Origin: Gemmataceae bacterium
GTDB lineage: Bacteria > Planctomycetota > Planctomycetia > Gemmatales > Gemmataceae
Length of the DNA: 60,332 bases
Direction: 5' to 3'
Assembly (NCBI GenBank): GCA_009692005.1
Contig: SHZZ01000018.1
Location: 1 to 60,332, forward strand
Positions 1 to 60,332 of the stretch are shown here, one piece after another. Position 1 is the first letter of the stretch, and each line of letters starts with the position of its first letter. The translations under genes and the position numbers were made by a program. Below the pieces are notes generated by a model. It had not been told where the DNA came from. It saw only the letters and a list, made by a program, of their open reading frames with translations, and did not search any database.

Positions 1-77
1 GAAAGCTCTTTCCGCTTCACCTTCTCCATCCACTCCAACCGTGACATTTCCTTCCGACTCATCGTTATCGTCTCCAT
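1..77 (-). CDS. Transposase N-terminus (partial, runs off the window)
   Basis: On the minus strand an ATG at 77 follows a strong ribosome site (AAAGGAGG, about 84-91) and opens a frame that continues to the window edge. The 25 visible residues start METITMSRKEMSRLEW and are rich in Lys, Arg and Glu. This resembles the N-terminus of helix-turn-helix/integrase-type transposases (ISNCY-like or IS21-like), but only the start can be seen. The tandem repeats just upstream (104-174) fit the end of an insertion sequence. The assignment is an inference from the N-terminus plus the repeats; the DDE core lies outside the window. Confidence 0.5.
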   Translation of the reverse strand, partial: METITMSRKEMSRLEWMEKVKRKEL

Positions 78-103
78 TGGCTGCCTCCTTTGAAAGCAGC
101 TTA

Positions 104-174
104 ATGGGGACATTTCTATCTGTGCCAGATGGGGACATTTCTATCTGTGCCAGATGGGGACATTTCTATCTGTG
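104..174. repeat. Three tandem 25-nt repeats at an IS end
   Basis: Two perfect copies of a 25-nt unit beginning ATGGGGACATTTCTATCTGT lie at 104-128 and 129-153. A third copy at 154-174 is truncated after 21 nt. They sit between the transposase start (77) and the 3' end of the next gene (193). Several repeated transposase-binding sites at a terminus are known for the IS21 family and some other integrase-like elements, so these are read as the element's terminal repeats. The element boundary is therefore probably near 174. Confidence 0.6.
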
Positions 175-192
175 GATGACAGAATCTTTTCT

Positions 193-795
193 CTATCCTT
201 GCAAGCCATTTCCCATGCGAAATAGGCGGATTCGAACATAAACGATAATGGCTGCATGAATGGCAAAGGCCAAGGCGACGCCAAGTGCATGGGCTTTCCA
301 ACTCAAGGAATTGCCAATTTGAATCCAGTAAAGCGCCCCAGCACCCAGGGGGACAAACAACACTACAGAAGTGATCAAGCCCGGGTTATATTCCCTTTTA
401 AACAATGCGGGAAGGATATGTCCAAGGGAGTTTAACAGGGGAAGGTAAATGGCTACCAACCCGAAAGAAAGGTCGATGAAAACCGCCAGATAAAGTGCGG
501 TCAGGTCAACTGCCCACACGCCCAGGGAATTGACCCAGAAGGTGGCCACTGGGGTCAGGGCCTCTTTGCCGCCAAACATTCCGTTAAAAAACTTGCGGAA
601 GCGGTCCCCGGCATGTTCCTCCCACTGGTGGATCATGTAAAGGGGCAATTGCAAGTAAATCAAGGCCACAGCCAAGGGGGCAAGGGAAATCCACAGGGGG
701 AACAAACCCAGAAGGAAAATGCCTGAAAACAAGGCTGCCTGAGGCCATTGCCACTTGGTTACCAGCCAGTCGAATAGAAAAGCCCTTGGTTGCAT
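193..795 (-). CDS. HXXEE-type integral membrane protein
   Basis: A polytopic membrane protein of about 200 residues with five or six hydrophobic segments. The stretch IHQWEEHAGDRF near residue 75 matches the His-x-x-Glu-Glu signature of the HXXEE family, and a later NSLGH supplies another conserved-type His. The family has no well-defined biochemical role; the His and Glu residues suggest a membrane-embedded metal or catalytic site. The start at 795 (MQPRAFLF) is preferred to an upstream ATG at 840 because an AGGA motif precedes it and the longer N-terminus is polar and family-untypical. It transcribes divergently from fae and ends about 20 nt from the insertion-sequence end. Confidence 0.7.
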   Translation of the reverse strand: MQPRAFLFDWLVTKWQWPQAALFSGIFLLGLFPLWISLAPLAVALIYLQLPLYMIHQWEEHAGDRFRKFFNGMFGGKEALTPVATFWVNSLGVWAVDLTALYLAVFIDLSFGLVAIYLPLLNSLGHILPALFKREYNPGLITSVVLFVPLGAGALYWIQIGNSLSWKAHALGVALAFAIHAAIIVYVRIRLFRMGNGLQG

Positions 796-904
796 AAAAG
801 TTTTTCCTGCGGGAAAAATTCTGTTTGCCTTGGCCAACACTTGCCACTATAGTCCCTGCGATAGAGTTTTTTCTCAATAGGAATCAATTGGAGGACTGTG
901 TGCC

Positions 905-1402
905 ATGTCGATGTACATCGGGGAAGCGCTGGTGGGTGAAGGAAATGAAATTGCTCACATTGATTTGTTGATTGGATCGAAAGAAGGGCCAGTTGGGGCG
1001 GCATTTGCCAACGCCCTGACCAACCAATCGGCGGGGCACTCCAGCTTGCTGGCGGTGGTGGCCCCTAACCTGATCTGTAAACCGGCCACGGTCATGATCA
1101 CCAAGGTAACGATCAAGGGCATGAAGCAAGCGGTGCAGATGTTCGGGCCAGCCCAATCAGCGGTCGGTCGGGCCATTGCTGACAGTGTTGCTGAAGGCGT
1201 GATCACAAATCAACAGGCAGACAGCATGGTTTGTGTTTGCGGGGTATTCATTCATCCAGGCGCCGCCGATGACAACAAAATCTTCCAATTCAACTATGAG
1301 GCGGTCAAGCAGGCGGTGAAAAGCGCCATGCGCGGCGAACCCAAGGTGGAAACTATCACAGCACAAAAAGACAAGGTAAAACACCCGTTCTCCCCGAAAT
1401 AA
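905..1402 (+). CDS. fae: Formaldehyde-activating enzyme
   Basis: 165 residues, matching the usual length of single-domain Fae. It catalyses condensation of formaldehyde with tetrahydromethanopterin to methylene-H4MPT, the entry of the H4MPT-linked formaldehyde oxidation route. The conserved N-terminal block GNEIAHIDLLIGSKEGPVG contains the His known as the catalytic residue in Methylorubrum Fae, and the segment GPAQSAVGRAIADSV is also typical. A GGAGG at 890-894 supports the ATG at 905. The next gene is mtdB, which uses the Fae product, so the pair forms a pathway unit. H4MPT genes are known from planctomycetes as well as methylotrophic proteobacteria and archaea. Confidence 0.95.
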   Translation: MSMYIGEALVGEGNEIAHIDLLIGSKEGPVGAAFANALTNQSAGHSSLLAVVAPNLICKPATVMITKVTIKGMKQAVQMFGPAQSAVGRAIADSVAEGVITNQQADSMVCVCGVFIHPGAADDNKIFQFNYEAVKQAVKSAMRGEPKVETITAQKDKVKHPFSPK

Positions 1403-1430
1403 CTGGGGTTGGAAGAATGGTTTCGAACTT

Positions 1431-1456
1431 GGGGGCGGCAACGCCCCCATTTTTTT
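1431..1456 (+). terminator. Intrinsic terminator between fae and mtdB
   Basis: A perfect 7-bp GC stem (GGGGGCG / CGCCCCC, 1431-1437 and 1442-1448) with a GCAA tetraloop is followed directly by A and seven T residues. This is a textbook factor-independent terminator. It sits 28 nt after the fae stop and ends just before the mtdB ribosome site, so it can end fae transcripts or act as a partial attenuator that makes fae message more abundant than mtdB. Confidence 0.85.
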
Positions 1457-1466
1457 CGAGGCTGCT

Positions 1467-2336
1467 GTGGATAAAAGAAAAATCCTTATTCAACTCGACG
1501 CCGACGAGCAAGCCAGCTTATTTGACCGGGTTGTGGCCGTGGACGCGGGGGCAGAAGTGTTATTCAGCCACGCCGGGGTGCAGCCGGAGCAGGTTAAAGA
1601 CCTGGTGCATGGCGCCATCTTTACTCGCGGGCCGAAAGATCTGAAAAGCACGGCAATTTTTATTGGCGGCAGCCAAGTTGCCGCCGCCGAGCAACTTCTT
1701 CGATCTGCACTTTCCCACATGATCCCGGCATTTGGCCTGCGAGTTTCAATCATGCTCGATGCCAACGGTTCCAACACGACCGCAGCGGCAGCGGTACGGG
1801 TGGCAACCCGCCACCTGGTTTTACAAGGAATGAAATGCCTGGTCCTTGGTGGCACCGGACCGGTGGGAAGGCGGGCGGCTTTACTACTAGGATCGCTTGG
1901 CGCTGAAGTCCGTCTTGCGTCCCGCGATTTTAAAAAAGCCCAAGAGGCTTGTAAAGAAATTCAACCCCCAGGCGCTAATGCCAGGCCCCTGCCCTTTCAA
2001 GTTTCCAATTCCCGGGAATTGCTTGAGGCCCTGCATGGTTGCGCTTTGGTCATTTCGGCCGGCGCCCCGGGTGTTCGCCTGATCGATGGGGCCTCCCTCA
2101 AGCAATCCGCCGACTTAAAGTTGGCCATCGACTTGAATGCCGTTCCACCTTTGGGAATCGAGGGGCTGGAAGTTATGGATAAGGGCGCTCAGCGGGAGGG
2201 AATTATTTATTATGGCGCAATCGGCGTTGGGGAATTGAAAATGAAGACCCACAAGGCCTGCATCCGGAAAATGTTTGAACAAAATGATCTGGTGCTGGAT
2301 GCCCTGGAAATCTTTGACATTTCAAAAACCGTCTAA
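1467..2336 (+). CDS. mtdB: Methylene-tetrahydromethanopterin dehydrogenase
   Basis: 289 residues, the usual size for MtdB. It oxidises methylene-H4MPT to methenyl-H4MPT with NAD(P). The N-terminal part (ILIQLDADEQASLFDRVVA) is typical of the H4MPT-binding domain, and the dinucleotide-binding loop reads VLGGTGPVGRRAALLL near residues 126-141. The start is GTG at 1467, with GAGG at 1458-1461 as ribosome site. It follows fae and completes the second step of formaldehyde oxidation; the later enzymes (mch, fhc) are not in the window. Its stop codon overlaps that of the convergent cbiX-like gene by 4 nt. Confidence 0.92.
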   Translation: MDKRKILIQLDADEQASLFDRVVAVDAGAEVLFSHAGVQPEQVKDLVHGAIFTRGPKDLKSTAIFIGGSQVAAAEQLLRSALSHMIPAFGLRVSIMLDANGSNTTAAAAVRVATRHLVLQGMKCLVLGGTGPVGRRAALLLGSLGAEVRLASRDFKKAQEACKEIQPPGANARPLPFQVSNSRELLEALHGCALVISAGAPGVRLIDGASLKQSADLKLAIDLNAVPPLGIEGLEVMDKGAQREGIIYYGAIGVGELKMKTHKACIRKMFEQNDLVLDALEIFDISKTV

Positions 2337-2830
2337 TCCGTTCTGGATTGAATCGCTTCATGCACCCGATCGATGAGGATTTGTTCCACCATGGGGTGCA
2401 AGCCAATCGGCCCGGCCAGGATAAATTCAACCGTTGGAAAGCTGGATGCAAGTTCCTTGCGGGCGGTTTCCAGGTCTTCGGAAACATGCACTCCTGGCGA
2501 GAGAAAATAGGGAACGATTACTACTTGGGAAGCGCCCTTGGCTGCGCAGTTTTCCCCGGCTTGAGGAATTCCCGGGCTGGCAATTTCCAAAAAGGCCGGC
2601 TCCACCACGGGAAAGCGGCTCCGCAGTTTCACGCAAAGGGCAAGCAATTCCTCATTGGCCTCGGGGTTTCTGCTCCCGTGCGCAACAATTAACAGCGCCA
2701 GCTCTGAATTATTTCCCTGAAGATTCAAGCGCTTTCCTTTACTTTCCAGCGTACAGGCCAAAGTTTCTTTTTCTTTCTTGTAGTGGCATTTATCCCCGTT
2801 AGGATACACATCCGGAGGCAAAATACTCAT
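2333..2830 (-). CDS. cbiX: CbiX-type sirohydrochlorin chelatase family protein
   Basis: A single CbiX/SirB domain protein. LLIVAHGSRNPEAN carries the first metal-binding His and VIVPYFLSPGVHVSEDL the second, both in the positions expected of the class II chelatases that insert Co or Fe into tetrapyrroles. The frame is open back to an ATG at 2908, but that would overlap the divergent kinase start; the ATG at 2830 (MSILPPD) is the likelier start, giving 165 residues. About 50 residues before the chelatase core are rich in Lys and Cys and do not look like the family. Which metal it inserts cannot be told from sequence; no other cobalamin or siroheme genes are nearby. Confidence 0.75.
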   Translation of the reverse strand: MSILPPDVYPNGDKCHYKKEKETLACTLESKGKRLNLQGNNSELALLIVAHGSRNPEANEELLALCVKLRSRFPVVEPAFLEIASPGIPQAGENCAAKGASQVVIVPYFLSPGVHVSEDLETARKELASSFPTVEFILAGPIGLHPMVEQILIDRVHEAIQSRTD

Positions 2831-2919
2831 CCTCGCGGCCTTATTTTCAGGGCAAATTTCGCGGGGTAGTAAGATACCTTTTATTCTACCTGGATACTTC
2901 TGTGGCACTCCTGGCTACT

Positions 2920-4368
2920 ATGGATCTTACCGTCCAAAATGTTTATGGTCTTCTCTTGCGAAGCAAGCTTCTTCGGCTGGAAGAAGCGAAAACCATGTTT
3001 ACTCGGTGGGGGAAAGAAGCCAGCCCAGATAATGCTGACCTGGGAAAATTCACCCGCTGGCTGATCAATAACAAGTATGTCACGGAATACCAGGCTTCCT
3101 TACTTTTGCGCGGGCATGGGGAAGGGTTTTTCGTTCACACTTACCGGATCATGGACCGCCTGGGCAAGGGGCGCATGGGCGGCGTCTACCTGGCCGAGCA
3201 TGAAACCGGCCAGGTCGTGGCCATCAAGGTTCTGCCCCCTTCCAAAGCCAGGGAAAAGAATTTCCTCATGCGTTTCCGCAGGGAAACCCACCTGGCCATC
3301 AAACTCGTTCATGAAAATGTGGTTCGAACTTTCGCCATAGGGGAATTCAACGGGCTTCACTACCTGGTCATGGAACACATCCCAGGGGAAACCCTGGATT
3401 CCTTTATAAAACGAACAGGGAAATTATCTCCGCTCGAGGCATGCCACCTGATCTATCAGGCGCTTCTGGGGTTGGAATATTTATTCAACCAAAAAATGAT
3501 CCACCGGGATTTGAAACCTGCCAATTTGATGGTTACAGGCGACCCGATGGATTTGCAGGTTTTGAAAAAAGGAATAAAAATCCTCGACCTGGGACTGGGA
3601 AAAAATTTCCAGCAGAAAGGACCGGTGCAACATGGCATTACGGCCCTTCATATCACGGATGAAGGAGTCATCTTGGGCACGCCTGACTACATGGCGCCGG
3701 AACAGGCCAAGGACCCCCGGGCGATTGACATTCGAGCCGACATTTACAGTCTGGGCTGCGTTCTTTACCATTTATTGGCTGGGCATCCGCCCTTCCCCGA
3801 CACGAACCTATTGAATCAAATGATTCGGCATGCCACAGAACTGGCCATTCCCCTGCCGACCTTGAACAGTTCGGTTCCGCTTGGTCTGGAACAAGTGGTG
3901 AGAAAAATGATGGAGAAATCTCCCGCGGAAAGGCACCAAACTCCGGAACAAGCAGCGCAAGCCCTCCTGCCTTTTATTGGAAAAACCAGGCCCGAGGGAG
4001 AAGGAATTGGACAGGACCAAAAACTGGAAAAGTACCTGACCTGGTTGGAAAAGGAAAAAACCGCGCTTTACAAAGGAGATGTGGAAGGCGCCGCCCAAGA
4101 AGGCTATTTGTACGACCCGGAGCAGGAACAATCCCTGGAAGATTCCTGGGCTGAAAAGGAATCTTCAACGGGATCAGACGAAAGCAGTTTCACCTTTGGA
4201 GAAACCCAAAAAGCCTATGGCAAGTTCAAAAAGAAACCGGGGCAAGCTGGTGGACTTTCCTGGATCAAGGGCCTTTCATGGCGGGAAGGGACCCTGTTTT
4301 TCGCGGGTATTGCCGCCGGCGCGGTTACCACCCTCCTCGGTTGTTGGATCGCCTTAAAATGGATATAA
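2920..4368 (+). CDS. Membrane-anchored Ser/Thr protein kinase
   Basis: A Hanks-type kinase. The first about 70 residues form a helical module (VYGLLLRSKLLRLEEAKTM...) commonly seen ahead of planctomycete kinases. The catalytic domain has the nucleotide loop GKGRMGGVYL, the ATP Lys in VVAIKVL, the catalytic loop IHRDLKPANL and a metal-binding DLG in place of DFG. The APE-like motif is intact (DYMAPEQAKD). After an acidic, Ser-rich linker, one membrane helix (FFAGIAAGAVTTLLGCWIAL) lies at the extreme C-terminus, so the kinase domain probably faces the cytoplasm. A GTG at 2902 is an alternative start 18 nt upstream. nagA follows after 23 nt. Confidence 0.9.
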   Translation: MDLTVQNVYGLLLRSKLLRLEEAKTMFTRWGKEASPDNADLGKFTRWLINNKYVTEYQASLLLRGHGEGFFVHTYRIMDRLGKGRMGGVYLAEHETGQVVAIKVLPPSKAREKNFLMRFRRETHLAIKLVHENVVRTFAIGEFNGLHYLVMEHIPGETLDSFIKRTGKLSPLEACHLIYQALLGLEYLFNQKMIHRDLKPANLMVTGDPMDLQVLKKGIKILDLGLGKNFQQKGPVQHGITALHITDEGVILGTPDYMAPEQAKDPRAIDIRADIYSLGCVLYHLLAGHPPFPDTNLLNQMIRHATELAIPLPTLNSSVPLGLEQVVRKMMEKSPAERHQTPEQAAQALLPFIGKTRPEGEGIGQDQKLEKYLTWLEKEKTALYKGDVEGAAQEGYLYDPEQEQSLEDSWAEKESSTGSDESSFTFGETQKAYGKFKKKPGQAGGLSWIKGLSWREGTLFFAGIAAGAVTTLLGCWIALKWI

Positions 4369-4391
4369 TCCCCCGCCCTTAAGGTTCCCTC

Positions 4392-5552
4392 ATGCTAGTT
4401 CGAGCTAAACATTTTCAAACCGGGAAACCGATCGACCTTCATTGCCAGGAAGGAACCGTTCAGGATATTCTTCCCGCGGGAGAGGCGCCAGCGGATAAGG
4501 AAGGGGAATGGGTTTGTCCCGGGCTATTCGATTTGCAAATTAACGGAGGGTTGGGCATCCCCTTTAGTGATGCAACCCTGGATACGCCAAAAATAATAAC
4601 AGTTGTTGAAGAGTGCTTTTCTCATGGAATAACGAGCTTGTGCCCGACCTTGATTACAAATTCCAAGGAAACTCTCCTGCACGGCTTCCGGGCCCTAAGG
4701 CAAGCCAAGGATGCTGACGAGAATTTAAGCCAGGCTCTCCCCTGTTTTCATTTGGAAGGGCCCTTCATCAGTCCGCAGGATGGCCCGCGGGGCGCCCATG
4801 CCAAAAAACATGTCAGACTTCCCGATTGGAAGGAATTTCAAGAATTGCAGGAAGCCTCGGGCGGAAACATCCGGCTGGTAACCCTGGCGCCGGAATTGCC
4901 CGGAGCCATGGACTTTATCCGTGAACTTACCCTGATCGGAGTGGTGGCGGCCATCGGGCACACTGCCGCAACCCCGGACTGCATCAGGCAGGCGATCAAG
5001 GCGGGGGCCAAGTTGTCCACCCACTTGGGAAATGGCTCGCACGCTGTATTACCCCGGCATGAAAATTACCTGTGGGAGCAGCTAGCCGCCGATAACCTTC
5101 TAGCCAGTTTCATCCCAGATGGGCATCACTTGCCGCCGGCAATCTTGCGGGCCATTGTCCGAACCAAACCCCGTGAAAAACTGGTGATTACCTGCGATGC
5201 CGGCAGTTTGGCGGGCATGCCACCGGGGAAATATTCCACCTGGGGCATGGAATTGGAAGTGCTTCCCAGGGGCAAAGTCGTGGTTCCGGGCACTCCTTTC
5301 CTTGCAGGTTCCGGTTTATTCACCGATGAATGCCTGCGCCACCTGATTTCCTTGGGGGATGTCAGCTTGGATTGGGCCATTTCCATGGCCGGAGCCATCC
5401 CCAGGAAGTTGCTCGGCTTGCCGGGGATGGACCTAGAAGCTGGGATGCCAGCCCGGTTGGTCCTATTCCAATCCCACTTGGGAAGTGAATTTCAGGTGCA
5501 GGCAACCCTGGTGGGAGAAAGGTGGTATTCCGGAAAACCCCGGACACCCTGA
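4392..5552 (+). CDS. nagA: N-acetylglucosamine-6-phosphate deacetylase
   Basis: 386 residues, the normal length of NagA, an amidohydrolase that turns GlcNAc-6-P into GlcN-6-P and acetate in amino-sugar recycling. Visible family marks are the N-terminal PGLFDLQINGG, the metal-ligand Glu in CFHLEGPF, His in AAIGHTAA and STHLGNGSH, the substrate-side GHHLPP, and the catalytic Asp in VITCDAGSLAG. The usual HLFNAM motif is HLGNGSH here, a modest divergence. It starts 23 nt after the kinase stop, so the two may be cotranscribed, though no functional link is obvious. Confidence 0.9.
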   Translation: MLVRAKHFQTGKPIDLHCQEGTVQDILPAGEAPADKEGEWVCPGLFDLQINGGLGIPFSDATLDTPKIITVVEECFSHGITSLCPTLITNSKETLLHGFRALRQAKDADENLSQALPCFHLEGPFISPQDGPRGAHAKKHVRLPDWKEFQELQEASGGNIRLVTLAPELPGAMDFIRELTLIGVVAAIGHTAATPDCIRQAIKAGAKLSTHLGNGSHAVLPRHENYLWEQLAADNLLASFIPDGHHLPPAILRAIVRTKPREKLVITCDAGSLAGMPPGKYSTWGMELEVLPRGKVVVPGTPFLAGSGLFTDECLRHLISLGDVSLDWAISMAGAIPRKLLGLPGMDLEAGMPARLVLFQSHLGSEFQVQATLVGERWYSGKPRTP

Positions 5553-5614
5553 CCGTAAAAGGGCCAAAGAGTTAAGTTGTTTGACAAGAATATTTTGGTT
5601 GTTGAATTGGCAAA

Positions 5615-5660
5615 AATTGTGCATTAACATATTCGCTTGGAAAATGTTAAAGGCACAATT
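5615..5660. promoter_or_regulatory. Long inverted repeat upstream of the signalling cluster
   Basis: The arms AATTGTGCATTAACAT (5615-5630) and ATGTTAAAGGCACAATT (5644-5660) are complementary over about 15 bp with one small asymmetry (A versus AG) and a 13-nt loop. The repeat lies 42 nt before the vWA start. No T tract follows on the plus strand, so it is unlikely to be a simple terminator for nagA. A TTGACA at 5581-5586 may be a -35 box, but no convincing -10 follows. It may be an operator dyad or a leader hairpin. Confidence 0.55.
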
Positions 5661-5701
5661 CATAACGAGTTGCATAATTACCATTTGAGAAATTGCGAAT
5701 C

Positions 5702-6988
5702 ATGACTCCTGATAAAACTAAAGCCAAAATCCATGTGGAACGAATGATGCATCGCAGCAGCATTGCCATTGCCGGAGAGTCGGCTGCAAGCTACGCCTTG
5801 CTAAAATTGATTCCAGCCACGGGAGGCAGCGGCGCTACCATGAGCTTGAATTTGGCCATGGTGCTGGATGTATCCGGGTCCATGTATGAAGAGGATGGAA
5901 CGGGAAAAAGTCGGCTGAGCCGGGTTCAAGAAGCCGCAATCGGCGCACTGGAGTATCTCCGTCCGGAGGACAAAATCACTATTGTGGCCTTTGCCCACAA
6001 CGCCGAGTTGGTTTTACCTGCCACTGCGATATCGCAAAAAAACCAAATTATCGACACCATCATGCGCATCGACATGTTCCATGTCGACGCCGGCGGGACT
6101 TCAATGGACCAAGGCATTGATCTTGGTCTTAATGAACTGCACCGGATATTTGATCCCAAGAGAATTTCCCAATTGATTGTTTTGACCGATGGCGAGACCT
6201 CGGGGGAACAACTATGTCGGCAGCACGCGAAAAGGGCGGCAGACACCAAAATCAACCTGAGCGTCATTGGGGTGGGAACCGAGTGGAATTCCGGCCTTAT
6301 TAAGGACTTGGCCGCGCTTTCAAACGGGAAATGGCATTACATTGATGTCAACCAGATCGATTCGGCGCAAAAGGTATTCGCCAGCGAATTTCAAAGCTTG
6401 TCCAGCGTGGGGTTCCAGGATGTGGAAATCCATTTGATGCTGATGAAAGACATAAAAGTCCGACGCGTGCGAATGGTGGTGCCGGAAATCAAGGACCTCA
6501 ACTTGCAAGATCTTGGGGAAAGGCATTTCAGCGCGAAACTTGGGCCCTTGGAAAAAGACAAAACTTCCCGCTACATTCTGGACTTGAGTTTACCCAAACG
6601 GCCGGACGGGAAATTCAAGCTTTTGGATATCGAGGTGACTTTTGACGCCGGGGCCGCCAATAGGGAAAGCTCTGGCGCCATTCCCCTGGAAATGAATTAC
6701 ACAGCCGCCGGGCATGGATACATCAATGCCGAGGTGGCCCGCCACATTGATGAAGTTCAGATTTTTGAATTGAATAAAAATTTGCAGGAAGCCATATCCC
6801 AGGGGAATACCCAGGAAGCCACCCGGGTGGCGCAAAGCATCGAGAAAAAAGGCGAAGTCATGGGGTCGCGGGCATCAAAGAAAACGATGCTGGCCAAACA
6901 GGTTCTGGCGGAGATCAATCAAGGCGGGCGGGTTTCGAAGAAAACCCAACTGGCGGTAGACGACGCGGCGCGTGCCGCCACCGAATGA
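5702..6988 (+). CDS. von Willebrand factor A domain protein
   Basis: 428 residues without a signal peptide or membrane segment. A vWA domain occupies about residues 48-230. The metal-ion-dependent adhesion site is complete: DVSGS at 56-60, the Thr in DAGGTSMDQGI, and the Asp in IVLTDGETSG. A beta-rich region follows (about 230-360), then a helical C-terminus rich in Glu and Lys. The ATG at 5702 is preferred to the TTG at 5693. Such soluble vWA proteins usually act as Mg-dependent protein-binding hubs. It heads a run of co-oriented FHA, kinase and PP2C genes, which suggests it is the scaffold or effector of that phospho-signalling set. Confidence 0.85.
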   Translation: MTPDKTKAKIHVERMMHRSSIAIAGESAASYALLKLIPATGGSGATMSLNLAMVLDVSGSMYEEDGTGKSRLSRVQEAAIGALEYLRPEDKITIVAFAHNAELVLPATAISQKNQIIDTIMRIDMFHVDAGGTSMDQGIDLGLNELHRIFDPKRISQLIVLTDGETSGEQLCRQHAKRAADTKINLSVIGVGTEWNSGLIKDLAALSNGKWHYIDVNQIDSAQKVFASEFQSLSSVGFQDVEIHLMLMKDIKVRRVRMVVPEIKDLNLQDLGERHFSAKLGPLEKDKTSRYILDLSLPKRPDGKFKLLDIEVTFDAGAANRESSGAIPLEMNYTAAGHGYINAEVARHIDEVQIFELNKNLQEAISQGNTQEATRVAQSIEKKGEVMGSRASKKTMLAKQVLAEINQGGRVSKKTQLAVDDAARAATE

Positions 6989-7086
6989 AAAGGGCCAGGC
7001 CTAGTCCTTGGGCCAGCTTAGGAAAACGGGGCAGGAAGCCAGGTTGAATTAATTGGTCACTGGTGTTTGTTGGAAAGAGGTTGCCA

Positions 7087-7785
7087 ATGTTGACTTGTCC
7101 GTATTGCCATGGGCAAAATGAAGACGGGGCTTTGTTTTGCGATCAATGCAAATCCGACCTGGGGGGCGTAGCACCGGCGGCGCCGGTCATTTCAACGGAT
7201 GAGCCCCCTCCCATGCCCGAGGAATTGCCCCTTCCTTTGGAAATCCCTGCCATGGAAATGGCGCCCTTGGAAATGGAAGCGGTACCCATGGAAATTCCCA
7301 TGGAAATTCCAACCGCCCAGCCCGTGCCTTTGGAACCATTTGAAATTGAGGAGGCGCCCGTTCCTCTGGAAGTTCCACCTCTCCCGGTTGAAGAGGATGC
7401 CCCAATAGCGCCAGCCATTCCAACTGCGGCCCCTGCCGCGGAATCTTTCCAAATTCCTGTCGGCGCCAATCCCCGGCTTTATGTGGCCAGAGGCCAGAAA
7501 CCCAAGGTGGAATATTCCATTATGGAAGGGTTGAATTTCATTGGTCGGGCCGATGACAAACCTGTCGATATCGATTTGGAAGAACAAGAAAGCACCGAGC
7601 GCATTTGGTGCAGTCGCCAGCACGCCGTCATTGAATTGGAAAACGGCAGCATGACCCTCGAGGATTTGAACAGTTCCAATGGGACATTCCTCAACCGCAC
7701 CAGAATTTACCCTGGGCAGAAACAGCCATTGAAGCCCAATGATTTGATCCAGATCGGCGGCATCCAATTGAAAGTCTTGTTTTAA
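7087..7785 (+). CDS. Zinc-ribbon and FHA-domain protein
   Basis: 232 residues in three parts. An N-terminal zinc ribbon has the two pairs CPYC and CDQC within the first 22 residues. A low-complexity linker (about 35-120) repeats short Pro/Glu/Met units such as PLEIPAME and AVPMEIP. A C-terminal FHA domain (about 140-232) retains the phosphothreonine-reading residues: GRADD, CSRQHA and NSSNGTF. The start at 7087 is set by GGAAAGAGG at 7072-7080; an in-frame GTG at 7063 is less likely. It probably recognises a phosphothreonine made by the neighbouring kinase, and the linker could span to partner proteins. Confidence 0.88.
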   Translation: MLTCPYCHGQNEDGALFCDQCKSDLGGVAPAAPVISTDEPPPMPEELPLPLEIPAMEMAPLEMEAVPMEIPMEIPTAQPVPLEPFEIEEAPVPLEVPPLPVEEDAPIAPAIPTAAPAAESFQIPVGANPRLYVARGQKPKVEYSIMEGLNFIGRADDKPVDIDLEEQESTERIWCSRQHAVIELENGSMTLEDLNSSNGTFLNRTRIYPGQKQPLKPNDLIQIGGIQLKVLF

Positions 7786-7867
7786 GTACCTGCTCCAAGA
7801 GCATGGGAATTGAAACCATGGTTTTTGGACTCAATCCAATTGGATTGCCCCCAGGAATTCAATTCCC

Positions 7868-10531
7868 ATGTCCATGACATGCCCAAAGTGCGCGCGAGTT
7901 AATCCGCCGGAGGCGGTTTATTGCTACTTCGATGGCTTCGTCATCGCGGGCAATTCTGCAGGCAACGGGCCCTTGGCCATCAACTCACAGCGGTTTCCTT
8001 CTCCCTTTGTTTTCCCCAGTGGAAAAAGCTGCCAGAATTTCGATGATCTGGCCATTGCCTGCCACGAGGATTCCAAGTCCGCCATGGAACTTCTCCAACT
8101 GGGGTATTTGGAATCATTCCTGGGAGGAATTGGCCGTATCGACCTGGCCCAGGCCGCCAAAAGCGCCTCCAAGTACCCCAATCCGCAACGGGCCCTGGAT
8201 GATTTTCTCGGCAAACTTCCCTCGGGAGCCCTGTCTGAGGCCAGACTGAATTTATCCACCCAGGAAATCAACCTCGGATTGGTGGACCGGGCCAACCCCA
8301 GAAAGATCAAAGTAGAGATCGAAAACGGCGGCATGCGCTTGCTTCATGGTTCTATTACTTCAGATAGCCTTTGGTTAGTTATTGGCGACAGCGGCAATTC
8401 TTCAGTCAAGAATTTCCAAATCACCGGCGCCTTACAGGTGCCCTTGAGCATTGCCGTGGATAAACTCCGGGCTTCGGAAAAACCCTTGGTGGCCAAGGTC
8501 ACCATTAACTCCTCGGGAGGCAAGGAAGTCATCCAGGTGCGAGCGGAAGTTCCAGTCCTGCCCTATCCGGACGGCCCCCTGGCTAAAGCCACCAGCCCCA
8601 GGCAAATCGCTGAAAAGGCCAAGCAGAACCCGCAAGGGGCCGCTCCCTTTTTTGAAAATGGCGCCGTCGCCAGGTGGTATGAAAGGAACGGTTGGACCTT
8701 CCCCGTGCAAGGGCCTTCGGCTTCCGGCTTGGGCGCCATCCAGCAGTTTTTTGAAGCCCTGGGCCTAACCCCGGCTCCCAAATGTTTCATCAACAAAACC
8801 CAAGTGGATTTGCAAGGCGACCCTGGTGGGGAACTCGAATTTGAATTGACGGTCAACACCGAGGAGAAAAAACCGGTCTATGCCCATGGCCTGGCGGACC
8901 AGCCCTGGATTGTCGCGAAAACCCCCAAAATCTCTGGGCGCATGGTGGTCTTGGGTTTTGTCATTCCAAAAATCCCCGATCGGCCTGGAGAGCTTTTAAC
9001 CTCACGCCTGGCCATCGGCGCCAATGGCAATCAGAAATTCCTGGTGACGGTGCAAGTGCAGGTTTCTGGAACCTATCTGCCCCCAAAGCATGAGCCTTCG
9101 CCGGAACTGGTCTTTAATCAATCGCCTCCGCCCTTGGGGCAGGGGACCCTGGCTTCCCCAATCCCTCAAGAGCCCATGGCTCCTACTTCTTTGAAAAAGA
9201 AGGCCAGCAGTCAGCAATATTCCCTCCCTTGGGTTCATGCCATTCCAGCAGTTTTCTTGGCGGGAGTTATTCTGTCTCTGGCGGTTTTCGATGCCTTCAA
9301 GGGCGGAGGGGTCCCAGCCAATCATGGTGGCACCGGCGGTTCGGAAACCAAAGGCGCCTCTTTTGGTTATTCCTTTGATTCCTCCAAAAAGTACCCCTTG
9401 CGCCTCGATTTCAACCATAAAGAGCGCAACAGGAATTTCCGTTTCGGCCTGTTCACCCCGGACAAACCCGATCCCAAAGACAAGAACCGCTACATGCGCC
9501 TGACTTTTGAAGAAGATGGAGATTCCAACAACACCCGGATTCGCATTGACGATTTTGATTTTCTCTACGCGCAAAAATCCAACGCCAGGGTCGTGGACCC
9601 CGAATGTAAAGAGGACAAAGTCCGCCATGCCTGGAAGACCGCGGTCGATTATTCCATCGGGGATGATAAAGTCCGAGTTACTCAATTAGTGCAAATCGTC
9701 CCTGGGAGCCAGAGCGAAGCGCTCGATACCTGCCTGGTCCGTTACACCATTGAAAACCGCGGAAAAAAGAAACACAAAATTGGTCTGCGCTTCATGTTAG
9801 ACACCTTCATCGGCGGCGAGGACGGGGTCCCCTTTGTTGTTCCGGGAACCCCCGGCCTTTTAAATAAGGCCAAGGATTTTCCGCAAAAGGAGATTCCCGA
9901 CTATATCCAGGCTTTGGAAAACCCCGACCTGAACAACCCTGGCACCACCGTTCACCTTGTCTTTGGGGGGCTGGCACTTCCCGATTGCGAGCCGGAACCG
10001 CTCGTCCGCTTGGTAGTTGGCGAGCATCCTGAGAATAAGGATTTCGGTTACGATTTGGATTTTGCCGAACTTTTCAAAAAGGAAAAGGGCCCCTCGGACC
10101 GTTTCAAAGATTCCGCAGTTTTCCTCTACTGGAACGAACGGGACACCAACCCGGGCGAGGTCCGGGATTTCGCCTTCAGCTATGGATTAAGCGAAATTTC
10201 CAAACCCGAAGGAAGCGCCGGGGGAAAGCTTTCCCTGTCCGCGGGAGGCAACTTGAATGCTGGAAAAACTTTTTCCCTAACAGCATTGGTCAAAGATGCG
10301 GCCAAGGGGCAAGCGGTCGAGCTGACTTTGCCAGAAGGCCTGAGCCTTTCATCTGGGGAATCCAAGGAGAAAAAAATCCTCGATGTGGACCCAAAAACCC
10401 TTATGTCCCAGGTCAGTTGGAAAGTGACTGCGGCCAAGGCTGGAAAATATCAAGTGAAAATTGAAATGGGACAGTTTGCCACCAGCGGAAAAATCCAGAT
10501 CCGGGATTCATCCACCAGTTTGTTCCGATAA
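7868..10531 (+). CDS. Large zinc-ribbon, single-pass membrane protein of unknown function
   Basis: 887 residues. The N-terminus has a degenerate zinc ribbon (CPKCARVNPPEAVYCYFDG) in which the fourth ligand is Asp rather than Cys. A region of alternating beta-rich segments (about 120-430) precedes one membrane helix (VHAIPAVFLAGVILSLAVFDAF, about 458-480). The remaining 400 residues are beta-rich, with blocks such as GLRFMLDTFIGGEDGVPF. If the N-terminus is cytoplasmic the C-terminal half lies in the periplasm. No known enzymatic motif is seen. It lies between two FHA genes, so it may couple an outer sensor to the cytoplasmic phospho-signalling proteins. ATG 7874 is an equally possible start. 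Confidence 0.75.
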   Translation: MSMTCPKCARVNPPEAVYCYFDGFVIAGNSAGNGPLAINSQRFPSPFVFPSGKSCQNFDDLAIACHEDSKSAMELLQLGYLESFLGGIGRIDLAQAAKSASKYPNPQRALDDFLGKLPSGALSEARLNLSTQEINLGLVDRANPRKIKVEIENGGMRLLHGSITSDSLWLVIGDSGNSSVKNFQITGALQVPLSIAVDKLRASEKPLVAKVTINSSGGKEVIQVRAEVPVLPYPDGPLAKATSPRQIAEKAKQNPQGAAPFFENGAVARWYERNGWTFPVQGPSASGLGAIQQFFEALGLTPAPKCFINKTQVDLQGDPGGELEFELTVNTEEKKPVYAHGLADQPWIVAKTPKISGRMVVLGFVIPKIPDRPGELLTSRLAIGANGNQKFLVTVQVQVSGTYLPPKHEPSPELVFNQSPPPLGQGTLASPIPQEPMAPTSLKKKASSQQYSLPWVHAIPAVFLAGVILSLAVFDAFKGGGVPANHGGTGGSETKGASFGYSFDSSKKYPLRLDFNHKERNRNFRFGLFTPDKPDPKDKNRYMRLTFEEDGDSNNTRIRIDDFDFLYAQKSNARVVDPECKEDKVRHAWKTAVDYSIGDDKVRVTQLVQIVPGSQSEALDTCLVRYTIENRGKKKHKIGLRFMLDTFIGGEDGVPFVVPGTPGLLNKAKDFPQKEIPDYIQALENPDLNNPGTTVHLVFGGLALPDCEPEPLVRLVVGEHPENKDFGYDLDFAELFKKEKGPSDRFKDSAVFLYWNERDTNPGEVRDFAFSYGLSEISKPEGSAGGKLSLSAGGNLNAGKTFSLTALVKDAAKGQAVELTLPEGLSLSSGESKEKKILDVDPKTLMSQVSWKVTAAKAGKYQVKIEMGQFATSGKIQIRDSSTSLFR

Positions 10532-10548
10532 CCAGGTGCCTGCGAGAT

Positions 10549-11481
10549 ATGAGTTTCAATTTGTTCCTTTACTACTGCGCCATTTTCGGTGGCTATGCCG
10601 CCTTGGCCGCTGGTTTGCTCGGCCGGGCCATCTCTCCAGCGCAGAAGGAAGGCTCCTTCTCCTCGGGATTGATTCAAACCCTGGTCGATGGGGCTTTTCT
10701 GGGCGGTTTAGTTGCCCTGGCGGTTGGCCTCCTGGATACCTTGTGGATTAGCGGGCTGGGAAATAAAACCCGACTGGTGACCCGTGGATTTGGTTCGGCC
10801 TTGATTGGCGCCCTCGGAGGAATATTGGGAAGCGTTATTACTTACATGCTCATCAAGGTTTCTGGACTGGATTTCCTTATTCTGGCTGGCTGGGTTGTAA
10901 CTGGGCTACTCATTGGTGTTTCCCTGGGGCTTTTTGACCGGCTAGCTGCTCTGGCACAAAAACAGCCGTTCCCCCAGGACAAAAAAATCGCCAATGGCCT
11001 TCTGGGAGGCGCCCTGGGGGGATTTCTGGGCGGTGTATTGTTCCTTCTTTCCAAGGCGTTACTCGGACTGATACTGGGAAAAGAGAATCTTATAAGTGCT
11101 TCCGCTCTCGGTTTCGCGGCCCTTGGTGGTGGTATTGGATTTTTCATCGGTTTGGCCCAGGTGCTGCTAAAAGATGCCTGGATCTCCGTAGTCGAAGGAA
11201 AAAAAACCGGTAAGGAACTGATCCTGTCCAAGGCCGAAACTCTGGTGGGCAGGTCCGAAGCATGTGATGTTGGACTTTTTGGCGACACGGGTGTGGAAAA
11301 AAACCACGCCAAGATCATCCGCAAAAACAACCAGTATTTCCTGGAGGACCAGGGATCCCAGGGGGGGACTTTTCTCAACGAGCAGAAAATTGGCAAGCAG
11401 TCGTTGTTGAAATCGGGCGACACATTCCGCCTGGGGCAGTATCTTCTGCGGTTTAACGAGAAACCCGGCAAGAGAAATTAA
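10549..11481 (+). CDS. Polytopic membrane protein with C-terminal FHA domain
   Basis: 310 residues. Residues 1-205 contain about six Gly-rich hydrophobic helices, several with glycine-zipper repeats (LLGGALGGFLGGVLF). Residues about 215-305 form an FHA-like domain (LVGRSEACDVGL, EKNHAKI, GGTFLNEQKIG). Two residues that normally contact phosphothreonine differ: the Ser of SxxH is Glu, and the Asn of the SNGT loop is Gly. The fold is probably kept, but phosphothreonine reading may be lost or altered. It starts 17 nt after the preceding gene and is followed by the zinc-ribbon kinase, supporting cotranscription. Confidence 0.82.
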   Translation: MSFNLFLYYCAIFGGYAALAAGLLGRAISPAQKEGSFSSGLIQTLVDGAFLGGLVALAVGLLDTLWISGLGNKTRLVTRGFGSALIGALGGILGSVITYMLIKVSGLDFLILAGWVVTGLLIGVSLGLFDRLAALAQKQPFPQDKKIANGLLGGALGGFLGGVLFLLSKALLGLILGKENLISASALGFAALGGGIGFFIGLAQVLLKDAWISVVEGKKTGKELILSKAETLVGRSEACDVGLFGDTGVEKNHAKIIRKNNQYFLEDQGSQGGTFLNEQKIGKQSLLKSGDTFRLGQYLLRFNEKPGKRN

Positions 11482-11515
11482 TCCGGGTAGAGTATTCACT
11501 CAAGGATTCCAGACC

Positions 11516-13000
11516 ATGCTTTTCGCATGTCCCAATTGCAAAAAGAATATGCAACTCCCGGAGGGTTCCGGGGGGAAAACTTTCATGTGCCCGATGTGCA
11601 AAAACCCGTTCACGGTCACCGCCCCGGCCTCTCCGGTCACTCCGGCCGCCCCGGTGCAGAACCCTGCAGTAAAACCGCAACCGGCTGCGCCGCCGGCCAA
11701 GGCTGTGGCACCCGTAGCGCCTACGCCCGCTGCGGCAAATCTGGTCAAGCCAACCGCTCCCGCCACGCCTCCCGCACACCACGCTGCTTCAGTTTCCACC
11801 ACGCCTACCGACTGCCCCGCCTGCTCGGCCCATTTGCTTCCAGGGGCGATTTCCTGCATGGATTGCGGCTACTTGTTGCAAACCGATTCATCTCTCTCGG
11901 AAGGGGACGGGTTAAATCCGGCTATCTGCACCAACCCGGTGTGCGGTGCGGCAAACTCGCCCGGAGAACGAAACTGCCAGCGCTGCGGTCAAGTTTTGCC
12001 CTTTCCCCCAGGGCACATGGTGAACAACCGCTACAGGATTGAAAAGCAACTTGCGGTCGGCGGCTTTGGCGCCGTTTACCTCGCCACCGACACCAAGGAA
12101 GGGAACCGATCTGTTGCCATCAAGGACATGATTTGCGAAGACCCAGGGGAGTTCGATATTCGCCTAAATTTCTTTCGCCGAGAAGCGGAAATTCTCCGGT
12201 CTCTTGATAAAGTCGCCATCGTTCCAAAAGTCTACGACCTGATTGAGCAAGGAGACCGAGCCTACTTGGTTTTGGAATTTATCAAGGGCCGCGACTTGAT
12301 GAAAATCATGGAAGGCAATAACTTGACGCCCTTCTCAATGGAAAGCGTGATTGAATGGGGCAAGAGCATTTGCGATGTTCTCCAACACATGCATTCCCAG
12401 GTTCCACCCCTGGTGCATCGGGACCTCAAACCGGAAAACATCATGCTTCTGGAAGATAAAAAATCAATTAAAATGATCGACTTTGGCACCGCCCGCGATC
12501 TGGGAAAAAGCCAAAAGGACCGGCATGCAGCCAAAACCAAGGTTTTCACCGAGGGTTATGCCCCGTTGGAACAAATTGCAGGCAAGCCGGAACCGCGGAG
12601 TGACTTGTTCGCCTTGGCCTGCACCCTTTTCCAACTGACTACAGGAAAACCGCCGGAAGGGACCTCCACCGTGCAATTAATTGAGGAATTGCAGCGTGAC
12701 CCCAAGTCACCTGTGCCAACCGCCTATCACTGGCTTCTGGATGTGTTGAAAACGAACCTGAGCGAAGATCCCAATGAACGGTACTTCTCGGCTCGGGAAT
12801 TCAAAACTGACTTGGAAAAAAAGCATGTGACTCAGGAAATCCCTTGCCCGCAATGCAAGGGGACCAATAAGGTGCGCCAGCCATATTGCTCCAAATGCGC
12901 CGCCTCTCTGACCGATCCGACACCTCCCTGTTATTATTGCGGCAAGCAAAACTGCATGGGGAGCCGCTGTTGTATCCATTGTGGAAACCGCTTGAAGTAA
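11516..13000 (+). CDS. Ser/Thr protein kinase with multiple zinc ribbons
   Basis: 494 residues. Before the kinase lie three Cys-pair modules: CPNC/CPMC (5-28), CPAC/CMDC (100-117) and a CTNPVC/CQRC module (138-157), separated by a Pro/Ala linker. The kinase domain (about 170-430) has GGFGAVYL, Lys203 in VAIKDM, the catalytic loop HRDLKPENI (301-309) and DFGTARD (322-328), so it should be active. The C-terminus has three more Cys pairs (CPQC, CSKC, CYYC, CIHC). It lacks a membrane segment. The adjacent FHA proteins are candidate readers, and the PP2C gene that follows is the candidate opposing phosphatase. An AAGGA about 9 nt before the ATG supports the start. Confidence 0.92.
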   Translation: MLFACPNCKKNMQLPEGSGGKTFMCPMCKNPFTVTAPASPVTPAAPVQNPAVKPQPAAPPAKAVAPVAPTPAAANLVKPTAPATPPAHHAASVSTTPTDCPACSAHLLPGAISCMDCGYLLQTDSSLSEGDGLNPAICTNPVCGAANSPGERNCQRCGQVLPFPPGHMVNNRYRIEKQLAVGGFGAVYLATDTKEGNRSVAIKDMICEDPGEFDIRLNFFRREAEILRSLDKVAIVPKVYDLIEQGDRAYLVLEFIKGRDLMKIMEGNNLTPFSMESVIEWGKSICDVLQHMHSQVPPLVHRDLKPENIMLLEDKKSIKMIDFGTARDLGKSQKDRHAAKTKVFTEGYAPLEQIAGKPEPRSDLFALACTLFQLTTGKPPEGTSTVQLIEELQRDPKSPVPTAYHWLLDVLKTNLSEDPNERYFSAREFKTDLEKKHVTQEIPCPQCKGTNKVRQPYCSKCAASLTDPTPPCYYCGKQNCMGSRCCIHCGNRLK

Positions 13001-13044
13001 ATTCTTGGAATTGGACCGGACTTCTCACTTAGCAGGACTTGACC

Positions 13045-15234
13045 ATGACCAATGATCCTAATAATGGCCCACAAGAGGAACCCCTCTTGGAACAAAACAC
13101 ATCGGAGATTCCCCTGGCGCTGCCCGTGGATTTCTCTCAGGAAATCCTGGAACAGGATATTCCGCTTGCCCTGCCGGTTACAGCGGAGGAACTCCTGACC
13201 GCCAACACCCTGGGCGCCCAGGCGACCGAACAATTCCCTGCCGCCCCTGAAATGGTTGTCCCCCAGGAAGCCGATCCAGCGGCCGAATCCCCGAAAATCC
13301 TTTGCAAAGTATGCGGATCAGAAAGAAAAAAAGGCCAGCACTCTTGCCTCGATTGCGGCTATTACTTTAGCGATGAGGAACTCGCTGGCGCTGGAAACAA
13401 CCACGCAACAGGCGCCATTCCTGACACAGGCGCCAACAAGTTGGTTTTCGACACCCGCTTTGAAACCCAGGAACTGGTGGAGGAAAAGGTCTTTATCCGG
13501 ATTTACCGGGGAAAAGATCGGGTTGAGAACCGGGAAGTCTGGATATACACTCAGCCTGCCAAGGAAGAGAAAAAAACCAATCCGGACCCCGATACACTTA
13601 CTCTGGCAACCGGCGAACCCGAGGAAATCTCAGCCGACTTTCTCCCCTCGTTTGATGATGCCTTGTTGCGAAAGCCAGACATGGAGCGGACCCGGAAAAT
13701 GCCCCCCGAGATCAATTGGCCCAATCTGGCATGGATCCGTGGTGTCATGGATTTTTCTGAAAGTCACGGCTTGCCCAAAGTTCTGGCCTCGGGTACGGAA
13801 AACCAGTTAATATTTCTCGTGTTGGAACAACCCGCGGGCAAGGATTTCTGGGAAGTCTGGGATGAGGAGAATTCCACCCCCCCAGTCCGGTTCGGCTACC
13901 TTCGCCAACTGGCCGAAATTCAAAAATCCCTGCACCGCTCCAATGCATTTTTGGAATTTGTCAGACCGGAACATGTGGTGGTTACACTCGAGGGCAAGGT
14001 TCGCTTAAAGCATGTTCTGGAAATCCTGCCCATGCCCTTGCCTCCTGGAATTCCGGTAAAAGGCACTCTTTTCACACCGCCTGAATTACTGACGGGAAGG
14101 GGTTGCCTGACACCGCGGGCCGGGCTTTATAGTTTTGGCGCCCTGATTTATTGCCTGGAGATCCTGCATCGCGAACTAAGCGATGCCGATTTCGATAAGC
14201 CCGGCGTGCCTAAACCCTTTATCCCACGGTTTCCCGATACGCACCCCGCCTTTGGCCGCTTGATGTCAAAAACTTTCCGGACCGAAGTGGAAGCCCGCTT
14301 CCCCACGGAAGAAGCAGGCCGGGAGGACCGCTCGGGGTTTTCGGAACTGATCCATACCCTCACCGCGGTTGGAAGGTCGCTGGACACCTGCAGGCTGGAA
14401 ATCGCCAGTTGGATGACCACTGGCATGGTCCGCACCGGCAACGAAGATGCTTTTGCCCTGACGCATGTCTCCGAGTCGCGCCAGGACGATCTTTCCGATG
14501 CGGCCCTGTTATTCCTGGCCGATGGCATGGGGGGCTACGAGGCGGGGGAAATTGCCGCCGCCATGACCTTGCAACATTTAAGGCAGACTTTATCGCAACA
14601 TAAACTCTTCATGCGGTTTTCCGGGAAGACTTCCTTTATCAACGATGCCGCCAACCCGCCTCCGAAAGGGGAAAGCCACGGTCCCGCGGAACTCGATATT
14701 GAAGAGTGCAAGGCGGTTTTCAAAAACACTCTCAAAGAAGTGAACCGTTTGATATACACCGCATCCCGGGCGCCCGGTTCCAAGCGCAGGGGCATGGGCT
14801 GTACCACCGAATTAGTTTACCTTGATGGGAAACACCTGGTGGCAGGCCATGTAGGCGACAGTCGGGTTTACCACCTACGCCAGGGACATTTAGTGCAAGT
14901 GACCCGGGATCAAACCCTGGTTAACCGCCTGGTGGAACTGGGGACGATTAGCGCCGAGGAAGCGGACCACCACCCGCGCAAGAACGAATTGCAGCAGGCA
15001 ATTGGCGGGCAACCTGAAGTGGAACCCGGAATTTACCACGCCCGCCTGGCCCCGGGTGACTGGGTGTTGATCTGCTCCGATGGGTTGACCAACCATATAG
15101 CAGCCAAGGATTTGCAATTTATGCTGGCCAACGAGGCTCAGTCGGCGCAAATGGCCGCACGCAGGCTGGTCAACTTGGCCAATATTGAAGGGGCCACCGA
15201 CAACGCCACCGTAGTTGTGGTCCGCTGCACTTAG
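13045..15234 (+). CDS. Zinc-ribbon/pseudokinase/PP2C phosphatase fusion
   Basis: 729 residues. A disordered acidic N-terminus leads to a zinc ribbon (CKVCGSERKKGQHSCLDCGYY, near 90-113). Residues about 130-450 resemble a kinase fold without its catalytic motifs: the HRD/DFG region reads EFVRPEHVVVTLEGKVRLKHV, so it should be a pseudokinase. The C-terminal PP2C domain (about 455-729) keeps all metal-binding motifs: TGNEDAF, ADGMGGYEAGE, GHVGDSRVY, CSDGL and GATDNAT. It should dephosphorylate Ser/Thr and so oppose the preceding kinase; the pseudokinase could be a docking or regulatory part. ATG 13045 with AGCAGGA at 13031-13037 is preferred to the TTG two codons upstream. Confidence 0.9.
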   Translation: MTNDPNNGPQEEPLLEQNTSEIPLALPVDFSQEILEQDIPLALPVTAEELLTANTLGAQATEQFPAAPEMVVPQEADPAAESPKILCKVCGSERKKGQHSCLDCGYYFSDEELAGAGNNHATGAIPDTGANKLVFDTRFETQELVEEKVFIRIYRGKDRVENREVWIYTQPAKEEKKTNPDPDTLTLATGEPEEISADFLPSFDDALLRKPDMERTRKMPPEINWPNLAWIRGVMDFSESHGLPKVLASGTENQLIFLVLEQPAGKDFWEVWDEENSTPPVRFGYLRQLAEIQKSLHRSNAFLEFVRPEHVVVTLEGKVRLKHVLEILPMPLPPGIPVKGTLFTPPELLTGRGCLTPRAGLYSFGALIYCLEILHRELSDADFDKPGVPKPFIPRFPDTHPAFGRLMSKTFRTEVEARFPTEEAGREDRSGFSELIHTLTAVGRSLDTCRLEIASWMTTGMVRTGNEDAFALTHVSESRQDDLSDAALLFLADGMGGYEAGEIAAAMTLQHLRQTLSQHKLFMRFSGKTSFINDAANPPPKGESHGPAELDIEECKAVFKNTLKEVNRLIYTASRAPGSKRRGMGCTTELVYLDGKHLVAGHVGDSRVYHLRQGHLVQVTRDQTLVNRLVELGTISAEEADHHPRKNELQQAIGGQPEVEPGIYHARLAPGDWVLICSDGLTNHIAAKDLQFMLANEAQSAQMAARRLVNLANIEGATDNATVVVVRCT

Positions 15235-15237
15235 CTC

Positions 15238-15266
15238 TTGCTCGCCTAGACCGATCGGACTATATT
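15238..15266 (+). promoter_or_regulatory. Sigma70-type promoter of the TetR/ABC operon
   Basis: A TTGCTC (15238-15243) and TATATT (15261-15266) are separated by exactly 17 nt. The -10 box lies in the gap between two palindromes (15247-15262 and 15267-15282), so a repressor bound there would block the polymerase. Expected transcription start is near 15273, leaving a leader of about 25 nt before the regulator's ribosome site. Confidence 0.65.
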
Positions 15267-15282
15267 TAGATTGATCAGTCTA
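15247..15282. promoter_or_regulatory. Two tandem TetR operator palindromes
   Basis: TAGACCGATCGGACTA (15247-15262) and TAGATTGATCAGTCTA (15267-15282) are near-perfect 16-nt palindromes sharing the pattern TAG-A-Y-Y-GATC-R-R-x-CTA. Their centres are 20 bp apart, about two helical turns, so two dimers could bind the same face. They flank the predicted -10 box and lie just before the tetR gene, as expected for autorepression by a TetR-family protein. Confidence 0.8.
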
Positions 15283-15296
15283 AAAGGCGAGGTTTT

Positions 15297-16004
15297 ATTA
15301 AGCAACCGCGGGTTGATATCGGAACGATCCGACGCCGCCAGGTCGTTGATGCCGCCTTCGACATCATTTCCCAGCGTGGTATCAACCACTTTTCCCTGTC
15401 GGAAATTGAAAACCGCGCAGGCATGAGCCGCGGCCAGCTCACCTACTATTTCCCCGCCAAGGAAGAGATTCTTCTGGCGGTGTTCGACTGTTTTCTGAAA
15501 AGGATGCAGGATGGTTTTCAGGAAAAAGGCGGCGTTGGCGGCCTCGATTCCTTGAAAGGATGGGAACTTGCCCAGTGGATTATGGGCCGAGTGATCCAGG
15601 GCAACCATTGGGAAAAGGATTTTTACAACCTGAAATATACTTTCCTTTCGCAAATTCACCACCGCCCCGATTTCAAAGAGAAACTTTCCGGTTTGTACGA
15701 GGAATGGCGGGGAAAGATGACCACCTGCCTGGAAGAGGGTTTCCCCGAGGCCCGGTCCAAGGAAGATTTTCGCGATCTGGCCACGCTGATTCAGGCTATA
15801 TTACATGGACTCGCCATTCAAAAGTCCGCTGACCAAAACGCCTTCGACCCAGGCAGGCTTTTCAACCTGGCAACCAGGATCCTTTTGGAGTATTTGCAGC
15901 CTCCACTCCCGAAGCCCCTTCGCAATAAAAGCAAGAATGCCAAGCCCATGACAAAAAGAAAAACCAGCAAACGAGGCAATACCAATGTCCACAAAGACGC
16001 ATAA
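15297..16004 (+). CDS. TetR-family transcriptional regulator with apparent ATT start
   Basis: From 15297 the frame reads (M)KQPRVDIGTIRRRQVVDA, then SLSEIENRAGMSRGQLTYYF, the complete TetR helix-turn-helix. The first ATG in frame (15423) falls inside the recognition helix and would remove half of the DNA-binding domain. No ATG, GTG or TTG exists between the upstream stop (15267) and that point; the only well-placed codon is ATT at 15297, preceded by AGGCGAGG (15285-15292). The 235-residue product has the normal length. The remaining 170 residues are the helical ligand/dimer domain. The gene overlaps the adaptor gene by 20 nt, and it probably represses the export operon until a ligand binds. 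A sequencing error at the start cannot be excluded. Confidence 0.85.
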   Translation: MKQPRVDIGTIRRRQVVDAAFDIISQRGINHFSLSEIENRAGMSRGQLTYYFPAKEEILLAVFDCFLKRMQDGFQEKGGVGGLDSLKGWELAQWIMGRVIQGNHWEKDFYNLKYTFLSQIHHRPDFKEKLSGLYEEWRGKMTTCLEEGFPEARSKEDFRDLATLIQAILHGLAIQKSADQNAFDPGRLFNLATRILLEYLQPPLPKPLRNKSKNAKPMTKRKTSKRGNTNVHKDA

Positions 16005-17220
16005 CTCTTCTCTCGATAATAAAAATCAACAACTGGAAGAGCGCGTAAAATCGATGCGAATTGGCAACTTGGAAGGGCGCGCTTCCCGGAGTTCGCAATC
16101 ATTCGCCTGGGGATTGACCCTCATTTTCATGATCACCGCAGCGGTCATGACTTGGCGCAGCTACTCGGTGGCGCCTCCCGGAGGATGGGCGGTGATTAAT
16201 TCCCAGGGAAACTCTCCTTCGCAAGCAGTAATGGAGACACCCAAGGGGCAGCCAAATCCGAGCGCCCTGGGCGCCAAAGAATCCCAGCCGAGGGGAAAAG
16301 AAGGAATTGCCCTCGAAGCCAAGGGGTACATCATTCCCGTGCATCAAATTCAAGTAAGCCCCAAGGTTCCGGGAATGATTGAGAAATTGTTTTTCGAAGA
16401 GGGCAAAAGAGTCAAGAAAGGTGATATCCTGGCGATTTTGGAATCCGTGGATTATAAGGCTGATGTGGATAAGGCCCGCGGCGCGGTTGTTGTGGCAACG
16501 CAGCGGCTGAATGAATTGAAAAACGGCAACCGGCCAGAAGAAATCGAACAGGCCAAGCAAGAATATTCCGAGTGCCAGTCGCAATTGGAACAAATGCGCC
16601 TCGACTTGCAAAGGAACCGTCGCCTGACCGGAGCCGCTTCACTTTCCCAACGGGAACTTGATGTGGCCCAATACAACTACGAGGCCATGGCCAGGCGGTC
16701 GTTCCGGTTGAAATCCGCTTTCGACCTGGCAGTTAAAGGGCCCAGGGAAGAGAGGATTCGAGCTGCCGAGGCCGAACTTACCCAGGCCACGGCAGAACTA
16801 ACCAAGGCCGATTGGCGCTGGAGCAATTGCGTGGTCACTGCCCCGGTGTCCGGCATTATCCTGACCAAGAAGGCCGAGGAAGGGAACATCGTCAACCCGA
16901 TGGCCTTCAATGTCTCGGCCACCCTTTGCGACATGGCCGACCTGACGGACCTGGAAATCGACCTGACGATTCAGGAACGGGACATTGCCCTGGTTCATAA
17001 AGGGCAAAAATGCCTGGTCATGCCGGAAGCATTCATGAATCATGGTCCCTTTTTGAAACTGTACCCGCGCGGCTATGAGGGAGAAGTGTCGCGGTTGATG
17101 CCCATTGCCGACAGGGCCAAGGGCGCCATCCCGGTGCGGGTGAAAATTCGGGTAACCGCGGAGGAAGAAGGCGTTTACCTGAAGCCCGATATGGGGGTTA
17201 TAGTTTCCTTTCAACGGTAA
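15985..17220 (+). CDS. HlyD/DevB-like membrane fusion protein of an ABC exporter
   Basis: 411 residues. One N-terminal membrane helix (about 35-58) anchors the protein. It is followed by a barrel-sandwich half-domain (GYIIPVHQIQVSPKVPGMIEKL), a long coiled-coil hairpin (about 150-265; repeats of Glu/Gln/Arg/Lys), and the second half (VTAPVSGIILTKKAEEGNIV). This is the layout of periplasmic adaptors that link an inner-membrane transporter to outer-envelope export. It overlaps tetR by 20 nt and precedes an ATPase and two permeases, so it belongs to a MacAB/DevBCA-type machine. Confidence 0.88.
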   Translation: MSTKTHNSSLDNKNQQLEERVKSMRIGNLEGRASRSSQSFAWGLTLIFMITAAVMTWRSYSVAPPGGWAVINSQGNSPSQAVMETPKGQPNPSALGAKESQPRGKEGIALEAKGYIIPVHQIQVSPKVPGMIEKLFFEEGKRVKKGDILAILESVDYKADVDKARGAVVVATQRLNELKNGNRPEEIEQAKQEYSECQSQLEQMRLDLQRNRRLTGAASLSQRELDVAQYNYEAMARRSFRLKSAFDLAVKGPREERIRAAEAELTQATAELTKADWRWSNCVVTAPVSGIILTKKAEEGNIVNPMAFNVSATLCDMADLTDLEIDLTIQERDIALVHKGQKCLVMPEAFMNHGPFLKLYPRGYEGEVSRLMPIADRAKGAIPVRVKIRVTAEEEGVYLKPDMGVIVSFQR

Positions 17221-17254
17221 GCCAAGTAATCAACCTGATATAGGGGCATGGGCA

Positions 17255-17992
17255 ATGAACCCGGATAGTATTGTTCGGGTGAAAAATTTGACCAAGTTTT
17301 TCACCCGTGGAAGCGAAAAAATCGAGGTGCTGGAACACCTGACCCTGGAAGTTAATCGGGGCGAATTCCTCGCCCTCATGGGGCCAAGCGGGTCGGGAAA
17401 AACCACCTTGCTCAACCTTATTGCAGGGCTCGATTCCCCTTCCGATGGGGTCATCGAAGTGGGGGACAAAACCATTAGCGGCATGAGTGAAACGGAACTG
17501 GCCGCCTGGCGCACGAGGCATGTGGGATTTATCTTTCAGTTTTATCATTTGCTTCATGTTTTAACCGCTTATGAAAATGTGGAATTGCCTTTGCTGTTGC
17601 TCCCCTTGACTGCCAAGGAACGGAAAAAACAGGTGCTGACCGCCCTTGACTTGGTGGGGTTGTCAGATCGGTTGCACCATCGGCCTGGGCAACTTTCCGG
17701 CGGGCAGCAACAACGGGTGGGCATTGCCAGGGCGGTGGTCTCCGACCCGGACTTGGTGGTAGCGGATGAACCGACGGGTGATTTAGACTCCAAATCGGCT
17801 GAGGAAATTCTGGAACTGCTGGTGGTTCTAAAAAAGACCCTGAACAAGACTATTATCATGGTCACACACGACCCGCGGGCCGCAGCCCGGGCGGAACGCA
17901 TTCTCCATTTGGAAAAAGGGAAGCTGGTCCACGACATTCCCGCGGCTTCCTACTCTTACGAACCCGAACCCTTGGGAGGATTGCATGGGTAG
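17255..17992 (+). CDS. ABC transporter ATP-binding protein (MacB/LolD/DevA type)
   Basis: 245 residues, a complete nucleotide-binding domain. Walker A is GPSGSGKTT, the Q-loop lies in FIFQFYHLL, the signature is [14 protein letters not shown], Walker B is [12 protein letters not shown], and the switch His is in [10 protein letters not shown]. The EPTGDLD Walker B and its following residues are typical of the LolD/MacB/DevA subgroup that pairs with FtsX-like permeases. Its stop overlaps the next permease start by 8 nt, indicating translational coupling. It powers export by the flanking adaptor and permeases. Confidence 0.95.
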
Positions 17993-19352
17993 TTGGGAAA
18001 AAAGCTTTTTGCAATTCCTGGACAGCCCTGTGCGCCTCGGCCTTGCGGTTCTTTCCGCCATCCTCCTTCTGTTTTTTATCATCCGCTTGGGGAGTATCTA
18101 TTTTTTCCTCCGCCTCATTTTTCTCAACTTGACCCGCAACCTTGTCCGCACAGGGCTCACGGCCGTAGCCTCTTTCATGCTGGTCTTCGTCGTCACCCTG
18201 GTCTGGACCATCCTCTGGTTCCTCAACCTGGTGACTTCCGAAAAATCCAAGGACTTCAAAGCTATCGTTTCGGAAAGATGGCAAATACCGAGCCAAATGC
18301 CTTTTGCCTACCAGGGTGCCTTGTCGGAAGGGGCTCCCGCCATGGAGGGGGATTTCAAAGTGGATTCCTCTCGCGACGCCATGACCTGGCAGTTTTACGG
18401 CGCCACCATCGACCCCACCAAGCGCACCCGCGAAAGCATCCTCTTTTTCTTCTGCATGGAGCCGTTGAAATTCACCAAGATGATGGACGGCATGGATGAA
18501 TTCACTCCGAAGCAGGTTGAACAAATCAACCATTGGTGTGAGGAAATGGTCAAGGATAAACGCAAGGTAATCTTGGGCAAGGACAGGCTGCAGGCAATTA
18601 ACAAGCGCGTGGGCGAACGCCTGAAACTCACCAGTTTTAATTACAAGGACATCGATCTGGAAATTGAAATCATCGGCGAGTTTCCCGAGAGCCGCTATAA
18701 CCAGAGCGGCATCATGAATCGGGATTACCTTAACGATGCCGTCGATGCTTACAATCGAAAAAAACCTTTGAAGCACCCCTTAACCGCCAAGAGCTTGAAT
18801 CTGGTTTGGCTGCGACTGCCGGAAACTCCCATCTTTCAACAAGTGGAGAAGCAGATAAGCGAATCGCCGTCATTCACCGCGCCTGCGGTGAAGATTGAAA
18901 CTGCAGCCTCCGGCGTGGCCACTTTTCTCGACGCTTATCGCGACCTCCTCTGGGGGCTTCGCTGGATTCTCGCGCCCTTCATCCTGGCCACCATGGCGCT
19001 AATCATCGCCGTGGCAATTAGCATTAGTGTGCGTGAACGGCGAAAGGAAATAGCGGTCATGAAAGTGATTGGGTTCCTGCCCAGGCAAATATTGTTTCTG
19101 GTTTTGGGTGAAGCAATCCTTGTGGGCGCACTAAGCGGAACCGCAAGTTCCCTGGGCACCTATTTTTTAATCAATGATTATTTCGGCGGAATTAAGTTCC
19201 CCATCGCCTTCTTTCCCGTTTTCCTAATCCCTGGTGATGCCCTTTGGTGGGGCACGGCCATTGGCGTGGGCACCGGTCTGGCAGGCAGCTTATTTCCCTC
19301 CTTAGGAGCATGCAGAATCAGGGTTTCCGAAGTCTTTTCGCGGATTTCCTGA
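17985..19352 (+). CDS. FtsX-like ABC permease, first copy
   Basis: 455 residues with the four-helix FtsX/MacB layout: hydrophobic segments near 18-45 and 55-80, a large periplasmic domain (about 85-320), then three membrane helices in the C-terminal third. The cytoplasmic loop SVRERRKEIAVMKVIGFLPRQI is the conserved FtsX motif that contacts the ATPase. It overlaps the ATPase gene by 8 nt. With the second permease it probably forms a heterodimeric transmembrane pair. Confidence 0.88.
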   Translation: MGSWEKSFLQFLDSPVRLGLAVLSAILLLFFIIRLGSIYFFLRLIFLNLTRNLVRTGLTAVASFMLVFVVTLVWTILWFLNLVTSEKSKDFKAIVSERWQIPSQMPFAYQGALSEGAPAMEGDFKVDSSRDAMTWQFYGATIDPTKRTRESILFFFCMEPLKFTKMMDGMDEFTPKQVEQINHWCEEMVKDKRKVILGKDRLQAINKRVGERLKLTSFNYKDIDLEIEIIGEFPESRYNQSGIMNRDYLNDAVDAYNRKKPLKHPLTAKSLNLVWLRLPETPIFQQVEKQISESPSFTAPAVKIETAASGVATFLDAYRDLLWGLRWILAPFILATMALIIAVAISISVRERRKEIAVMKVIGFLPRQILFLVLGEAILVGALSGTASSLGTYFLINDYFGGIKFPIAFFPVFLIPGDALWWGTAIGVGTGLAGSLFPSLGACRIRVSEVFSRIS

Positions 19353-19369
19353 AATTCACGGAGCTTGGC

Positions 19370-20713
19370 ATGGATTTAGTTACCACACTGGCGATCTATT
19401 TTGCCGCCGTCATCGCTGGATTCATCCTCCTGGCTTTTCTGGGAAAGGTCCCCTTGAAATACAGCCTGCGCAATCTGATTGTGCGCTGGCCTATTTCCCT
19501 CATGACCGGGCTGGCCTTTACCCTGGTCATTGGGCTGCTCATGGTCATGCTGGCCTTTGTCAATGGCATGTACCGCCTTACAGGCAGCAGCGGCTACCCG
19601 GACAATGTCCTCGTCCTTTCTGATGGCGCCACCGATGAAGTTTTCAGCCACCTTGGCTTCCGCGATGTCAGCGAAATTGAATTTCACCCTTCTGTCCAAC
19701 GGGATGAAAAGGGAAAACCACTGGCAAGCTGGGAGACCTATGTCATTGTCAATCAGCCCATTCCTTCCCATGCCCGCAAGGACGGCAGGAAAAGGCGATT
19801 CATCCAGGTTCGGGGTATTCTCGATCCTGAACGATCGGGTCAGGTCCACCGGCTGAAATTGAAATCCGGCCAGTGGTTCACCACGGGAGAAGGCGGCGGC
19901 GGCGTGCGAGAGGTCACCCTTCACGAACCAGGAAAAGAACCGCGAACAATTGGCGCCGGTGAAGTGGTCATGGGCCTGGGAATCGCGCGAGAATTGGGGC
20001 CTGATTACCGCAAGGAAAGTCTGGAACCGGGTGATGTGTTCAGCCTGGGCGATAGATATTGGGTAGTGGCGGGACTGCTGGATTCCCACGATTCCACCTT
20101 CAATTCAGAAATTTGGGCCAAGTGGAAAACCGTTGCCGAAAGGTTTGGCAAGGAAACTTTCAGCACCGTGGTATTGAAAACCGTCAGCCCGGAAGAAGCC
20201 CAGAGGGCGGCCAAGGACCTGGTGCAAAACTACAAAAAAGCCGCCGTCCAGGCGGTAGTGGAAACCGAATATTACGACAGCCTTAACAACACCAACCAGC
20301 AATTCCTTATCGCCATTGGTTTTGTCGCCGCCATCGTCGCCATTGGCGGAATTTTTGGCATCATGAACACCATGTTCGCGGCCATCAGCCAGCGCGTGAA
20401 CGACATTGGCGTGTTGCGCATTCTCGGTTTCGCCCCCTGGCAGATTCTTATTTCGTTTTTTTTGGAAGCCTTGCTCCTGGCCTTTATTGGAGGCGTAGCT
20501 GGCTGTTTAGCAGGCAGCTTCGCCGATGGCTTCACCGCCAGCAGCATTATGAGCAGCGGCACAGGCGGGGGCAAAAGCATTATGCTGCGCCTGACTGTCG
20601 ATTTGAAAATGATGTTGGGCGGCTTGCTTTTTTCCCTGGCCATGGGCGCCCTCGGCGGGTTCCTGCCTGCCATTGCCGCCATGCGCGTTAAACCGCTGGA
20701 ATCCCTCCGCTAA
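19370..20713 (+). CDS. FtsX-like ABC permease, second copy
   Basis: 447 residues from ATG 19370, which has CGGAG at 19359-19363; an upstream in-frame ATG at 19244 would overlap the first permease by over 100 nt and give an untypical polar N-terminus. The layout is the same as the first permease: N-terminal helices, periplasmic domain (about 80-300) and three C-terminal helices, with ISQRVNDIGVLRILGFAPWQI as the FtsX contact loop. It is most like DevC-type permeases. Its 3' end overlaps the convergent MFS gene by 26 nt. Confidence 0.88.
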   Translation: MDLVTTLAIYFAAVIAGFILLAFLGKVPLKYSLRNLIVRWPISLMTGLAFTLVIGLLMVMLAFVNGMYRLTGSSGYPDNVLVLSDGATDEVFSHLGFRDVSEIEFHPSVQRDEKGKPLASWETYVIVNQPIPSHARKDGRKRRFIQVRGILDPERSGQVHRLKLKSGQWFTTGEGGGGVREVTLHEPGKEPRTIGAGEVVMGLGIARELGPDYRKESLEPGDVFSLGDRYWVVAGLLDSHDSTFNSEIWAKWKTVAERFGKETFSTVVLKTVSPEEAQRAAKDLVQNYKKAAVQAVVETEYYDSLNNTNQQFLIAIGFVAAIVAIGGIFGIMNTMFAAISQRVNDIGVLRILGFAPWQILISFFLEALLLAFIGGVAGCLAGSFADGFTASSIMSSGTGGGKSIMLRLTVDLKMMLGGLLFSLAMGALGGFLPAIAAMRVKPLESLR

Positions 20714-22781
20714 CCCAGCCTGCTTCCGCATTCTGGCAAATCTCCTGAACTTCCTTGAGGCCCAGGCCCGTTTTCACCGGAGGGTGAAAAGTCACATGCA
20801 CGATCAAGGCTGGCCCCTTCCCGGTGGCAACTTCGCGGTTTAAGGAAACAGCAATCACAGGAATGTTGTATTCCTCCGCCGCCTTTAGCAATGGCTCGGC
20901 CCATGGCCCATCGAGGGGCATCGACACAACATGCCGGGCCTTTAGATTTTTTCTCCCTTTCTCCACGACGGAAACAACCGCGGTTTCCTCGGTTGGCATT
21001 TTTTCCAACCAAGCCAGGCTGTATTTCTGCGCCAGAAAATTCAATAGCGGAGGCAAATCGCCCTCGCCATTCCCCCTGCAATACAAGCTGCGAGCAGTCC
21101 TGTCGGTGGCGGAAAGAATGCACAAGGAATCTTCCAGGTTATTGCCCGAGTGAACCAGCAGGGCCCCGCCCCGCCCGGGAAGTTGGTGAAGCCCATGAGC
21201 CCGCAAACTCATTTTCTTGAACAAGTAACCCCACAAAATGGTGCGCAAAAGCAGGTCGGGCATTCGCAAGCGCAGCACAAACAAGGTCGATAGGGTAATA
21301 ATCCCCGCCCCCAAAAACAGGTAGCGCGGAAGTTTTTCATTGTCAAAAATAACCTTTCCGCCATCCCCTTCCAGCGCTAGCTTGCGATGCTCCACCTGTC
21401 CTTTTTGATAAGTCCGTTCCCACACCTTGGATCCAACAGCAATCCCCGCAGGTATGGCATCCAGCGCCATGGCTGAACCGCTGGCGAGGATTTTTTTCTC
21501 CTGGCCTTTTTCCCCTTCAATTTCCAATGTGTAAGTATCGGGGCGCCCATGTGCTAATTTTAAATCGATGAGGGTTCCGTGGTAGCCCTTTTCCATTTTG
21601 ATTTCCGGACACAACCCGGAAAAATGCGCCGCCTTGACTATTAGAAAAAAGAGAACCGAGGCGAAAATCGCCCCGGTGACATTGACCAGGTTGCTGGTCG
21701 CCACCGCGTCTCCCTTGCTGGCCTTGGGCGCTCGGTGCTGCAGCAAAGTGAACAAGGGCACCACATAAAAACCGGTGAAAAACCCGTTGAGAATGATGCA
21801 GATAATAGTGGCCGGCAGGCTGTCTAAAAAAACCGCGTTGGCCACCGTGGCGCCCACCATGCCCAAAATGCCAATGGGCACCAGGCCAATTTCAATTTTT
21901 CCCCCGGATAGAAAACCGACAAGCGGGCTGCCAATGCCAATCCCCAACGCCACCATCCCCACAACAGCGCTGGTTTTCAATTCCGTCCACCGGGGAATTT
22001 GCGATTCCCCATGCATGTAAACTGTGGCTCGGGTAAAGGCCACGATAAAAGTGAAGAAAGCAATCCCTACAACTGCCAGGGCCAAGGGCCGCGAGAGGAA
22101 CATTTCCTTGAGGTTTTTCCAAACCGGGGCGTAAAGGAATTCAGGAAACTTCTTTTCTGGGCTGGCGGCCGGCACCTTCTCAATGAAAAAACTGGCTGCC
22201 GCCCCGATAATTGCCAGGATAAACAGCACGATGCCAATCCAGTATTCCTCCCCGCGGAATTGATACGACAACACCCCGCCAAACACAGTGCCGAGAATTA
22301 CTGCCAGGAAAGATAAACTTTCCAGCAACCCGTTTCCCCGCGACAGCAAATGCGACTGCAAAATTTCCGGCATGACACCATACTTGGCCGGAACGAAAAA
22401 AGCGCTGTGCATCCCCATCAAGAAAACCGTGGAGAGTACGATCCATGGCCCCAGGGCGTTTTGGTGAGTTCCCAGCCAAAATCCCACCAAGGCCACGGCG
22501 GTGATCACAACTTCCGCAAGTTTCCAGAAAACCAGGCTGTGCCTCTTGCTGTATTTATCCGCCAAGTAACCCGAAAGAGTGCAAAACAAGGCCCATGGGG
22601 CGTAAAAAAGGATCGGCATGAGAGAAATGGCCTGATCCTCGGCCAAGGCGCCGGTGTTGATGGCAAAAAACATCGCCGACGCGTGAATGGCCTGATCGTT
22701 GAAAGCCGCGAAAAATTGGGCCGTCAAAAGAGCAATAAAAGTCCGGGATGACAAACGCCCCGCCGGCTGAAATGTTGCCAT
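20688..22781 (-). CDS. MFS transporter fused to an acyltransferase-like domain
   Basis: 697 residues from ATG 22781 (MATFQPAGRLSS); the frame is open further upstream but that part is low-hydrophobicity and family-untypical. Residues 1-400 hold about ten to twelve membrane helices of a major facilitator of the lysophospholipid transporter (LplT) type (FFAAFNDQAIHASAMFF). A beta-rich insert lies between the last helices. The final about 190 residues resemble the PlsC-like acyltransferase domain of Aas, but the catalytic HxxxxD is replaced by VHSGNNLEDS with wrong spacing. It may flip lysophospholipids; acyl transfer is doubtful. No second Aas (AMP-ligase) domain is present. Confidence 0.75.
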   Translation of the reverse strand: MATFQPAGRLSSRTFIALLTAQFFAAFNDQAIHASAMFFAINTGALAEDQAISLMPILFYAPWALFCTLSGYLADKYSKRHSLVFWKLAEVVITAVALVGFWLGTHQNALGPWIVLSTVFLMGMHSAFFVPAKYGVMPEILQSHLLSRGNGLLESLSFLAVILGTVFGGVLSYQFRGEEYWIGIVLFILAIIGAAASFFIEKVPAASPEKKFPEFLYAPVWKNLKEMFLSRPLALAVVGIAFFTFIVAFTRATVYMHGESQIPRWTELKTSAVVGMVALGIGIGSPLVGFLSGGKIEIGLVPIGILGMVGATVANAVFLDSLPATIICIILNGFFTGFYVVPLFTLLQHRAPKASKGDAVATSNLVNVTGAIFASVLFFLIVKAAHFSGLCPEIKMEKGYHGTLIDLKLAHGRPDTYTLEIEGEKGQEKKILASGSAMALDAIPAGIAVGSKVWERTYQKGQVEHRKLALEGDGGKVIFDNEKLPRYLFLGAGIITLSTLFVLRLRMPDLLLRTILWGYLFKKMSLRAHGLHQLPGRGGALLVHSGNNLEDSLCILSATDRTARSLYCRGNGEGDLPPLLNFLAQKYSLAWLEKMPTEETAVVSVVEKGRKNLKARHVVSMPLDGPWAEPLLKAAEEYNIPVIAVSLNREVATGKGPALIVHVTFHPPVKTGLGLKEVQEICQNAEAGWVSGGIPAV

Positions 22782-22849
22782 GAATTTCCTGAATGTTGAG
22801 ATAGGCTGGTAGCCCCAGGGCAACTGCCCGAAGCTATCATGAGGGGTAG

Positions 22850-23872
22850 TTATACCAAGGGCCTGTGCATCCCGCCATGAAAACCCGATTTCGATTTCTC
22901 CGAAGCCACCATGGCCAGAAAACGCTCCTTTAAAGAACTGCAATCCACCGGCGGTTCCCCGCTTTCTCCCACCAAAAAATCCGGGTTCAAGATGCCATTG
23001 ACCTTTGCTTGCAACCCAACCTTGCGGGCCAGGAGCATCGCCTTTCCCATGATGCGCCCTCGCATTCCCGTGGATAGCATTCGCATCTTTCCAAAACCGC
23101 TCACCGGGCGGGTGACTCCTTGCGACCAGGGCTTCAAATCCTGCAATCCCCTGCCCTTGCGACGGGCAATTTCGTCGGCTAATTCCTCTGGGGGCAAGGC
23201 CAAACAATGAATGGAAATACTTTTCACGCCGGCCCGAGCAATTTTCTCCAAGGCAAATTGAATGCTCTTCCCGCTATCATTGACCCCTGGAATCAATGGC
23301 CCGAATTCCACCTGCACCTCGACTCCTAATTGCAACATTGTCCTGACTTGCGAAAGCCTGGCTTCAGGAGCCGGCGCAAGGCATTCATACAGCCTGGCGC
23401 AATCCGCATCCAGGGTGGACACTGGGACAATCAAACTTACCTTCTCCCCGCATTGGACGAAGGCCGCTTTTTCTTCCGAGGAAAGGATTCCGCGAGTTTG
23501 AACCCAAGTTGGAATCCCTTGCCGACCCAGGTGGCGGATGATTTCCATGGCCGCGATTCGCACAGGATCCCCCCATGAAAAAGGATCGCAGGCATTTCCC
23601 AACAAAACACCCAAAGGGCTTTTCAATCGGTCTACCTCATCCAGCAACCGGGCCATCGAACTTTTGAGAAAAGGAAAATTGCCTTGGGGAGGATTCGGTT
23701 CAGGTTCGAAAAGCCTGGGGCGGAATGTGCAGGAATTGGTCAGATCGAGGCCAAAAAAAGTTCCATTCCTTTTCCCAAGCAGGGTATAAAAGCATTTATT
23801 AATTAAGGTATTGGCCCTCTGTTGAAGGGTGGAAGGGGATTTTTTCCAGGTGGAATGTACGATCACAGTCAA
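22850..23872 (-). CDS. Radical-SAM-like protein of the SPL/Rv2578c type lacking cluster cysteines
   Basis: 340 residues with the partial TIM-barrel pattern of spore-photoproduct-lyase-like radical SAM proteins: GVLLGNACDPF, GIPTWVQTRGIL, VSLIVPVSTLD and VEVQVEFGPLIPGVND are recognisable strands and loops. The site where CxxxCxxC should bind the 4Fe-4S cluster reads LTNSCTFRPRLFEP, with only one Cys left. The change is by in-frame substitutions, not frameshift. Catalysis through a 5'-deoxyadenosyl radical therefore looks impossible, unless a variant cluster is used. The gene is on the same strand as the MFS gene, about 70 nt upstream of it. Confidence 0.65.
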   Translation of the reverse strand: MTVIVHSTWKKSPSTLQQRANTLINKCFYTLLGKRNGTFFGLDLTNSCTFRPRLFEPEPNPPQGNFPFLKSSMARLLDEVDRLKSPLGVLLGNACDPFSWGDPVRIAAMEIIRHLGRQGIPTWVQTRGILSSEEKAAFVQCGEKVSLIVPVSTLDADCARLYECLAPAPEARLSQVRTMLQLGVEVQVEFGPLIPGVNDSGKSIQFALEKIARAGVKSISIHCLALPPEELADEIARRKGRGLQDLKPWSQGVTRPVSGFGKMRMLSTGMRGRIMGKAMLLARKVGLQAKVNGILNPDFLVGESGEPPVDCSSLKERFLAMVASEKSKSGFHGGMHRPLV

Positions 23873-24162
23873 TCTCCTAACTGAACAAATTTTCAGGCAG
23901 GCAGATTTTAATCCATCCCTTTAACTTTCAAGGTTAGCAGCGAAAGCAAAAATGAGGCTTCCGCAAAAAAACCCTCGTTTCCTTTGAATTCTTCCTATTT
24001 CCCTTAAATCCAGCCAGCATGAATATTCAATCTCAACCATTTAATCCTTTTAATTATAACAAAACTAATATTTTACCGGATTAACCTATATTATTTCCTT
24101 CGACCTTATGCTAGCTTACACCGCCATTAGTTCCTTTTTGCTTTGAGGTCGACAAATTAACC
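23873..24162. other. AT-rich divergent intergenic region
   Basis: About 290 nt without a coding frame, clearly AT-richer than its surroundings, especially 24020-24100. It separates two divergent genes and presumably carries both promoters, but no confident -35/-10 pair or operator dyad was found. Confidence 0.5.
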
Positions 24163-24528
24163 ATGGACCAATTGGACCATTTTATTTCCTTGGTTAAGTC
24201 TAAAGGGATTTGCCAGGGCAGATTCCTGGGTTTCTTGCACATTTTGGTTGCCTACCACATCTTGGATAACCTTGGCAAACCAATCTCCACAGGCATGACT
24301 TGGCGCGAAGCCGCCAATCGTTTGCGCAAAAACCGTTGGAACCCCGATGACATCGAATTACTGGGCCTAAAAGGCGAAGATATGCCCCAGCGCGACCGCT
24401 TGCGCTACTGGTATGTGGCCATTGTCCGATCGGGAATCGGTTCCGAAAAGGCCGCCGCCGAGGCTGATGCCCTGGCCCGAAATTTCAAACGGATTGGCTT
24501 TGACGCCATAATTCCCCCCAAAAAATAG
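24163..24528 (+). CDS. Conserved-looking hypothetical protein, 121 residues
   Basis: A soluble, mostly helical protein starting MDQLDHFISLVKSKG. The middle (GMTWREAANRLRKNRWNPDDIELLG) is basic with helix-turn-helix-like spacing, and the C-terminus has an Ala-rich helix (EKAAAEADALARNFKRIGFD). No family is recognised, and the helix-turn-helix idea is weak. Codon use resembles neighbouring genes, so it is probably real. The preceding region is AT-rich and likely holds its promoter. Confidence 0.6.
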   Translation: MDQLDHFISLVKSKGICQGRFLGFLHILVAYHILDNLGKPISTGMTWREAANRLRKNRWNPDDIELLGLKGEDMPQRDRLRYWYVAIVRSGIGSEKAAAEADALARNFKRIGFDAIIPPKK

Positions 24529-24619
24529 AATCGCCGTTCCCCGCTTTTCATTGACCTGTCCGGGCGGGACTCCTATATTTTCCAATTGAGGAACTCGCAA
24601 GGCACGGCTGGGAGTATCG

Positions 24620-25240
24620 ATGACTACGCAGGAACAAACACCAGGCATTGAAGGCCAGTTGGTCAACCTGCGCCTGGCCCTTGCCAGGTTTAGTGAAAAG
24701 CATGGCAAGCTATTAGTTGCCGTGTGCATTGCCATCATCCTGCTCGTTGCCATTTACCTGACCATGAGCTTCATCTCCGGTGGCTCTGCCGCCGAGGATT
24801 CTAACCGCTGGGTGACCCTGGATGGGCTAAACCAATCGGCCAGCTTGCAGGCTTTCGCGGATAATAACAAAGGGACGAAGCAAGGCCTGGTGGCGCGGCT
24901 GGAAGCCGCAAGAATTCTCCTCGCGCAAGGGTTGACCCAATTCGCCGCCACCACGGAAGAATCCAAAAAGGAATCGGTAAACAGTTTGGAAAAGGCAATT
25001 GAGCTTCTTACCGGATTGCTGGGGCAAACGGACCCCTACCTGGAACTCAAGGCGCAAACCCTGTGGAACCTGGGCAAAGCGCATGAGGCTCGCAAACGGT
25101 TGGATAAAGCCAAAGATTTCTACACCCAGGCCGCGGCCCTGGAAAACACGACAGCGGCGGGTAAACTGGCCGCCAAGCAACTGAAATCCCTACAAGAAAA
25201 CCAGGCCAGCGTTACCGACCTGTACAAAGTATTTGAATAA
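24620..25240 (+). CDS. YfgM/TPR-like single-pass membrane protein
   Basis: 206 residues: a short cytoplasmic segment, one membrane helix (LLVAVCIAIILLVAIYLTM, about 34-52), then a helical periplasmic domain with TPR-like repeats (LWNLGKAHEARKRLDKAKDFYTQAAALENT). The layout matches YfgM-type ancillary proteins that associate with the SecYEG translocon and chaperones. The C-terminal codons overlap the upstream reading region of the following RluD gene by 5 nt before its ATG. Assignment is by topology and repeats, not by a diagnostic motif. Confidence 0.65.
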   Translation: MTTQEQTPGIEGQLVNLRLALARFSEKHGKLLVAVCIAIILLVAIYLTMSFISGGSAAEDSNRWVTLDGLNQSASLQAFADNNKGTKQGLVARLEAARILLAQGLTQFAATTEESKKESVNSLEKAIELLTGLLGQTDPYLELKAQTLWNLGKAHEARKRLDKAKDFYTQAAALENTTAAGKLAAKQLKSLQENQASVTDLYKVFE

Positions 25241-25244
25241 TTTC

Positions 25245-26249
25245 ATGTCCGAAGTGGAAATTCCCGCCAGGGCCGAGGTGGAAATCCAGGCGAAAATTCG
25301 CGTGGAAGGCGCCCGCCTTGACCTTTATCTCGTGGCTCAATTCCCGGATTTCAGCCGTTCCGCCGTGCAAAAAGTCATCGAGGGGGGCGGGGTAACCGTC
25401 AACGGCAAAACTGCCAAAGCCAGCTACAAGGTTCGCCATGACGACCTAATCCGGGTTACTCCCCCGGCGCCCACCCACCCCTTGCCCGTTCCCGAGGACA
25501 TCCCCCTCGATATTGTTTACGAGGACGAATTCTTCGCCATCGTCAACAAACCCGCCAACATGGTGGTTCACCCGGCCAAGGGGCACTGGTCAGGCACCCT
25601 GGTAAACGCCCTGCGCTTTCACTTTGCCAGCCTCAGCGAGGCCGCCGGCGAATACCGCCCGGGAATTGTCCACCGCCTTGATCGCGACACCAGCGGCGCC
25701 ATCATCATCGCCAAGGAGGAGAAAACCCACCGGGAACTGGCAATGCTTTTCGAGGAACGAAAAGTTTTTAAGGAATACTTGGCCATCACCACGGGCGTAT
25801 TCGACCGTGACAGCGATTACATCGAAGGCCGCATTGCCCACCATCCGCTCGACCGCGTGAAAATGACTATCACCGCTGACGAAGACGACGAGGATGCCCG
25901 CGATGCCTGCAGTTATTATGAAGTGATCGAGCGGTTCAAGGGATTCACTTTCGTGCGGGTTCAGCCCAAGACGGGGCGCACGCACCAAATCCGGGTTCAC
26001 CTGGCCAGCGTGGGTCACCCGGTGCTGGCCGATAAGGTTTATGGCGGGCGCGACAAGTTTCATCTCGCCGAATTAGTCAACGGTTTGCCTGAAGATCAGA
26101 ATCCGCTTCTGCTGTCCCGGCAGGCCTTGCACGCATTCCGCTTGCGCTTCCGTCACCCGCGCACGGGCCAGCTCCTGGAAATCACGGCGCCCATCCCGGC
26201 GGATATTCAGCAAACCCTGGATGCGCTGAGGCAACACCGCAAGGGATGA
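25245..26249 (+). CDS. rluD: RluD-type 23S rRNA pseudouridine synthase
   Basis: 334 residues. An N-terminal S4 RNA-binding domain (LDLYLVAQFPDFSRSAVQKV, about 20-75) is followed by the pseudouridine synthase domain with the catalytic Asp in HRLDRDTSGAI and the conserved RTHQIRVHLASVGHPVLADKVYG. This is the RluA/RluC/RluD family; S4 plus overall length favour RluD, which modifies helix 69 of 23S rRNA, but RluC cannot be excluded. ATG 25245 is preferred to TTG 25233. It begins 4 nt after the YfgM-like gene, an operon-like spacing. Confidence 0.9.
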   Translation: MSEVEIPARAEVEIQAKIRVEGARLDLYLVAQFPDFSRSAVQKVIEGGGVTVNGKTAKASYKVRHDDLIRVTPPAPTHPLPVPEDIPLDIVYEDEFFAIVNKPANMVVHPAKGHWSGTLVNALRFHFASLSEAAGEYRPGIVHRLDRDTSGAIIIAKEEKTHRELAMLFEERKVFKEYLAITTGVFDRDSDYIEGRIAHHPLDRVKMTITADEDDEDARDACSYYEVIERFKGFTFVRVQPKTGRTHQIRVHLASVGHPVLADKVYGGRDKFHLAELVNGLPEDQNPLLLSRQALHAFRLRFRHPRTGQLLEITAPIPADIQQTLDALRQHRKG

Positions 26250-26293
26250 CCTTGGGTTGCCCCGAGCCTGAGCTGCTTCTTTATTACAGGCTT

Positions 26294-27292
26294 TTACAAA
26301 CCGGCGGGGGCGGGAAAGATCTGCACCCGCGAAAACTTCTTCACATGTTCCGCCAGCCGTTCTTTCAGCTTCTCCGCAAAATATTCCTTGACCTCGCCCT
26401 GAACCTCTTCAAACTTCACTTCCTTCCCCAATTTCCTTTCCGTGGTCAGGATCAGGTGGAAGCCAAACTGAGTTTTCACCGGTTCACTCACCTGATACAC
26501 CGACTGGGTAAAGGCTGTCTTGGAGAAATTCTCCACCATGTCGCCATCGCGGCCGAACCAGCCGACATCGCCCCCCTGGTCCTTCGATGGGCATTCGGAT
26601 TTCTTCCTGGCCACATTGGCAAAGGCTTCGTCCACCAGCGCTGTCCGCGTTTTCTCCTTGATCAAACTGTCGGTCCCTGGAAGCAGCTTGGCCAACCCGC
26701 CATTCACCTCGTCATCAATCGTCTTTTTGAGGGAGGCAATTTGCCCGCGGACTTTTTCCTCGCCCCCAGCTTCCGCCGCGTTCATGTTCAACAAAATATG
26801 CCTGGCGCGCACGCTGGAGCCATCAAACACTTCCTTGTTTTGTTGAAAGGTTTCCTTCAAGACTTTGTCATTGGCCTGGGAATCCACAAACTTTTCCCAG
26901 CGCACCTCCGCCGTGATATGTTCCTTTAATTCCGCCTCGCTAAGTTTTAACTCCTCAAGCATCTTGGTAAATTCTTTCCCCTGCTTGATCACTTCCTCCC
27001 TCATTTGCCCCAGGCGCTTGTCCACCTCGCCGGGTTCCACTGCCACTTTTTGCTGTTGCAAATATTGATCCACCAGCATGTTTTCGACCAGGTGACTGAC
27101 TAACTCTTTCCTGGCCTGGGCTTTTTTCTCAGGAGGCACGCGGTCCAGGCCGCGCTGAACCGCGGTTTCATAAAGCGGCTTGTCATTCACCAGGGCTGCA
27201 ACGCCGGGAGGGGCTTTTTGCACCCCGGCGTCCTGCGCGCCAACCCAGCCAATGGCCAACAGAAAAAACGCAATTGCTGGCATCCTTGCCAT
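26294..27292 (-). CDS. Secreted parvulin-type peptidyl-prolyl isomerase (SurA/PrsA-like)
   Basis: 332 residues. A signal peptide (MARMPAIAFFLLAIGWVGAQ) directs export. Residues about 30-175 form a SurA-type chaperone domain (basic, helical), and about 185-300 a parvulin domain (VRARHILL, GGDVGWFGRDGDMVENF, FGFHLI). It should help fold envelope proteins. The start at 27292 is fixed by the signal peptide and by AAGGAG 6 nt upstream; the frame's earlier ATG at 27370 is not supported. Confidence 0.9.
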   Translation of the reverse strand: MARMPAIAFFLLAIGWVGAQDAGVQKAPPGVAALVNDKPLYETAVQRGLDRVPPEKKAQARKELVSHLVENMLVDQYLQQQKVAVEPGEVDKRLGQMREEVIKQGKEFTKMLEELKLSEAELKEHITAEVRWEKFVDSQANDKVLKETFQQNKEVFDGSSVRARHILLNMNAAEAGGEEKVRGQIASLKKTIDDEVNGGLAKLLPGTDSLIKEKTRTALVDEAFANVARKKSECPSKDQGGDVGWFGRDGDMVENFSKTAFTQSVYQVSEPVKTQFGFHLILTTERKLGKEVKFEEVQGEVKEYFAEKLKERLAEHVKKFSRVQIFPAPAGL

Positions 27293-27452
27293 AAGAAACT
27301 CCTTGTACTTGAAACAAGCGCCCTGCGAAAAATAATGAGGGAAGGGACTATACTCCAAGGCAGATGGCAATTGCGATAGGACTTGGAATTACGCCCCTGG
27401 ATGCGAATTCCCCATTGCCTCTTGTCGTCCCGCTTTGCCCAGCCAACCAGAT

Positions 27453-28199
27453 CTAATTATACGACCGCTGCCTGTTACCCTGCTGGATCGCCCGTTTCAT
27501 CTCTTTCACCGCCTCGAAAAATCCGGTCAGCACCGCACGCGACACGATTGCATGGCCAATATTCAATTCTTCCACCCCCAAGATCCCCGCCACCCCCTGC
27601 ACATTAAAATAATTCAATCCATGCCCCATGTGAACATGTAGGCCGAGTTCCCGCGCCAGCCGAGTCGATTCCCGCAACTCGTCCAATTCCCGATCGATGC
27701 AAACCTTGGTTTTCGCTTCCGAATACCGGGCTGTCTGAATCTCAATCGCGTCAGCGCCCAGGGCCTTGGCGATTTCAATTTGCGTGCCGTCGGGGTCAAT
27801 AAACAGCGAAACCTGAATCCCGGCGCTTTTCAGTTTTTTCATCACTCGGTCAACCGCTGCCTCATTGGCAATCAAATCGAGCCCCCCCTCGGTGGTCAAC
27901 TCCTGGCGTTTTTCAGGCACCAAGGTCGCTTCGTCTGGAAGCACGGAACAGGCAATGTCGGCAATGGCATCGTCGGCGGCCATTTCTAAATTGAGCCGCC
28001 TGACCACCGGTCGAAGCAAGCGCAAATCGCGTTCTTGAATGTGCCGCCTGTCCTCGCGCAGATGCACCGTGATGCCGTCGGCCCCGGCCAACTCGGCCAG
28101 GATGGCGGCCGCCACCGGGTCCGGTTCCACTCCTCGTCGCGCTTGCCTTAATGTCGCCACATGATCGATATTAACACCCAGGCGAATTCCATTGATCAT
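27453..28199 (-). CDS. pdxJ: Pyridoxine 5'-phosphate synthase
   Basis: 248 residues, the normal length. PdxJ joins 3-amino-2-oxopropyl phosphate and deoxyxylulose 5-phosphate to form pyridoxine 5'-phosphate (DXP-dependent vitamin B6 route). The N-terminal [17 protein letters not shown] and the segments [28 protein letters not shown] and [11 protein letters not shown] are highly characteristic. The gene overlaps the upstream 180-residue gene by 4 nt (ATGA), so the two are cotranscribed. dxr, which consumes a related precursor, lies elsewhere in the window. Confidence 0.96.
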
Positions 28200-28738
28200 T
28201 CCCGTTCTCCTTTGCCGGGCCAGCGCAGGCTTTCGGGCAAGGCCGGTGCGTGCTGGCGGTATCGCCGCGATTCCCCGATCAACAACTTAATAAGAAAATA
28301 CGCGGTAAGGATCATCATAACCCGGTCAAGGCAAAATCCGGCGATGGGGATGGAAGCAAACGGCACCCACCAGGCGGTGGTGACAACCAGTGCCAGCAAG
28401 GTGAAAATCGCCACCCGGTTCCACACGCCCAATTCATAGCGCGGGTCGAAAAACATGCTCAGCATGCCGCGAATTTCCGGCGCCACATCGCGGAAAAACC
28501 AGCGCAAGGTTCCGAACAGTGTTGGCCATTTGCGCGGCTTCGCCTCTTCGCTGGAGTCTACCTCCGTGGGTTCCTGCCCGGTTGCCGGGGGCGTCTCGAG
28601 TTTTTCCGCGGCGTTTGCCTGGGAACTTTGCAGCGTGGCCACAGCGTTTTCCAACCGCTCCAACCGTTTCAAAAACTCCCCAAGCGCTTCGTCTTCTTTT
28701 TCCCGAGTGGAATAACCGGGATTTGGCAAAGGATCCAT
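28196..28738 (-). CDS. Coiled-coil and double-helix membrane protein of unknown function
   Basis: 180 residues from ATG 28738, which has an AGGGGGG ribosome site; an in-frame ATG at 28795 is less likely. The N-terminal third has a short coiled coil ([20 protein letters not shown]) and an acidic Pro/Thr-rich linker. Two closely spaced membrane helices occupy about residues 115-160 ([19 protein letters not shown] and the following [17 protein letters not shown]). The C-terminus is basic. No known family is recognised. It overlaps pdxJ by 4 nt, so it belongs to the same transcript. Confidence 0.65.
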
Positions 28739-28897
28739 GATTGCACCCCCCTTTCTTCCCGCTTCAAGAATAAGAATTGCACCGGGGTCTTGCAATGGCC
28801 GTCTGGGAATTGAAGATAGGTTTTCGCAGTAAAAGGTAAGGGGAAAACGGTTTGCTGGCGGCTTGGGCCATGAGGGGAAGGTGGAATTTTCGGGAAC

Positions 28898-28930
28898 AAA
28901 GAAACCCGCGGGTTCGCCGCGGGTTTCTTT
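28898..28930 (-). terminator. Rho-independent terminator of the HU gene
   Basis: A perfect 14-bp stem (28898-28911 with 28917-28930, core GAAACCCGCGG/CCGCGGGTTTC) with a 5-nt loop lies 15 nt downstream of the HU stop. Its outer A/T pairs give a short T stretch on both strands. It should end the HU message and may also stop transcription from the other side. Confidence 0.75.
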
Positions 28931-28944
28931 CTGCCAACAGGCAA

Positions 28945-29253
28945 TTACTTGATCGCTTCCTTGAACGCTTTCAACGCGTTAGCGCGAACTGCAATCGAGG
29001 CCGGCTTTGCTTTGAAGATCTGCTTTTCCTTGGTGAAGGGATTGATGCCTTCCCGTTCCTTGGTGGCAGGGCGGACTTTCCTTTTCAACTTGAGGATGCC
29101 GGGAATGGTGAAAATCCCGGGGCCTTTTTTACCGAGCTGGGCCACGACCAAGTTCCGGACTTCGTCCAGAACCGTAGCCACCTGCTTCTTGGACAACTCG
29201 CACTTTTCAGCCAACGCACCGAGAACCGCGCTTTTGGTCAACGCCTTGGACAT
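28945..29253 (-). CDS. HU-family DNA-binding protein
   Basis: 102 residues. The HU/IHF fold is visible: N-terminal helices (MSKALTKSAVLGALAEKCELSKKQ, split here as two helices), the beta-saddle GIFTIPGILKLKRKVRPAT, and the DNA-arm region INPFTKEKQIFKAKPASIAVRA with the Pro that intercalates DNA. The protein is Lys-rich and longer than E. coli HU (about 90). The ATG at 29253 has GGGAG upstream; an earlier in-frame ATG at 29295 adds an untypical hydrophobic stretch. Nucleoid structure is the expected role. Confidence 0.92.
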   Translation of the reverse strand: MSKALTKSAVLGALAEKCELSKKQVATVLDEVRNLVVAQLGKKGPGIFTIPGILKLKRKVRPATKEREGINPFTKEKQIFKAKPASIAVRANALKAFKEAIK

Positions 29254-29454
29254 CGATAAATACTCCCTTATGAACATGGAGAAACACAGGAACATCCTGC
29301 TGATGCAAGGAAACTAGGGATAGGAACGGTTAATGTCAATCAAAAAAAGCTGAAATATCCCGGGGAAATCGAGTATTTTTGAGTTGAGAGCTGAAAAAAG
29401 CCCTGGTTTTTGCGGTGTGAATCGGTTTTGGAGAGAAAAGCTCCAGCTGAAAAA
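29254..29454. other. HU upstream region
   Basis: About 200 nt between the HU start and the pseudopilin-operon terminator. It should carry the HU promoter, but no confident -35/-10 pair was identified. No coding frame of note. Confidence 0.45.
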
Positions 29455-29489
29455 CCCGGGAAAACCGGCTCTTTTACGGTTTCCCCGGG
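29455..29489 (-). terminator. Intrinsic terminator of the pseudopilin operon
   Basis: The arms CCCGGGAAAACCG (29455-29467) and CGGTTTCCCCGGG (29477-29489) pair over 13 positions with one mismatch and a 9-nt loop. On the minus strand the hairpin is followed by five T residues (29450-29454). It lies 24 nt after the stop of the giant GspK-like gene. Confidence 0.8.
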
Positions 29490-29513
29490 CCTTTTGATTC
29501 CAGATTTCCACTT

Positions 29514-32500
29514 CTATTCAATGATGGTCGAGTACAAAACCACCGGATCTTTTTTCACATCAAACCCTGGCCAAGGGCCGGGATTCCCGCGGCTGATCAC
29601 CTTGCAGCCGGTCGCATGGCTCTTGAAGAAGGTGGCCGAATAAACCGGCGCCATCGCCGTGCCCGTGTTCTTCAAGGTTACGACCTCCTCATTATCCGTG
29701 TCCGGATCGAAGGTCAAAACCATGCCATCCTGGAATTGAAAGGGCCTGCCGGTCTGGTTCGCCCCCGTCCCCAAAAAGCCTGAAATCGTAACTGGCGTGG
29801 TGCCCGTTACGGTTACCGCCTGGTTGGAAACGGTCTGGAAGGCCACCATTTTGGAGCGGTCGACAATGGCGAACATCCGGTGGCGGATGTTGGTCCCCTC
29901 GCTGCGGCCGATTTCCCCGCCCATTTTCACCGGCTTTACCGTGTCGTCGGTCACTTCGAAATACCCGGTGGTCAGCCAAACGGCGAAGCAATTACTGCGG
30001 GTGGTGACATTATTAAGGATCTTGGTAAGCAATTCCTTTTTCTGATAGGAATCAGCGCGGTTGAGATCCAGGATCGGCTGGCCATTCGCCCCCTTGCGCA
30101 AAAGAGAGTTGTTCAATCCGCGGGGGCCGGGGGTCCAATCGTCGTTGCCATTCGCCCTGCCCTGGCCAAAACCCCAGAAGGGTTGGTCGCCATACGCGGG
30201 GGATCCACCGGGCGAGCGCGAGACTATCAGGTTATCGTAAATGGCATCCACCTCGGCTTCGGTGAAGTTGTTGAGGCCATTGGGATCGCACACAGCTTTA
30301 AAAACTTCTCGTTCCCAGATGCCATTGATGTTCACCGGCCCAATATTACGGCCATTCTCGGCCATGCCATATTGCCGATTCTTGGTGTTGGCCACTTCCA
30401 GGAAGCGGTAAAGGCGGGTGGATTCATCCATCCACGGGGCCTTGTGGCCGATGACCTGGCCGGCGGTGTCTTGCACCGGGGTGTTGAAACGCTGCGTAAC
30501 TTCGCTCGGCTTGCAACCAGCGACCTGGGTGATTTCCATGCCATTAATCACCTCGCGGTCCATGTGGACCAGCCAGGGAAAAGGCATAAGCAACACCTTG
30601 TCACCCTGGTTGACGCCCGTTTCGGTTTTCCAGCTTCCATTGTGGCGGAAGAAGGTATGCTGAGGCTGGCCGGGGATGGGCTGCGAAATCGCTTTGCTAT
30701 TAATGATATCCCATTCCCGCAACCCCTCCTGGTAGTCATTGGCCATATCGGTGTTCGGAACCGCGGGGATATCGGTATAAGCAATCGTGGTTCCGGCAAA
30801 GGGCTGGCTGCGGCCCATGCTGGTGCGAATAGGCACATTCTTCGTCGTATCCGGGTCGGGCAGATTCCTGGCCATTGATTCTTTCAAGGGGTCGGCATCG
30901 ACCTTTCTTACATCGTCGCTGGCATTGGTGATGCCATCATTCACCTTGAGGCCGTTCATCACATCCACGGTGATATAGGGGTTGTAACCCTGGCCTTGCG
31001 GATTGGCCTGCGGCGGGCGGTGCGGGTCGGCCAGGCGGCGCAAGACGATAGTATGGTTCATGGCTTTTACCGACGCCGTCAGGGTAACACCGTTGGCAAA
31101 TCGGGCGTCGGCCACTGGGATCCTGGTTGTAAAACCAGGTGTGCGCAGGCTGGCCAATTGTTCCGCCGGGGTGTTGATATTGTTGGGCGGATCATTGTAG
31201 GGGAAAGGATGCACTCCCTTTCCCGGGAACTCAACTGTGGGGCCAACGACAAAGAAGCCGTTGTAATTGGCAACCGAGGCCACGGGAGGGGTTGCCATGG
31301 GATCAGCGGGGCGAACCACGCTGCCGGAGTAAGAGGCTCCCAGGGGGTTAACCAAACGGCAACCCTGGTTTTCATATTCGGCAATGTCCAGGAATTTGCC
31401 TGGTCCAACATCGGCGGCATTGGCCCGCAAGGGGAATTTGGTCGCACCATCGGGCTTGAAATTGGTCAGGCTGGCAATGGGCGCCAAGCTTAACCGGCCT
31501 TCCACATTTTCCTGGTTAAACAAAGCTGGATCGGGGCGGTCGAGAACAAAAATCTGGTAGACCGGTGAATCATTGGGATTGGCATTAGGGTCCTGTTCCA
31601 AAACCGCGATTTTATGGTCATTGCTGGGGTCCAGGTCGATTCCCCCCTGGGGCATGGGGTTGATCAATTCGATCCAGGTGTGGAGATGGTATGGCAGGGT
31701 CGCTTTCTTGGTCTTGTCCACCACATTGGTGAATGGATCCATGGGGTCGTTGACTATTTCTGCATAGCCCTCGTTCAAAACCAGGGTCGGCAGTTCAAAG
31801 CCATAGACTCTTTCATCCAGGCTGGCGTCGCGGTTCCCAGTGGGAGTGGCATTATCCAGCGCCGGCTCCAACGGATGCGGCGGTTTCATATTGGGATCGA
31901 ATTTCCAGGTGAAGGTGGTCATGACATTATCGGGATCAACGAAATCGACCATGTTGGCCGCAAGCTGGGCCAGGTAGCGGTTGGCTTCGTACTCGGCGTT
32001 GCCTGTGCTAATGGGGAAGCCATTCCCCGACATGTCCCTGGCGCCCGTCACTTTCACTAGCACTTGAAAAACTTCCTGAGCGAACATTTGCCTTTCGTAA
32101 TTGGCAACCTGAGCGCCCGCGGTGGGGTTATTGGCATAGGTGGGATATTTGGTGTTCCAGCCGCCGCCATCGGCCATGGCGTTGTACCGGCCCCCTGTCC
32201 CGCCATTGCTCGCCAAATTTCCGGAGAAAATGGCGCGGTTCACAGGCGGGTATTCCATCATTTTGCGATTGAGGTTGACGCGCCCAACGGCAGCCATGGC
32301 CTGCTCGACTGTGCCACTGGGCACCCCGGCAAAGGCAATATCCCCTCCAGCCGTGGGAAAATTAGCTCCCGCGACTTTTTGATACCCGCCCGGGGTGGCG
32401 CCAACATAAACCGGCAACCCAGGTCGATTCAAATCCGCACTCACCGTGGTGACCCGGCTGCGGGCAGCAATCTTGCTGATATCCATGGGGTTATAAGTAC

Positions 32501-34016
32501 CCAGGGAGTTGCCCAGAACCTGCGTGAGCAGAGAGGCTTCCGGGTAGTTGGCGGTGGAATTCCAGCGCAAAAGGGTGGCAGTATCCTTGGCGGGGAAGGC
32601 CCGATTTCCGGAAGCGACCGCGCCGCTGCCCGGCCGCTGCGGATTGAATACGGAAGAGTGGGTTAAAGTACCCGAGGACAGGCCTCCGAAATTAGTTTCA
32701 TAGGGAATGCCGTTCCCAAAATTCCCCAAAGGAAAAGTGGGAAAGGACTGGAATCCTTTTACATCCGGGCGATTGAGGGTAGGAAGCACCAGCGGCCCTA
32801 TCGGCTGGCCCATGGTCAAGGTGTCGGCGGAACCGTTGAAATCCACCTGACTATAAGGCATGACTTTGTGCCCGCCGGTTAAAGGGGGCCCAACCGGCGC
32901 TCGGTTCGTATTGTTGAACCTCCCGGGGAGCTGAACCGTGCCAGAAGTTGGCGAACTGGCAATAAGTTTCTGGAACTCCGTGGCATCGACAACTTTTCCA
33001 GCATTGATTTCCCAGGCGCCCCAGCCCTGGTTGCTGCCATGCGCCCCGGCCGCGCCCATGACATTGCCGGCCACATTCACATTGATGCGGCTGTCCAGTT
33101 CAAGAATCAGGGGTGCAAGCATGACTTTGTATTTTCGGCCATCGGGGGCGGTGAAAACCGGCGAGCCGACATCGATCCATATGCTGTCGTTGCCACCCGG
33201 GTAGCCTTCCAGGTTTTTGACATCGAAGCCATCCATTTCCGGATAGGGAAAGCCACCATGTTCCATGGGCCTGGGCCGTAGAGAAAAATATTTACCCTGG
33301 GGGTTAGTCCAGTTGGGGTTGGGCAAAGCATTGCCTGGCCAACTGGTCATGCCGGTGGCGCCAAAAAGGTAATCTCGGTGAAAGGACGGAATTACTCTGG
33401 AACCATCTGGGCTTAGCCAGGCCAGGTAAAGATGGTTCTGATCCGGGTAGGTGTAAGGGGGATTCCAGCTTGCGGACAAAGTTGCCCTGGTGTTGACAGC
33501 GGATCGCTGGCCCCGCTCGGGGTCGAAAAGCGGCCCGCCAGAAAAATAAGTGTGGTTGGCAATCTTCCACTCCTCAACATCTGGCCCCCCAGGCAGGGGG
33601 ACTTTCTTGTTTAATTTACCAATCCCGGTAAAGGGTTTATCATTAAAGGCGTAGGGAGTGTCATTCCAGGAAAAGGCGTTCCTGGCCAAGCTGTGTCCGC
33701 GCAAGGCGCTGTAGATGGAATCAGGTGTGGGATTAGTCGTGGCGCCAGTGGTCAAATTAATATCCATATCCGGCTGGTCATAAAGAAAGCGTTCGAGAAA
33801 GAAATTGAGCATGAATTGCGGTGGAAGATCGACCATGCGCACGGGATCCTGGCGGAGATCCTGGCCATTAATATCATCCAAACTTTGCCGCAACTGCGAG
33901 TCGGCATAAAGGAGGTAAGTGACCCCCATGATGGTGAAGAGGGCCAGAAAGGCCACGATGACCAGGAGGATCATTCCCCGCCGTTTGTCGGTTTGACTTT
34001 TTAGCAACATGGCCAC
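29514..34016 (-). CDS. Giant GspK/PilX-like pseudopilin or tip protein
   Basis: 1500 residues. The N-terminus (KRRGMILLVIVAFLALFTIMGVTYLLY) is a prepilin-like basic leader and hydrophobic helix without the Glu at position 5, as is usual for GspK. The protein is last in a gspE-F-G-H-I-J order, which is the GspK place. GspK proteins are usually about 300-350 residues; this one is more than four times longer, with a large, Asn/Pro/Gly-rich, globular-looking region and no transmembrane helix after the first. The far C-terminus contains a Val/Thr-rich beta stretch (AVTVTGTTPVTISGFLG). It may cap the pseudopilus and carry binding modules. No repeat unit was obvious by eye. Confidence 0.72.
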   Translation of the reverse strand: MAMLLKSQTDKRRGMILLVIVAFLALFTIMGVTYLLYADSQLRQSLDDINGQDLRQDPVRMVDLPPQFMLNFFLERFLYDQPDMDINLTTGATTNPTPDSIYSALRGHSLARNAFSWNDTPYAFNDKPFTGIGKLNKKVPLPGGPDVEEWKIANHTYFSGGPLFDPERGQRSAVNTRATLSASWNPPYTYPDQNHLYLAWLSPDGSRVIPSFHRDYLFGATGMTSWPGNALPNPNWTNPQGKYFSLRPRPMEHGGFPYPEMDGFDVKNLEGYPGGNDSIWIDVGSPVFTAPDGRKYKVMLAPLILELDSRINVNVAGNVMGAAGAHGSNQGWGAWEINAGKVVDATEFQKLIASSPTSGTVQLPGRFNNTNRAPVGPPLTGGHKVMPYSQVDFNGSADTLTMGQPIGPLVLPTLNRPDVKGFQSFPTFPLGNFGNGIPYETNFGGLSSGTLTHSSVFNPQRPGSGAVASGNRAFPAKDTATLLRWNSTANYPEASLLTQVLGNSLGTYNPMDISKIAARSRVTTVSADLNRPGLPVYVGATPGGYQKVAGANFPTAGGDIAFAGVPSGTVEQAMAAVGRVNLNRKMMEYPPVNRAIFSGNLASNGGTGGRYNAMADGGGWNTKYPTYANNPTAGAQVANYERQMFAQEVFQVLVKVTGARDMSGNGFPISTGNAEYEANRYLAQLAANMVDFVDPDNVMTTFTWKFDPNMKPPHPLEPALDNATPTGNRDASLDERVYGFELPTLVLNEGYAEIVNDPMDPFTNVVDKTKKATLPYHLHTWIELINPMPQGGIDLDPSNDHKIAVLEQDPNANPNDSPVYQIFVLDRPDPALFNQENVEGRLSLAPIASLTNFKPDGATKFPLRANAADVGPGKFLDIAEYENQGCRLVNPLGASYSGSVVRPADPMATPPVASVANYNGFFVVGPTVEFPGKGVHPFPYNDPPNNINTPAEQLASLRTPGFTTRIPVADARFANGVTLTASVKAMNHTIVLRRLADPHRPPQANPQGQGYNPYITVDVMNGLKVNDGITNASDDVRKVDADPLKESMARNLPDPDTTKNVPIRTSMGRSQPFAGTTIAYTDIPAVPNTDMANDYQEGLREWDIINSKAISQPIPGQPQHTFFRHNGSWKTETGVNQGDKVLLMPFPWLVHMDREVINGMEITQVAGCKPSEVTQRFNTPVQDTAGQVIGHKAPWMDESTRLYRFLEVANTKNRQYGMAENGRNIGPVNINGIWEREVFKAVCDPNGLNNFTEAEVDAIYDNLIVSRSPGGSPAYGDQPFWGFGQGRANGNDDWTPGPRGLNNSLLRKGANGQPILDLNRADSYQKKELLTKILNNVTTRSNCFAVWLTTGYFEVTDDTVKPVKMGGEIGRSEGTNIRHRMFAIVDRSKMVAFQTVSNQAVTVTGTTPVTISGFLGTGANQTGRPFQFQDGMVLTFDPDTDNEEVVTLKNTGTAMAPVYSATFFKSHATGCKVISRGNPGPWPGFDVKKDPVVLYSTIIE

Positions 34017-34052
34017 ACCTCGATTCCTCAGGACCGGGAAACCCGGGCCAGA

Positions 34053-35408
34053 TTAAAGTCTTTGAATCAACTTGAATTCCCTGGCCTTGCCTGATTTGGC
34101 ATCCCAGATCCGCAAGGAAACCTGGATGGCGTTAATGCGCAAGCCCTTGCCTTTACCCCAGACGGGAATTCGATTGTTTCCCGTGCCGCTGCTCGGCTGC
34201 CAATTTCCGCTAGAGTCATCCCCCAAGTCGTAGGTCGGGAGTGGGGCCCCGGGGGAATCGGTGGTCCAAGTGTCAAAAACGAAACGCCCAGCGGGGGTGG
34301 TTTGATAACCAGTATTTGGCGATGGGTTATAGGGTGCATTTCCAAGAATAGATCGCAGGGGAAGAAAGTCAAGTTTGTCATCTGAAAGAATCCGGACATC
34401 GAAAGAGATCACATCGGGCATGAGCAAATCGGTGTAACTGCCAGGATGCTTTTGGCCCGCGACATAGGTAGTGCTTTCATAAGAAGTAAACATGGAGGCT
34501 CCCGAAGGGAGCCCCAAGTGGCTTGAAATCCTGTCCCCTTGCCTTTTCCAGGGCACGGTTAAATCCATCGGTGAATTAAAACGGATATCACCCTTTTCCG
34601 ACCTCCAACTGAACTCGTACAAATCGCCCTTATGCCTGGCGTTGTAAGACACCGCGTTGGCAGCAGACCACTTGTTGGCATCATCAGTGGCAGGCAAGAC
34701 AAGTTTCACTTGCCGGTAGAGGTCGCAAAGCGTTGTGCCATTGGCGCTATTGCCGTTTAACCTCAGGAAGTAGGCGACCTCCGCCCATTGCGAGTGCACC
34801 ATTCCCTGGGTGAAATCGAAGCGCATGGGATTCAAGGGAACCATGAGTGGATAATTTGTCTGTGTGGAGGCGTTATTGGAAAAGATTGGGCCCAGGCCCG
34901 CTTGATAAGTAACCAATTTTCCCGTGGGTACCTTGGTGGGAAAGCTGGAAGTGAAAAAATCCTCCGGGTTGTTCCCTGCCTGGCGGACAGTAAAAGCCAG
35001 CATATGGTTGGCATTTAAGGCAGGCTTGGCATCCACAGCGGACCGATTATAAGTCACGCCATCCACCGAACCTTCTGTTGCTGTGTAAGCTTGGTCCTGC
35101 CAGATCATGAAATAACCTGCCTTTGGCGGGCCATTCATCCAGAAATCCGCCTCACTCAACCTGCGATTCCCGTCAAAATGGTAGGCGCCCAAATCCCGTT
35201 GCATGATGTTGAGAACCGGCCTGGCCCGATCGAGAATTTCCCCCACCCCCTTGATCCCCTGAAGACAAGTGGTGGCAATGACGAAGGCCTGGCTCATGAT
35301 GGAAAGCATGAAAATAATCAAGGCCATGGCCACCAGGAGTTCCACCAGGGTAAAACCCGCCTGGCGCCTGTTGGCAATCATAACTTTTCCGGCTTGAGTT
35401 CCTGACAT
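34053..35408 (-). CDS. Pseudopilin, GspJ/PilW-like
   Basis: 451 residues. A type IV prepilin leader ends in RQAG before FTLVELLVAMALIIFML, with the conserved Glu5. A long N-terminal helix and then a large globular domain follow; the length exceeds typical GspJ (about 200). Position between the GspI-like and GspK-like genes fits the J slot. It should be a minor pseudopilin at the tip. Cleavage needs a prepilin peptidase that is not encoded in the window. Confidence 0.82.
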   Translation of the reverse strand: MSGTQAGKVMIANRRQAGFTLVELLVAMALIIFMLSIMSQAFVIATTCLQGIKGVGEILDRARPVLNIMQRDLGAYHFDGNRRLSEADFWMNGPPKAGYFMIWQDQAYTATEGSVDGVTYNRSAVDAKPALNANHMLAFTVRQAGNNPEDFFTSSFPTKVPTGKLVTYQAGLGPIFSNNASTQTNYPLMVPLNPMRFDFTQGMVHSQWAEVAYFLRLNGNSANGTTLCDLYRQVKLVLPATDDANKWSAANAVSYNARHKGDLYEFSWRSEKGDIRFNSPMDLTVPWKRQGDRISSHLGLPSGASMFTSYESTTYVAGQKHPGSYTDLLMPDVISFDVRILSDDKLDFLPLRSILGNAPYNPSPNTGYQTTPAGRFVFDTWTTDSPGAPLPTYDLGDDSSGNWQPSSGTGNNRIPVWGKGKGLRINAIQVSLRIWDAKSGKAREFKLIQRL

Positions 35409-35419
35409 TTTTTCCTTCC

Positions 35420-36307
35420 TTACGAACCGACCAACACCACTCGGAGGACATCCTTGAGGAAATACACCCGTTTGAGGGTTGTGGTCATGGACGGGCTGAT
35501 TTCAATTTCAACATTATCGGAGGCTCCTGGTCCCTCATGCACCGCCCTGACTTCAAAAAACTCCACATAATTGGGATTGCCGCCGGGGGTATCCAAACCC
35601 ATCAGCCATTGCCTCGGTTTTAATTGCACCGAGGAGTTTCCGGTTACTCTGAAAGTGGTAGGGGAGGATATTTGTCCTGGATCAACATTAAAAGAGGTGT
35701 AATCGGTTGGACTTTGGCTGCGGCCCTTAAAGATCAAAATATGGCGTCGAATTTTCCCGGGAGCAGACATGGGAAGCGGCTTCATAAAAAAATGCGCCAA
35801 AGTAAACTTTCCCTCGCGATCCACCGCCACCGTCAACCCATCGTCATCCACATTCCCCAACCCTTGCTTGTTCAAAACCACATCACTATTCAGGGTGAAA
35901 AACCGACCATTGATGTCCGCCTCCGTCGCTTGGCCAACAATTGTGGGAATTTTTGCATTGGCAACATTCGCCAGGGAAGGTAACCCGGCCACGCCTGCCG
36001 CTTGATCCAGAAAAAGGAAAATTGGGCTGTCATTGTTACCCGGAGCAGTCCACCCTGGGGGAAGGGGGCTGGTCGGGGGGACCGTTAATTTGCCCACATA
36101 ATTGTCGGACATCCAATCGACGCCGTCATGCATGGCCCGGGCGTTGACCAATCCCTCGGCAATTTGCGCGTTGGCAATTGCGCGCCCCATCATGTCGGCG
36201 GCTGCGGGAAAAATCGCCAGCACTCCCAGCATGCCTATGGCCATGATGAACATCGATACCAAAACTTCCATTAGTGTCATGCCTTTTCTTTTCATGGTCA
36301 TCCTCAC
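35420..36307 (-). CDS. Pseudopilin, GspI/PilV-like
   Basis: 295 residues. The leader KRKG is followed by MTLMEVLVSMFIMAIGMLGVLAIFPAA; Met replaces the usual Phe at +1 and Glu5 is kept, both typical of GspI/PilV proteins. A globular domain follows. It overlaps the GspH-like gene by 4 nt (ATGA) and starts the I-J-K end of the operon. It is expected to be a minor pseudopilin that starts tip assembly. Confidence 0.82.
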   Translation of the reverse strand: MRMTMKRKGMTLMEVLVSMFIMAIGMLGVLAIFPAAADMMGRAIANAQIAEGLVNARAMHDGVDWMSDNYVGKLTVPPTSPLPPGWTAPGNNDSPIFLFLDQAAGVAGLPSLANVANAKIPTIVGQATEADINGRFFTLNSDVVLNKQGLGNVDDDGLTVAVDREGKFTLAHFFMKPLPMSAPGKIRRHILIFKGRSQSPTDYTSFNVDPGQISSPTTFRVTGNSSVQLKPRQWLMGLDTPGGNPNYVEFFEVRAVHEGPGASDNVEIEISPSMTTTLKRVYFLKDVLRVVLVGS

Positions 36308-37182
36308 AATCCTTCTACTCGCGGATCACGGGCAAAGAGAAACACATCAGTTGCCGGTCCGGGAGAAAACACGCCCACCGCCCCGGTGCGCTTGCGGATG
36401 GCGATAATGGCGTCACTGTTGTAATCGCTGGATCCAATCTTGTGCATCCACAAGAAAACATCCTGGTTGTTCCCGATGTTGGCGTTGCCTCCGGCCATGT
36501 CAAATAAGATGTCGTAATTGGATCCAATAACCGGGGGAAGCTGGCTGCGCGGTGTCCCCGACGGGGTCAACATGATTTCATAACCGATTGGCAACTCCAG
36601 GGGCTCCTCCCCTGGCACCGGCCGGGCTTGCCTGATGATCCGGTAATCCCTCAGCATATTTTTTATGGGTGAGGCTGGGTCATCCAGATTGGCGCCGATT
36701 TGAAGGATCTTTCCACTGGCGCCATAGGCGGAAAAATAAGTCGCCTGCCGGGTGGAATTCACCACCAGATAATCCCAGGGCATGACCATGGCTTCAAAAT
36801 CGCCACCCCAAACATCAGTGACGAAATTAGCCAGGTAAACCCCGGCGGCGGGTTTGGTGATATTGAGATTCCCCAGCGAATAGCCGGTCAAATCAGCAGG
36901 CTTTTGCACCAGCAGCAATTTCTGGAAGTTGCCGGTGTTGACATCCGGAATCAAGCGCACGCCGGTCACCAAATGGTCCCGGCGGGCCTTTTGCCGACCG
37001 CTAACCACCATCATTTGCACCCGGTTGGCGCCCATGGCCAGGGCGTTATCATCACTGGCCTTTGGGTAAAAAACCGCGGTAATCGTGGCCAGGAGAACGA
37101 TAATCCCCATGGCCACCAATAACTCCACCAGGGTGAAACCCCGGCGAAATCGCCCAAGCATTGTCCAAGTCAACTGGCGCAT
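36304..37182 (-). CDS. Pseudopilin, GspH-like
   Basis: 292 residues. Leader RFRRG is followed by FTLVELLVAMGIIVLLATITAVF (Glu5 kept). The next helix (NRVQMMVVSGRQKARRDHLVTGVRLI) resembles the GspH domain, in which Arg-containing helices precede a beta-rich domain. It overlaps the GspI-like gene by 4 nt. The role is a minor pseudopilin joining the shaft to the tip; the leader is a few residues longer than usual (MRQLTWTMLGRFRRG). Confidence 0.82.
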   Translation of the reverse strand: MRQLTWTMLGRFRRGFTLVELLVAMGIIVLLATITAVFYPKASDDNALAMGANRVQMMVVSGRQKARRDHLVTGVRLIPDVNTGNFQKLLLVQKPADLTGYSLGNLNITKPAAGVYLANFVTDVWGGDFEAMVMPWDYLVVNSTRQATYFSAYGASGKILQIGANLDDPASPIKNMLRDYRIIRQARPVPGEEPLELPIGYEIMLTPSGTPRSQLPPVIGSNYDILFDMAGGNANIGNNQDVFLWMHKIGSSDYNSDAIIAIRKRTGAVGVFSPGPATDVFLFARDPRVEGL

Positions 37183-37195
37183 GCATCCCCGCTGG

Positions 37196-37945
37196 TTAAT
37201 AAATCAACTCCAGGGAAACCGTACCGGCAACCGCCGCATCATCGGCCGTGGCCTGGTCCTTGTACTTCAATTTGAATTGAATCGGTTTGCCATTGCCATC
37301 GGCTATAAAGCGGATCCCATTTTCTGTTGTTACGGCCCCGCCAAGGTCCTCAGCCTTGAGCCCATCTGGATTGGCTTCCAACGCCAGCAATAGACAAGAG
37401 GAATTTTGCATTTCAATTGTGCCATTCGTTGGCGACCCCATGGAGGTCCACCCTTGCTTGACTCCAGACGATACCGCCCTTTCCGCAATACTTAATTTAG
37501 TGTTGAAGGCGTTGTTAATCCTGGCCTTGTAGCCAATGTTGACCGAGGGGTTAAAATCAAAGGTAACCGTTCCGCTAACATCGCTGAACCTCGTGGGAAA
37601 GGCCCGGCCTATCATGAGGTCCACATAAACCAGTTCATTACGCCGACTTGGCTCCCTTAAACCAACTAGCGAGGGCGAAGGGTTTTGCAAAAAGTCCCCC
37701 GCATTGGTGAGATTGGTTTTCGTGGTTCCCGTCAGACTGGGATAATCCAGATGCGCCTGGTTGCGTATGTTTTTCAGAACCCGTTCGATGGCGCTTTGCA
37801 ACAACTTGACGGTTTTCTCCGTGGAGGCGTTTTGCTGCACACCCAACATCCGCACAATCACGCCCACGCTAATGGCCGCCAGGATGGCAATGATGGATAT
37901 TACCACCAGGAGTTCAACCAGGGTAAACCCGCGCCGTTTTCGCAT
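37196..37945 (-). CDS. Type IV pilin-like/pseudopilin protein
   Basis: 249 residues. A short leader MRKRRG precedes FTLVELLVVISIIAILAAISVGV, a near-perfect N-methylation motif with Glu5. The globular part has no disulfide-loop Cys pair of note. The sequence resembles prepilins of the GspG class, but it is longer than usual GspG (about 150) and is second in the row. It may be a second major subunit or a GspH-type subunit. Confidence 0.8.
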   Translation of the reverse strand: MRKRRGFTLVELLVVISIIAILAAISVGVIVRMLGVQQNASTEKTVKLLQSAIERVLKNIRNQAHLDYPSLTGTTKTNLTNAGDFLQNPSPSLVGLREPSRRNELVYVDLMIGRAFPTRFSDVSGTVTFDFNPSVNIGYKARINNAFNTKLSIAERAVSSGVKQGWTSMGSPTNGTIEMQNSSCLLLALEANPDGLKAEDLGGAVTTENGIRFIADGNGKPIQFKLKYKDQATADDAAVAGTVSLELIY

Positions 37946-37960
37946 CTTCCGTTTTTCCTG

Positions 37961-38806
37961 TTAGGTGGCTGGCAACCCTAATTTTCTCGGGGAAAAATTA
38001 GACATATCGTCCGACCCGGGGTCATTCAACCCATACCCTGTATCCGGATTCCACTGGCTGTCGCCAGCGCCAAAAGCCTTGTCCTTTCCGGAACTAATGA
38101 TTTGGAATGTTTTGGGGTTCGTGTAGACAACAGTGGCCACCGGCCTCCGGTAGGGCTTCACGCCTCCAAGGGCAGGGTTTTTATTGGAAAAATAAGCGTA
38201 ATCATGGTTTTCAAAATAGACATAATCCCCACCCAGCGGATCCCGAAGCGTTAGGTGATTGGCGCTTTTAGCTATGCGGTTGGCATCAAATTCATAATAA
38301 GGCCCCTTGCGTTTGGTCGCCTTCAGGTCGCTGGGATCTTGCCGACTGGTGGAAAAACCCTGAAAAAAGACCTTCCCGTTGGCATCGGTATTGGGAATCC
38401 CGCCCAAAAAGAAAACCAGCGCTTCCATCCCTTCCAAAGTCACCGAGTTGGGAGTGGCCGCCCCCAGCCAATCCACATTGCCGGCGGGATCACCCGAAAC
38501 GGATTTCCCAAACATTTTGGTAATGATGTTCCAATCTGCTGGATTGTTCGTCTTAAAAGCCGCCACGCTTTTATAAAGGGTAATTTTGCAGGGCAGGTAC
38601 TCGACATTTCCCAAATCGAGCTTGGCAGCGGAAAGGCCCGCTTCCAACTGCCCGATCTCTGTGCGCACGATGACATCGTCGGCGCGCTTCAACACCGCCA
38701 TGACACCCGCCAGCAGCAAGCCCGCCAGCACGCCAATGATGGCAATTACCACCAAGAGTTCCACCAGGGTGAAAGCGGGACGGGGGACTGGTCTGATCCT
38801 ATTCAT
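37961..38806 (-). CDS. Major pseudopilin candidate, GspG-like
   Basis: 281 residues. After a basic leader (MNRIRPVPRPA) comes FTLVELLVVIAIIGVLAGLLLAG, with Glu5 and a helix typical of GspG. The residue before the cleavage point is Ala rather than Gly, an unusual but tolerated change. It follows gspF directly, the normal place of the major pseudopilin gspG. Later sequence includes DPLGGDYVYFEN, similar in place to the calcium-loop region of GspG. Confidence 0.82.
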   Translation of the reverse strand: MNRIRPVPRPAFTLVELLVVIAIIGVLAGLLLAGVMAVLKRADDVIVRTEIGQLEAGLSAAKLDLGNVEYLPCKITLYKSVAAFKTNNPADWNIITKMFGKSVSGDPAGNVDWLGAATPNSVTLEGMEALVFFLGGIPNTDANGKVFFQGFSTSRQDPSDLKATKRKGPYYEFDANRIAKSANHLTLRDPLGGDYVYFENHDYAYFSNKNPALGGVKPYRRPVATVVYTNPKTFQIISSGKDKAFGAGDSQWNPDTGYGLNDPGSDDMSNFSPRKLGLPAT

Positions 38807-38826
38807 GGCTTCTCCTATTCTCCCGG

Positions 38827-40062
38827 TTATTTACTCAAACCTTCCAACATGCCGATCAACGGCATGAACAGGGCGATAACGATGGTGCCGATCACCAAGC
38901 CCAGGAACACGATCATGATCGGTTCCAACAAGCTGATCAGGCTTTCCACCATGACATTGACTTCTTCATCGTAAATGTCGGCGATCTTGTACAACATGCT
39001 GTCGAGGTCGCCGGTCTCTTCGCCGACATCGACCATGTTGACGACCATGTCGTCGACCAGTCGGCTTTCCTTCAAGGGTTGGGAAAGGGTGTCGCCTTCG
39101 CGAATGGATTCATAGACGCGCTGGTACATGCGCTCGAAGACCATGTTGGTGCAGGTGTCGCGGACGATGGTGAGAGCTTCGAGAATGGGCACGCCGGACG
39201 CCACCAGCGTGCCGAGGGTGCGGGTGCTGCGCGCGATGGAAGTTTTCTCGATCAAGGGTCCGACAATGGGAATCCAGAGGTAGACGCGGTCAATTACATA
39301 GGCGCCGCTTTTGTTCATGCGCAACAACTTCATCATCAAAAGGAAAGTCATCGGTATGAGAGGTATGACATACCAGTAGACGGACACCCAGCGGGAGGTG
39401 GCCATGAGGGCCGTGGTCAGGTCTGGCAGCTTCATGCCGAAGTCTTTGAAGATCTTCTCGAACTTCGGGATGATGTAAATCATGATGAAGCAGAGGATGG
39501 AGACGGCGACGAGGATAACGACGCAAGGATAGATCATGGCTCCAGTGATGCGGCGCTTAAGGCTCTGGGACTTTTCCTTGAAGTCTGCCAGGCGCTGGAG
39601 AATGATTTCCAGGGCGCCGCCCGCCTCGCCCGCTTTTACCATGTTGACATACAGGCGGTCGAAGCATTTGGGGTGCTTGGCGAAGGCCTCGCTCAAGGTG
39701 GAGCCGGATTCGACATCCTCGACCACATCCATGACAGCGTTTTTCAAGATGCCGGGCTTCATCTGCCCCTCGAGGATGCGCAAACTTCTCAAGATGGGTA
39801 GACCGGCGTCTTGCAGGGTGGAAAATTGCCGGGTGAAAGTGCAGAGTTTCTTCATTGAAACTCCGCCAATGGAAAAAGTCCGCTTCTTCTTCTTGCCTTT
39901 TTTCTTTTCCTTGCCTTTTTTCGCCGCGAACTCCGTTATCTTCGTAACGAAGTAACCCATCTGGCGGATCTTTTGTTGGGCTTCTTCTTCGGTGGCGGCA
40001 TCGACGGAGTCCTTGACTTCCGTGCCTGTGGTGTCCATGGCCTCGAACTTATAAGTTGGCAT
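38827..40062 (-). CDS. gspF: Type II secretion/type IV pilus inner-membrane platform protein
   Basis: 411 residues, the usual GspF/PilC length. The N-terminus (MPTYKFEAMDTTGTEV) and the DAATEEEAQQKIRQMGYFV segment are typical. Two GspF domains each carry conserved cytoplasmic helices (FTRQFSTLQDAGLPILRSLRI and STRTLGTLVASGVPILEAL), with three membrane helices (about 165-190, 220-240, 370-400). It links the ATPase to the pseudopilin at the inner membrane. A Lys-rich insert at about 45-65 is unusual. Confidence 0.93.
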   Translation of the reverse strand: MPTYKFEAMDTTGTEVKDSVDAATEEEAQQKIRQMGYFVTKITEFAAKKGKEKKKGKKKKRTFSIGGVSMKKLCTFTRQFSTLQDAGLPILRSLRILEGQMKPGILKNAVMDVVEDVESGSTLSEAFAKHPKCFDRLYVNMVKAGEAGGALEIILQRLADFKEKSQSLKRRITGAMIYPCVVILVAVSILCFIMIYIIPKFEKIFKDFGMKLPDLTTALMATSRWVSVYWYVIPLIPMTFLLMMKLLRMNKSGAYVIDRVYLWIPIVGPLIEKTSIARSTRTLGTLVASGVPILEALTIVRDTCTNMVFERMYQRVYESIREGDTLSQPLKESRLVDDMVVNMVDVGEETGDLDSMLYKIADIYDEEVNVMVESLISLLEPIMIVFLGLVIGTIVIALFMPLIGMLEGLSK

Positions 40063-40090
40063 AAGTCACGCTCCCCAAAGCCGAAAAACC

Positions 40091-42067
40091 TTAATCGTCA
40101 ACCACGGTCTCGCGGACCACCTCTTCCAGAGAAGTCAGTCCATCGTAAATGGCGCTCAACCCCGATTCGCGCAGGGTATGCATGCCCATGCGCAGGCAGG
40201 CATTGCGCAGTTCATCGGTGGAGCCTTCGGTGGAAATCAAGTCGCGCAGTTCATCGTTCATGACCACGAATTCATGGATCGCCAGGCGGCCCTTGTAGCC
40301 GGTGTTGCTGCAAATGTCGCAGCCTTTGCCATAGAAGAACTTCTTGCCCTGAATCATCTCGGTGGTGAGGTTGAGTTCGAGAAGTTGATCCGGGCCAGGG
40401 TTGAATTCCTCGCGGCAATTGACGCAAATGCGCCGCACCAGACGCTGCGCCAGAATCCCTTCCACCGTGGCAGTGATCAGGTAAGAAGGCAAGCCCATGT
40501 CGCGCAGTCGGGTGATGGTGCTGGGGGCGTCGTTGGTGTGCAGGGTGCTGAAGACGATGTGGCCAGTGAGGGAAGCCTGGACAGCGATCTCGGCAGTTTC
40601 CAAATCGCGAATCTCGCCCACGAGAATCTTGTCCGGGTCCTGGCGCAAGATGCTTCGCAGCGCCGCCGCGAATGTCAGGCCTATCTCGTGGTTGATCGGA
40701 CACTGCACGATCCCTTCGATTTCGTATTCGACCGGGTCTTCCGTGGTGATGATCTTGTCTTCAACCACATTGAGTTCGTTGAGGGCGGAATACAGAGTGG
40801 TGGTCTTGCCGGAACCGGTCGGCCCGGTGACCAGGATGATGCCGTTGGGCTTGAGAATCAGTTCGCGGAAGGAGGCCAGGATTTTCGGGTCCATGCCCAG
40901 TTTATTAATGTCCAGGGCCACGACCGTGCGATCGAGGAGCCGAATAACCGCGCTTTCACCAAAGAGGGTGGGCAAGGTGCTGACGCGCATGTCGATGCGG
41001 TTGCCGCCCACGGTCAATTCGATGCGGCCGTCCTGAGGCATGCGGCGCTCGGCGATGTCGAGGTTGGCCATGACCTTGATGCGGCTGGAGATGGCGCTGG
41101 CCAGGTAGCGCGGCGGCGCCGGCAATTCAAACAGCACCCCATCGTGCTTGTAGCGCACTTTGTATTCTTCTTCAAACGGCTCGAAGTGAATATCGCTGGC
41201 CTTGTCGCGGATGGCCATGAGGAAAACCATGTTCAAATAGCGTCGCACCGGCGCCGACTCCGCCTGCTCCATCAAGGTTTCCAAATCGATGCTGACTTCG
41301 GCCTTGCGCCTGCCCCGGGTATCGTCGCCTTCCATCTGCTGGATCAGGTCGGCAATGCTCTCTTCTTTTCCGGCGTAGCATTTCTTCTGGGTTTCCTCGA
41401 ACGCGCTTTGAGGAACCAGCAAGGTGACCACATCGTTCAAGCCCAGCAAATTGCGCAAGTCGTCGGCGACGGTGATGTTGTTGGGGTCGGCGATGGCCAC
41501 CGTAAGGATGCGATCCTTGACCGATAGCGGAATTACCTTGTAAAGGCTGGCCATGGTCGCCGGCACCAGGAGAATGGCATCGGGCTGCGGCTTGATTTCG
41601 TTCAAGTTGGCAATTTTGAGATTGCTTTGCTGGGCCAGCGCTTCCACCTGCTGGTCTTCGTTGATGAGCCCGCGGGATATAGCAACCTGGCCAATCTGCT
41701 TGCCGCTGCTCTTGGCTTCTTCCAAAAGATCCCAAAGCTGCTGTTCATCAATGAGGCCTTTTTCGACGAGGATCTGGCCGACTTTTTTCTTACCGCCCGG
41801 CTTGGTTTTAACCTCGGGGGGCCTTTTGGCTACTGGCGCGGTTTTTTGCACCGGTTTGCTTTCCGGCGCTTTCCCACCTGGGCCGGCCGGAGCAGGCTTT
41901 ACGGCAGGATTGGCCTTGGCAACCGGAGCGCCAGGCGCCACGGGGCGGGCCGCCTGCCCTGCAGGCGTGGCAGGACGAACTACCGCCGCGCCCGCCGGTT
42001 TTTGCGGCACGGGGGCCTTGGTCGCGGGGCCCGATCCCGGGTTCGGATTGTTCAACGGCGTACTCAT
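40091..42067 (-). CDS. gspE: GspE/PilB-type assembly ATPase (first copy)
   Basis: 658 residues. An N-terminal 75-residue Pro/Ala/Lys-rich disordered tail is unusual. A MshEN/T2SE N-terminal domain (VGQILVEKGLIDEQQLW) follows, then the ATPase core with Walker A GPTGSGKTTTLY, the Asp box, Walker B (ILVGEIRDLETAEIA) and the His box. Four Cys (CVNC, CDIC) bind zinc, as in GspE/PilB. It should drive pseudopilus assembly. It follows pilT and precedes gspF. Confidence 0.94.
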   Translation of the reverse strand: MSTPLNNPNPGSGPATKAPVPQKPAGAAVVRPATPAGQAARPVAPGAPVAKANPAVKPAPAGPGGKAPESKPVQKTAPVAKRPPEVKTKPGGKKKVGQILVEKGLIDEQQLWDLLEEAKSSGKQIGQVAISRGLINEDQQVEALAQQSNLKIANLNEIKPQPDAILLVPATMASLYKVIPLSVKDRILTVAIADPNNITVADDLRNLLGLNDVVTLLVPQSAFEETQKKCYAGKEESIADLIQQMEGDDTRGRRKAEVSIDLETLMEQAESAPVRRYLNMVFLMAIRDKASDIHFEPFEEEYKVRYKHDGVLFELPAPPRYLASAISSRIKVMANLDIAERRMPQDGRIELTVGGNRIDMRVSTLPTLFGESAVIRLLDRTVVALDINKLGMDPKILASFRELILKPNGIILVTGPTGSGKTTTLYSALNELNVVEDKIITTEDPVEYEIEGIVQCPINHEIGLTFAAALRSILRQDPDKILVGEIRDLETAEIAVQASLTGHIVFSTLHTNDAPSTITRLRDMGLPSYLITATVEGILAQRLVRRICVNCREEFNPGPDQLLELNLTTEMIQGKKFFYGKGCDICSNTGYKGRLAIHEFVVMNDELRDLISTEGSTDELRNACLRMGMHTLRESGLSAIYDGLTSLEEVVRETVVDD

Positions 42068-42094
42068 TCCTTCCCCTTCACCCAGCGGCCGATT

Positions 42095-43264
42095 TTAACG
42101 CTTCATCCCTCGGCGCGGCGGTGCTTTATCCTCTTCACCTTCGTCTTCCTCCTCTTCATCATCTTCAATGTCATCGTCTTCCTCTGAGAAATTTCCCTCC
42201 TCCGCCTGCTTGATTTTTTCGGCCAGCTCCGCCGGCTTATTGCACCGGCCCAAGACTTCTTCCTTGTCCACCGTGCCCGAGCGCCACAACTTGAACAAGC
42301 TTTCATCCATCAGGAACATGCCGTGCTTGCGCCCAGTTTGAATGGAGGAATCGATGCGATAGGTTTTGTTCTCGCGGATCAGATTGGCCACGGCGGGCGT
42401 GACCACCATCATTTCATAGGCGGCGACCATGCCCTCCGGCTTTTTCGGCAGCAAAGTTTGCGAAAGCACGCCGATCAGCGCGGTGGAAAGCTGCGTGCGG
42501 ATCTGATCCTGTTGCTCCTGCGGAAACACATCGATGATACGGTTGACCGTGCTGGAAGCGCCGTTGGTGTGCAGGGTGCCGAACACCACATGCCCCGTTT
42601 CCGCCGCTTCAATGGCGGCGTGGATGGTTTCCAAATCGCGCATTTCACCCACGAGAATGATGTCGGGGTCCATGCGCAGTGCGCGGCGAATACCCTCTTT
42701 AAAACTGGGCACATCAACGCCAATTTCCCGCTGGTTAAATGTCGACTTCTGGTGTTTGTGGAAGTACTCGATCGGATCTTCCAGAGTGATCACATGCTTG
42801 TCGTAATTCATGTTGATAAAGTTCAACATGCTGGCCAGCGAGGTGGTTTTGCCGGAACCGGTCGGGCCGGTCACCAGGAGGAGTCCGCGCGGGCGGGTGA
42901 TCAGGCGCTTGATGGCGTCCGGCATGCCCATCTGCTCGAAGGAGATGAAACCGGAGGGAATTCGCCGCATGACCATGCCGATATGTCCGCGCTGGCGGAA
43001 AACCGCCACGCGGAAGCGCGTGCCCCCAAGGAACTCAATGGCGAAGTCGGTGCCGCCCACCTCTTGCAATTCCTGCTGGCAGCGGTCTGGCGTGATGCTC
43101 TTCATCAGGCCCACGGTGTCGTCAGAATCCAACACCTTGGTTTCCAGTTTCTTCATTCGGCCATGATGACGAATAACCGGCGGCTGACCGGTGGTAATGT
43201 GTAAATCGTTCGCTTTTAATTGAATGACTGTGGCAAGGAGTTTGTCGATCGCTATGGTGGCCAC
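42095..43264 (-). CDS. pilT: PilT-type retraction ATPase
   Basis: 389 residues. The N-terminus (ANDLHITTGQPPVIRHHGRMKKL) and Walker A (GPTGSGKTTSLASML) are characteristic of PilT, and the AGNLxxxQ-type region reads RKHGMFLMDESL. Walker B lies in DIILVGEMRDLETI. The last about 50 residues are very acidic (runs of Glu/Asp), unusual for PilT. A retraction ATPase is normal in type IV pili and absent from typical type II secretion, so this gene gives the locus a pilus character. A 680-nt gap precedes it. Confidence 0.93.
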   Translation of the reverse strand: MATIAIDKLLATVIQLKANDLHITTGQPPVIRHHGRMKKLETKVLDSDDTVGLMKSITPDRCQQELQEVGGTDFAIEFLGGTRFRVAVFRQRGHIGMVMRRIPSGFISFEQMGMPDAIKRLITRPRGLLLVTGPTGSGKTTSLASMLNFINMNYDKHVITLEDPIEYFHKHQKSTFNQREIGVDVPSFKEGIRRALRMDPDIILVGEMRDLETIHAAIEAAETGHVVFGTLHTNGASSTVNRIIDVFPQEQQDQIRTQLSTALIGVLSQTLLPKKPEGMVAAYEMMVVTPAVANLIRENKTYRIDSSIQTGRKHGMFLMDESLFKLWRSGTVDKEEVLGRCNKPAELAEKIKQAEEGNFSEEDDDIEDDEEEEDEGEEDKAPPRRGMKR

Positions 43265-43942
43265 GAATGCAATCCTCCTGGTTGTCAGCTAAACCGTTCT
43301 CAATGGGATCCAGGGTTTCAAAAACATAAGGGAAATGTAATGAAGCAATTGGGCTTCCCTTCCCCCAGGCCAGCCGCTCCCCAACAGAATTATTTCCATT
43401 TGAGCGCTAAACACAAAATGGAAAACAAGCCGCCAATGGGTAAAAAGCAACCGGCATAGGATTCCCAAACCCTGAAATCCGAGTTAATTGTTGCTTAAAA
43501 AAGCAAAACAGGCAAGTAAAAAACGCCCTAAATGGTGAAGGGAGAATACTTTAAGAACGGGAAAGCAAAGAATGTGAATTCAATTATTTTACAAGCAATA
43601 CTTTTGTAACCGACATTAAATTCGGAAATCCCGCGAATTCATAACTTTGCCGGAGTGCGATTTTAGTTTCACCCACTCCAAGTGTTGGGTTGGGCGTGGG
43701 GAGGGGTAAACTCACCCCCCAAGCCATTCAAAAAGTCAGGCAGGCCTTCTTACCGAAACCCGATTCCGTGAAAGGGGGCGCATCAGCCGGTCTTTAGCCC
43801 TTTTAGTGGCGGCGTGGGCAATGGTGTGAGTGTTTTGATTTCCCCCTCCCCCCCTTGAATGATTGGGCGGGGTGAGGGGAAGTTTTTCCCTTCGATATCA
43901 GGCCCAGGGTGGCCAGTCAACCCAGCGCCTTGGGCCAATAAA
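43265..43942. other. Large intergenic region between gspE2 and pilT
   Basis: About 680 nt without a convincing gene. It likely holds the promoter of the pilT-gspE-F-G... operon on the minus strand. C-rich and G-rich arms at about 43840-43880 (CCCCCTCCCCCCC and GGGCGGGGTGAGGGG) can pair imperfectly, but no U tract follows on the minus strand, so the terminator role is unclear. The short plus-strand frame at 43220-43459 has no ribosome site and overlaps pilT, so it is not taken as a gene. Confidence 0.5.
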
Positions 43943-45661
43943 TCAATGATCTAAAGAACTTTCATGGTGACAAATGCTAAGCACCTCTTCAAGAGTAGTA
44001 ATTCCCCTAAGTGCTTTGTTCAAACCATCTTCCAGCAGTGTTCTCATGCCCCTGGCCCGTGCATGTTTTCTTAATTCAGGGGCCGGGGCTCCTTTAAAAG
44101 TCAATTCTCGGATTTTGCCATCCATTTTTAGCATTTCATAAATCCCCTTGCGTCCGCGATAGCCTGTCCGGCTGCAATGGGAACAGCCTTTACCCTTCAT
44201 AAACTTCCCTGTTTTGATTTGTTCGGGGGAAAGGCCAGAGCCTTTGATTTCCGCCGAATTTGGGGTATAAGGCTCCCGACATTTTGGACAAATGGTCCTG
44301 ACAAGACGCTGTGCCATGATGGCGATAATGGAAGAAGCAACCAAGAAAGGCTGCACGCCGATGTCAATCATGCGTGTAATAGCCGAGGGCGCATCGTTCG
44401 TATGTAGTGTGCTGAAAACCAAGTGTCCAGTCAAGGAAGCCTGAATAGCGATTTCCGCGGTTTCATGATCGCGGATTTCCCCCACCAAAATGATATTTGG
44501 CGCCTGACGGAGCATGGCCCGGATGATGCGGGCGAAATCGAGCCCAATGTTATGCTTGACCTCCACCTGGTTGATGCCTGGAAGGTAATATTCAACCGGG
44601 TCTTCCGCGGTAATGATTTTTCGCTCAGTTGTATTCAATTCATTGAGGGCTGAATAAAGGGTTGTGGTCTTTCCAGAACCGGTGGGGCCAGTTACCAGAA
44701 AGATCCCGTTGGGCCGTTTAATCAGTTGCTGGAAACGGGCAAAATCATCGTCAGCAAAGCCCAGGTCACGGATGCTCACTTTGATGTTGGCCCGGTCTAA
44801 AATACGCATGACCGCCGATTGCCCATGGACCGACGGCAAGATGCTCAGTCGCAAATCGTAATCTTTTCCGGCAATGTTGGTTTTGATGCGACCGTCTTGG
44901 GGTCGGCGTTTTTCAGAAATATCGACGGAAGCCATGATTTTTATACGGGAAAGGATGGGCAAGAGATAACGATGGGGAGGGTTGTCCCTCTCCGTCAGAA
45001 TGCCGTCCACCCGGTAGCGAATGCGCACCCTTTCCTTAAAGGGCTCCACATGAATATCGCTGGCACGCATTTCCACCCCGTCCTGAATCATTTTGTTCAC
45101 CAGCCGTATGATGGCGCCATCCCCTTCCCCTGAAATGGCTGCCGAGCGGACCTGCTCTGCCTGGGCAAACTCGTTGGCCATTTCTGAAAAATCGACCAGT
45201 TGCTCCGTCGATTCCAGTTCGTCCTCGGGGTAGACCTTTTCCAAAAGGTCCTTGATCTGTTCCTGGGCGGCGACCACCGGGATGATTTCCTTATTGAGGA
45301 TGAACCCCAGTTTTTGAATCAAGTTGAAATCGGTAGGGTCGGCGATCGCCATCCGGATAAACGACTGATCATCGGAAAGAGAAAGAGGCACCACCAGTTG
45401 ATCCCGGGCTTGCGAGGCGGGAAGCAAGGCGGCAATTTCGGGCGCAACGGTCATCTCGGACAGGTCGGCAAATTCATAGTTATTAAATTCCGCCACTGCC
45501 TTGGCAATCTGCAACGGCGTGGCGTATTCCAGTTTGATCAGCGCATCTTGAAGGCTGCCTCCCCCAGATTGCATCAAACCCCGGGCTTCTTCCAACTGTC
45601 CCTGGCTTAATGCCTGGCTTTTCACCAAGTTATCGCCATAGTCTCCTCGCGCCTTGGCCAT
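43943..45661 (-). CDS. GspE/PilB-type assembly ATPase (second copy)
   Basis: 572 residues, without the long disordered tail of the other copy. N-terminal MshEN-like domain (QLEEARGLMQSGGGSLQDALIKL), then the ATPase core with Walker A GPTGSGKTTTLY, Walker B ILVGEIRDHETAEIA and the zinc-binding CPKC and CSHC. The core is about as similar to the first copy as paralogues usually are. It is separated from pilT by 680 nt, so it may be regulated separately and could drive another fibre or another condition. Confidence 0.92.
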   Translation of the reverse strand: MAKARGDYGDNLVKSQALSQGQLEEARGLMQSGGGSLQDALIKLEYATPLQIAKAVAEFNNYEFADLSEMTVAPEIAALLPASQARDQLVVPLSLSDDQSFIRMAIADPTDFNLIQKLGFILNKEIIPVVAAQEQIKDLLEKVYPEDELESTEQLVDFSEMANEFAQAEQVRSAAISGEGDGAIIRLVNKMIQDGVEMRASDIHVEPFKERVRIRYRVDGILTERDNPPHRYLLPILSRIKIMASVDISEKRRPQDGRIKTNIAGKDYDLRLSILPSVHGQSAVMRILDRANIKVSIRDLGFADDDFARFQQLIKRPNGIFLVTGPTGSGKTTTLYSALNELNTTERKIITAEDPVEYYLPGINQVEVKHNIGLDFARIIRAMLRQAPNIILVGEIRDHETAEIAIQASLTGHLVFSTLHTNDAPSAITRMIDIGVQPFLVASSIIAIMAQRLVRTICPKCREPYTPNSAEIKGSGLSPEQIKTGKFMKGKGCSHCSRTGYRGRKGIYEMLKMDGKIRELTFKGAPAPELRKHARARGMRTLLEDGLNKALRGITTLEEVLSICHHESSLDH

Positions 45662-45841
45662 GAACCTGCTCCTCGTCCCGGTTGGATGGGTCTCTTTGTA
45701 AAGGTTAAACCTATTTTCTTAAAGGTTAGGCATGAATGCAAGAGCGATAGCCACCCTTGCGGCATTTGCCAAGCACTTAGTAGATTAGCAAAGCAGGAAA
45801 GCACCGGGGAAAGAACCCTGGAAACCCGTGAAAGGTGGACC

Positions 45842-47053
45842 TTGGAAAACCGAACCAGTACCCCGGGCCAGAACAGACCTCGCCGAGTCGCTGTCATGGG
45901 TTCCACCGGATCCATTGGGAAAAACACACTCGAGGTCGTCGCTGGGCTGCCTGGGCGTTTGCACCTTGCGGGGATTTGCGCGCATAAAAATGTGGAAGCC
46001 GTAGTTCAGCAAGCGCGGCAGTATAATCCAGACATCGTGGTGGTGACCGATCCCGTGGCGGCGGAGAAAATCTCAACCCAGGATTTGCCCCGTGGCTGTC
46101 AGTTGTGGAAAGGCCAGGACGGGGCCCTAAGACTGGCCCGGTCCAAGGAAGTGGACTTGGTGGTCTCGGCGGTGGTAGGGGCGGCGGGGCTGGAAGGAAC
46201 TTGGGCCGCCCTGGAGAGCGGCAAAACCATTGCCCTGGCCAACAAGGAAACCCTGGTGGTGGCGGGCCAACTGGTCATGGAGCTGGCGCAAAAGAATAAC
46301 ACTGCCATCCTTCCCGTGGACAGTGAGCACAGCGCCATCTTTCAAGCGCTGCAGGGAAGTGCTAAAGATGCTGTTGAAAAAGTGATCCTTACTGGCAGCG
46401 GCGGCCCGTTTCGCGGCCTCAAGGCAGCGCAACTGCAACAGGTCACGCCGGAGCAGGCGCTACGCCATCCCACCTGGAAGATGGGGCCGAAAATCACCAT
46501 CGATTCCGCCACCCTCATGAACAAGGCGCTGGAATTAATCGAGGCGCGCTGGCTTTTCGCGCTGAAGGCGGAACAGATTGGGGTCATTCTGCACCCGGAA
46601 AGCGTGGTTCACAGTTTTGTCGAATTCCGCGATGGGTCGGTGCTGGCGCAGGCCTCGCCTCCCGACATGCGTTTGCCGATTCAGTACGCTTTGACTTATC
46701 CAGAACGGTTGCCTGGGCCAACCCGCAGGATGAACTGGGGTGAATTGCGCTCGTGGAATTTTGAACTCCCGGATGAGGAGACTTTTATTTCGCTGGAACT
46801 GGGGCGGGAAGTGGCGCGGCGAGGGGGGACTTGCGGCGCGGTGCTCAACGCTGCCAATGAAACCGCCGTGGCCAGCTTCCTGGCGGGGGAAATGGCATTC
46901 CTGGATATCGCCCTGGCGTGTAAAAAGGTTCTGGAACATCATGACTTCAGCCCATCACCGGCGCTAGCGGAACTGCAGCGCAGCGATCAATGGGCTCGGC
47001 AGGAGGTAGAGCGTTGGAAAACACAGAAAAACCGGATGGCAGTCAGCCGTTGA
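45842..47053 (+). CDS. dxr: 1-deoxy-D-xylulose 5-phosphate reductoisomerase
   Basis: 403 residues, matching the family. It converts DXP to MEP in isoprenoid synthesis. Seen motifs: NADPH loop MGSTGSIGKNTLE, ALANKETLVVAG, metal-site DSEHSAIFQAL, SGSGGPFRG, and PTWKMGPKITIDSATLMNKALELIEA. The start TTG at 45842 (AAGGTGG just upstream) gives a normal N-terminus; the frame's earlier ATG at 45686 would add about 52 untypical residues. Transcription is divergent from gspE2. It overlaps rseP by 40 nt, the common dxr-rseP arrangement. Confidence 0.95.
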   Translation: MENRTSTPGQNRPRRVAVMGSTGSIGKNTLEVVAGLPGRLHLAGICAHKNVEAVVQQARQYNPDIVVVTDPVAAEKISTQDLPRGCQLWKGQDGALRLARSKEVDLVVSAVVGAAGLEGTWAALESGKTIALANKETLVVAGQLVMELAQKNNTAILPVDSEHSAIFQALQGSAKDAVEKVILTGSGGPFRGLKAAQLQQVTPEQALRHPTWKMGPKITIDSATLMNKALELIEARWLFALKAEQIGVILHPESVVHSFVEFRDGSVLAQASPPDMRLPIQYALTYPERLPGPTRRMNWGELRSWNFELPDEETFISLELGREVARRGGTCGAVLNAANETAVASFLAGEMAFLDIALACKKVLEHHDFSPSPALAELQRSDQWARQEVERWKTQKNRMAVSR

Positions 47054-49527
47054 ACCAAGGCGAAGAGCCCAAGAGCGCGGCGCAATTGGCGCCGCCGGAA
47101 CTCACTCCCCTGGGTTGGTTGCAGGCCAACGCCGTTCACCTGGTTCTATTCGGACTGGCCATCTGGTGGCTTTATTCCAACTACGGAGTGGATGGGGTCA
47201 TCAAGGCCAGCCTGGTCGTACTGGGACTGGGCTTTGTCATTTTCATTCATGAGCTGGGCCATTTTCTGGCCGCCAAGTGGTGTGATGTTCATGTGAAAAC
47301 CTTCAGCATCGGCTTTGGGCCGGCCCTGCCCGGCTGCAGTTTCCGCAGGGGTGAAACCCATTACCTGATTGGCATCCTGCCTTTGGGCGGCTATGTCTCC
47401 ATGGTGGGTGAAAGCGCCGAAGCCGAGGCATCCGAGGAGTATCCCAGGTCATTCAAAAACAAATCCGTTGGGCAGCGCATGGTGATAATCTCCGCCGGAG
47501 TCATCATGAACCTGATCCTCGGGGCTATTTGTTTCATCACGGTTTACCGGTTGCACGGTGTTCCCCGCCCACCGGCCATAGTCTGGCGCATCGATAACGG
47601 CTCCCCCTCCTGGCAGGCTGGAGTGAAAACCGGGTCGGCCATTGTGGAATTGAATGGCATAAAAAACCCCACCTTTGATGATCTTCGGCTGGCCGTGGCC
47701 CTGTCGTCCCATGGCAGTAAAATCCCCTTCACTTTTGTTCCTTACGATGGTGGGAAACCGCTGCAAGTGTCGCTGGAACCGCGGCGCGGCAAAAATGACA
47801 TGGTGCCGCTGATCGGCGTGGCTCCGCCCCCAAGGGCCATCCTTTATCCCTACTCTCCCACCGGAAAAACGCCCCCCGCCAGGGCCAACATCCCCCCTTA
47901 CATCCAGGGCTCTAGCGCTTCCAAGGGGCGCGTGGTTGCCCTGCAAAATGACGATGTGATTACCGGGGTCAGCAATCCCGCCAACCCGGAACAATTCTTG
48001 ACAATTGCCCATGAGGTAAAAACCGGGGCGTTCGACTATCAGGCGGTCATGAACGCTTTAACAGAGCTGGCAGGCAAGCCGACGCGAATTCAATGCGTGA
48101 AAAAAGGGGGCGGCGGAGAAAACCCCAGAACTGTCGACATACCCGTGGAAGGATTTCGCGGCGAGGATGCCATTGTGGGCGCCACCAACCCCGACCAGGT
48201 GGGAAGCTATAACCCATTTGAGGTAACTTCACTGCCGCCGACCCGTTCCAAGGAACCGAGGAAAGAGGGCGACTTTTTCGCATTGGAATCGCGCCTGAGG
48301 AAATTAGCCGGCAAGCCCGTGGTGCTGGAAGTCCTCCGCAATGGCGGTGAAGGCGCCCGGGATAGGATCCTCGTTCCACCCTCCTACCACCGCCAACTCG
48401 GCCTGATCATGAAAATTGGCGAAATTGCCCAGGTGAGAACTGGCAGCGATGCAGAAAAAGCCGGCATCCTCCCGGGCGACCGCCTGACCGAAGTCGAATT
48501 GATCTCTGCCAAGGGTGAAAGCGTGAAAATCCCCCTGGACAATTTCGATGCCATGCGCTTGCCCTGGGCTTTGGAAACGGCGGCCGGAAAAACCGGCGAC
48601 TGCAAGGCCGTGGTCACCGTTGGCCGCATCGATCCCACCACGCACAAGGCGCTGATGCCAATCCGCCTACAGCCCATTTCTTGGAACCGCTCTTTCGACG
48701 GCAACCAGGAAGATCCGGTGAAACCCCCCTCCCCCATGTCCATTCCGCAACTCGGCATCACTTTTCGTGTGGAGAATACTGTCCTGCAGGTGGCGCCCAA
48801 CTCTCCCGCCAAGAGCGTTGACTTAAGGCCTTTCGATGTGATTGAACAGGTTTGCTTCGCCAAGGTGGACCGCAAGACTGGCAAGGAAACCTGGGACAAG
48901 TGGACCGAGTTGAAATCGTTACGGGAATCGAATCAACCGGCCTTCGACCAATGGGCTTTCTTTTTCTCCGTTCTCCAGGAAAGAGAACTGCCCAAAATGC
49001 AATTCAAGGTGCGGCGGGCGGGAGAAGCCAAGCTGCTGGAAGTAGGACCGCTATCACCAGTGACAGACCCGACCTGGCCCTACCCCGAAATTGGCCTGGT
49101 GTGGGTCAGCGATTTTGTCATGCAAAAAGCCGATACAGCCTGGGAAGCCCTGACCTTCGGCGCCAACGATACTTTCAAGTCCGTCCGGGCGATTTACCAG
49201 AACCTGGCCAGCTTGCTGACCGGCAGGATTTCAACAGATAGCCTCGGCGGGCCGATCGAGATCGCCAGCCAGACTTTCTCCGCCGCCGAAGACACCTACT
49301 CCCTCATCCTGTTTTTAGGAATGATCAGCATCAACCTGGCGGTGGTGAATTTCCTGCCCATCCCAGTGTTGGATGGCGGGCACATGGTCTTTTTGATCTA
49401 CGAGAAAATTCGTGGCAAGCCGCCCTCGGATGCTGTCCTCGGACTGGCCACATACACCGGGTTGGCCATCGTGCTTTCCCTCATGGTGTTTGTCTTCTAC
49501 CTCGACATCAAGCGCAGGTTTTTCTAA
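47014..49527 (+). CDS. rseP: Site-2 intramembrane metalloprotease with expanded PDZ region
   Basis: 837 residues from TTG 47014, which has AGGAGGT at 47001-47007; ATG 46990 lacks such a site. The zinc motif FIHELGHFLAAK lies in the second membrane helix, and the third ligand in NFLPIPVLDGGHMVF near the C-terminus. The periplasmic part between them (about 180-700) looks like four PDZ-type segments rather than the usual two; E. coli RseP has about 450 residues. It should cut membrane-bound regulators after a first cleavage. It is cotranscribed with dxr. Confidence 0.88.
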   Translation: MENTEKPDGSQPLNQGEEPKSAAQLAPPELTPLGWLQANAVHLVLFGLAIWWLYSNYGVDGVIKASLVVLGLGFVIFIHELGHFLAAKWCDVHVKTFSIGFGPALPGCSFRRGETHYLIGILPLGGYVSMVGESAEAEASEEYPRSFKNKSVGQRMVIISAGVIMNLILGAICFITVYRLHGVPRPPAIVWRIDNGSPSWQAGVKTGSAIVELNGIKNPTFDDLRLAVALSSHGSKIPFTFVPYDGGKPLQVSLEPRRGKNDMVPLIGVAPPPRAILYPYSPTGKTPPARANIPPYIQGSSASKGRVVALQNDDVITGVSNPANPEQFLTIAHEVKTGAFDYQAVMNALTELAGKPTRIQCVKKGGGGENPRTVDIPVEGFRGEDAIVGATNPDQVGSYNPFEVTSLPPTRSKEPRKEGDFFALESRLRKLAGKPVVLEVLRNGGEGARDRILVPPSYHRQLGLIMKIGEIAQVRTGSDAEKAGILPGDRLTEVELISAKGESVKIPLDNFDAMRLPWALETAAGKTGDCKAVVTVGRIDPTTHKALMPIRLQPISWNRSFDGNQEDPVKPPSPMSIPQLGITFRVENTVLQVAPNSPAKSVDLRPFDVIEQVCFAKVDRKTGKETWDKWTELKSLRESNQPAFDQWAFFFSVLQERELPKMQFKVRRAGEAKLLEVGPLSPVTDPTWPYPEIGLVWVSDFVMQKADTAWEALTFGANDTFKSVRAIYQNLASLLTGRISTDSLGGPIEIASQTFSAAEDTYSLILFLGMISINLAVVNFLPIPVLDGGHMVFLIYEKIRGKPPSDAVLGLATYTGLAIVLSLMVFVFYLDIKRRFF

Positions 49528-49539
49528 AGGAAGGAATCC

Positions 49540-49698
49540 ATGACCGGGAATTCAGAAACATCCGAGCCGGAGAAAGAGTCGCGACTGTTCAGCAACACCA
49601 AGGTGTTTGCCCTTTGGACTTTGGCTGGCACATTCGCCTTGCTCGCCTTTTATGAGGTGTTTCTGCTGGTGTTGAAACTGGTTCAGGGGCGGGGGTAA
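49540..49698 (+). CDS. 52-residue single-pass membrane protein
   Basis: ATG 49540, preceded by AAAGGAAGGA, opens a 53-codon frame ending at 49698. The N-terminus is acidic and polar (MTGNSETSEPEKESRLFSN), and residues about 22-47 form one membrane helix (VFALWTLAGTFALLAFYEVF and onward). It starts 12 nt after rseP, so translation of both from one message is expected. No family is recognised. Being next to an intramembrane protease it could be a cofactor or a substrate, but that is only a guess. Confidence 0.7.
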   Translation: MTGNSETSEPEKESRLFSNTKVFALWTLAGTFALLAFYEVFLLVLKLVQGRG

Positions 49699-50106
49699 TT
49701 ACCCCTCTTCGTCCAGGGCCCTGTTGCAAAGGGCATCGGCGTCCTTGTTCGCTTCGCGACGGACATGCACCAGCCGCACCGTGCCCTCGATTTTTCCAAT
49801 CAATTCTTTGGCTTCCTCAAAGAGCGGTTTTAAATCCCCACTTTTGACCCTATATTCCCCGTTCACCTGCTTCACCATCAGTTCGCTGTCGCTATGAATC
49901 AGGACATTTTCTTTTGGGTAAACCTTGAGAATAAAATCGAGGGCGCGCACCAGGGCCGTGTATTCCGCCTGATTGTTGGTCAAAGTGCCCAGGCAGCCGT
50001 AATCCTCTTTCAAAATCGAGCCGTTTTTTCGCACAAGAAAAGCGAAGGAAGCGTCACCAGGGTTGCCCCGCGACGCCCCATCGGTGTGAATTTCCAATTG
50101 TGCCAT
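49699..50106 (-). CDS. rnhA: Ribonuclease HI-family protein
   Basis: 135 residues. The RNase H fold is clear: first Asp in HTDGASRGNPG, Glu in NNQAEYTALVRAL, second Asp in IHSDSELMVKQVNG and the last acidic in EANKDADALCNRAL, the four metal-binding residues. Length and the RNP-like GEYRVKSGDL resemble the small RNase HI-like group rather than classical E. coli RnhA (155). It should cut the RNA strand of RNA-DNA hybrids. It converges on the small membrane-protein gene without spacing. Confidence 0.88.
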   Translation of the reverse strand: MAQLEIHTDGASRGNPGDASFAFLVRKNGSILKEDYGCLGTLTNNQAEYTALVRALDFILKVYPKENVLIHSDSELMVKQVNGEYRVKSGDLKPLFEEAKELIGKIEGTVRLVHVRREANKDADALCNRALDEEG

Positions 50107-50202
50107 GGTCAGCGTCCTTGCCTCAAGACAATCATCCAGGGAGTATCCTAAAATCCCGAGGGGGAAAGGTCAACCCAACAAGGCCGACCATATAATTCCC
50201 GA

Positions 50203-50964
50203 ATGAGACCATTTCCCAGGGAAAAACCTGTTCCGGCTGATGGAGAAAAAGCAAAAATCCTTTTGCTAGAGACCTCAGGCGCCGCCGGTTGGATTGGCAC
50301 GGCCATGGGTGGCAACCTTCTCGCCCAGCGCCAATTGGAAGCGGGACGAAAACATGTGCGAGACTTGGTTCCCTTTATTGGAGGATTGATTCAGGAATCA
50401 GGTTGGGCCGTGGCGGAATTGGATGCCATCGCAGTAGGCACGGGGCCGGGAAGTTACACCGGCCTACGAATTGGCGTGATGACTGCAAGAACCTTGGCCC
50501 TGGCCACCGGCGCGCGCTTGTTGGGAATCTCTACCTTCACCCTTCTTGCCAATGCCTGCCAGGAAAACCTTTCAGGAAAATTGGAAACCGTCGCTGATGC
50601 TCAGCAGGATAAACTTTACCGCCAGGTGTTTTCCTGGGACAATGGGTGGAATTCAGCCGGCCCCATGGAGGTGGTATCCCTCGGGCCCTGGGTTGAAAGC
50701 CGCGATCCGCAGATACCGATTGCGGGCCCAGGCGTGGACAAAATTCCCAGCCCGGCGCGCCTGGCGCTCAAAGTGACCGCCGCTGAAATCCACCTTTGCG
50801 TGATGGCCCGGCTAGCTCTTCATAAACTATTCCACAGCCCTCCGGACGACCCCATGACCTTGCAACCCCATTACCTGAGGCGCAGTTCCGCCGAGGAGCT
50901 CTGGGACCAGCGAGAAAAGAAAAATTTGGAAATTACTTCTAGACACAACAGGGGTAGCCAATGA
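50203..50964 (+). CDS. tsaB: tRNA threonylcarbamoyladenosine biosynthesis protein TsaB
   Basis: 253 residues. N-terminal KILLLETSGAAGWIGTAM is the ASKHA-type strand, and AVGTGPGSYTGLRIGV is the diagnostic TsaB motif. TsaB dimerises with TsaD and, with TsaE, makes t6A37 of ANN-decoding tRNAs; it has no enzymatic site itself. The next gene, a secreted esterase, starts 4 nt before the stop (overlap), so they are cotranscribed although their functions differ. Confidence 0.92.
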   Translation: MRPFPREKPVPADGEKAKILLLETSGAAGWIGTAMGGNLLAQRQLEAGRKHVRDLVPFIGGLIQESGWAVAELDAIAVGTGPGSYTGLRIGVMTARTLALATGARLLGISTFTLLANACQENLSGKLETVADAQQDKLYRQVFSWDNGWNSAGPMEVVSLGPWVESRDPQIPIAGPGVDKIPSPARLALKVTAAEIHLCVMARLALHKLFHSPPDDPMTLQPHYLRRSSAEELWDQREKKNLEITSRHNRGSQ

Positions 50965-52469
50965 ATTCTATAAAGAAATGCACTCTGGCCCTTTTCCTTG
51001 GCCTGGCATGGGCGGGGTCGGCCCTTTCCCAGGAACCGGCCACTCTAATCAATTTGGAACTGCCTGCCCATGCTTTGAAAAAGCCCTTCACCGGAAGGGT
51101 CTATTTGATGACCTCCAAGTCGCCCATGCTGTCGGTCCCGGCAGAACCCCGGTGGTTTCAAACCGAGCCGTTCTTTTCTTTTCAAGTCAAGAATTGGCAA
51201 GCGGGCGAACCCCTGGCCTTGAAGGCCAATTGCCCTGGCTACCCGGTGGAATCCTTGGGAAAACTGCCCCCGCCGGGAGGCGGGGATTTCTGGGTCGCGG
51301 CCATCTGCGATCTCAATGGCGGTTCGCGCATGATTGGCGCCACTGCGGGAAACCTTTTTTCCAAACCCGCCAAAGTCACTCTTCACCCTGAGGGGAAAAC
51401 CCCGCCCACATTGGCGCTCGACCAGGTTTACCAAGAGCGAAAATTCCCTGAAAGCGAGCAAGTCCGCCTGGTGGAAATTGAAAGCAAACTCCTCTCCGCG
51501 TTTCATGGTCGTCCTGTCAAGCTGCGGGCTGGGGTGGCTCTGCCGGCCGGGTATGCTGCAGCCAAAGACCAGCAGTTCCCGGCGGTTTACGAGATTCCAG
51601 GATTCGGCGGAAACCATTTCGCCGCCCTGCGAATTCCCGCCATGGGAAAAACGAAGCTGGACGGCGTGGAAGTCATTCAAGTGGTTCTCGACCCCGACTG
51701 CCCAACCGGCCATCATGTCTTCGCCGATTCCGACAACAACGGCCCCTATGGCGAAGCCCTGGTAACAGAGCTAATCCCACAATTAGAAAAGCAATTCCGC
51801 TTGATTCCCCAATCGTGGGCGCGACTTGTAACGGGGCATTCTTCCGGCGGATGGAGCAGTTTGTGGCTGCAGGTGAAATACCCGGATACTTTCGGCGGGG
51901 TCTGGTCGACCGCGCCCGACCCCGTGGACTTTCGAGATTTTCAAATCATCAATCTGTATGAACCCGACCAGAATATGTTCGTTGACCAAAAAGGAAATCC
52001 CAGGCCGCTGGGCCGCAGGGGAGATCAACCATTCCTTTTCTACAAGCCATTCTCTGACATGGAGGTTGTGGTCGGGCGCGGGGGACAACTCGGATCGTTT
52101 GAAGCAGTTTTCAGCCCCAAAGGCGCCGACGGCCAGCCGCGAAAACTCTGGGACAGAAAAACCGGCAAGATCGATCAGGAAACCGCCCAGGCCTGGAAAA
52201 AATATGACATCCGTTTGATCGTGGAGCAAAACTGGCCCAAATTGAAAAATAAACTCGCCGGCAAACTGCATGTTTACATGGGAGAAAAAGACACCTTTTA
52301 CTTGGAGGGCGCCACGCGGTTGCTGGGCGATTCGTTCAAGAAACTCGGCAGCAATGCCATGGTGGAAATCTTCCCAGGCAAAGATCATTCGTCCTTGCTC
52401 GATGCTTCTCTTCGGGCCCGAATTACCAAGGAAATGGCCGACTCCCTGCGCGCGGGAATGGCCAAGTAA
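50961..52469 (+). CDS. Secreted esterase-like alpha/beta hydrolase
   Basis: 502 residues with a signal peptide (MNSIKKCTLALFLGLAWAGSALS). A beta-rich N-terminal domain (about 25-190) precedes an esterase domain of the esterase-D/Fes type. The nucleophile elbow is VTGHSSGGWSS (Ser near 290), and the catalytic His is probably in GKDHSSLLD near the C-terminus. It should cleave an ester outside the cytoplasm; the substrate is unknown (feruloyl or siderophore ester type are possibilities). It overlaps tsaB by 4 nt. Confidence 0.82.
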   Translation: MNSIKKCTLALFLGLAWAGSALSQEPATLINLELPAHALKKPFTGRVYLMTSKSPMLSVPAEPRWFQTEPFFSFQVKNWQAGEPLALKANCPGYPVESLGKLPPPGGGDFWVAAICDLNGGSRMIGATAGNLFSKPAKVTLHPEGKTPPTLALDQVYQERKFPESEQVRLVEIESKLLSAFHGRPVKLRAGVALPAGYAAAKDQQFPAVYEIPGFGGNHFAALRIPAMGKTKLDGVEVIQVVLDPDCPTGHHVFADSDNNGPYGEALVTELIPQLEKQFRLIPQSWARLVTGHSSGGWSSLWLQVKYPDTFGGVWSTAPDPVDFRDFQIINLYEPDQNMFVDQKGNPRPLGRRGDQPFLFYKPFSDMEVVVGRGGQLGSFEAVFSPKGADGQPRKLWDRKTGKIDQETAQAWKKYDIRLIVEQNWPKLKNKLAGKLHVYMGEKDTFYLEGATRLLGDSFKKLGSNAMVEIFPGKDHSSLLDASLRARITKEMADSLRAGMAK

Positions 52470-52483
52470 AACCGGGAGTTTTC

Positions 52484-53326
52484 ATGCCTGTTGTTGAGAC
52501 CTTGACCCTTTTAGGCACGGGGATGATTGGCGGCTCGATCGGTTTGGCAGCGCGGAAGAACCGCGCCGCCGCTCGGGTCATTGGCTACGATTGCCACCCA
52601 GAGGTTTTGCAAACAGCCCAGGAAAAGGGCGTCTTCGATTACGCTGAACCCGTTTTGTCAAAGGCTGTTTCCCAGGCCGACCTGGTGATTTGCTGCGCCC
52701 CGGTTCATTTAATCAGCCAGATCCTCCTGGAAGCATCGTCGCATTGCAAAGCGGGAGCCATCCTTTCCGATGTGGGCAGCGCCAAGGGCGATATCGCCAA
52801 AACGCTTGAAGGAAAACTCCCCAGCCATGTGGAGTTCATTCCAGGCCACCCCATCGCCGGTTCGGAAAAAAATGGCCCCCTGGCCGCCACGGATAACCTG
52901 TTCGAAGGACGCCTGTTTATTTCCACTCCTTCCCTTAATGCCAAAGCAAGCGGCATGGCCAAACTGGAAGAGTTCTGGAAACGCCTGGGCGCACGGGTGG
53001 CCCAACTGGACCCCCAAGAGCATGACAAAATCTTCGCCCTGACAAGCCACCTGCCCCACTTGATTGCTTACGCCCTGGCAGGACTGCTCGACCCCAATTT
53101 GGCGAAATTCACCGGCGGCGGATTCCGGGATACCACACGCGTGGCGGGAAGCGACCCGCTTTTGTGGACGGAGATTTTCCGCTCCAACCGCGGCCCTTTA
53201 CTCGAATCCATCAAACCGTTTTTGAAGCAGTTGGGCGCCATTGAACAGGCGATTTCCCAGGACAACCGCACAGAGTTAATGCGCCTTCTGACGGAAGCCA
53301 ATCAATGCCGCCAGCAGATTCCCTGA
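52484..53326 (+). CDS. tyrA: Prephenate dehydrogenase
   Basis: 280 residues, the size of monofunctional TyrA without an ACT domain. NAD-binding loop LLGTGMIGGSIGLAARKN at the start; the family segments DVGSAKGDI, FIPGHPIAGSEKNGP and LTSHLPHLIAYALA include the catalytic His. It makes hydroxyphenylpyruvate in tyrosine synthesis, or arogenate could be used instead. It starts 14 nt after the esterase stop. Confidence 0.92.
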   Translation: MPVVETLTLLGTGMIGGSIGLAARKNRAAARVIGYDCHPEVLQTAQEKGVFDYAEPVLSKAVSQADLVICCAPVHLISQILLEASSHCKAGAILSDVGSAKGDIAKTLEGKLPSHVEFIPGHPIAGSEKNGPLAATDNLFEGRLFISTPSLNAKASGMAKLEEFWKRLGARVAQLDPQEHDKIFALTSHLPHLIAYALAGLLDPNLAKFTGGGFRDTTRVAGSDPLLWTEIFRSNRGPLLESIKPFLKQLGAIEQAISQDNRTELMRLLTEANQCRQQIP

Positions 53327-53593
53327 GGCGATGGCAGCAGTAAAATATTTGGTCGCACTTGGTGTCTTGCGGCTTGTAGGGGGTTCCGACAGTGCGCCGG
53401 ACCACTCTTTTTTTCTCTTTCCTGGGACCGCCAGGCTCTAGCCTGGCAGAATAATTGGCCGCGCTGGAGCGCGGCGATCCGAGCAAAGAACAAACGCCTC
53501 ACCGAGACCGCAAGGCATCCGAGGCACCAAGGGGCCAAGCCAGAGTGACAAGTGTTTTTTAAAAAGTATAACCCAAACAAATACCACTAACCC
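53327..53593. other. Intergenic region between tyrA and acs
   Basis: About 267 nt without a gene, between convergent genes. It contains the paired-hairpin element at 53424-53480 and an A/T-rich end near 53560-53590. No terminator with a strong T run was found. Confidence 0.5.
53424..53480. repeat. Paired-hairpin (REP-like) element
   Basis: Two GC hairpins in a row: GCCAGGC-TCTA-GCCTGGC (53430-53447) and CCGCGCT-GG-AGCGCGG (53459-53474), joined by an AT-rich spacer. The flanks GGGACCG (53424-53430) and CGATCC (53475-53480) could pair imperfectly and close a three-way junction. Compact twin hairpins of this type resemble dispersed extragenic palindromes known in planctomycete/verrucomicrobial genomes, but only one copy lies here, so dispersion is not shown. 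Confidence 0.55.
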
Positions 53594-55549
53594 TTACTCC
53601 TCGTCGCTGCGGAGTTTCGCCAGGATGCTGTAATCCTCCAGCGTGGTGGTATCGCCTAAGGTCTGTTTTCCCGCGGCGATGTCACGCAACAAACGACGCA
53701 TGATTTTCCCCGAGCGAGTCTTGGGCAGACTCTCGGTAAAGCGGATTTCATCAGGCCGCGCTAGCGCCCCTATCTCCTTGACCACATGATCCCGCAAGGC
53801 TTTCTTCAATTCATCGGTAGGCGCGTTGCCAGACTTCAAAGTGACAAAGCAGGAGATCCCCTCCCCTTTGATTTCATCCGGCTTGCCGACCACCGCGGCC
53901 TCCGCCACTTGCGGATGATTCACCAGCGCTGACTCCACCTCCATCGTGCTCAGGCGATGACCCGCGACATTCAGCACATCGTCCACCCGGCCCATAATCC
54001 ACAAGTACTGATCCTCATCCCGGCGCGCGCCATCGGCGGTAAAATAGAACCCTTTCACCTGGGTCCAGTACTGTTCCTGATAACGGGCATCATCGCCATA
54101 GATGGTTCTCAGCATGGCCGGCCAGGGTTTTTTCACCACCAGAAACCCGCCCTGGTTATCCCCCACGCGATTCCCTTGTTTGTCGACCACTTCGGCCACG
54201 ACTCCTGGTAACGGGCGGGTGGCGGAACCGGGCTTGGTCGCCAGGGCGCCTGGCAAGGGAGAAATCATGATTGAACCGGTTTCCGTCTGCCACCAGGTGT
54301 CGACAATGGGGCAACGGCTGGCGCCGATCTTTTTGTGATACCACATCCAGGCCTCGGGATTGATCGGCTCTCCCACCGTTCCCAAAAGGCGCAAACTGGA
54401 AAGGTCATGCCCATTCAGCCATTGGTCTCCCCATTTAATAAAGGCGCGAATCGCGGTCGGAGCCGTGTAGAAAATACTAACACTGTAGCGAGAGATAATG
54501 TCCCAAAAGCGGTCTTCCTTTGGATGATTCGGCGCGCCTTCATACATCATGACTGTGGTGCCATTGCACAGCGGGCCATAAACAATGTAGCTGTGCCCCG
54601 TGATCCAACCAACATCGGCGGTGCACCAGAAAATATCCTCCTCTTTGAGATCGAAAACCAGCCGGTGGGAATAGGAGGTGCCCAATAAATATCCGGCCGA
54701 GGTGTGCAGAATCCCCTTGGGTTTACCCGTGGACCCGCTGGTGTAAAGGATGAACAAAGGATGTTCGCTATCGAAGGGCTCGGCAGGGCAATCGGCGGAC
54801 GCCTTGTCCATCAAGTCGTGCCACCAGAAATCACGGCCTTCTTTCATGGTGACAGGGTTGGCACACCTCTTGAGAACCACTACTTTTTCAATCGTTTTCG
54901 ATTTGGCCAGCGCCTGATCGACATTTTCCTTGAGGGGAATGATTTTCCCGCGGCGCCAGCCGCCATCGGAGGTGATGAGGATTTTCGCCCCAGCATCGTT
55001 ATTGCGGTCGGCCACGGCTTCGGCGCTGAAACCGCCAAAGATCACACTGTGGGTGGCGCCGATGCGGGCGCAGGCCAGCATGGCTATGACAGCCTCCGGA
55101 ACCATGGGGAGGTAAATGGTCACGCGGTCGCCGGCCTTGGCGCCAATGTTCTTCAACACATTGGCAAATTTGCAAACTTCCCGATGCAGCATCTGGTAGG
55201 TAAGAACGCGCGTATCGCCTGGCTCGCCTTCCCAGATAATGGCGGCCTTGTTTTTTCTCGCCCCGCTCAGGTGCCGGTCGAGACAGTTGGCGCTGACATT
55301 CAACTTGCCGCCCAAGAACCACTTGGCATGCGGCTCCTTCCACTCCAGGACCTTGTCCCACTTTTTCACCCAGGAAAGGGAATCGGCCTGGGCGGCCCAG
55401 AATTTTTCCGGTTCCTCCGCCGCTTCCTTCCAAAGTTTTTCATACTCGGCCAGGGATTTCACATGCGCCTGCGAGGAAAATTCCTGGCTCGGCGGAAACG
55501 ACCGTGTTTCCTTCAACACGCTGGTAATATTGCCGCTTGAGGATGACAT
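53594..55549 (-). CDS. acs: Acetyl-CoA synthetase (AMP-forming)
   Basis: 651 residues, the normal length. It activates acetate with ATP and CoA. The AMP-binding signature reads [20 protein letters not shown], the core motif [11 protein letters not shown], and the C-terminal lysine motif [14 protein letters not shown] holds the residue whose acetylation controls the enzyme in other bacteria. The Trp that restricts the pocket to short acids is likely the Trp of TWWQTETG. Convergent to tyrA. Confidence 0.96.
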
Positions 55550-55671
55550 GCTTTCGCTTTCAAAATGAAAAACTCGGGGAGATCGAATCCAAGTATGGGA
55601 AATTCCCTGGACGGGTCAAGCTTGTTTTTTTTATCTAGCAGGCCAGGCAGAGGCGCTTGGCCAAAGCGCGA

Positions 55672-56778
55672 TTATTTTTTCGTTTCGATCTTGTCCAATA
55701 AATAGGAAAAAGCGCCCAACAAGTCGCCTCGTTCACCGCCATGGCACTTCTGGCACTGGTGGGCGTTTCTGAGGGAACCAACCATGCGAAACCCGCTCGG
55801 GACGGCGCCAATAACCAGGTCCTCGCCTTGATAAAGCCTGTCCAGAGTTTTTTTCTCAAAATCGTCCAGGTCGCGGGTGGGTACCGTTTTGATTTCTTTC
55901 ATGGAAGGCAAATCATTGGAAACATAAACCACGGGTTCTTCGTGCAAAAGCAAACTTACCAAACTGATGTTTTGCACCTGGTAACTGCCAGCCTTGGAAA
56001 AGGGTTCAGTAAATCGATGCGGTTTGGCGCCAGCGACTTCATTACGATTTTTGGCATAGCCAAAACCATTCGGGTTGGAGAATTGAAAAATCCCCTGGTA
56101 ATGCAACTCGGCCAGGCCATTGCGGTCCCAAGGCGGTTTCTGACCTATCATTTCATCGGGTTCACTGGCCGAGGGCGCGGCGGGAAACGATTGCGGCACC
56201 CCTCCCTCCTTGTTTTGTAATTCAAAATTCAGGATGCGATAGAGGGGACTAATTCTCCGTGAAATTCCAAAACCATTGCTATTAACAAAATTGTTGGTGG
56301 CGCCTTCGTGGATTTCTTTGAAGGCCCAGGCAGCGGACCTCCCGGGCATATCCACCCGTTTTTCCACCGCCATTAGTGCGTCCTTGGTCGATTCCGCCAG
56401 GGGTTTATCCCGATTCACACTCTTCGGCTCGGGAACCCGGTCGGCCATGGAAACAAATGGGTATTTCTCCTGAAGCTTTTTGTTCTCACGCCAATCGCCA
56501 CCCGCAATAAAAAACGATACCACGGCAAATGCCGCTACGCTGGCCAGCAAAGACAACCTGAAATAAACCTTGGGCGAGCGAGAGGTATACATCCACGGAA
56601 AGGTGACCAAGGCAAGGAAAAGATATTGCAGGGCAATTAATGGTGACAACCCACAGGTCAGAGCAGAAAATCCCAGCAGCCCCCAGGCGGGTATGGACCA
56701 AGGGTTCTTCCCGTTTCTGGCCAGTAAATTGGCCAAAACTAAAACCAGAACTGCGATGCCCAAGGCAATGTACAGCAT
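55672..56778 (-). CDS. Membrane protein with a C-terminal c-type heme motif
   Basis: 368 residues. The N-terminus has about four membrane helices within 1-110. A periplasmic domain follows with no family recognised, and the end has CQKCHGG, one c-type heme motif. The region before it (VVYVSNDLPSMKEIKTVPTRDLDDFEKK) suggests a sensor-like or electron-transfer fold similar to other membrane monohaem proteins. It may pass electrons or sense redox state. It is on the same strand as acs, about 120 nt upstream of it. Confidence 0.68.
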   Translation of the reverse strand: MLYIALGIAVLVLVLANLLARNGKNPWSIPAWGLLGFSALTCGLSPLIALQYLFLALVTFPWMYTSRSPKVYFRLSLLASVAAFAVVSFFIAGGDWRENKKLQEKYPFVSMADRVPEPKSVNRDKPLAESTKDALMAVEKRVDMPGRSAAWAFKEIHEGATNNFVNSNGFGISRRISPLYRILNFELQNKEGGVPQSFPAAPSASEPDEMIGQKPPWDRNGLAELHYQGIFQFSNPNGFGYAKNRNEVAGAKPHRFTEPFSKAGSYQVQNISLVSLLLHEEPVVYVSNDLPSMKEIKTVPTRDLDDFEKKTLDRLYQGEDLVIGAVPSGFRMVGSLRNAHQCQKCHGGERGDLLGAFSYLLDKIETKK

Positions 56779-56861
56779 AGCTTGCTCCTATTCAGAACTG
56801 GTTTGTTATTGTCCCTTGGAGGGAAGAAACTGACAAGGGAATTATTATGCCGGTCTCTGAG

Positions 56862-59408
56862 CTATTTCCCAGCGTCCTTGGCTATTACCTCAGCGGGCAG
56901 AAGTAGTTCTTCAGGCGACCGGGCGAAATACGGCGGCACGGTCAGGAGCCGAATTGAGCCCCGGCAATAGCGCACCCGCCAAAACTTGCCATCCTCACCC
57001 GGCGGCACAGGAACACTGTAATAATTATTCTCCCGCCCATTGAGCCAGAAGTGCGGCCGGTCTTGGCTGTCCCGCACTTCCCCGTGCTCACCCCCAAAAA
57101 GGCCGATTACCTTGGCGCCCCGCGGCACATAAAAGTAACCCATCCACAATCCGTAAAAACGGTTCATGGGACTGTCTTGCGTCGAGGCTACTGTCATTAA
57201 CTGCCCCTTGGGCCATGTCACCAGCGTCCGGTCCTGGCCATCCTTGATGACAATTTTGTAAAGTCCGGGCTGGGGCAGGGTCAGTTTGATTTTCCTTTCT
57301 TTCCCATCAGGGGGAACGGCAGCATTGCTCTGAACCAAGGATTCTTTTTCCCCGGTCTGCGAGGCGCCACCCACCTGGTAAAGCTCAACCTTGACATTGC
57401 CCCGGTCGCGGTAATGGGCGATCAACCCGCCAGTGATATTCAGCTCAATTTCCGCGGGGCCTTTTTTCACATGGGTAAAGAAAGTCTGCACCCCCCTGCC
57501 CGCGGTGAAATCCCCTGCCAGAAGACCAGGAGGAATGGTCAGGCCCGAGGCCGCTGGCAACAAATTGGTTCCGTAAGCCAATGGCTTGAAATTCAACTCC
57601 AACAGTTTGTGGCTGGCGATCCCATCCTTCAAAAAATTATCCACCTCGTCTGCGGAAAAGGGCTTGCTCGACTTCCAGGGGTTTTTCCCTTCCAAAACTT
57701 GCCACCTGGCTTCCGTCGGCAGGGAAACGGTTTTATCCCGTCCAGCCAGGTCCCGGTAGAGCGCGTAGGCGTGCACCATCATGGTCGACCGCATGCGATA
57801 AGCATGGCGGATGAGGGATTCAAAGGCAGCCTGCCGGGCCGGGCCAACCGCCGTGGCGTAGCGATGATACAGGGTGCAATAGCGAGCGTATAAAGTCAGG
57901 TCATCCAGGCGCTGAATGATGGGGACGGCGCTGGAAAGCTCCCGCGCCTTTTGCAACGACCGATACATTCTTCCCAATTGATCATCCACCACCAGGTGCG
58001 GTTTGGAAGAGTCAATCTGATCGTAAAACTCCTTCATGACCTGGCTGGCCGGGCCAAAGCAGCGCTCGAGAAAATCGCCTTCAATGGCCGAGCGGTTTTT
58101 CGCCTCAGACACCTTCCACAGCAGGCGCGAAGCAAAATAATACCCCAGGCCGTTGGGCCCCCAGTTATCGCTCGATTCCGCCGACATATAGCGGGCGCCC
58201 TTGGCATGAAATTCCGGTATGGTGCGCTGGAGGTAATCAAGGTTGCCGCCCCGAGCATGCCCCGGTTGATCCCGGTCCCAGGTGTTGACGCTGTAGTATT
58301 CCCGGACTCCAAGCGTGGCTCCCTTCCCCGCCCAGCCAGCAATAATGTCCTCCAGCGACTGCCCCCCTTTGATAAAGGCCGTGGCCACGCTGACGATCAC
58401 CTTGGGATGGACCTTGATGGAAGGCGGGGGCGAGTGGTAGTTGTAGGCATAAATGCCGACCAGTTTACCCGGATATTTTTCATTGATTCCGGCGGCCACC
58501 TCGTTGGCCAAAGTAATCGCTTGATCGGAAACACTTCCCAGCCGGGCGCAGGTTTCGCAATCGCACCACCCGCCGCCATCGCTTGGGTCCATGGAAACGC
58601 TGTCGAGCAGGGGATTGCCCTTCACCCTGTCCACCGCCTGGGCAACAATCCTGGCGCGAAGTTCCGCATTGCCCAGGCAAGGCTTGGGATTACGCACTTC
58701 CTTGCGCTCTTTATTAAGCAAAGGCCAAAATTCAGGGTGAGTGGTAAAGTCCTTTTTTAACGATTTGACAATCCCATCATAAGCATGCCCTGTGTTCAGA
58801 TTCACGCCCTTCATAGCCCGGTTCTTCTCACACCAATCGCGGTAAGGTTCCTTGGCGTAATCCCAAGCGCCAAACCCATACCAAATAGTGCGCGAATGGT
58901 AGGAAGGCTTTTCCAGGGCATCGAGAACCACTTCGATCTTTTGCATGGAGGGAATAATCTCCCAATGGGGGCCGGGGAAAAATTGCCGGTAGCCCAGCCT
59001 ATGCAAGAAATCCCAGACACCATGCTGCACCGCCAAGTCCGTGGCGCCGAGAATCCAGATCCCTTGCGCATGACTGCGGAGCAGATAATCTTCCCGGCGG
59101 AGAATGTCCACGAGATCAAACATTACCCCGTGCTTTAATGCGGGGAAGTCCGCGGCCACCCCGATTAAAATGCCCCGTCGGCCATCCCCCTTCTCAACCA
59201 GGAATTTTCCTCCCGTCATTTTCTCCAGGTAGTCAGCAAGCTTAAGGGCATTAGCCTTGGTTTGCGGGCTGGCTTTTTCACTAATCACTATGGGAAAGAG
59301 CGCCTTGCCCCCCTCCGCCAGGACCGTTTTTTCCAATGGGTAACCGTGCAAACCCGATGCCAACCCCAGAAAAGCCACCCCAACAGCAAAGACGATTGAG
59401 TTCTTCAT
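56862..59408 (-). CDS. Secreted DUF4838-type (glycosidase-like) protein
   Basis: 848 residues with a signal peptide (MKNSIVFAVGVAFLGLASG). Residues about 25-140 resemble the N-terminal domain of alpha-glucuronidase-like enzymes (EKASPQTKANALKLADYLEKM, ILGATDLAVQHGVWDFL), and about 200-460 a DUF4838 (beta/alpha)8-like domain with DPSDGGGWCDCETCARL and YAYNYHSPPPSIKV. A beta-rich C-terminal domain follows. Glycoside degradation or binding is likely, but no catalytic pair could be named with confidence. Its ATG overlaps the stop of the upstream hydrolase gene by 1 nt. Confidence 0.78.
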   Translation of the reverse strand: MKNSIVFAVGVAFLGLASGLHGYPLEKTVLAEGGKALFPIVISEKASPQTKANALKLADYLEKMTGGKFLVEKGDGRRGILIGVAADFPALKHGVMFDLVDILRREDYLLRSHAQGIWILGATDLAVQHGVWDFLHRLGYRQFFPGPHWEIIPSMQKIEVVLDALEKPSYHSRTIWYGFGAWDYAKEPYRDWCEKNRAMKGVNLNTGHAYDGIVKSLKKDFTTHPEFWPLLNKERKEVRNPKPCLGNAELRARIVAQAVDRVKGNPLLDSVSMDPSDGGGWCDCETCARLGSVSDQAITLANEVAAGINEKYPGKLVGIYAYNYHSPPPSIKVHPKVIVSVATAFIKGGQSLEDIIAGWAGKGATLGVREYYSVNTWDRDQPGHARGGNLDYLQRTIPEFHAKGARYMSAESSDNWGPNGLGYYFASRLLWKVSEAKNRSAIEGDFLERCFGPASQVMKEFYDQIDSSKPHLVVDDQLGRMYRSLQKARELSSAVPIIQRLDDLTLYARYCTLYHRYATAVGPARQAAFESLIRHAYRMRSTMMVHAYALYRDLAGRDKTVSLPTEARWQVLEGKNPWKSSKPFSADEVDNFLKDGIASHKLLELNFKPLAYGTNLLPAASGLTIPPGLLAGDFTAGRGVQTFFTHVKKGPAEIELNITGGLIAHYRDRGNVKVELYQVGGASQTGEKESLVQSNAAVPPDGKERKIKLTLPQPGLYKIVIKDGQDRTLVTWPKGQLMTVASTQDSPMNRFYGLWMGYFYVPRGAKVIGLFGGEHGEVRDSQDRPHFWLNGRENNYYSVPVPPGEDGKFWRVRYCRGSIRLLTVPPYFARSPEELLLPAEVIAKDAGK

Positions 59409-60332
59409 TACTTTTTCCCCAACTTCAATTGAGAAATGAGATATTCCTGGGATGTTTTGTGCTTAATATCCTTGGCGCCTGGATAAACCAATTCACAAGC
59501 CACCCCGAGCCCATCCAGTTTCTCTTGCAGTTTCACGCCAAAGTTGGCGCTGTGCGTCGGGTCCTTGGCATCTTTTCCCAACGCCGGCGCGGCGGAATAA
59601 TTCATGTAGATGGGCGGATCCCCCGCATTGGCGTGTTCAAAAGGCGAATACTCCTTGATCCAGGGCAGCAGCGATTCGCGTGCCGCCAGGAACTGTGGAA
59701 ATTGCGTGTCGCGGGTTTTTCGGTCCTTGGGGTCGGGATAAAAACCGAACGCATGGCCGCCATAACGGCTGTTGGGGGTCCACTCTTTCATCTGCCGAGG
59801 ATCGAGAGTGGTCTGGGCCCCATTTACCGCCGCGCACCACAGCCGGGTCGATTCCCTGGCCACCGGATCGGCGCTTTTCGCATCGGCCAGGTCGTCATGA
59901 AACGCCAGCCACAAGCTGGAACAAGCACCCGCCGAACCACCAGTGGCCCCAATCCGGGCCTTGTTGATGTTCCATTCCTTGGCCTTGCTGCGCACGAATT
60001 GCAAGGCGCGAGCAGCGTCTTCAAGGGGCCATTTCACCGGCGGCTTCACCTTGGCCTCGATGGCGTCGTCAATGAACCGGTATTGGATGGAAACCACTGA
60101 AATCCCGGCATCCAAATATTTTTTGGCATCGGTAATGCGTTTGTCTCCCGCCACCCAACCGCCCCCGTGAATTTGGAAAACCACTGGAGTGGGCTGCTCG
60201 GATTTCGCCTGAAAAAAGTCCAACACCTGCCTGGGATGCGGCCCGTAAGGAATATTGGCCATGGTTGGCTTGCTGTAAGCCGGTTCCTGGGCCAAGACAG
60301 CCCCGGCGCTAAAAACCAAGAAGTAGGCACAC
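59408..60332 (-). CDS. Secreted alpha/beta hydrolase (esterase/lipase type), 5' end cut by window
   Basis: At least 303 residues; the frame stays open to the window end and the signal peptide (CAYFLVFSAGAVLAQ) is incomplete, so the start lies outside. The domain has the oxyanion loop QIHGGGWVAGDK, the nucleophile elbow GATGGSAGACSS and a probable C-terminal His in KDIKHKTS. These are typical of hormone-sensitive-lipase/BD-FAE-like esterases. It may remove acyl or feruloyl groups from polysaccharide. It is translationally coupled to the DUF4838 gene, suggesting joint use on plant- or algal-type glycans. Confidence 0.8.
   Translation of the reverse strand, partial: CAYFLVFSAGAVLAQEPAYSKPTMANIPYGPHPRQVLDFFQAKSEQPTPVVFQIHGGGWVAGDKRITDAKKYLDAGISVVSIQYRFIDDAIEAKVKPPVKWPLEDAARALQFVRSKAKEWNINKARIGATGGSAGACSSLWLAFHDDLADAKSADPVARESTRLWCAAVNGAQTTLDPRQMKEWTPNSRYGGHAFGFYPDPKDRKTRDTQFPQFLAARESLLPWIKEYSPFEHANAGDPPIYMNYSAAPALGKDAKDPTHSANFGVKLQEKLDGLGVACELVYPGAKDIKHKTSQEYLISQLKLGKK

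Follow-up and report, generated by a model that had tools for sequence, protein, structure and literature searches.

The window analysed here, a 60,332-nucleotide stretch of contig SHZZ01000018.1 from a Gemmataceae bacterium (GCA_009692005.1), holds an open reading frame of 1500 codons without internal stop in its translation (29514-34016) directly behind a row of pseudopilin genes, which raises the question of what so large a protein does in such a place. The preliminary description took it for an oversized GspK, the tip subunit, closing a pseudopilin operon, and the gene order and the prepilin-type N-terminus bear out a GspK-type protein at the operon's end. The genes are, in order of transcription:

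43943..45661, minus strand: second PilB/GspE-type ATPase, 572 aa, 678 bp upstream of pilT
42095..43264, minus strand: PilT/PilU-family retraction ATPase, 389 aa, over the NCBIfam cut-off
40091..42067, minus strand: PilB/GspE-type extension ATPase with MshEN domain, 658 aa
38827..40062, minus strand: PilC/GspF inner-membrane platform protein, 411 aa
37961..38806, minus strand: GspG-like pseudopilin, 281 aa (GspG is the best family, below cut-off)
37196..37945, minus strand: GspG/PilA-like pseudopilin, 249 aa
36304..37182, minus strand: GspH/FimU-like pseudopilin, 292 aa
35420..36307, minus strand: GspI/PilV-like pseudopilin, 295 aa
34053..35408, minus strand: GspJ/PilW-like pseudopilin, 451 aa
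29514..34016, minus strand: giant GspK-type minor (pseudo)pilin, whole gene, 1500 aa, GTG start

From PilT through PilB, PilC/GspF and the five pseudopilins (281, 249, 292, 295 and 451 aa) to the giant gene, the intergenic gaps range from -4 to +36 bp. The giant gene is the last of the operon and of the pseudopilin series H-I-J-K, the place expected of GspK; the next gene (HU-like) begins 218 bp downstream, and no terminator or promoter was found around the giant gene's 3' end. The N-terminus of the protein (VAMLLKSQTDKRRG followed by MILLVIVAFLALFTIMGVTYLLYADSQ) has a leader of 14 residues with Gly at -1 and carries Val, not Glu, at +5:

33975..34016, minus strand: prepilin-type leader, residues 1-14, ending in RRG (from the sequence; Gly at -1 in 28 of 32 homologues)
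33882..33974, minus strand: N-terminal hydrophobic helix alpha1, residues 15-45, with Val at +5 (46% mean pairwise identity)

Position +5 is V, I or L in 30 of the 32 homologues, and Glu+5 is present in all five pseudopilins upstream of the giant gene. This is the combination that distinguishes GspK from the other pseudopilins, and it confirms the N-terminus of GspK kind claimed earlier.

The giant protein has no match in Pfam, NCBIfam or the PDB sequences, PF03934 (T2SSK) and the curated GspK models matching neither the protein itself at E 0.1 nor 18 family members at E 1. As the curated GspK models do not recognise it, we call it GspK-type and not GspK. Its homology to accepted GspKs emerged from reciprocal HMM rankings against decoys and from bridging intermediates. 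An HMM built from the C-terminal region 1200-1395 of the homologues, and thus free of the N-terminal helix, ranked GspKs first among 595 ORFs of T2SS loci. The reverse GspK HMM ranked the giants first among 1369 ORFs, their N-terminal, INxNTA and TTRS matches being collinear; the probability of a top eight of one kind arising by chance in these decoy-controlled rankings is about 1e-14 to 1e-15. Four bridging homologues of 786-947 aa from other classes were examined, two of which (L128 and L129) lie downstream of genes for ATPases, PilC and pilins. The bridging proteins are recognised by the GspK HMM, at E 6e-14 to 1e-10, as well as by the giant HMMs, at 3.5e-14 for the best. In hhalign the giants aligned to these intermediates at 99.9% (E 5e-33, 797 columns) and the intermediates to GspK at 97% over the C-terminal 130 columns; the direct alignment of giants with GspK was weak past the N-terminus (59%, 4% and 3%).

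The AF2 model of residues 301-1500, which leaves out residues 1-300, is of modest confidence (pLDDT 68.5). Its best two PDB matches by VIA are both GspK/XcpX (6utu_C, Z 8.8 over 182 aa at 3.3 A, and 9a1f_T, Z 8.2) and span the whole piece, and the next match, an unrelated one, has Z 5.6. The model of the homologue L081 reaches pLDDT 83.9 and pTM 0.88 with most inserts well folded, and its VIA comparison with the PDB places GspK chains at ranks 2-5 with Z below 8, 3ci0_K being aligned over 231 of 280 residues. Foldseek of the whole L081 model against the PDB gave no significant match, GspK appearing only at E 1-4; the GspK fold, a pilin beta-sheet with an inserted alpha-domain, is therefore recovered through the VIA matches and not significantly by Foldseek alone. 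The core whose lack had been named as decisive against the earlier claim is thus present by HMM, profile and structure, and the domain dissection proposed there returned this core together with an added Ig-like beta-sandwich and a beta-barrel. We regard it as very likely that the giant protein is GspK-type. Beyond the N-terminal helix it divides as follows:

33225..33881, minus strand: inserted segment 46-264, with family motifs SALRGHSL, YTYPD, PSFHR and LRPRP (conservation map; 35% identity, length 141-313)
33060..33224, minus strand: GspK core beta segment 265-319, LILELDSRINVNVAGN, similar to GspK DESGKINLN (hhalign via intermediates; 51% identity)
32100..33059, minus strand: inserted segment 320-639, the most length-variable at 237-658 aa (conservation map; low-confidence model region)
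31797..32099, minus strand: first helical unit of the GspK alpha-domain, 640-740, RQMFAQEVFQ...LAQLAANMVDFVDPDN (conservation map, HMM, AF2 homologue model; 44% identity)
30837..31796, minus strand: inserted Ig-like beta-sandwich 741-1060 (AF2 homologue model; VIA matches to 4q1z and GH2 Ig domains; 29% identity)
30585..30836, minus strand: connecting segment 1061-1144 (identity and length comparison)
30342..30584, minus strand: GspK sLEELLxVxG-type segment 1145-1225, DREVINGMEITQVAG (hhalign alignment and conservation map)
29850..30341, minus strand: second helical (T2SSK-type) unit of GspK, GPVNINGIWEREVFKAV, with core strands TTRSNCFAVWLTTGYFEV and RMFAIVDRS, 1226-1389 (HMM, hhalign, structure match)
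29577..29849, minus strand: small beta-barrel 1390-1480, an insert separating the last strand from the one before it (AF2 model, structure match; 10-170 aa among homologues, some having it short or not at all)
29517..29576, minus strand: last core strand 1481-1500, DPVVLYSTIIE, similar to GspK RIIYFRDLTEL (AF2 model, hhalign, structure match)

The extra mass sits inside the GspK fold as about four (at least four) inserts and not as a tail, in line with the earlier suggestion of enlargement by added modules. Among homologues most core pieces are 38-51% identical and the inserts 25-35% with large length variation, and several motifs inside the inserts are almost invariant in the conservation map. 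Motifs such as LVLNE...WIEL had suggested a lamin-tail domain in residues 741-1060, with which the Ig-like fold is compatible; no sequence match to LTD PF00932 was obtained at E 1, and the segment is kept as Ig-like only. The GH2 Ig-domain and pyruvate-kinase/phage-tail matches in the VIA lists reflect common folds and not function, and the sequence and structure searches identified no known binding domain in the giant protein.

Homologous ORFs were found in 35 of 41 related genomes, and when the phylum was sampled evenly the giant family turned up in all Planctomycetia but one. Of the loci long enough to reveal the gene order, most preserve the synteny; at one locus, L131, a pilin-like gene comes after K. 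The length comparison proposed earlier gave 1278-2899 aa for the homologues, all as single ORFs. Their recurrence in conserved synteny rules out a two-gene fusion or a sequencing artefact, and the distribution rules out a peculiarity of this genome; the enlargement extends across the planctomycetal class, which makes this a conserved oversized subunit and not a local oddity. An ordinary GspK has roughly 330 aa, against which the size of over four times the usual given in the preliminary description holds, whereas related planctomycetes have second-system GspKs of 479-606 aa (median about 546), relative to which the factor falls to 2.7. A search of open papers found no giant GspK-type protein described for planctomycetes.

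The machine that the protein belongs to resembles a type IV pilus capable of retraction more than a T2SS. The genome encodes the T4aP set of PilB, PilT, PilC, PilM, a secretin and a prepilin peptidase, with the PilM gene and a long secretin located away from the operon, and a PF05137 search for PilN was without match in the genome. Only two secretin loci are present, one near Tad-type GspF genes and the other a 1789-aa ORF; a T2SS is expected to have a dedicated GspD secretin with GspC/L/M and to lack a retraction ATPase, and of these traits the secretins and ATPases were compared and do not fit, the operon including a PilT-family ATPase. The fibre or pilus reading fits better than secretion because of this retraction ATPase and the PilM gene. 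It is thus unlikely that the giant protein is the tip pseudopilin of a T2SS, with a big head that would recognise exoproteins in the periplasm, unusually wide in planctomycetes, and push them through the secretin, even though its closest solved fold is GspK, both extension ATPases also score high on the GspE model and a separate canonical GspK is missing from this genome (its own PF03934 matches, C84, C22, C70, C53 and C32, are at chance level, and C53 on inspection held no GspK cluster). Related genomes have, apart from the giant's locus, another GspE/F/K cluster whose GspK is of ordinary size, so that the secretion role is already filled there.

We therefore favour, with a probability of about 0.65, an enlarged GspK-type minor pilin that caps a type IV-pilus-like filament with its head outward. 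By homology, the protein would be exported and would lose its 14-residue leader to the prepilin peptidase; alpha1 without Glu+5 would let the giant K sit first, capping the filament above its GspI- and GspJ-like neighbours. The GspK core, split into pieces across residues 1-1500, would act as carrier, from which the blocks 46-264, 320-639, 741-1060 (Ig-like) and 1390-1480 (beta-barrel) would project as a large head contacting a surface, polymer or substrate, and PilB/PilT-driven extension and retraction would present and pull this head. Location at the fibre tip is probable from the homology, and the chances that the added blocks form a putative ligand-binding head are about even; the most likely role is that of a putative one-piece tip adhesin or receptor.

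The extra mass might instead be structural, the inserts being large, poorly constrained and ligand-free spacers that take up room in the wide planctomycetal envelope or brace it. The inserts are indeed fast-evolving and length-variable, parts of them are modelled with low confidence, and within the giants a longer J goes with a longer K (Spearman 0.60, uncorrected for shared ancestry); this is nevertheless rather improbable, as the homologue model folds well through most inserts (pLDDT 83.9) and several insert motifs hardly vary. A tip pilin for competence, with the inserts as DNA receptor, is very doubtful. Its model would be Thermus thermophilus ComZ (PMC6561018), a proposed tip receptor in which a large inserted beta domain separates the last two strands of a GspK-like fold, as the beta-barrel does here; PilT is present, and residues 321-639 of the giant protein are basic (pI 9.7). 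ComZ shares this one insertion point; it is much smaller, lacks the alpha-domain and carries a single beta-solenoid, a fold different from those of the giant's inserts. Of 33 homologues only 52% carry a positive charge in 320-639, so the basic character is not conserved, and the idea of a DNA receptor drawn from charge was dropped for that reason; the whole protein is acidic (pI 5.77), and no DNA-binding domain was found.

Compared with GspK/XcpX of T2SS (PDB 3ci0_K, 5vtm_X, 6utu_C), the giant protein shares the N-terminus without Glu+5, the place at the end of H-I-J-K and, in the same order, the INLN strand, two helical units, TTRS strand and last strand (Z 5.9-8.8); it differs in having 1500 aa against about 300-600, at least four inserts, a machine with PilT and PilM, and no recognition by Pfam and NCBIfam models. 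Precedents for domain insertion in GspK-type tip pilins are ComZ (PMC6561018) and GspK itself (PMC8179133). The modular type IV pilins (Streptococcus sanguinis PilB and PilC, and CofB) similarly join a pilin carrier to modules and are argued to be tip-located, but in them a recognised domain has mostly been grafted on at the C-terminus, and the most extreme multi-domain case named has 860 aa (PMC8179133), whereas the modules of the giants lie within the GspK core, are not recognised by sequence and bring the protein to as much as 2899 aa. The Verru_Chthon cassette protein A model TIGR02600 (1296 positions) is of similar length, and its cassette is named with pilin-like B, C and D. The homologues match it weakly, in part and at the termini only (N-terminus and C-terminal 1181-1257); membership was rejected, with 0 of 21 and 0 of 392 genomes over 332.3 bits. 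A literature search found the Verru_Chthon names in no paper.

PilY1/PilC of T4aP is, by analogy, also a large protein at the pilus tip, but is no pilin, whereas here carrier and head would share one polypeptide. PilY1 (PF05567) was matched in 0 of 41 genomes, with control genomes likewise without match. Pili-like fibres of 12 nm that bind dextran have been described in Planctopirus and Gemmata (PMC5394234), and it is conceivable, though a long shot, that Planctomycetia swapped a separate PilY1-type adhesin for the giant tip pilin, its head being the receptor of these fibres and the capture end of macromolecule uptake. The giant gene offers a single locus for probing what planctomycete fibres bind, including a possible role in dextran binding and macromolecule uptake. 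Current family models miss this probable tip subunit of several times the known GspK size, so the annotation of planctomycetal pili is probably incomplete. The GspK core tolerates at least four separate insertions, and the bridging forms of 786-947 aa record how this growth may have happened.

The minus-strand gene at 29514-34016 is a single 1500-codon open frame that starts at GTG, and it is the last gene of an operon encoding PilT, PilB, PilC/GspF and five pseudopilins, with intergenic gaps of -4 to +36 bp. Its product, hereafter the giant, carries at its N-terminus a short, basic leader whose last residues are RRG, and then the hydrophobic stretch MILLVIVAFLALFTIMGV with Val at +5, a position occupied by Glu in all five operon pseudopilins. 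The open frame, N-terminus and gene order agree with the preliminary description, which had placed a GspK-like protein at the end of a pseudopilin operon and omitted the strand. A second PilB/GspE-type ATPase is encoded 678 bp further upstream of the operon; the two MshEN-domain ATPases of this type (43943-45661 and 40091-42067) lie on either side of pilT and both are retained in most homologous loci. Downstream of the operon, the same strand encodes a SurA-like PPIC-type peptidyl-prolyl isomerase (26294-27370), a possible periplasmic folding helper.

As the giant was recognized by no curated model or PDB sequence, we examined its homology to GspK in four ways. For comparison, related genomes carry a second cluster (loci L062-L073) for GspE, GspF and a GspK of ordinary size (479-606 aa); the window's genome yielded neither this cluster nor any canonical GspK besides the giant. 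In profile comparison of giants with ordinary GspKs the N-terminus was the sole clear match, and the weaker matches were collinear, pairing 'PGKINLNTI..EVF.AL' with 'PARININTAP.VLAAL' and 'TTRSNVFAVWVTVGFFE' with 'ITTRSQVYRVQSVGYFE'. An HMM of the giants built on residues 1200-1395, and hence without the N-terminal helix, ranked GspKs top among 595 ORFs, and in the reverse test a GspK HMM ranked giants top among 1369 ORFs, the chance of a top 8 of a single kind being ~1e-14 to 1e-15. Other classes have homologues of intermediate length (786-947 aa) that matched both giants and GspK strongly; by hhalign, these intermediates aligned with the giants over 797 columns (E 5e-33) and with GspK at 97% in the C-terminal part. 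Two of them (L128 and L129) have ATPases, PilC and pilins encoded upstream.

AlphaFold2 models were built on alignments of 33 and 38 sequences. That of the homologue L081 was good (pLDDT 83.9, pTM 0.88); the piece modelled shares 38% identity with the window protein and begins after residue 61 of its ORF. That of residues 301-1500 of the window protein was moderate (pLDDT 68.5, pTM 0.80). In searches with the structure aligner VIA, GspK chains took ranks 2-5 with the L081 model (Z 5.9-6.3), with up to 231 aligned residues scattered over model residues 8 to 1176, and ranks 1-2 with the window protein (Z 8.8 and 8.2; next 5.6). With Foldseek by itself the GspK match was not significant. Taking profile, HMM, intermediate and model evidence together, we regard a GspK core in the giant as established with a probability of roughly 0.93; HMM rankings, intermediates and top-ranked GspK chains thus uphold the earlier assignment to GspK, which hinged on such a core. 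The boundaries of core and inserts, drawn from alignments and models, are approximate:

Core pieces and intervening segments of the 1500-residue protein (29514-34016, minus strand)
residues 15-45, core, alpha1
residues 46-264, segment between core pieces
residues 265-319, core, strand segment
residues 320-639, segment between core pieces
residues 640-740, core, first helical unit
residues 741-1060, between core pieces, Ig-like beta-sandwich predicted in the model
residues 1145-1225, core, ELLxV-type segment
residues 1226-1389, core, second helical unit and strands
residues 1390-1480, between core pieces, small beta-barrel predicted in the model
residues 1481-1500, core, last strand

Most core pieces share 38-51% identity between homologues (ELLxV segment 35%, last strand 31%), and the inserts share 25-35% and vary in length. 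Such a pattern, a conserved carrier whose inserts change fast, would be expected of a display head, and a spacer would give a similar picture.

GspK caps the GspI/J tip and has an alpha-domain inserted into its sheet, and modular pilins display added modules at tips (PMC8179133). ComZ is built on a GspK-like fold that takes up a beta-solenoid between its last two strands, and has been proposed as a tip DNA receptor (PMC6561018). A role as DNA receptor is weakened for the giant, as charge is not conserved among its homologues; by analogy with GspK, modular pilins and ComZ, it is most likely a tip adhesin or receptor. A connection between the giant and the 12-nm pili-like fibres that bind dextran in Planctopirus and Gemmata (PMC5394234) is hypothetical. 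The proposal of an enlarged tip carrying modules is partly supported, alignments and models placing added modules in a GspK core. The giant is homologous to GspK and probably works like it, but did not pass the curated model test and is therefore named 'GspK-type'. It belongs among the modular pilins, where several modules inserted within the carrier are its own, new feature; its scale and conservation are surprising, and it offers a clear genetic handle, though under a known principle. Its homologues partially match Verru_Chthon cassette protein A (TIGR02600) at both ends, none over the cut-off, and that protein may be its verrucomicrobial counterpart.

The PilT/PilU-family ATPase encoded within the operon, the PilM-type ORF, secretin ORF and prepilin peptidases encoded elsewhere in the genome, and a search finding no other canonical GspK point to a retractable T4P-like filament with GspHIJK-like minor pilins. 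The PilM-type domain belongs to an ORF of 910 aa whose tail is rich in Gly and Pro (L134 5053-7785, contig C14), and the next ORF, of 653 aa and similar style (7822-9783), has no Pfam match; PilN/PilO equivalents are perhaps encoded there, and PilN was not found in this genome with its Pfam model. The candidate outer-membrane pore is a 1789-aa ORF with a C-terminal secretin domain behind a very long N-terminal part (L120 7114-12483, contig C84), and secretin ORFs of similar length also occur in relatives. PilY1 had no match in 41 genomes, the control set being equally silent. Another GspE-like ATPase with two adjoining GspF-like ORFs (L121 2486-6121, contig C31) apparently represents another small type IV filament system of this genome, and several prepilin-like proteins sharing one N-terminus, scattered over the genome (L061, L074, L075), are possible further clients of prepilin peptidase.

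By protein search, 35 of the 41 related genomes had a homologue of the giant, with complete frames of ~1300-2350 aa, and the order ATPase-PilT-PilB-PilC-pilins-J-K (J, the GspJ-like pseudopilin; K, the giant) was preserved in most loci of sufficient length. When the phylum was sampled evenly, the giant was present in all Planctomycetia but one, with weaker matches from other classes; named carriers include Zavarzinella formosa DSM 19928, Planctomycetes bacterium Pan216 and Alienimonas chondri. Because homologues recur across Planctomycetia with similarly long frames, large size is a trait of the class. The unusual size claimed initially holds against the ordinary GspKs of related genomes (479-606 aa); the giants themselves span 1278-2899 aa (32 at 1278-2351 aa and one at 2899 aa). 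The largest (L131 7981-18601, genome G316) has a 627-aa pilin-like gene after K, not before, and in L104 and L114 the homologue is broken across two frames, which may reflect assembly frameshift errors or decayed copies. The GspJ-like neighbour (34053-35408) is also enlarged, at 451 aa and up to 737 aa in relatives, and J length increases with K length (Spearman 0.72 over 26 loci, 0.60 for giants only, uncorrected for relatedness).
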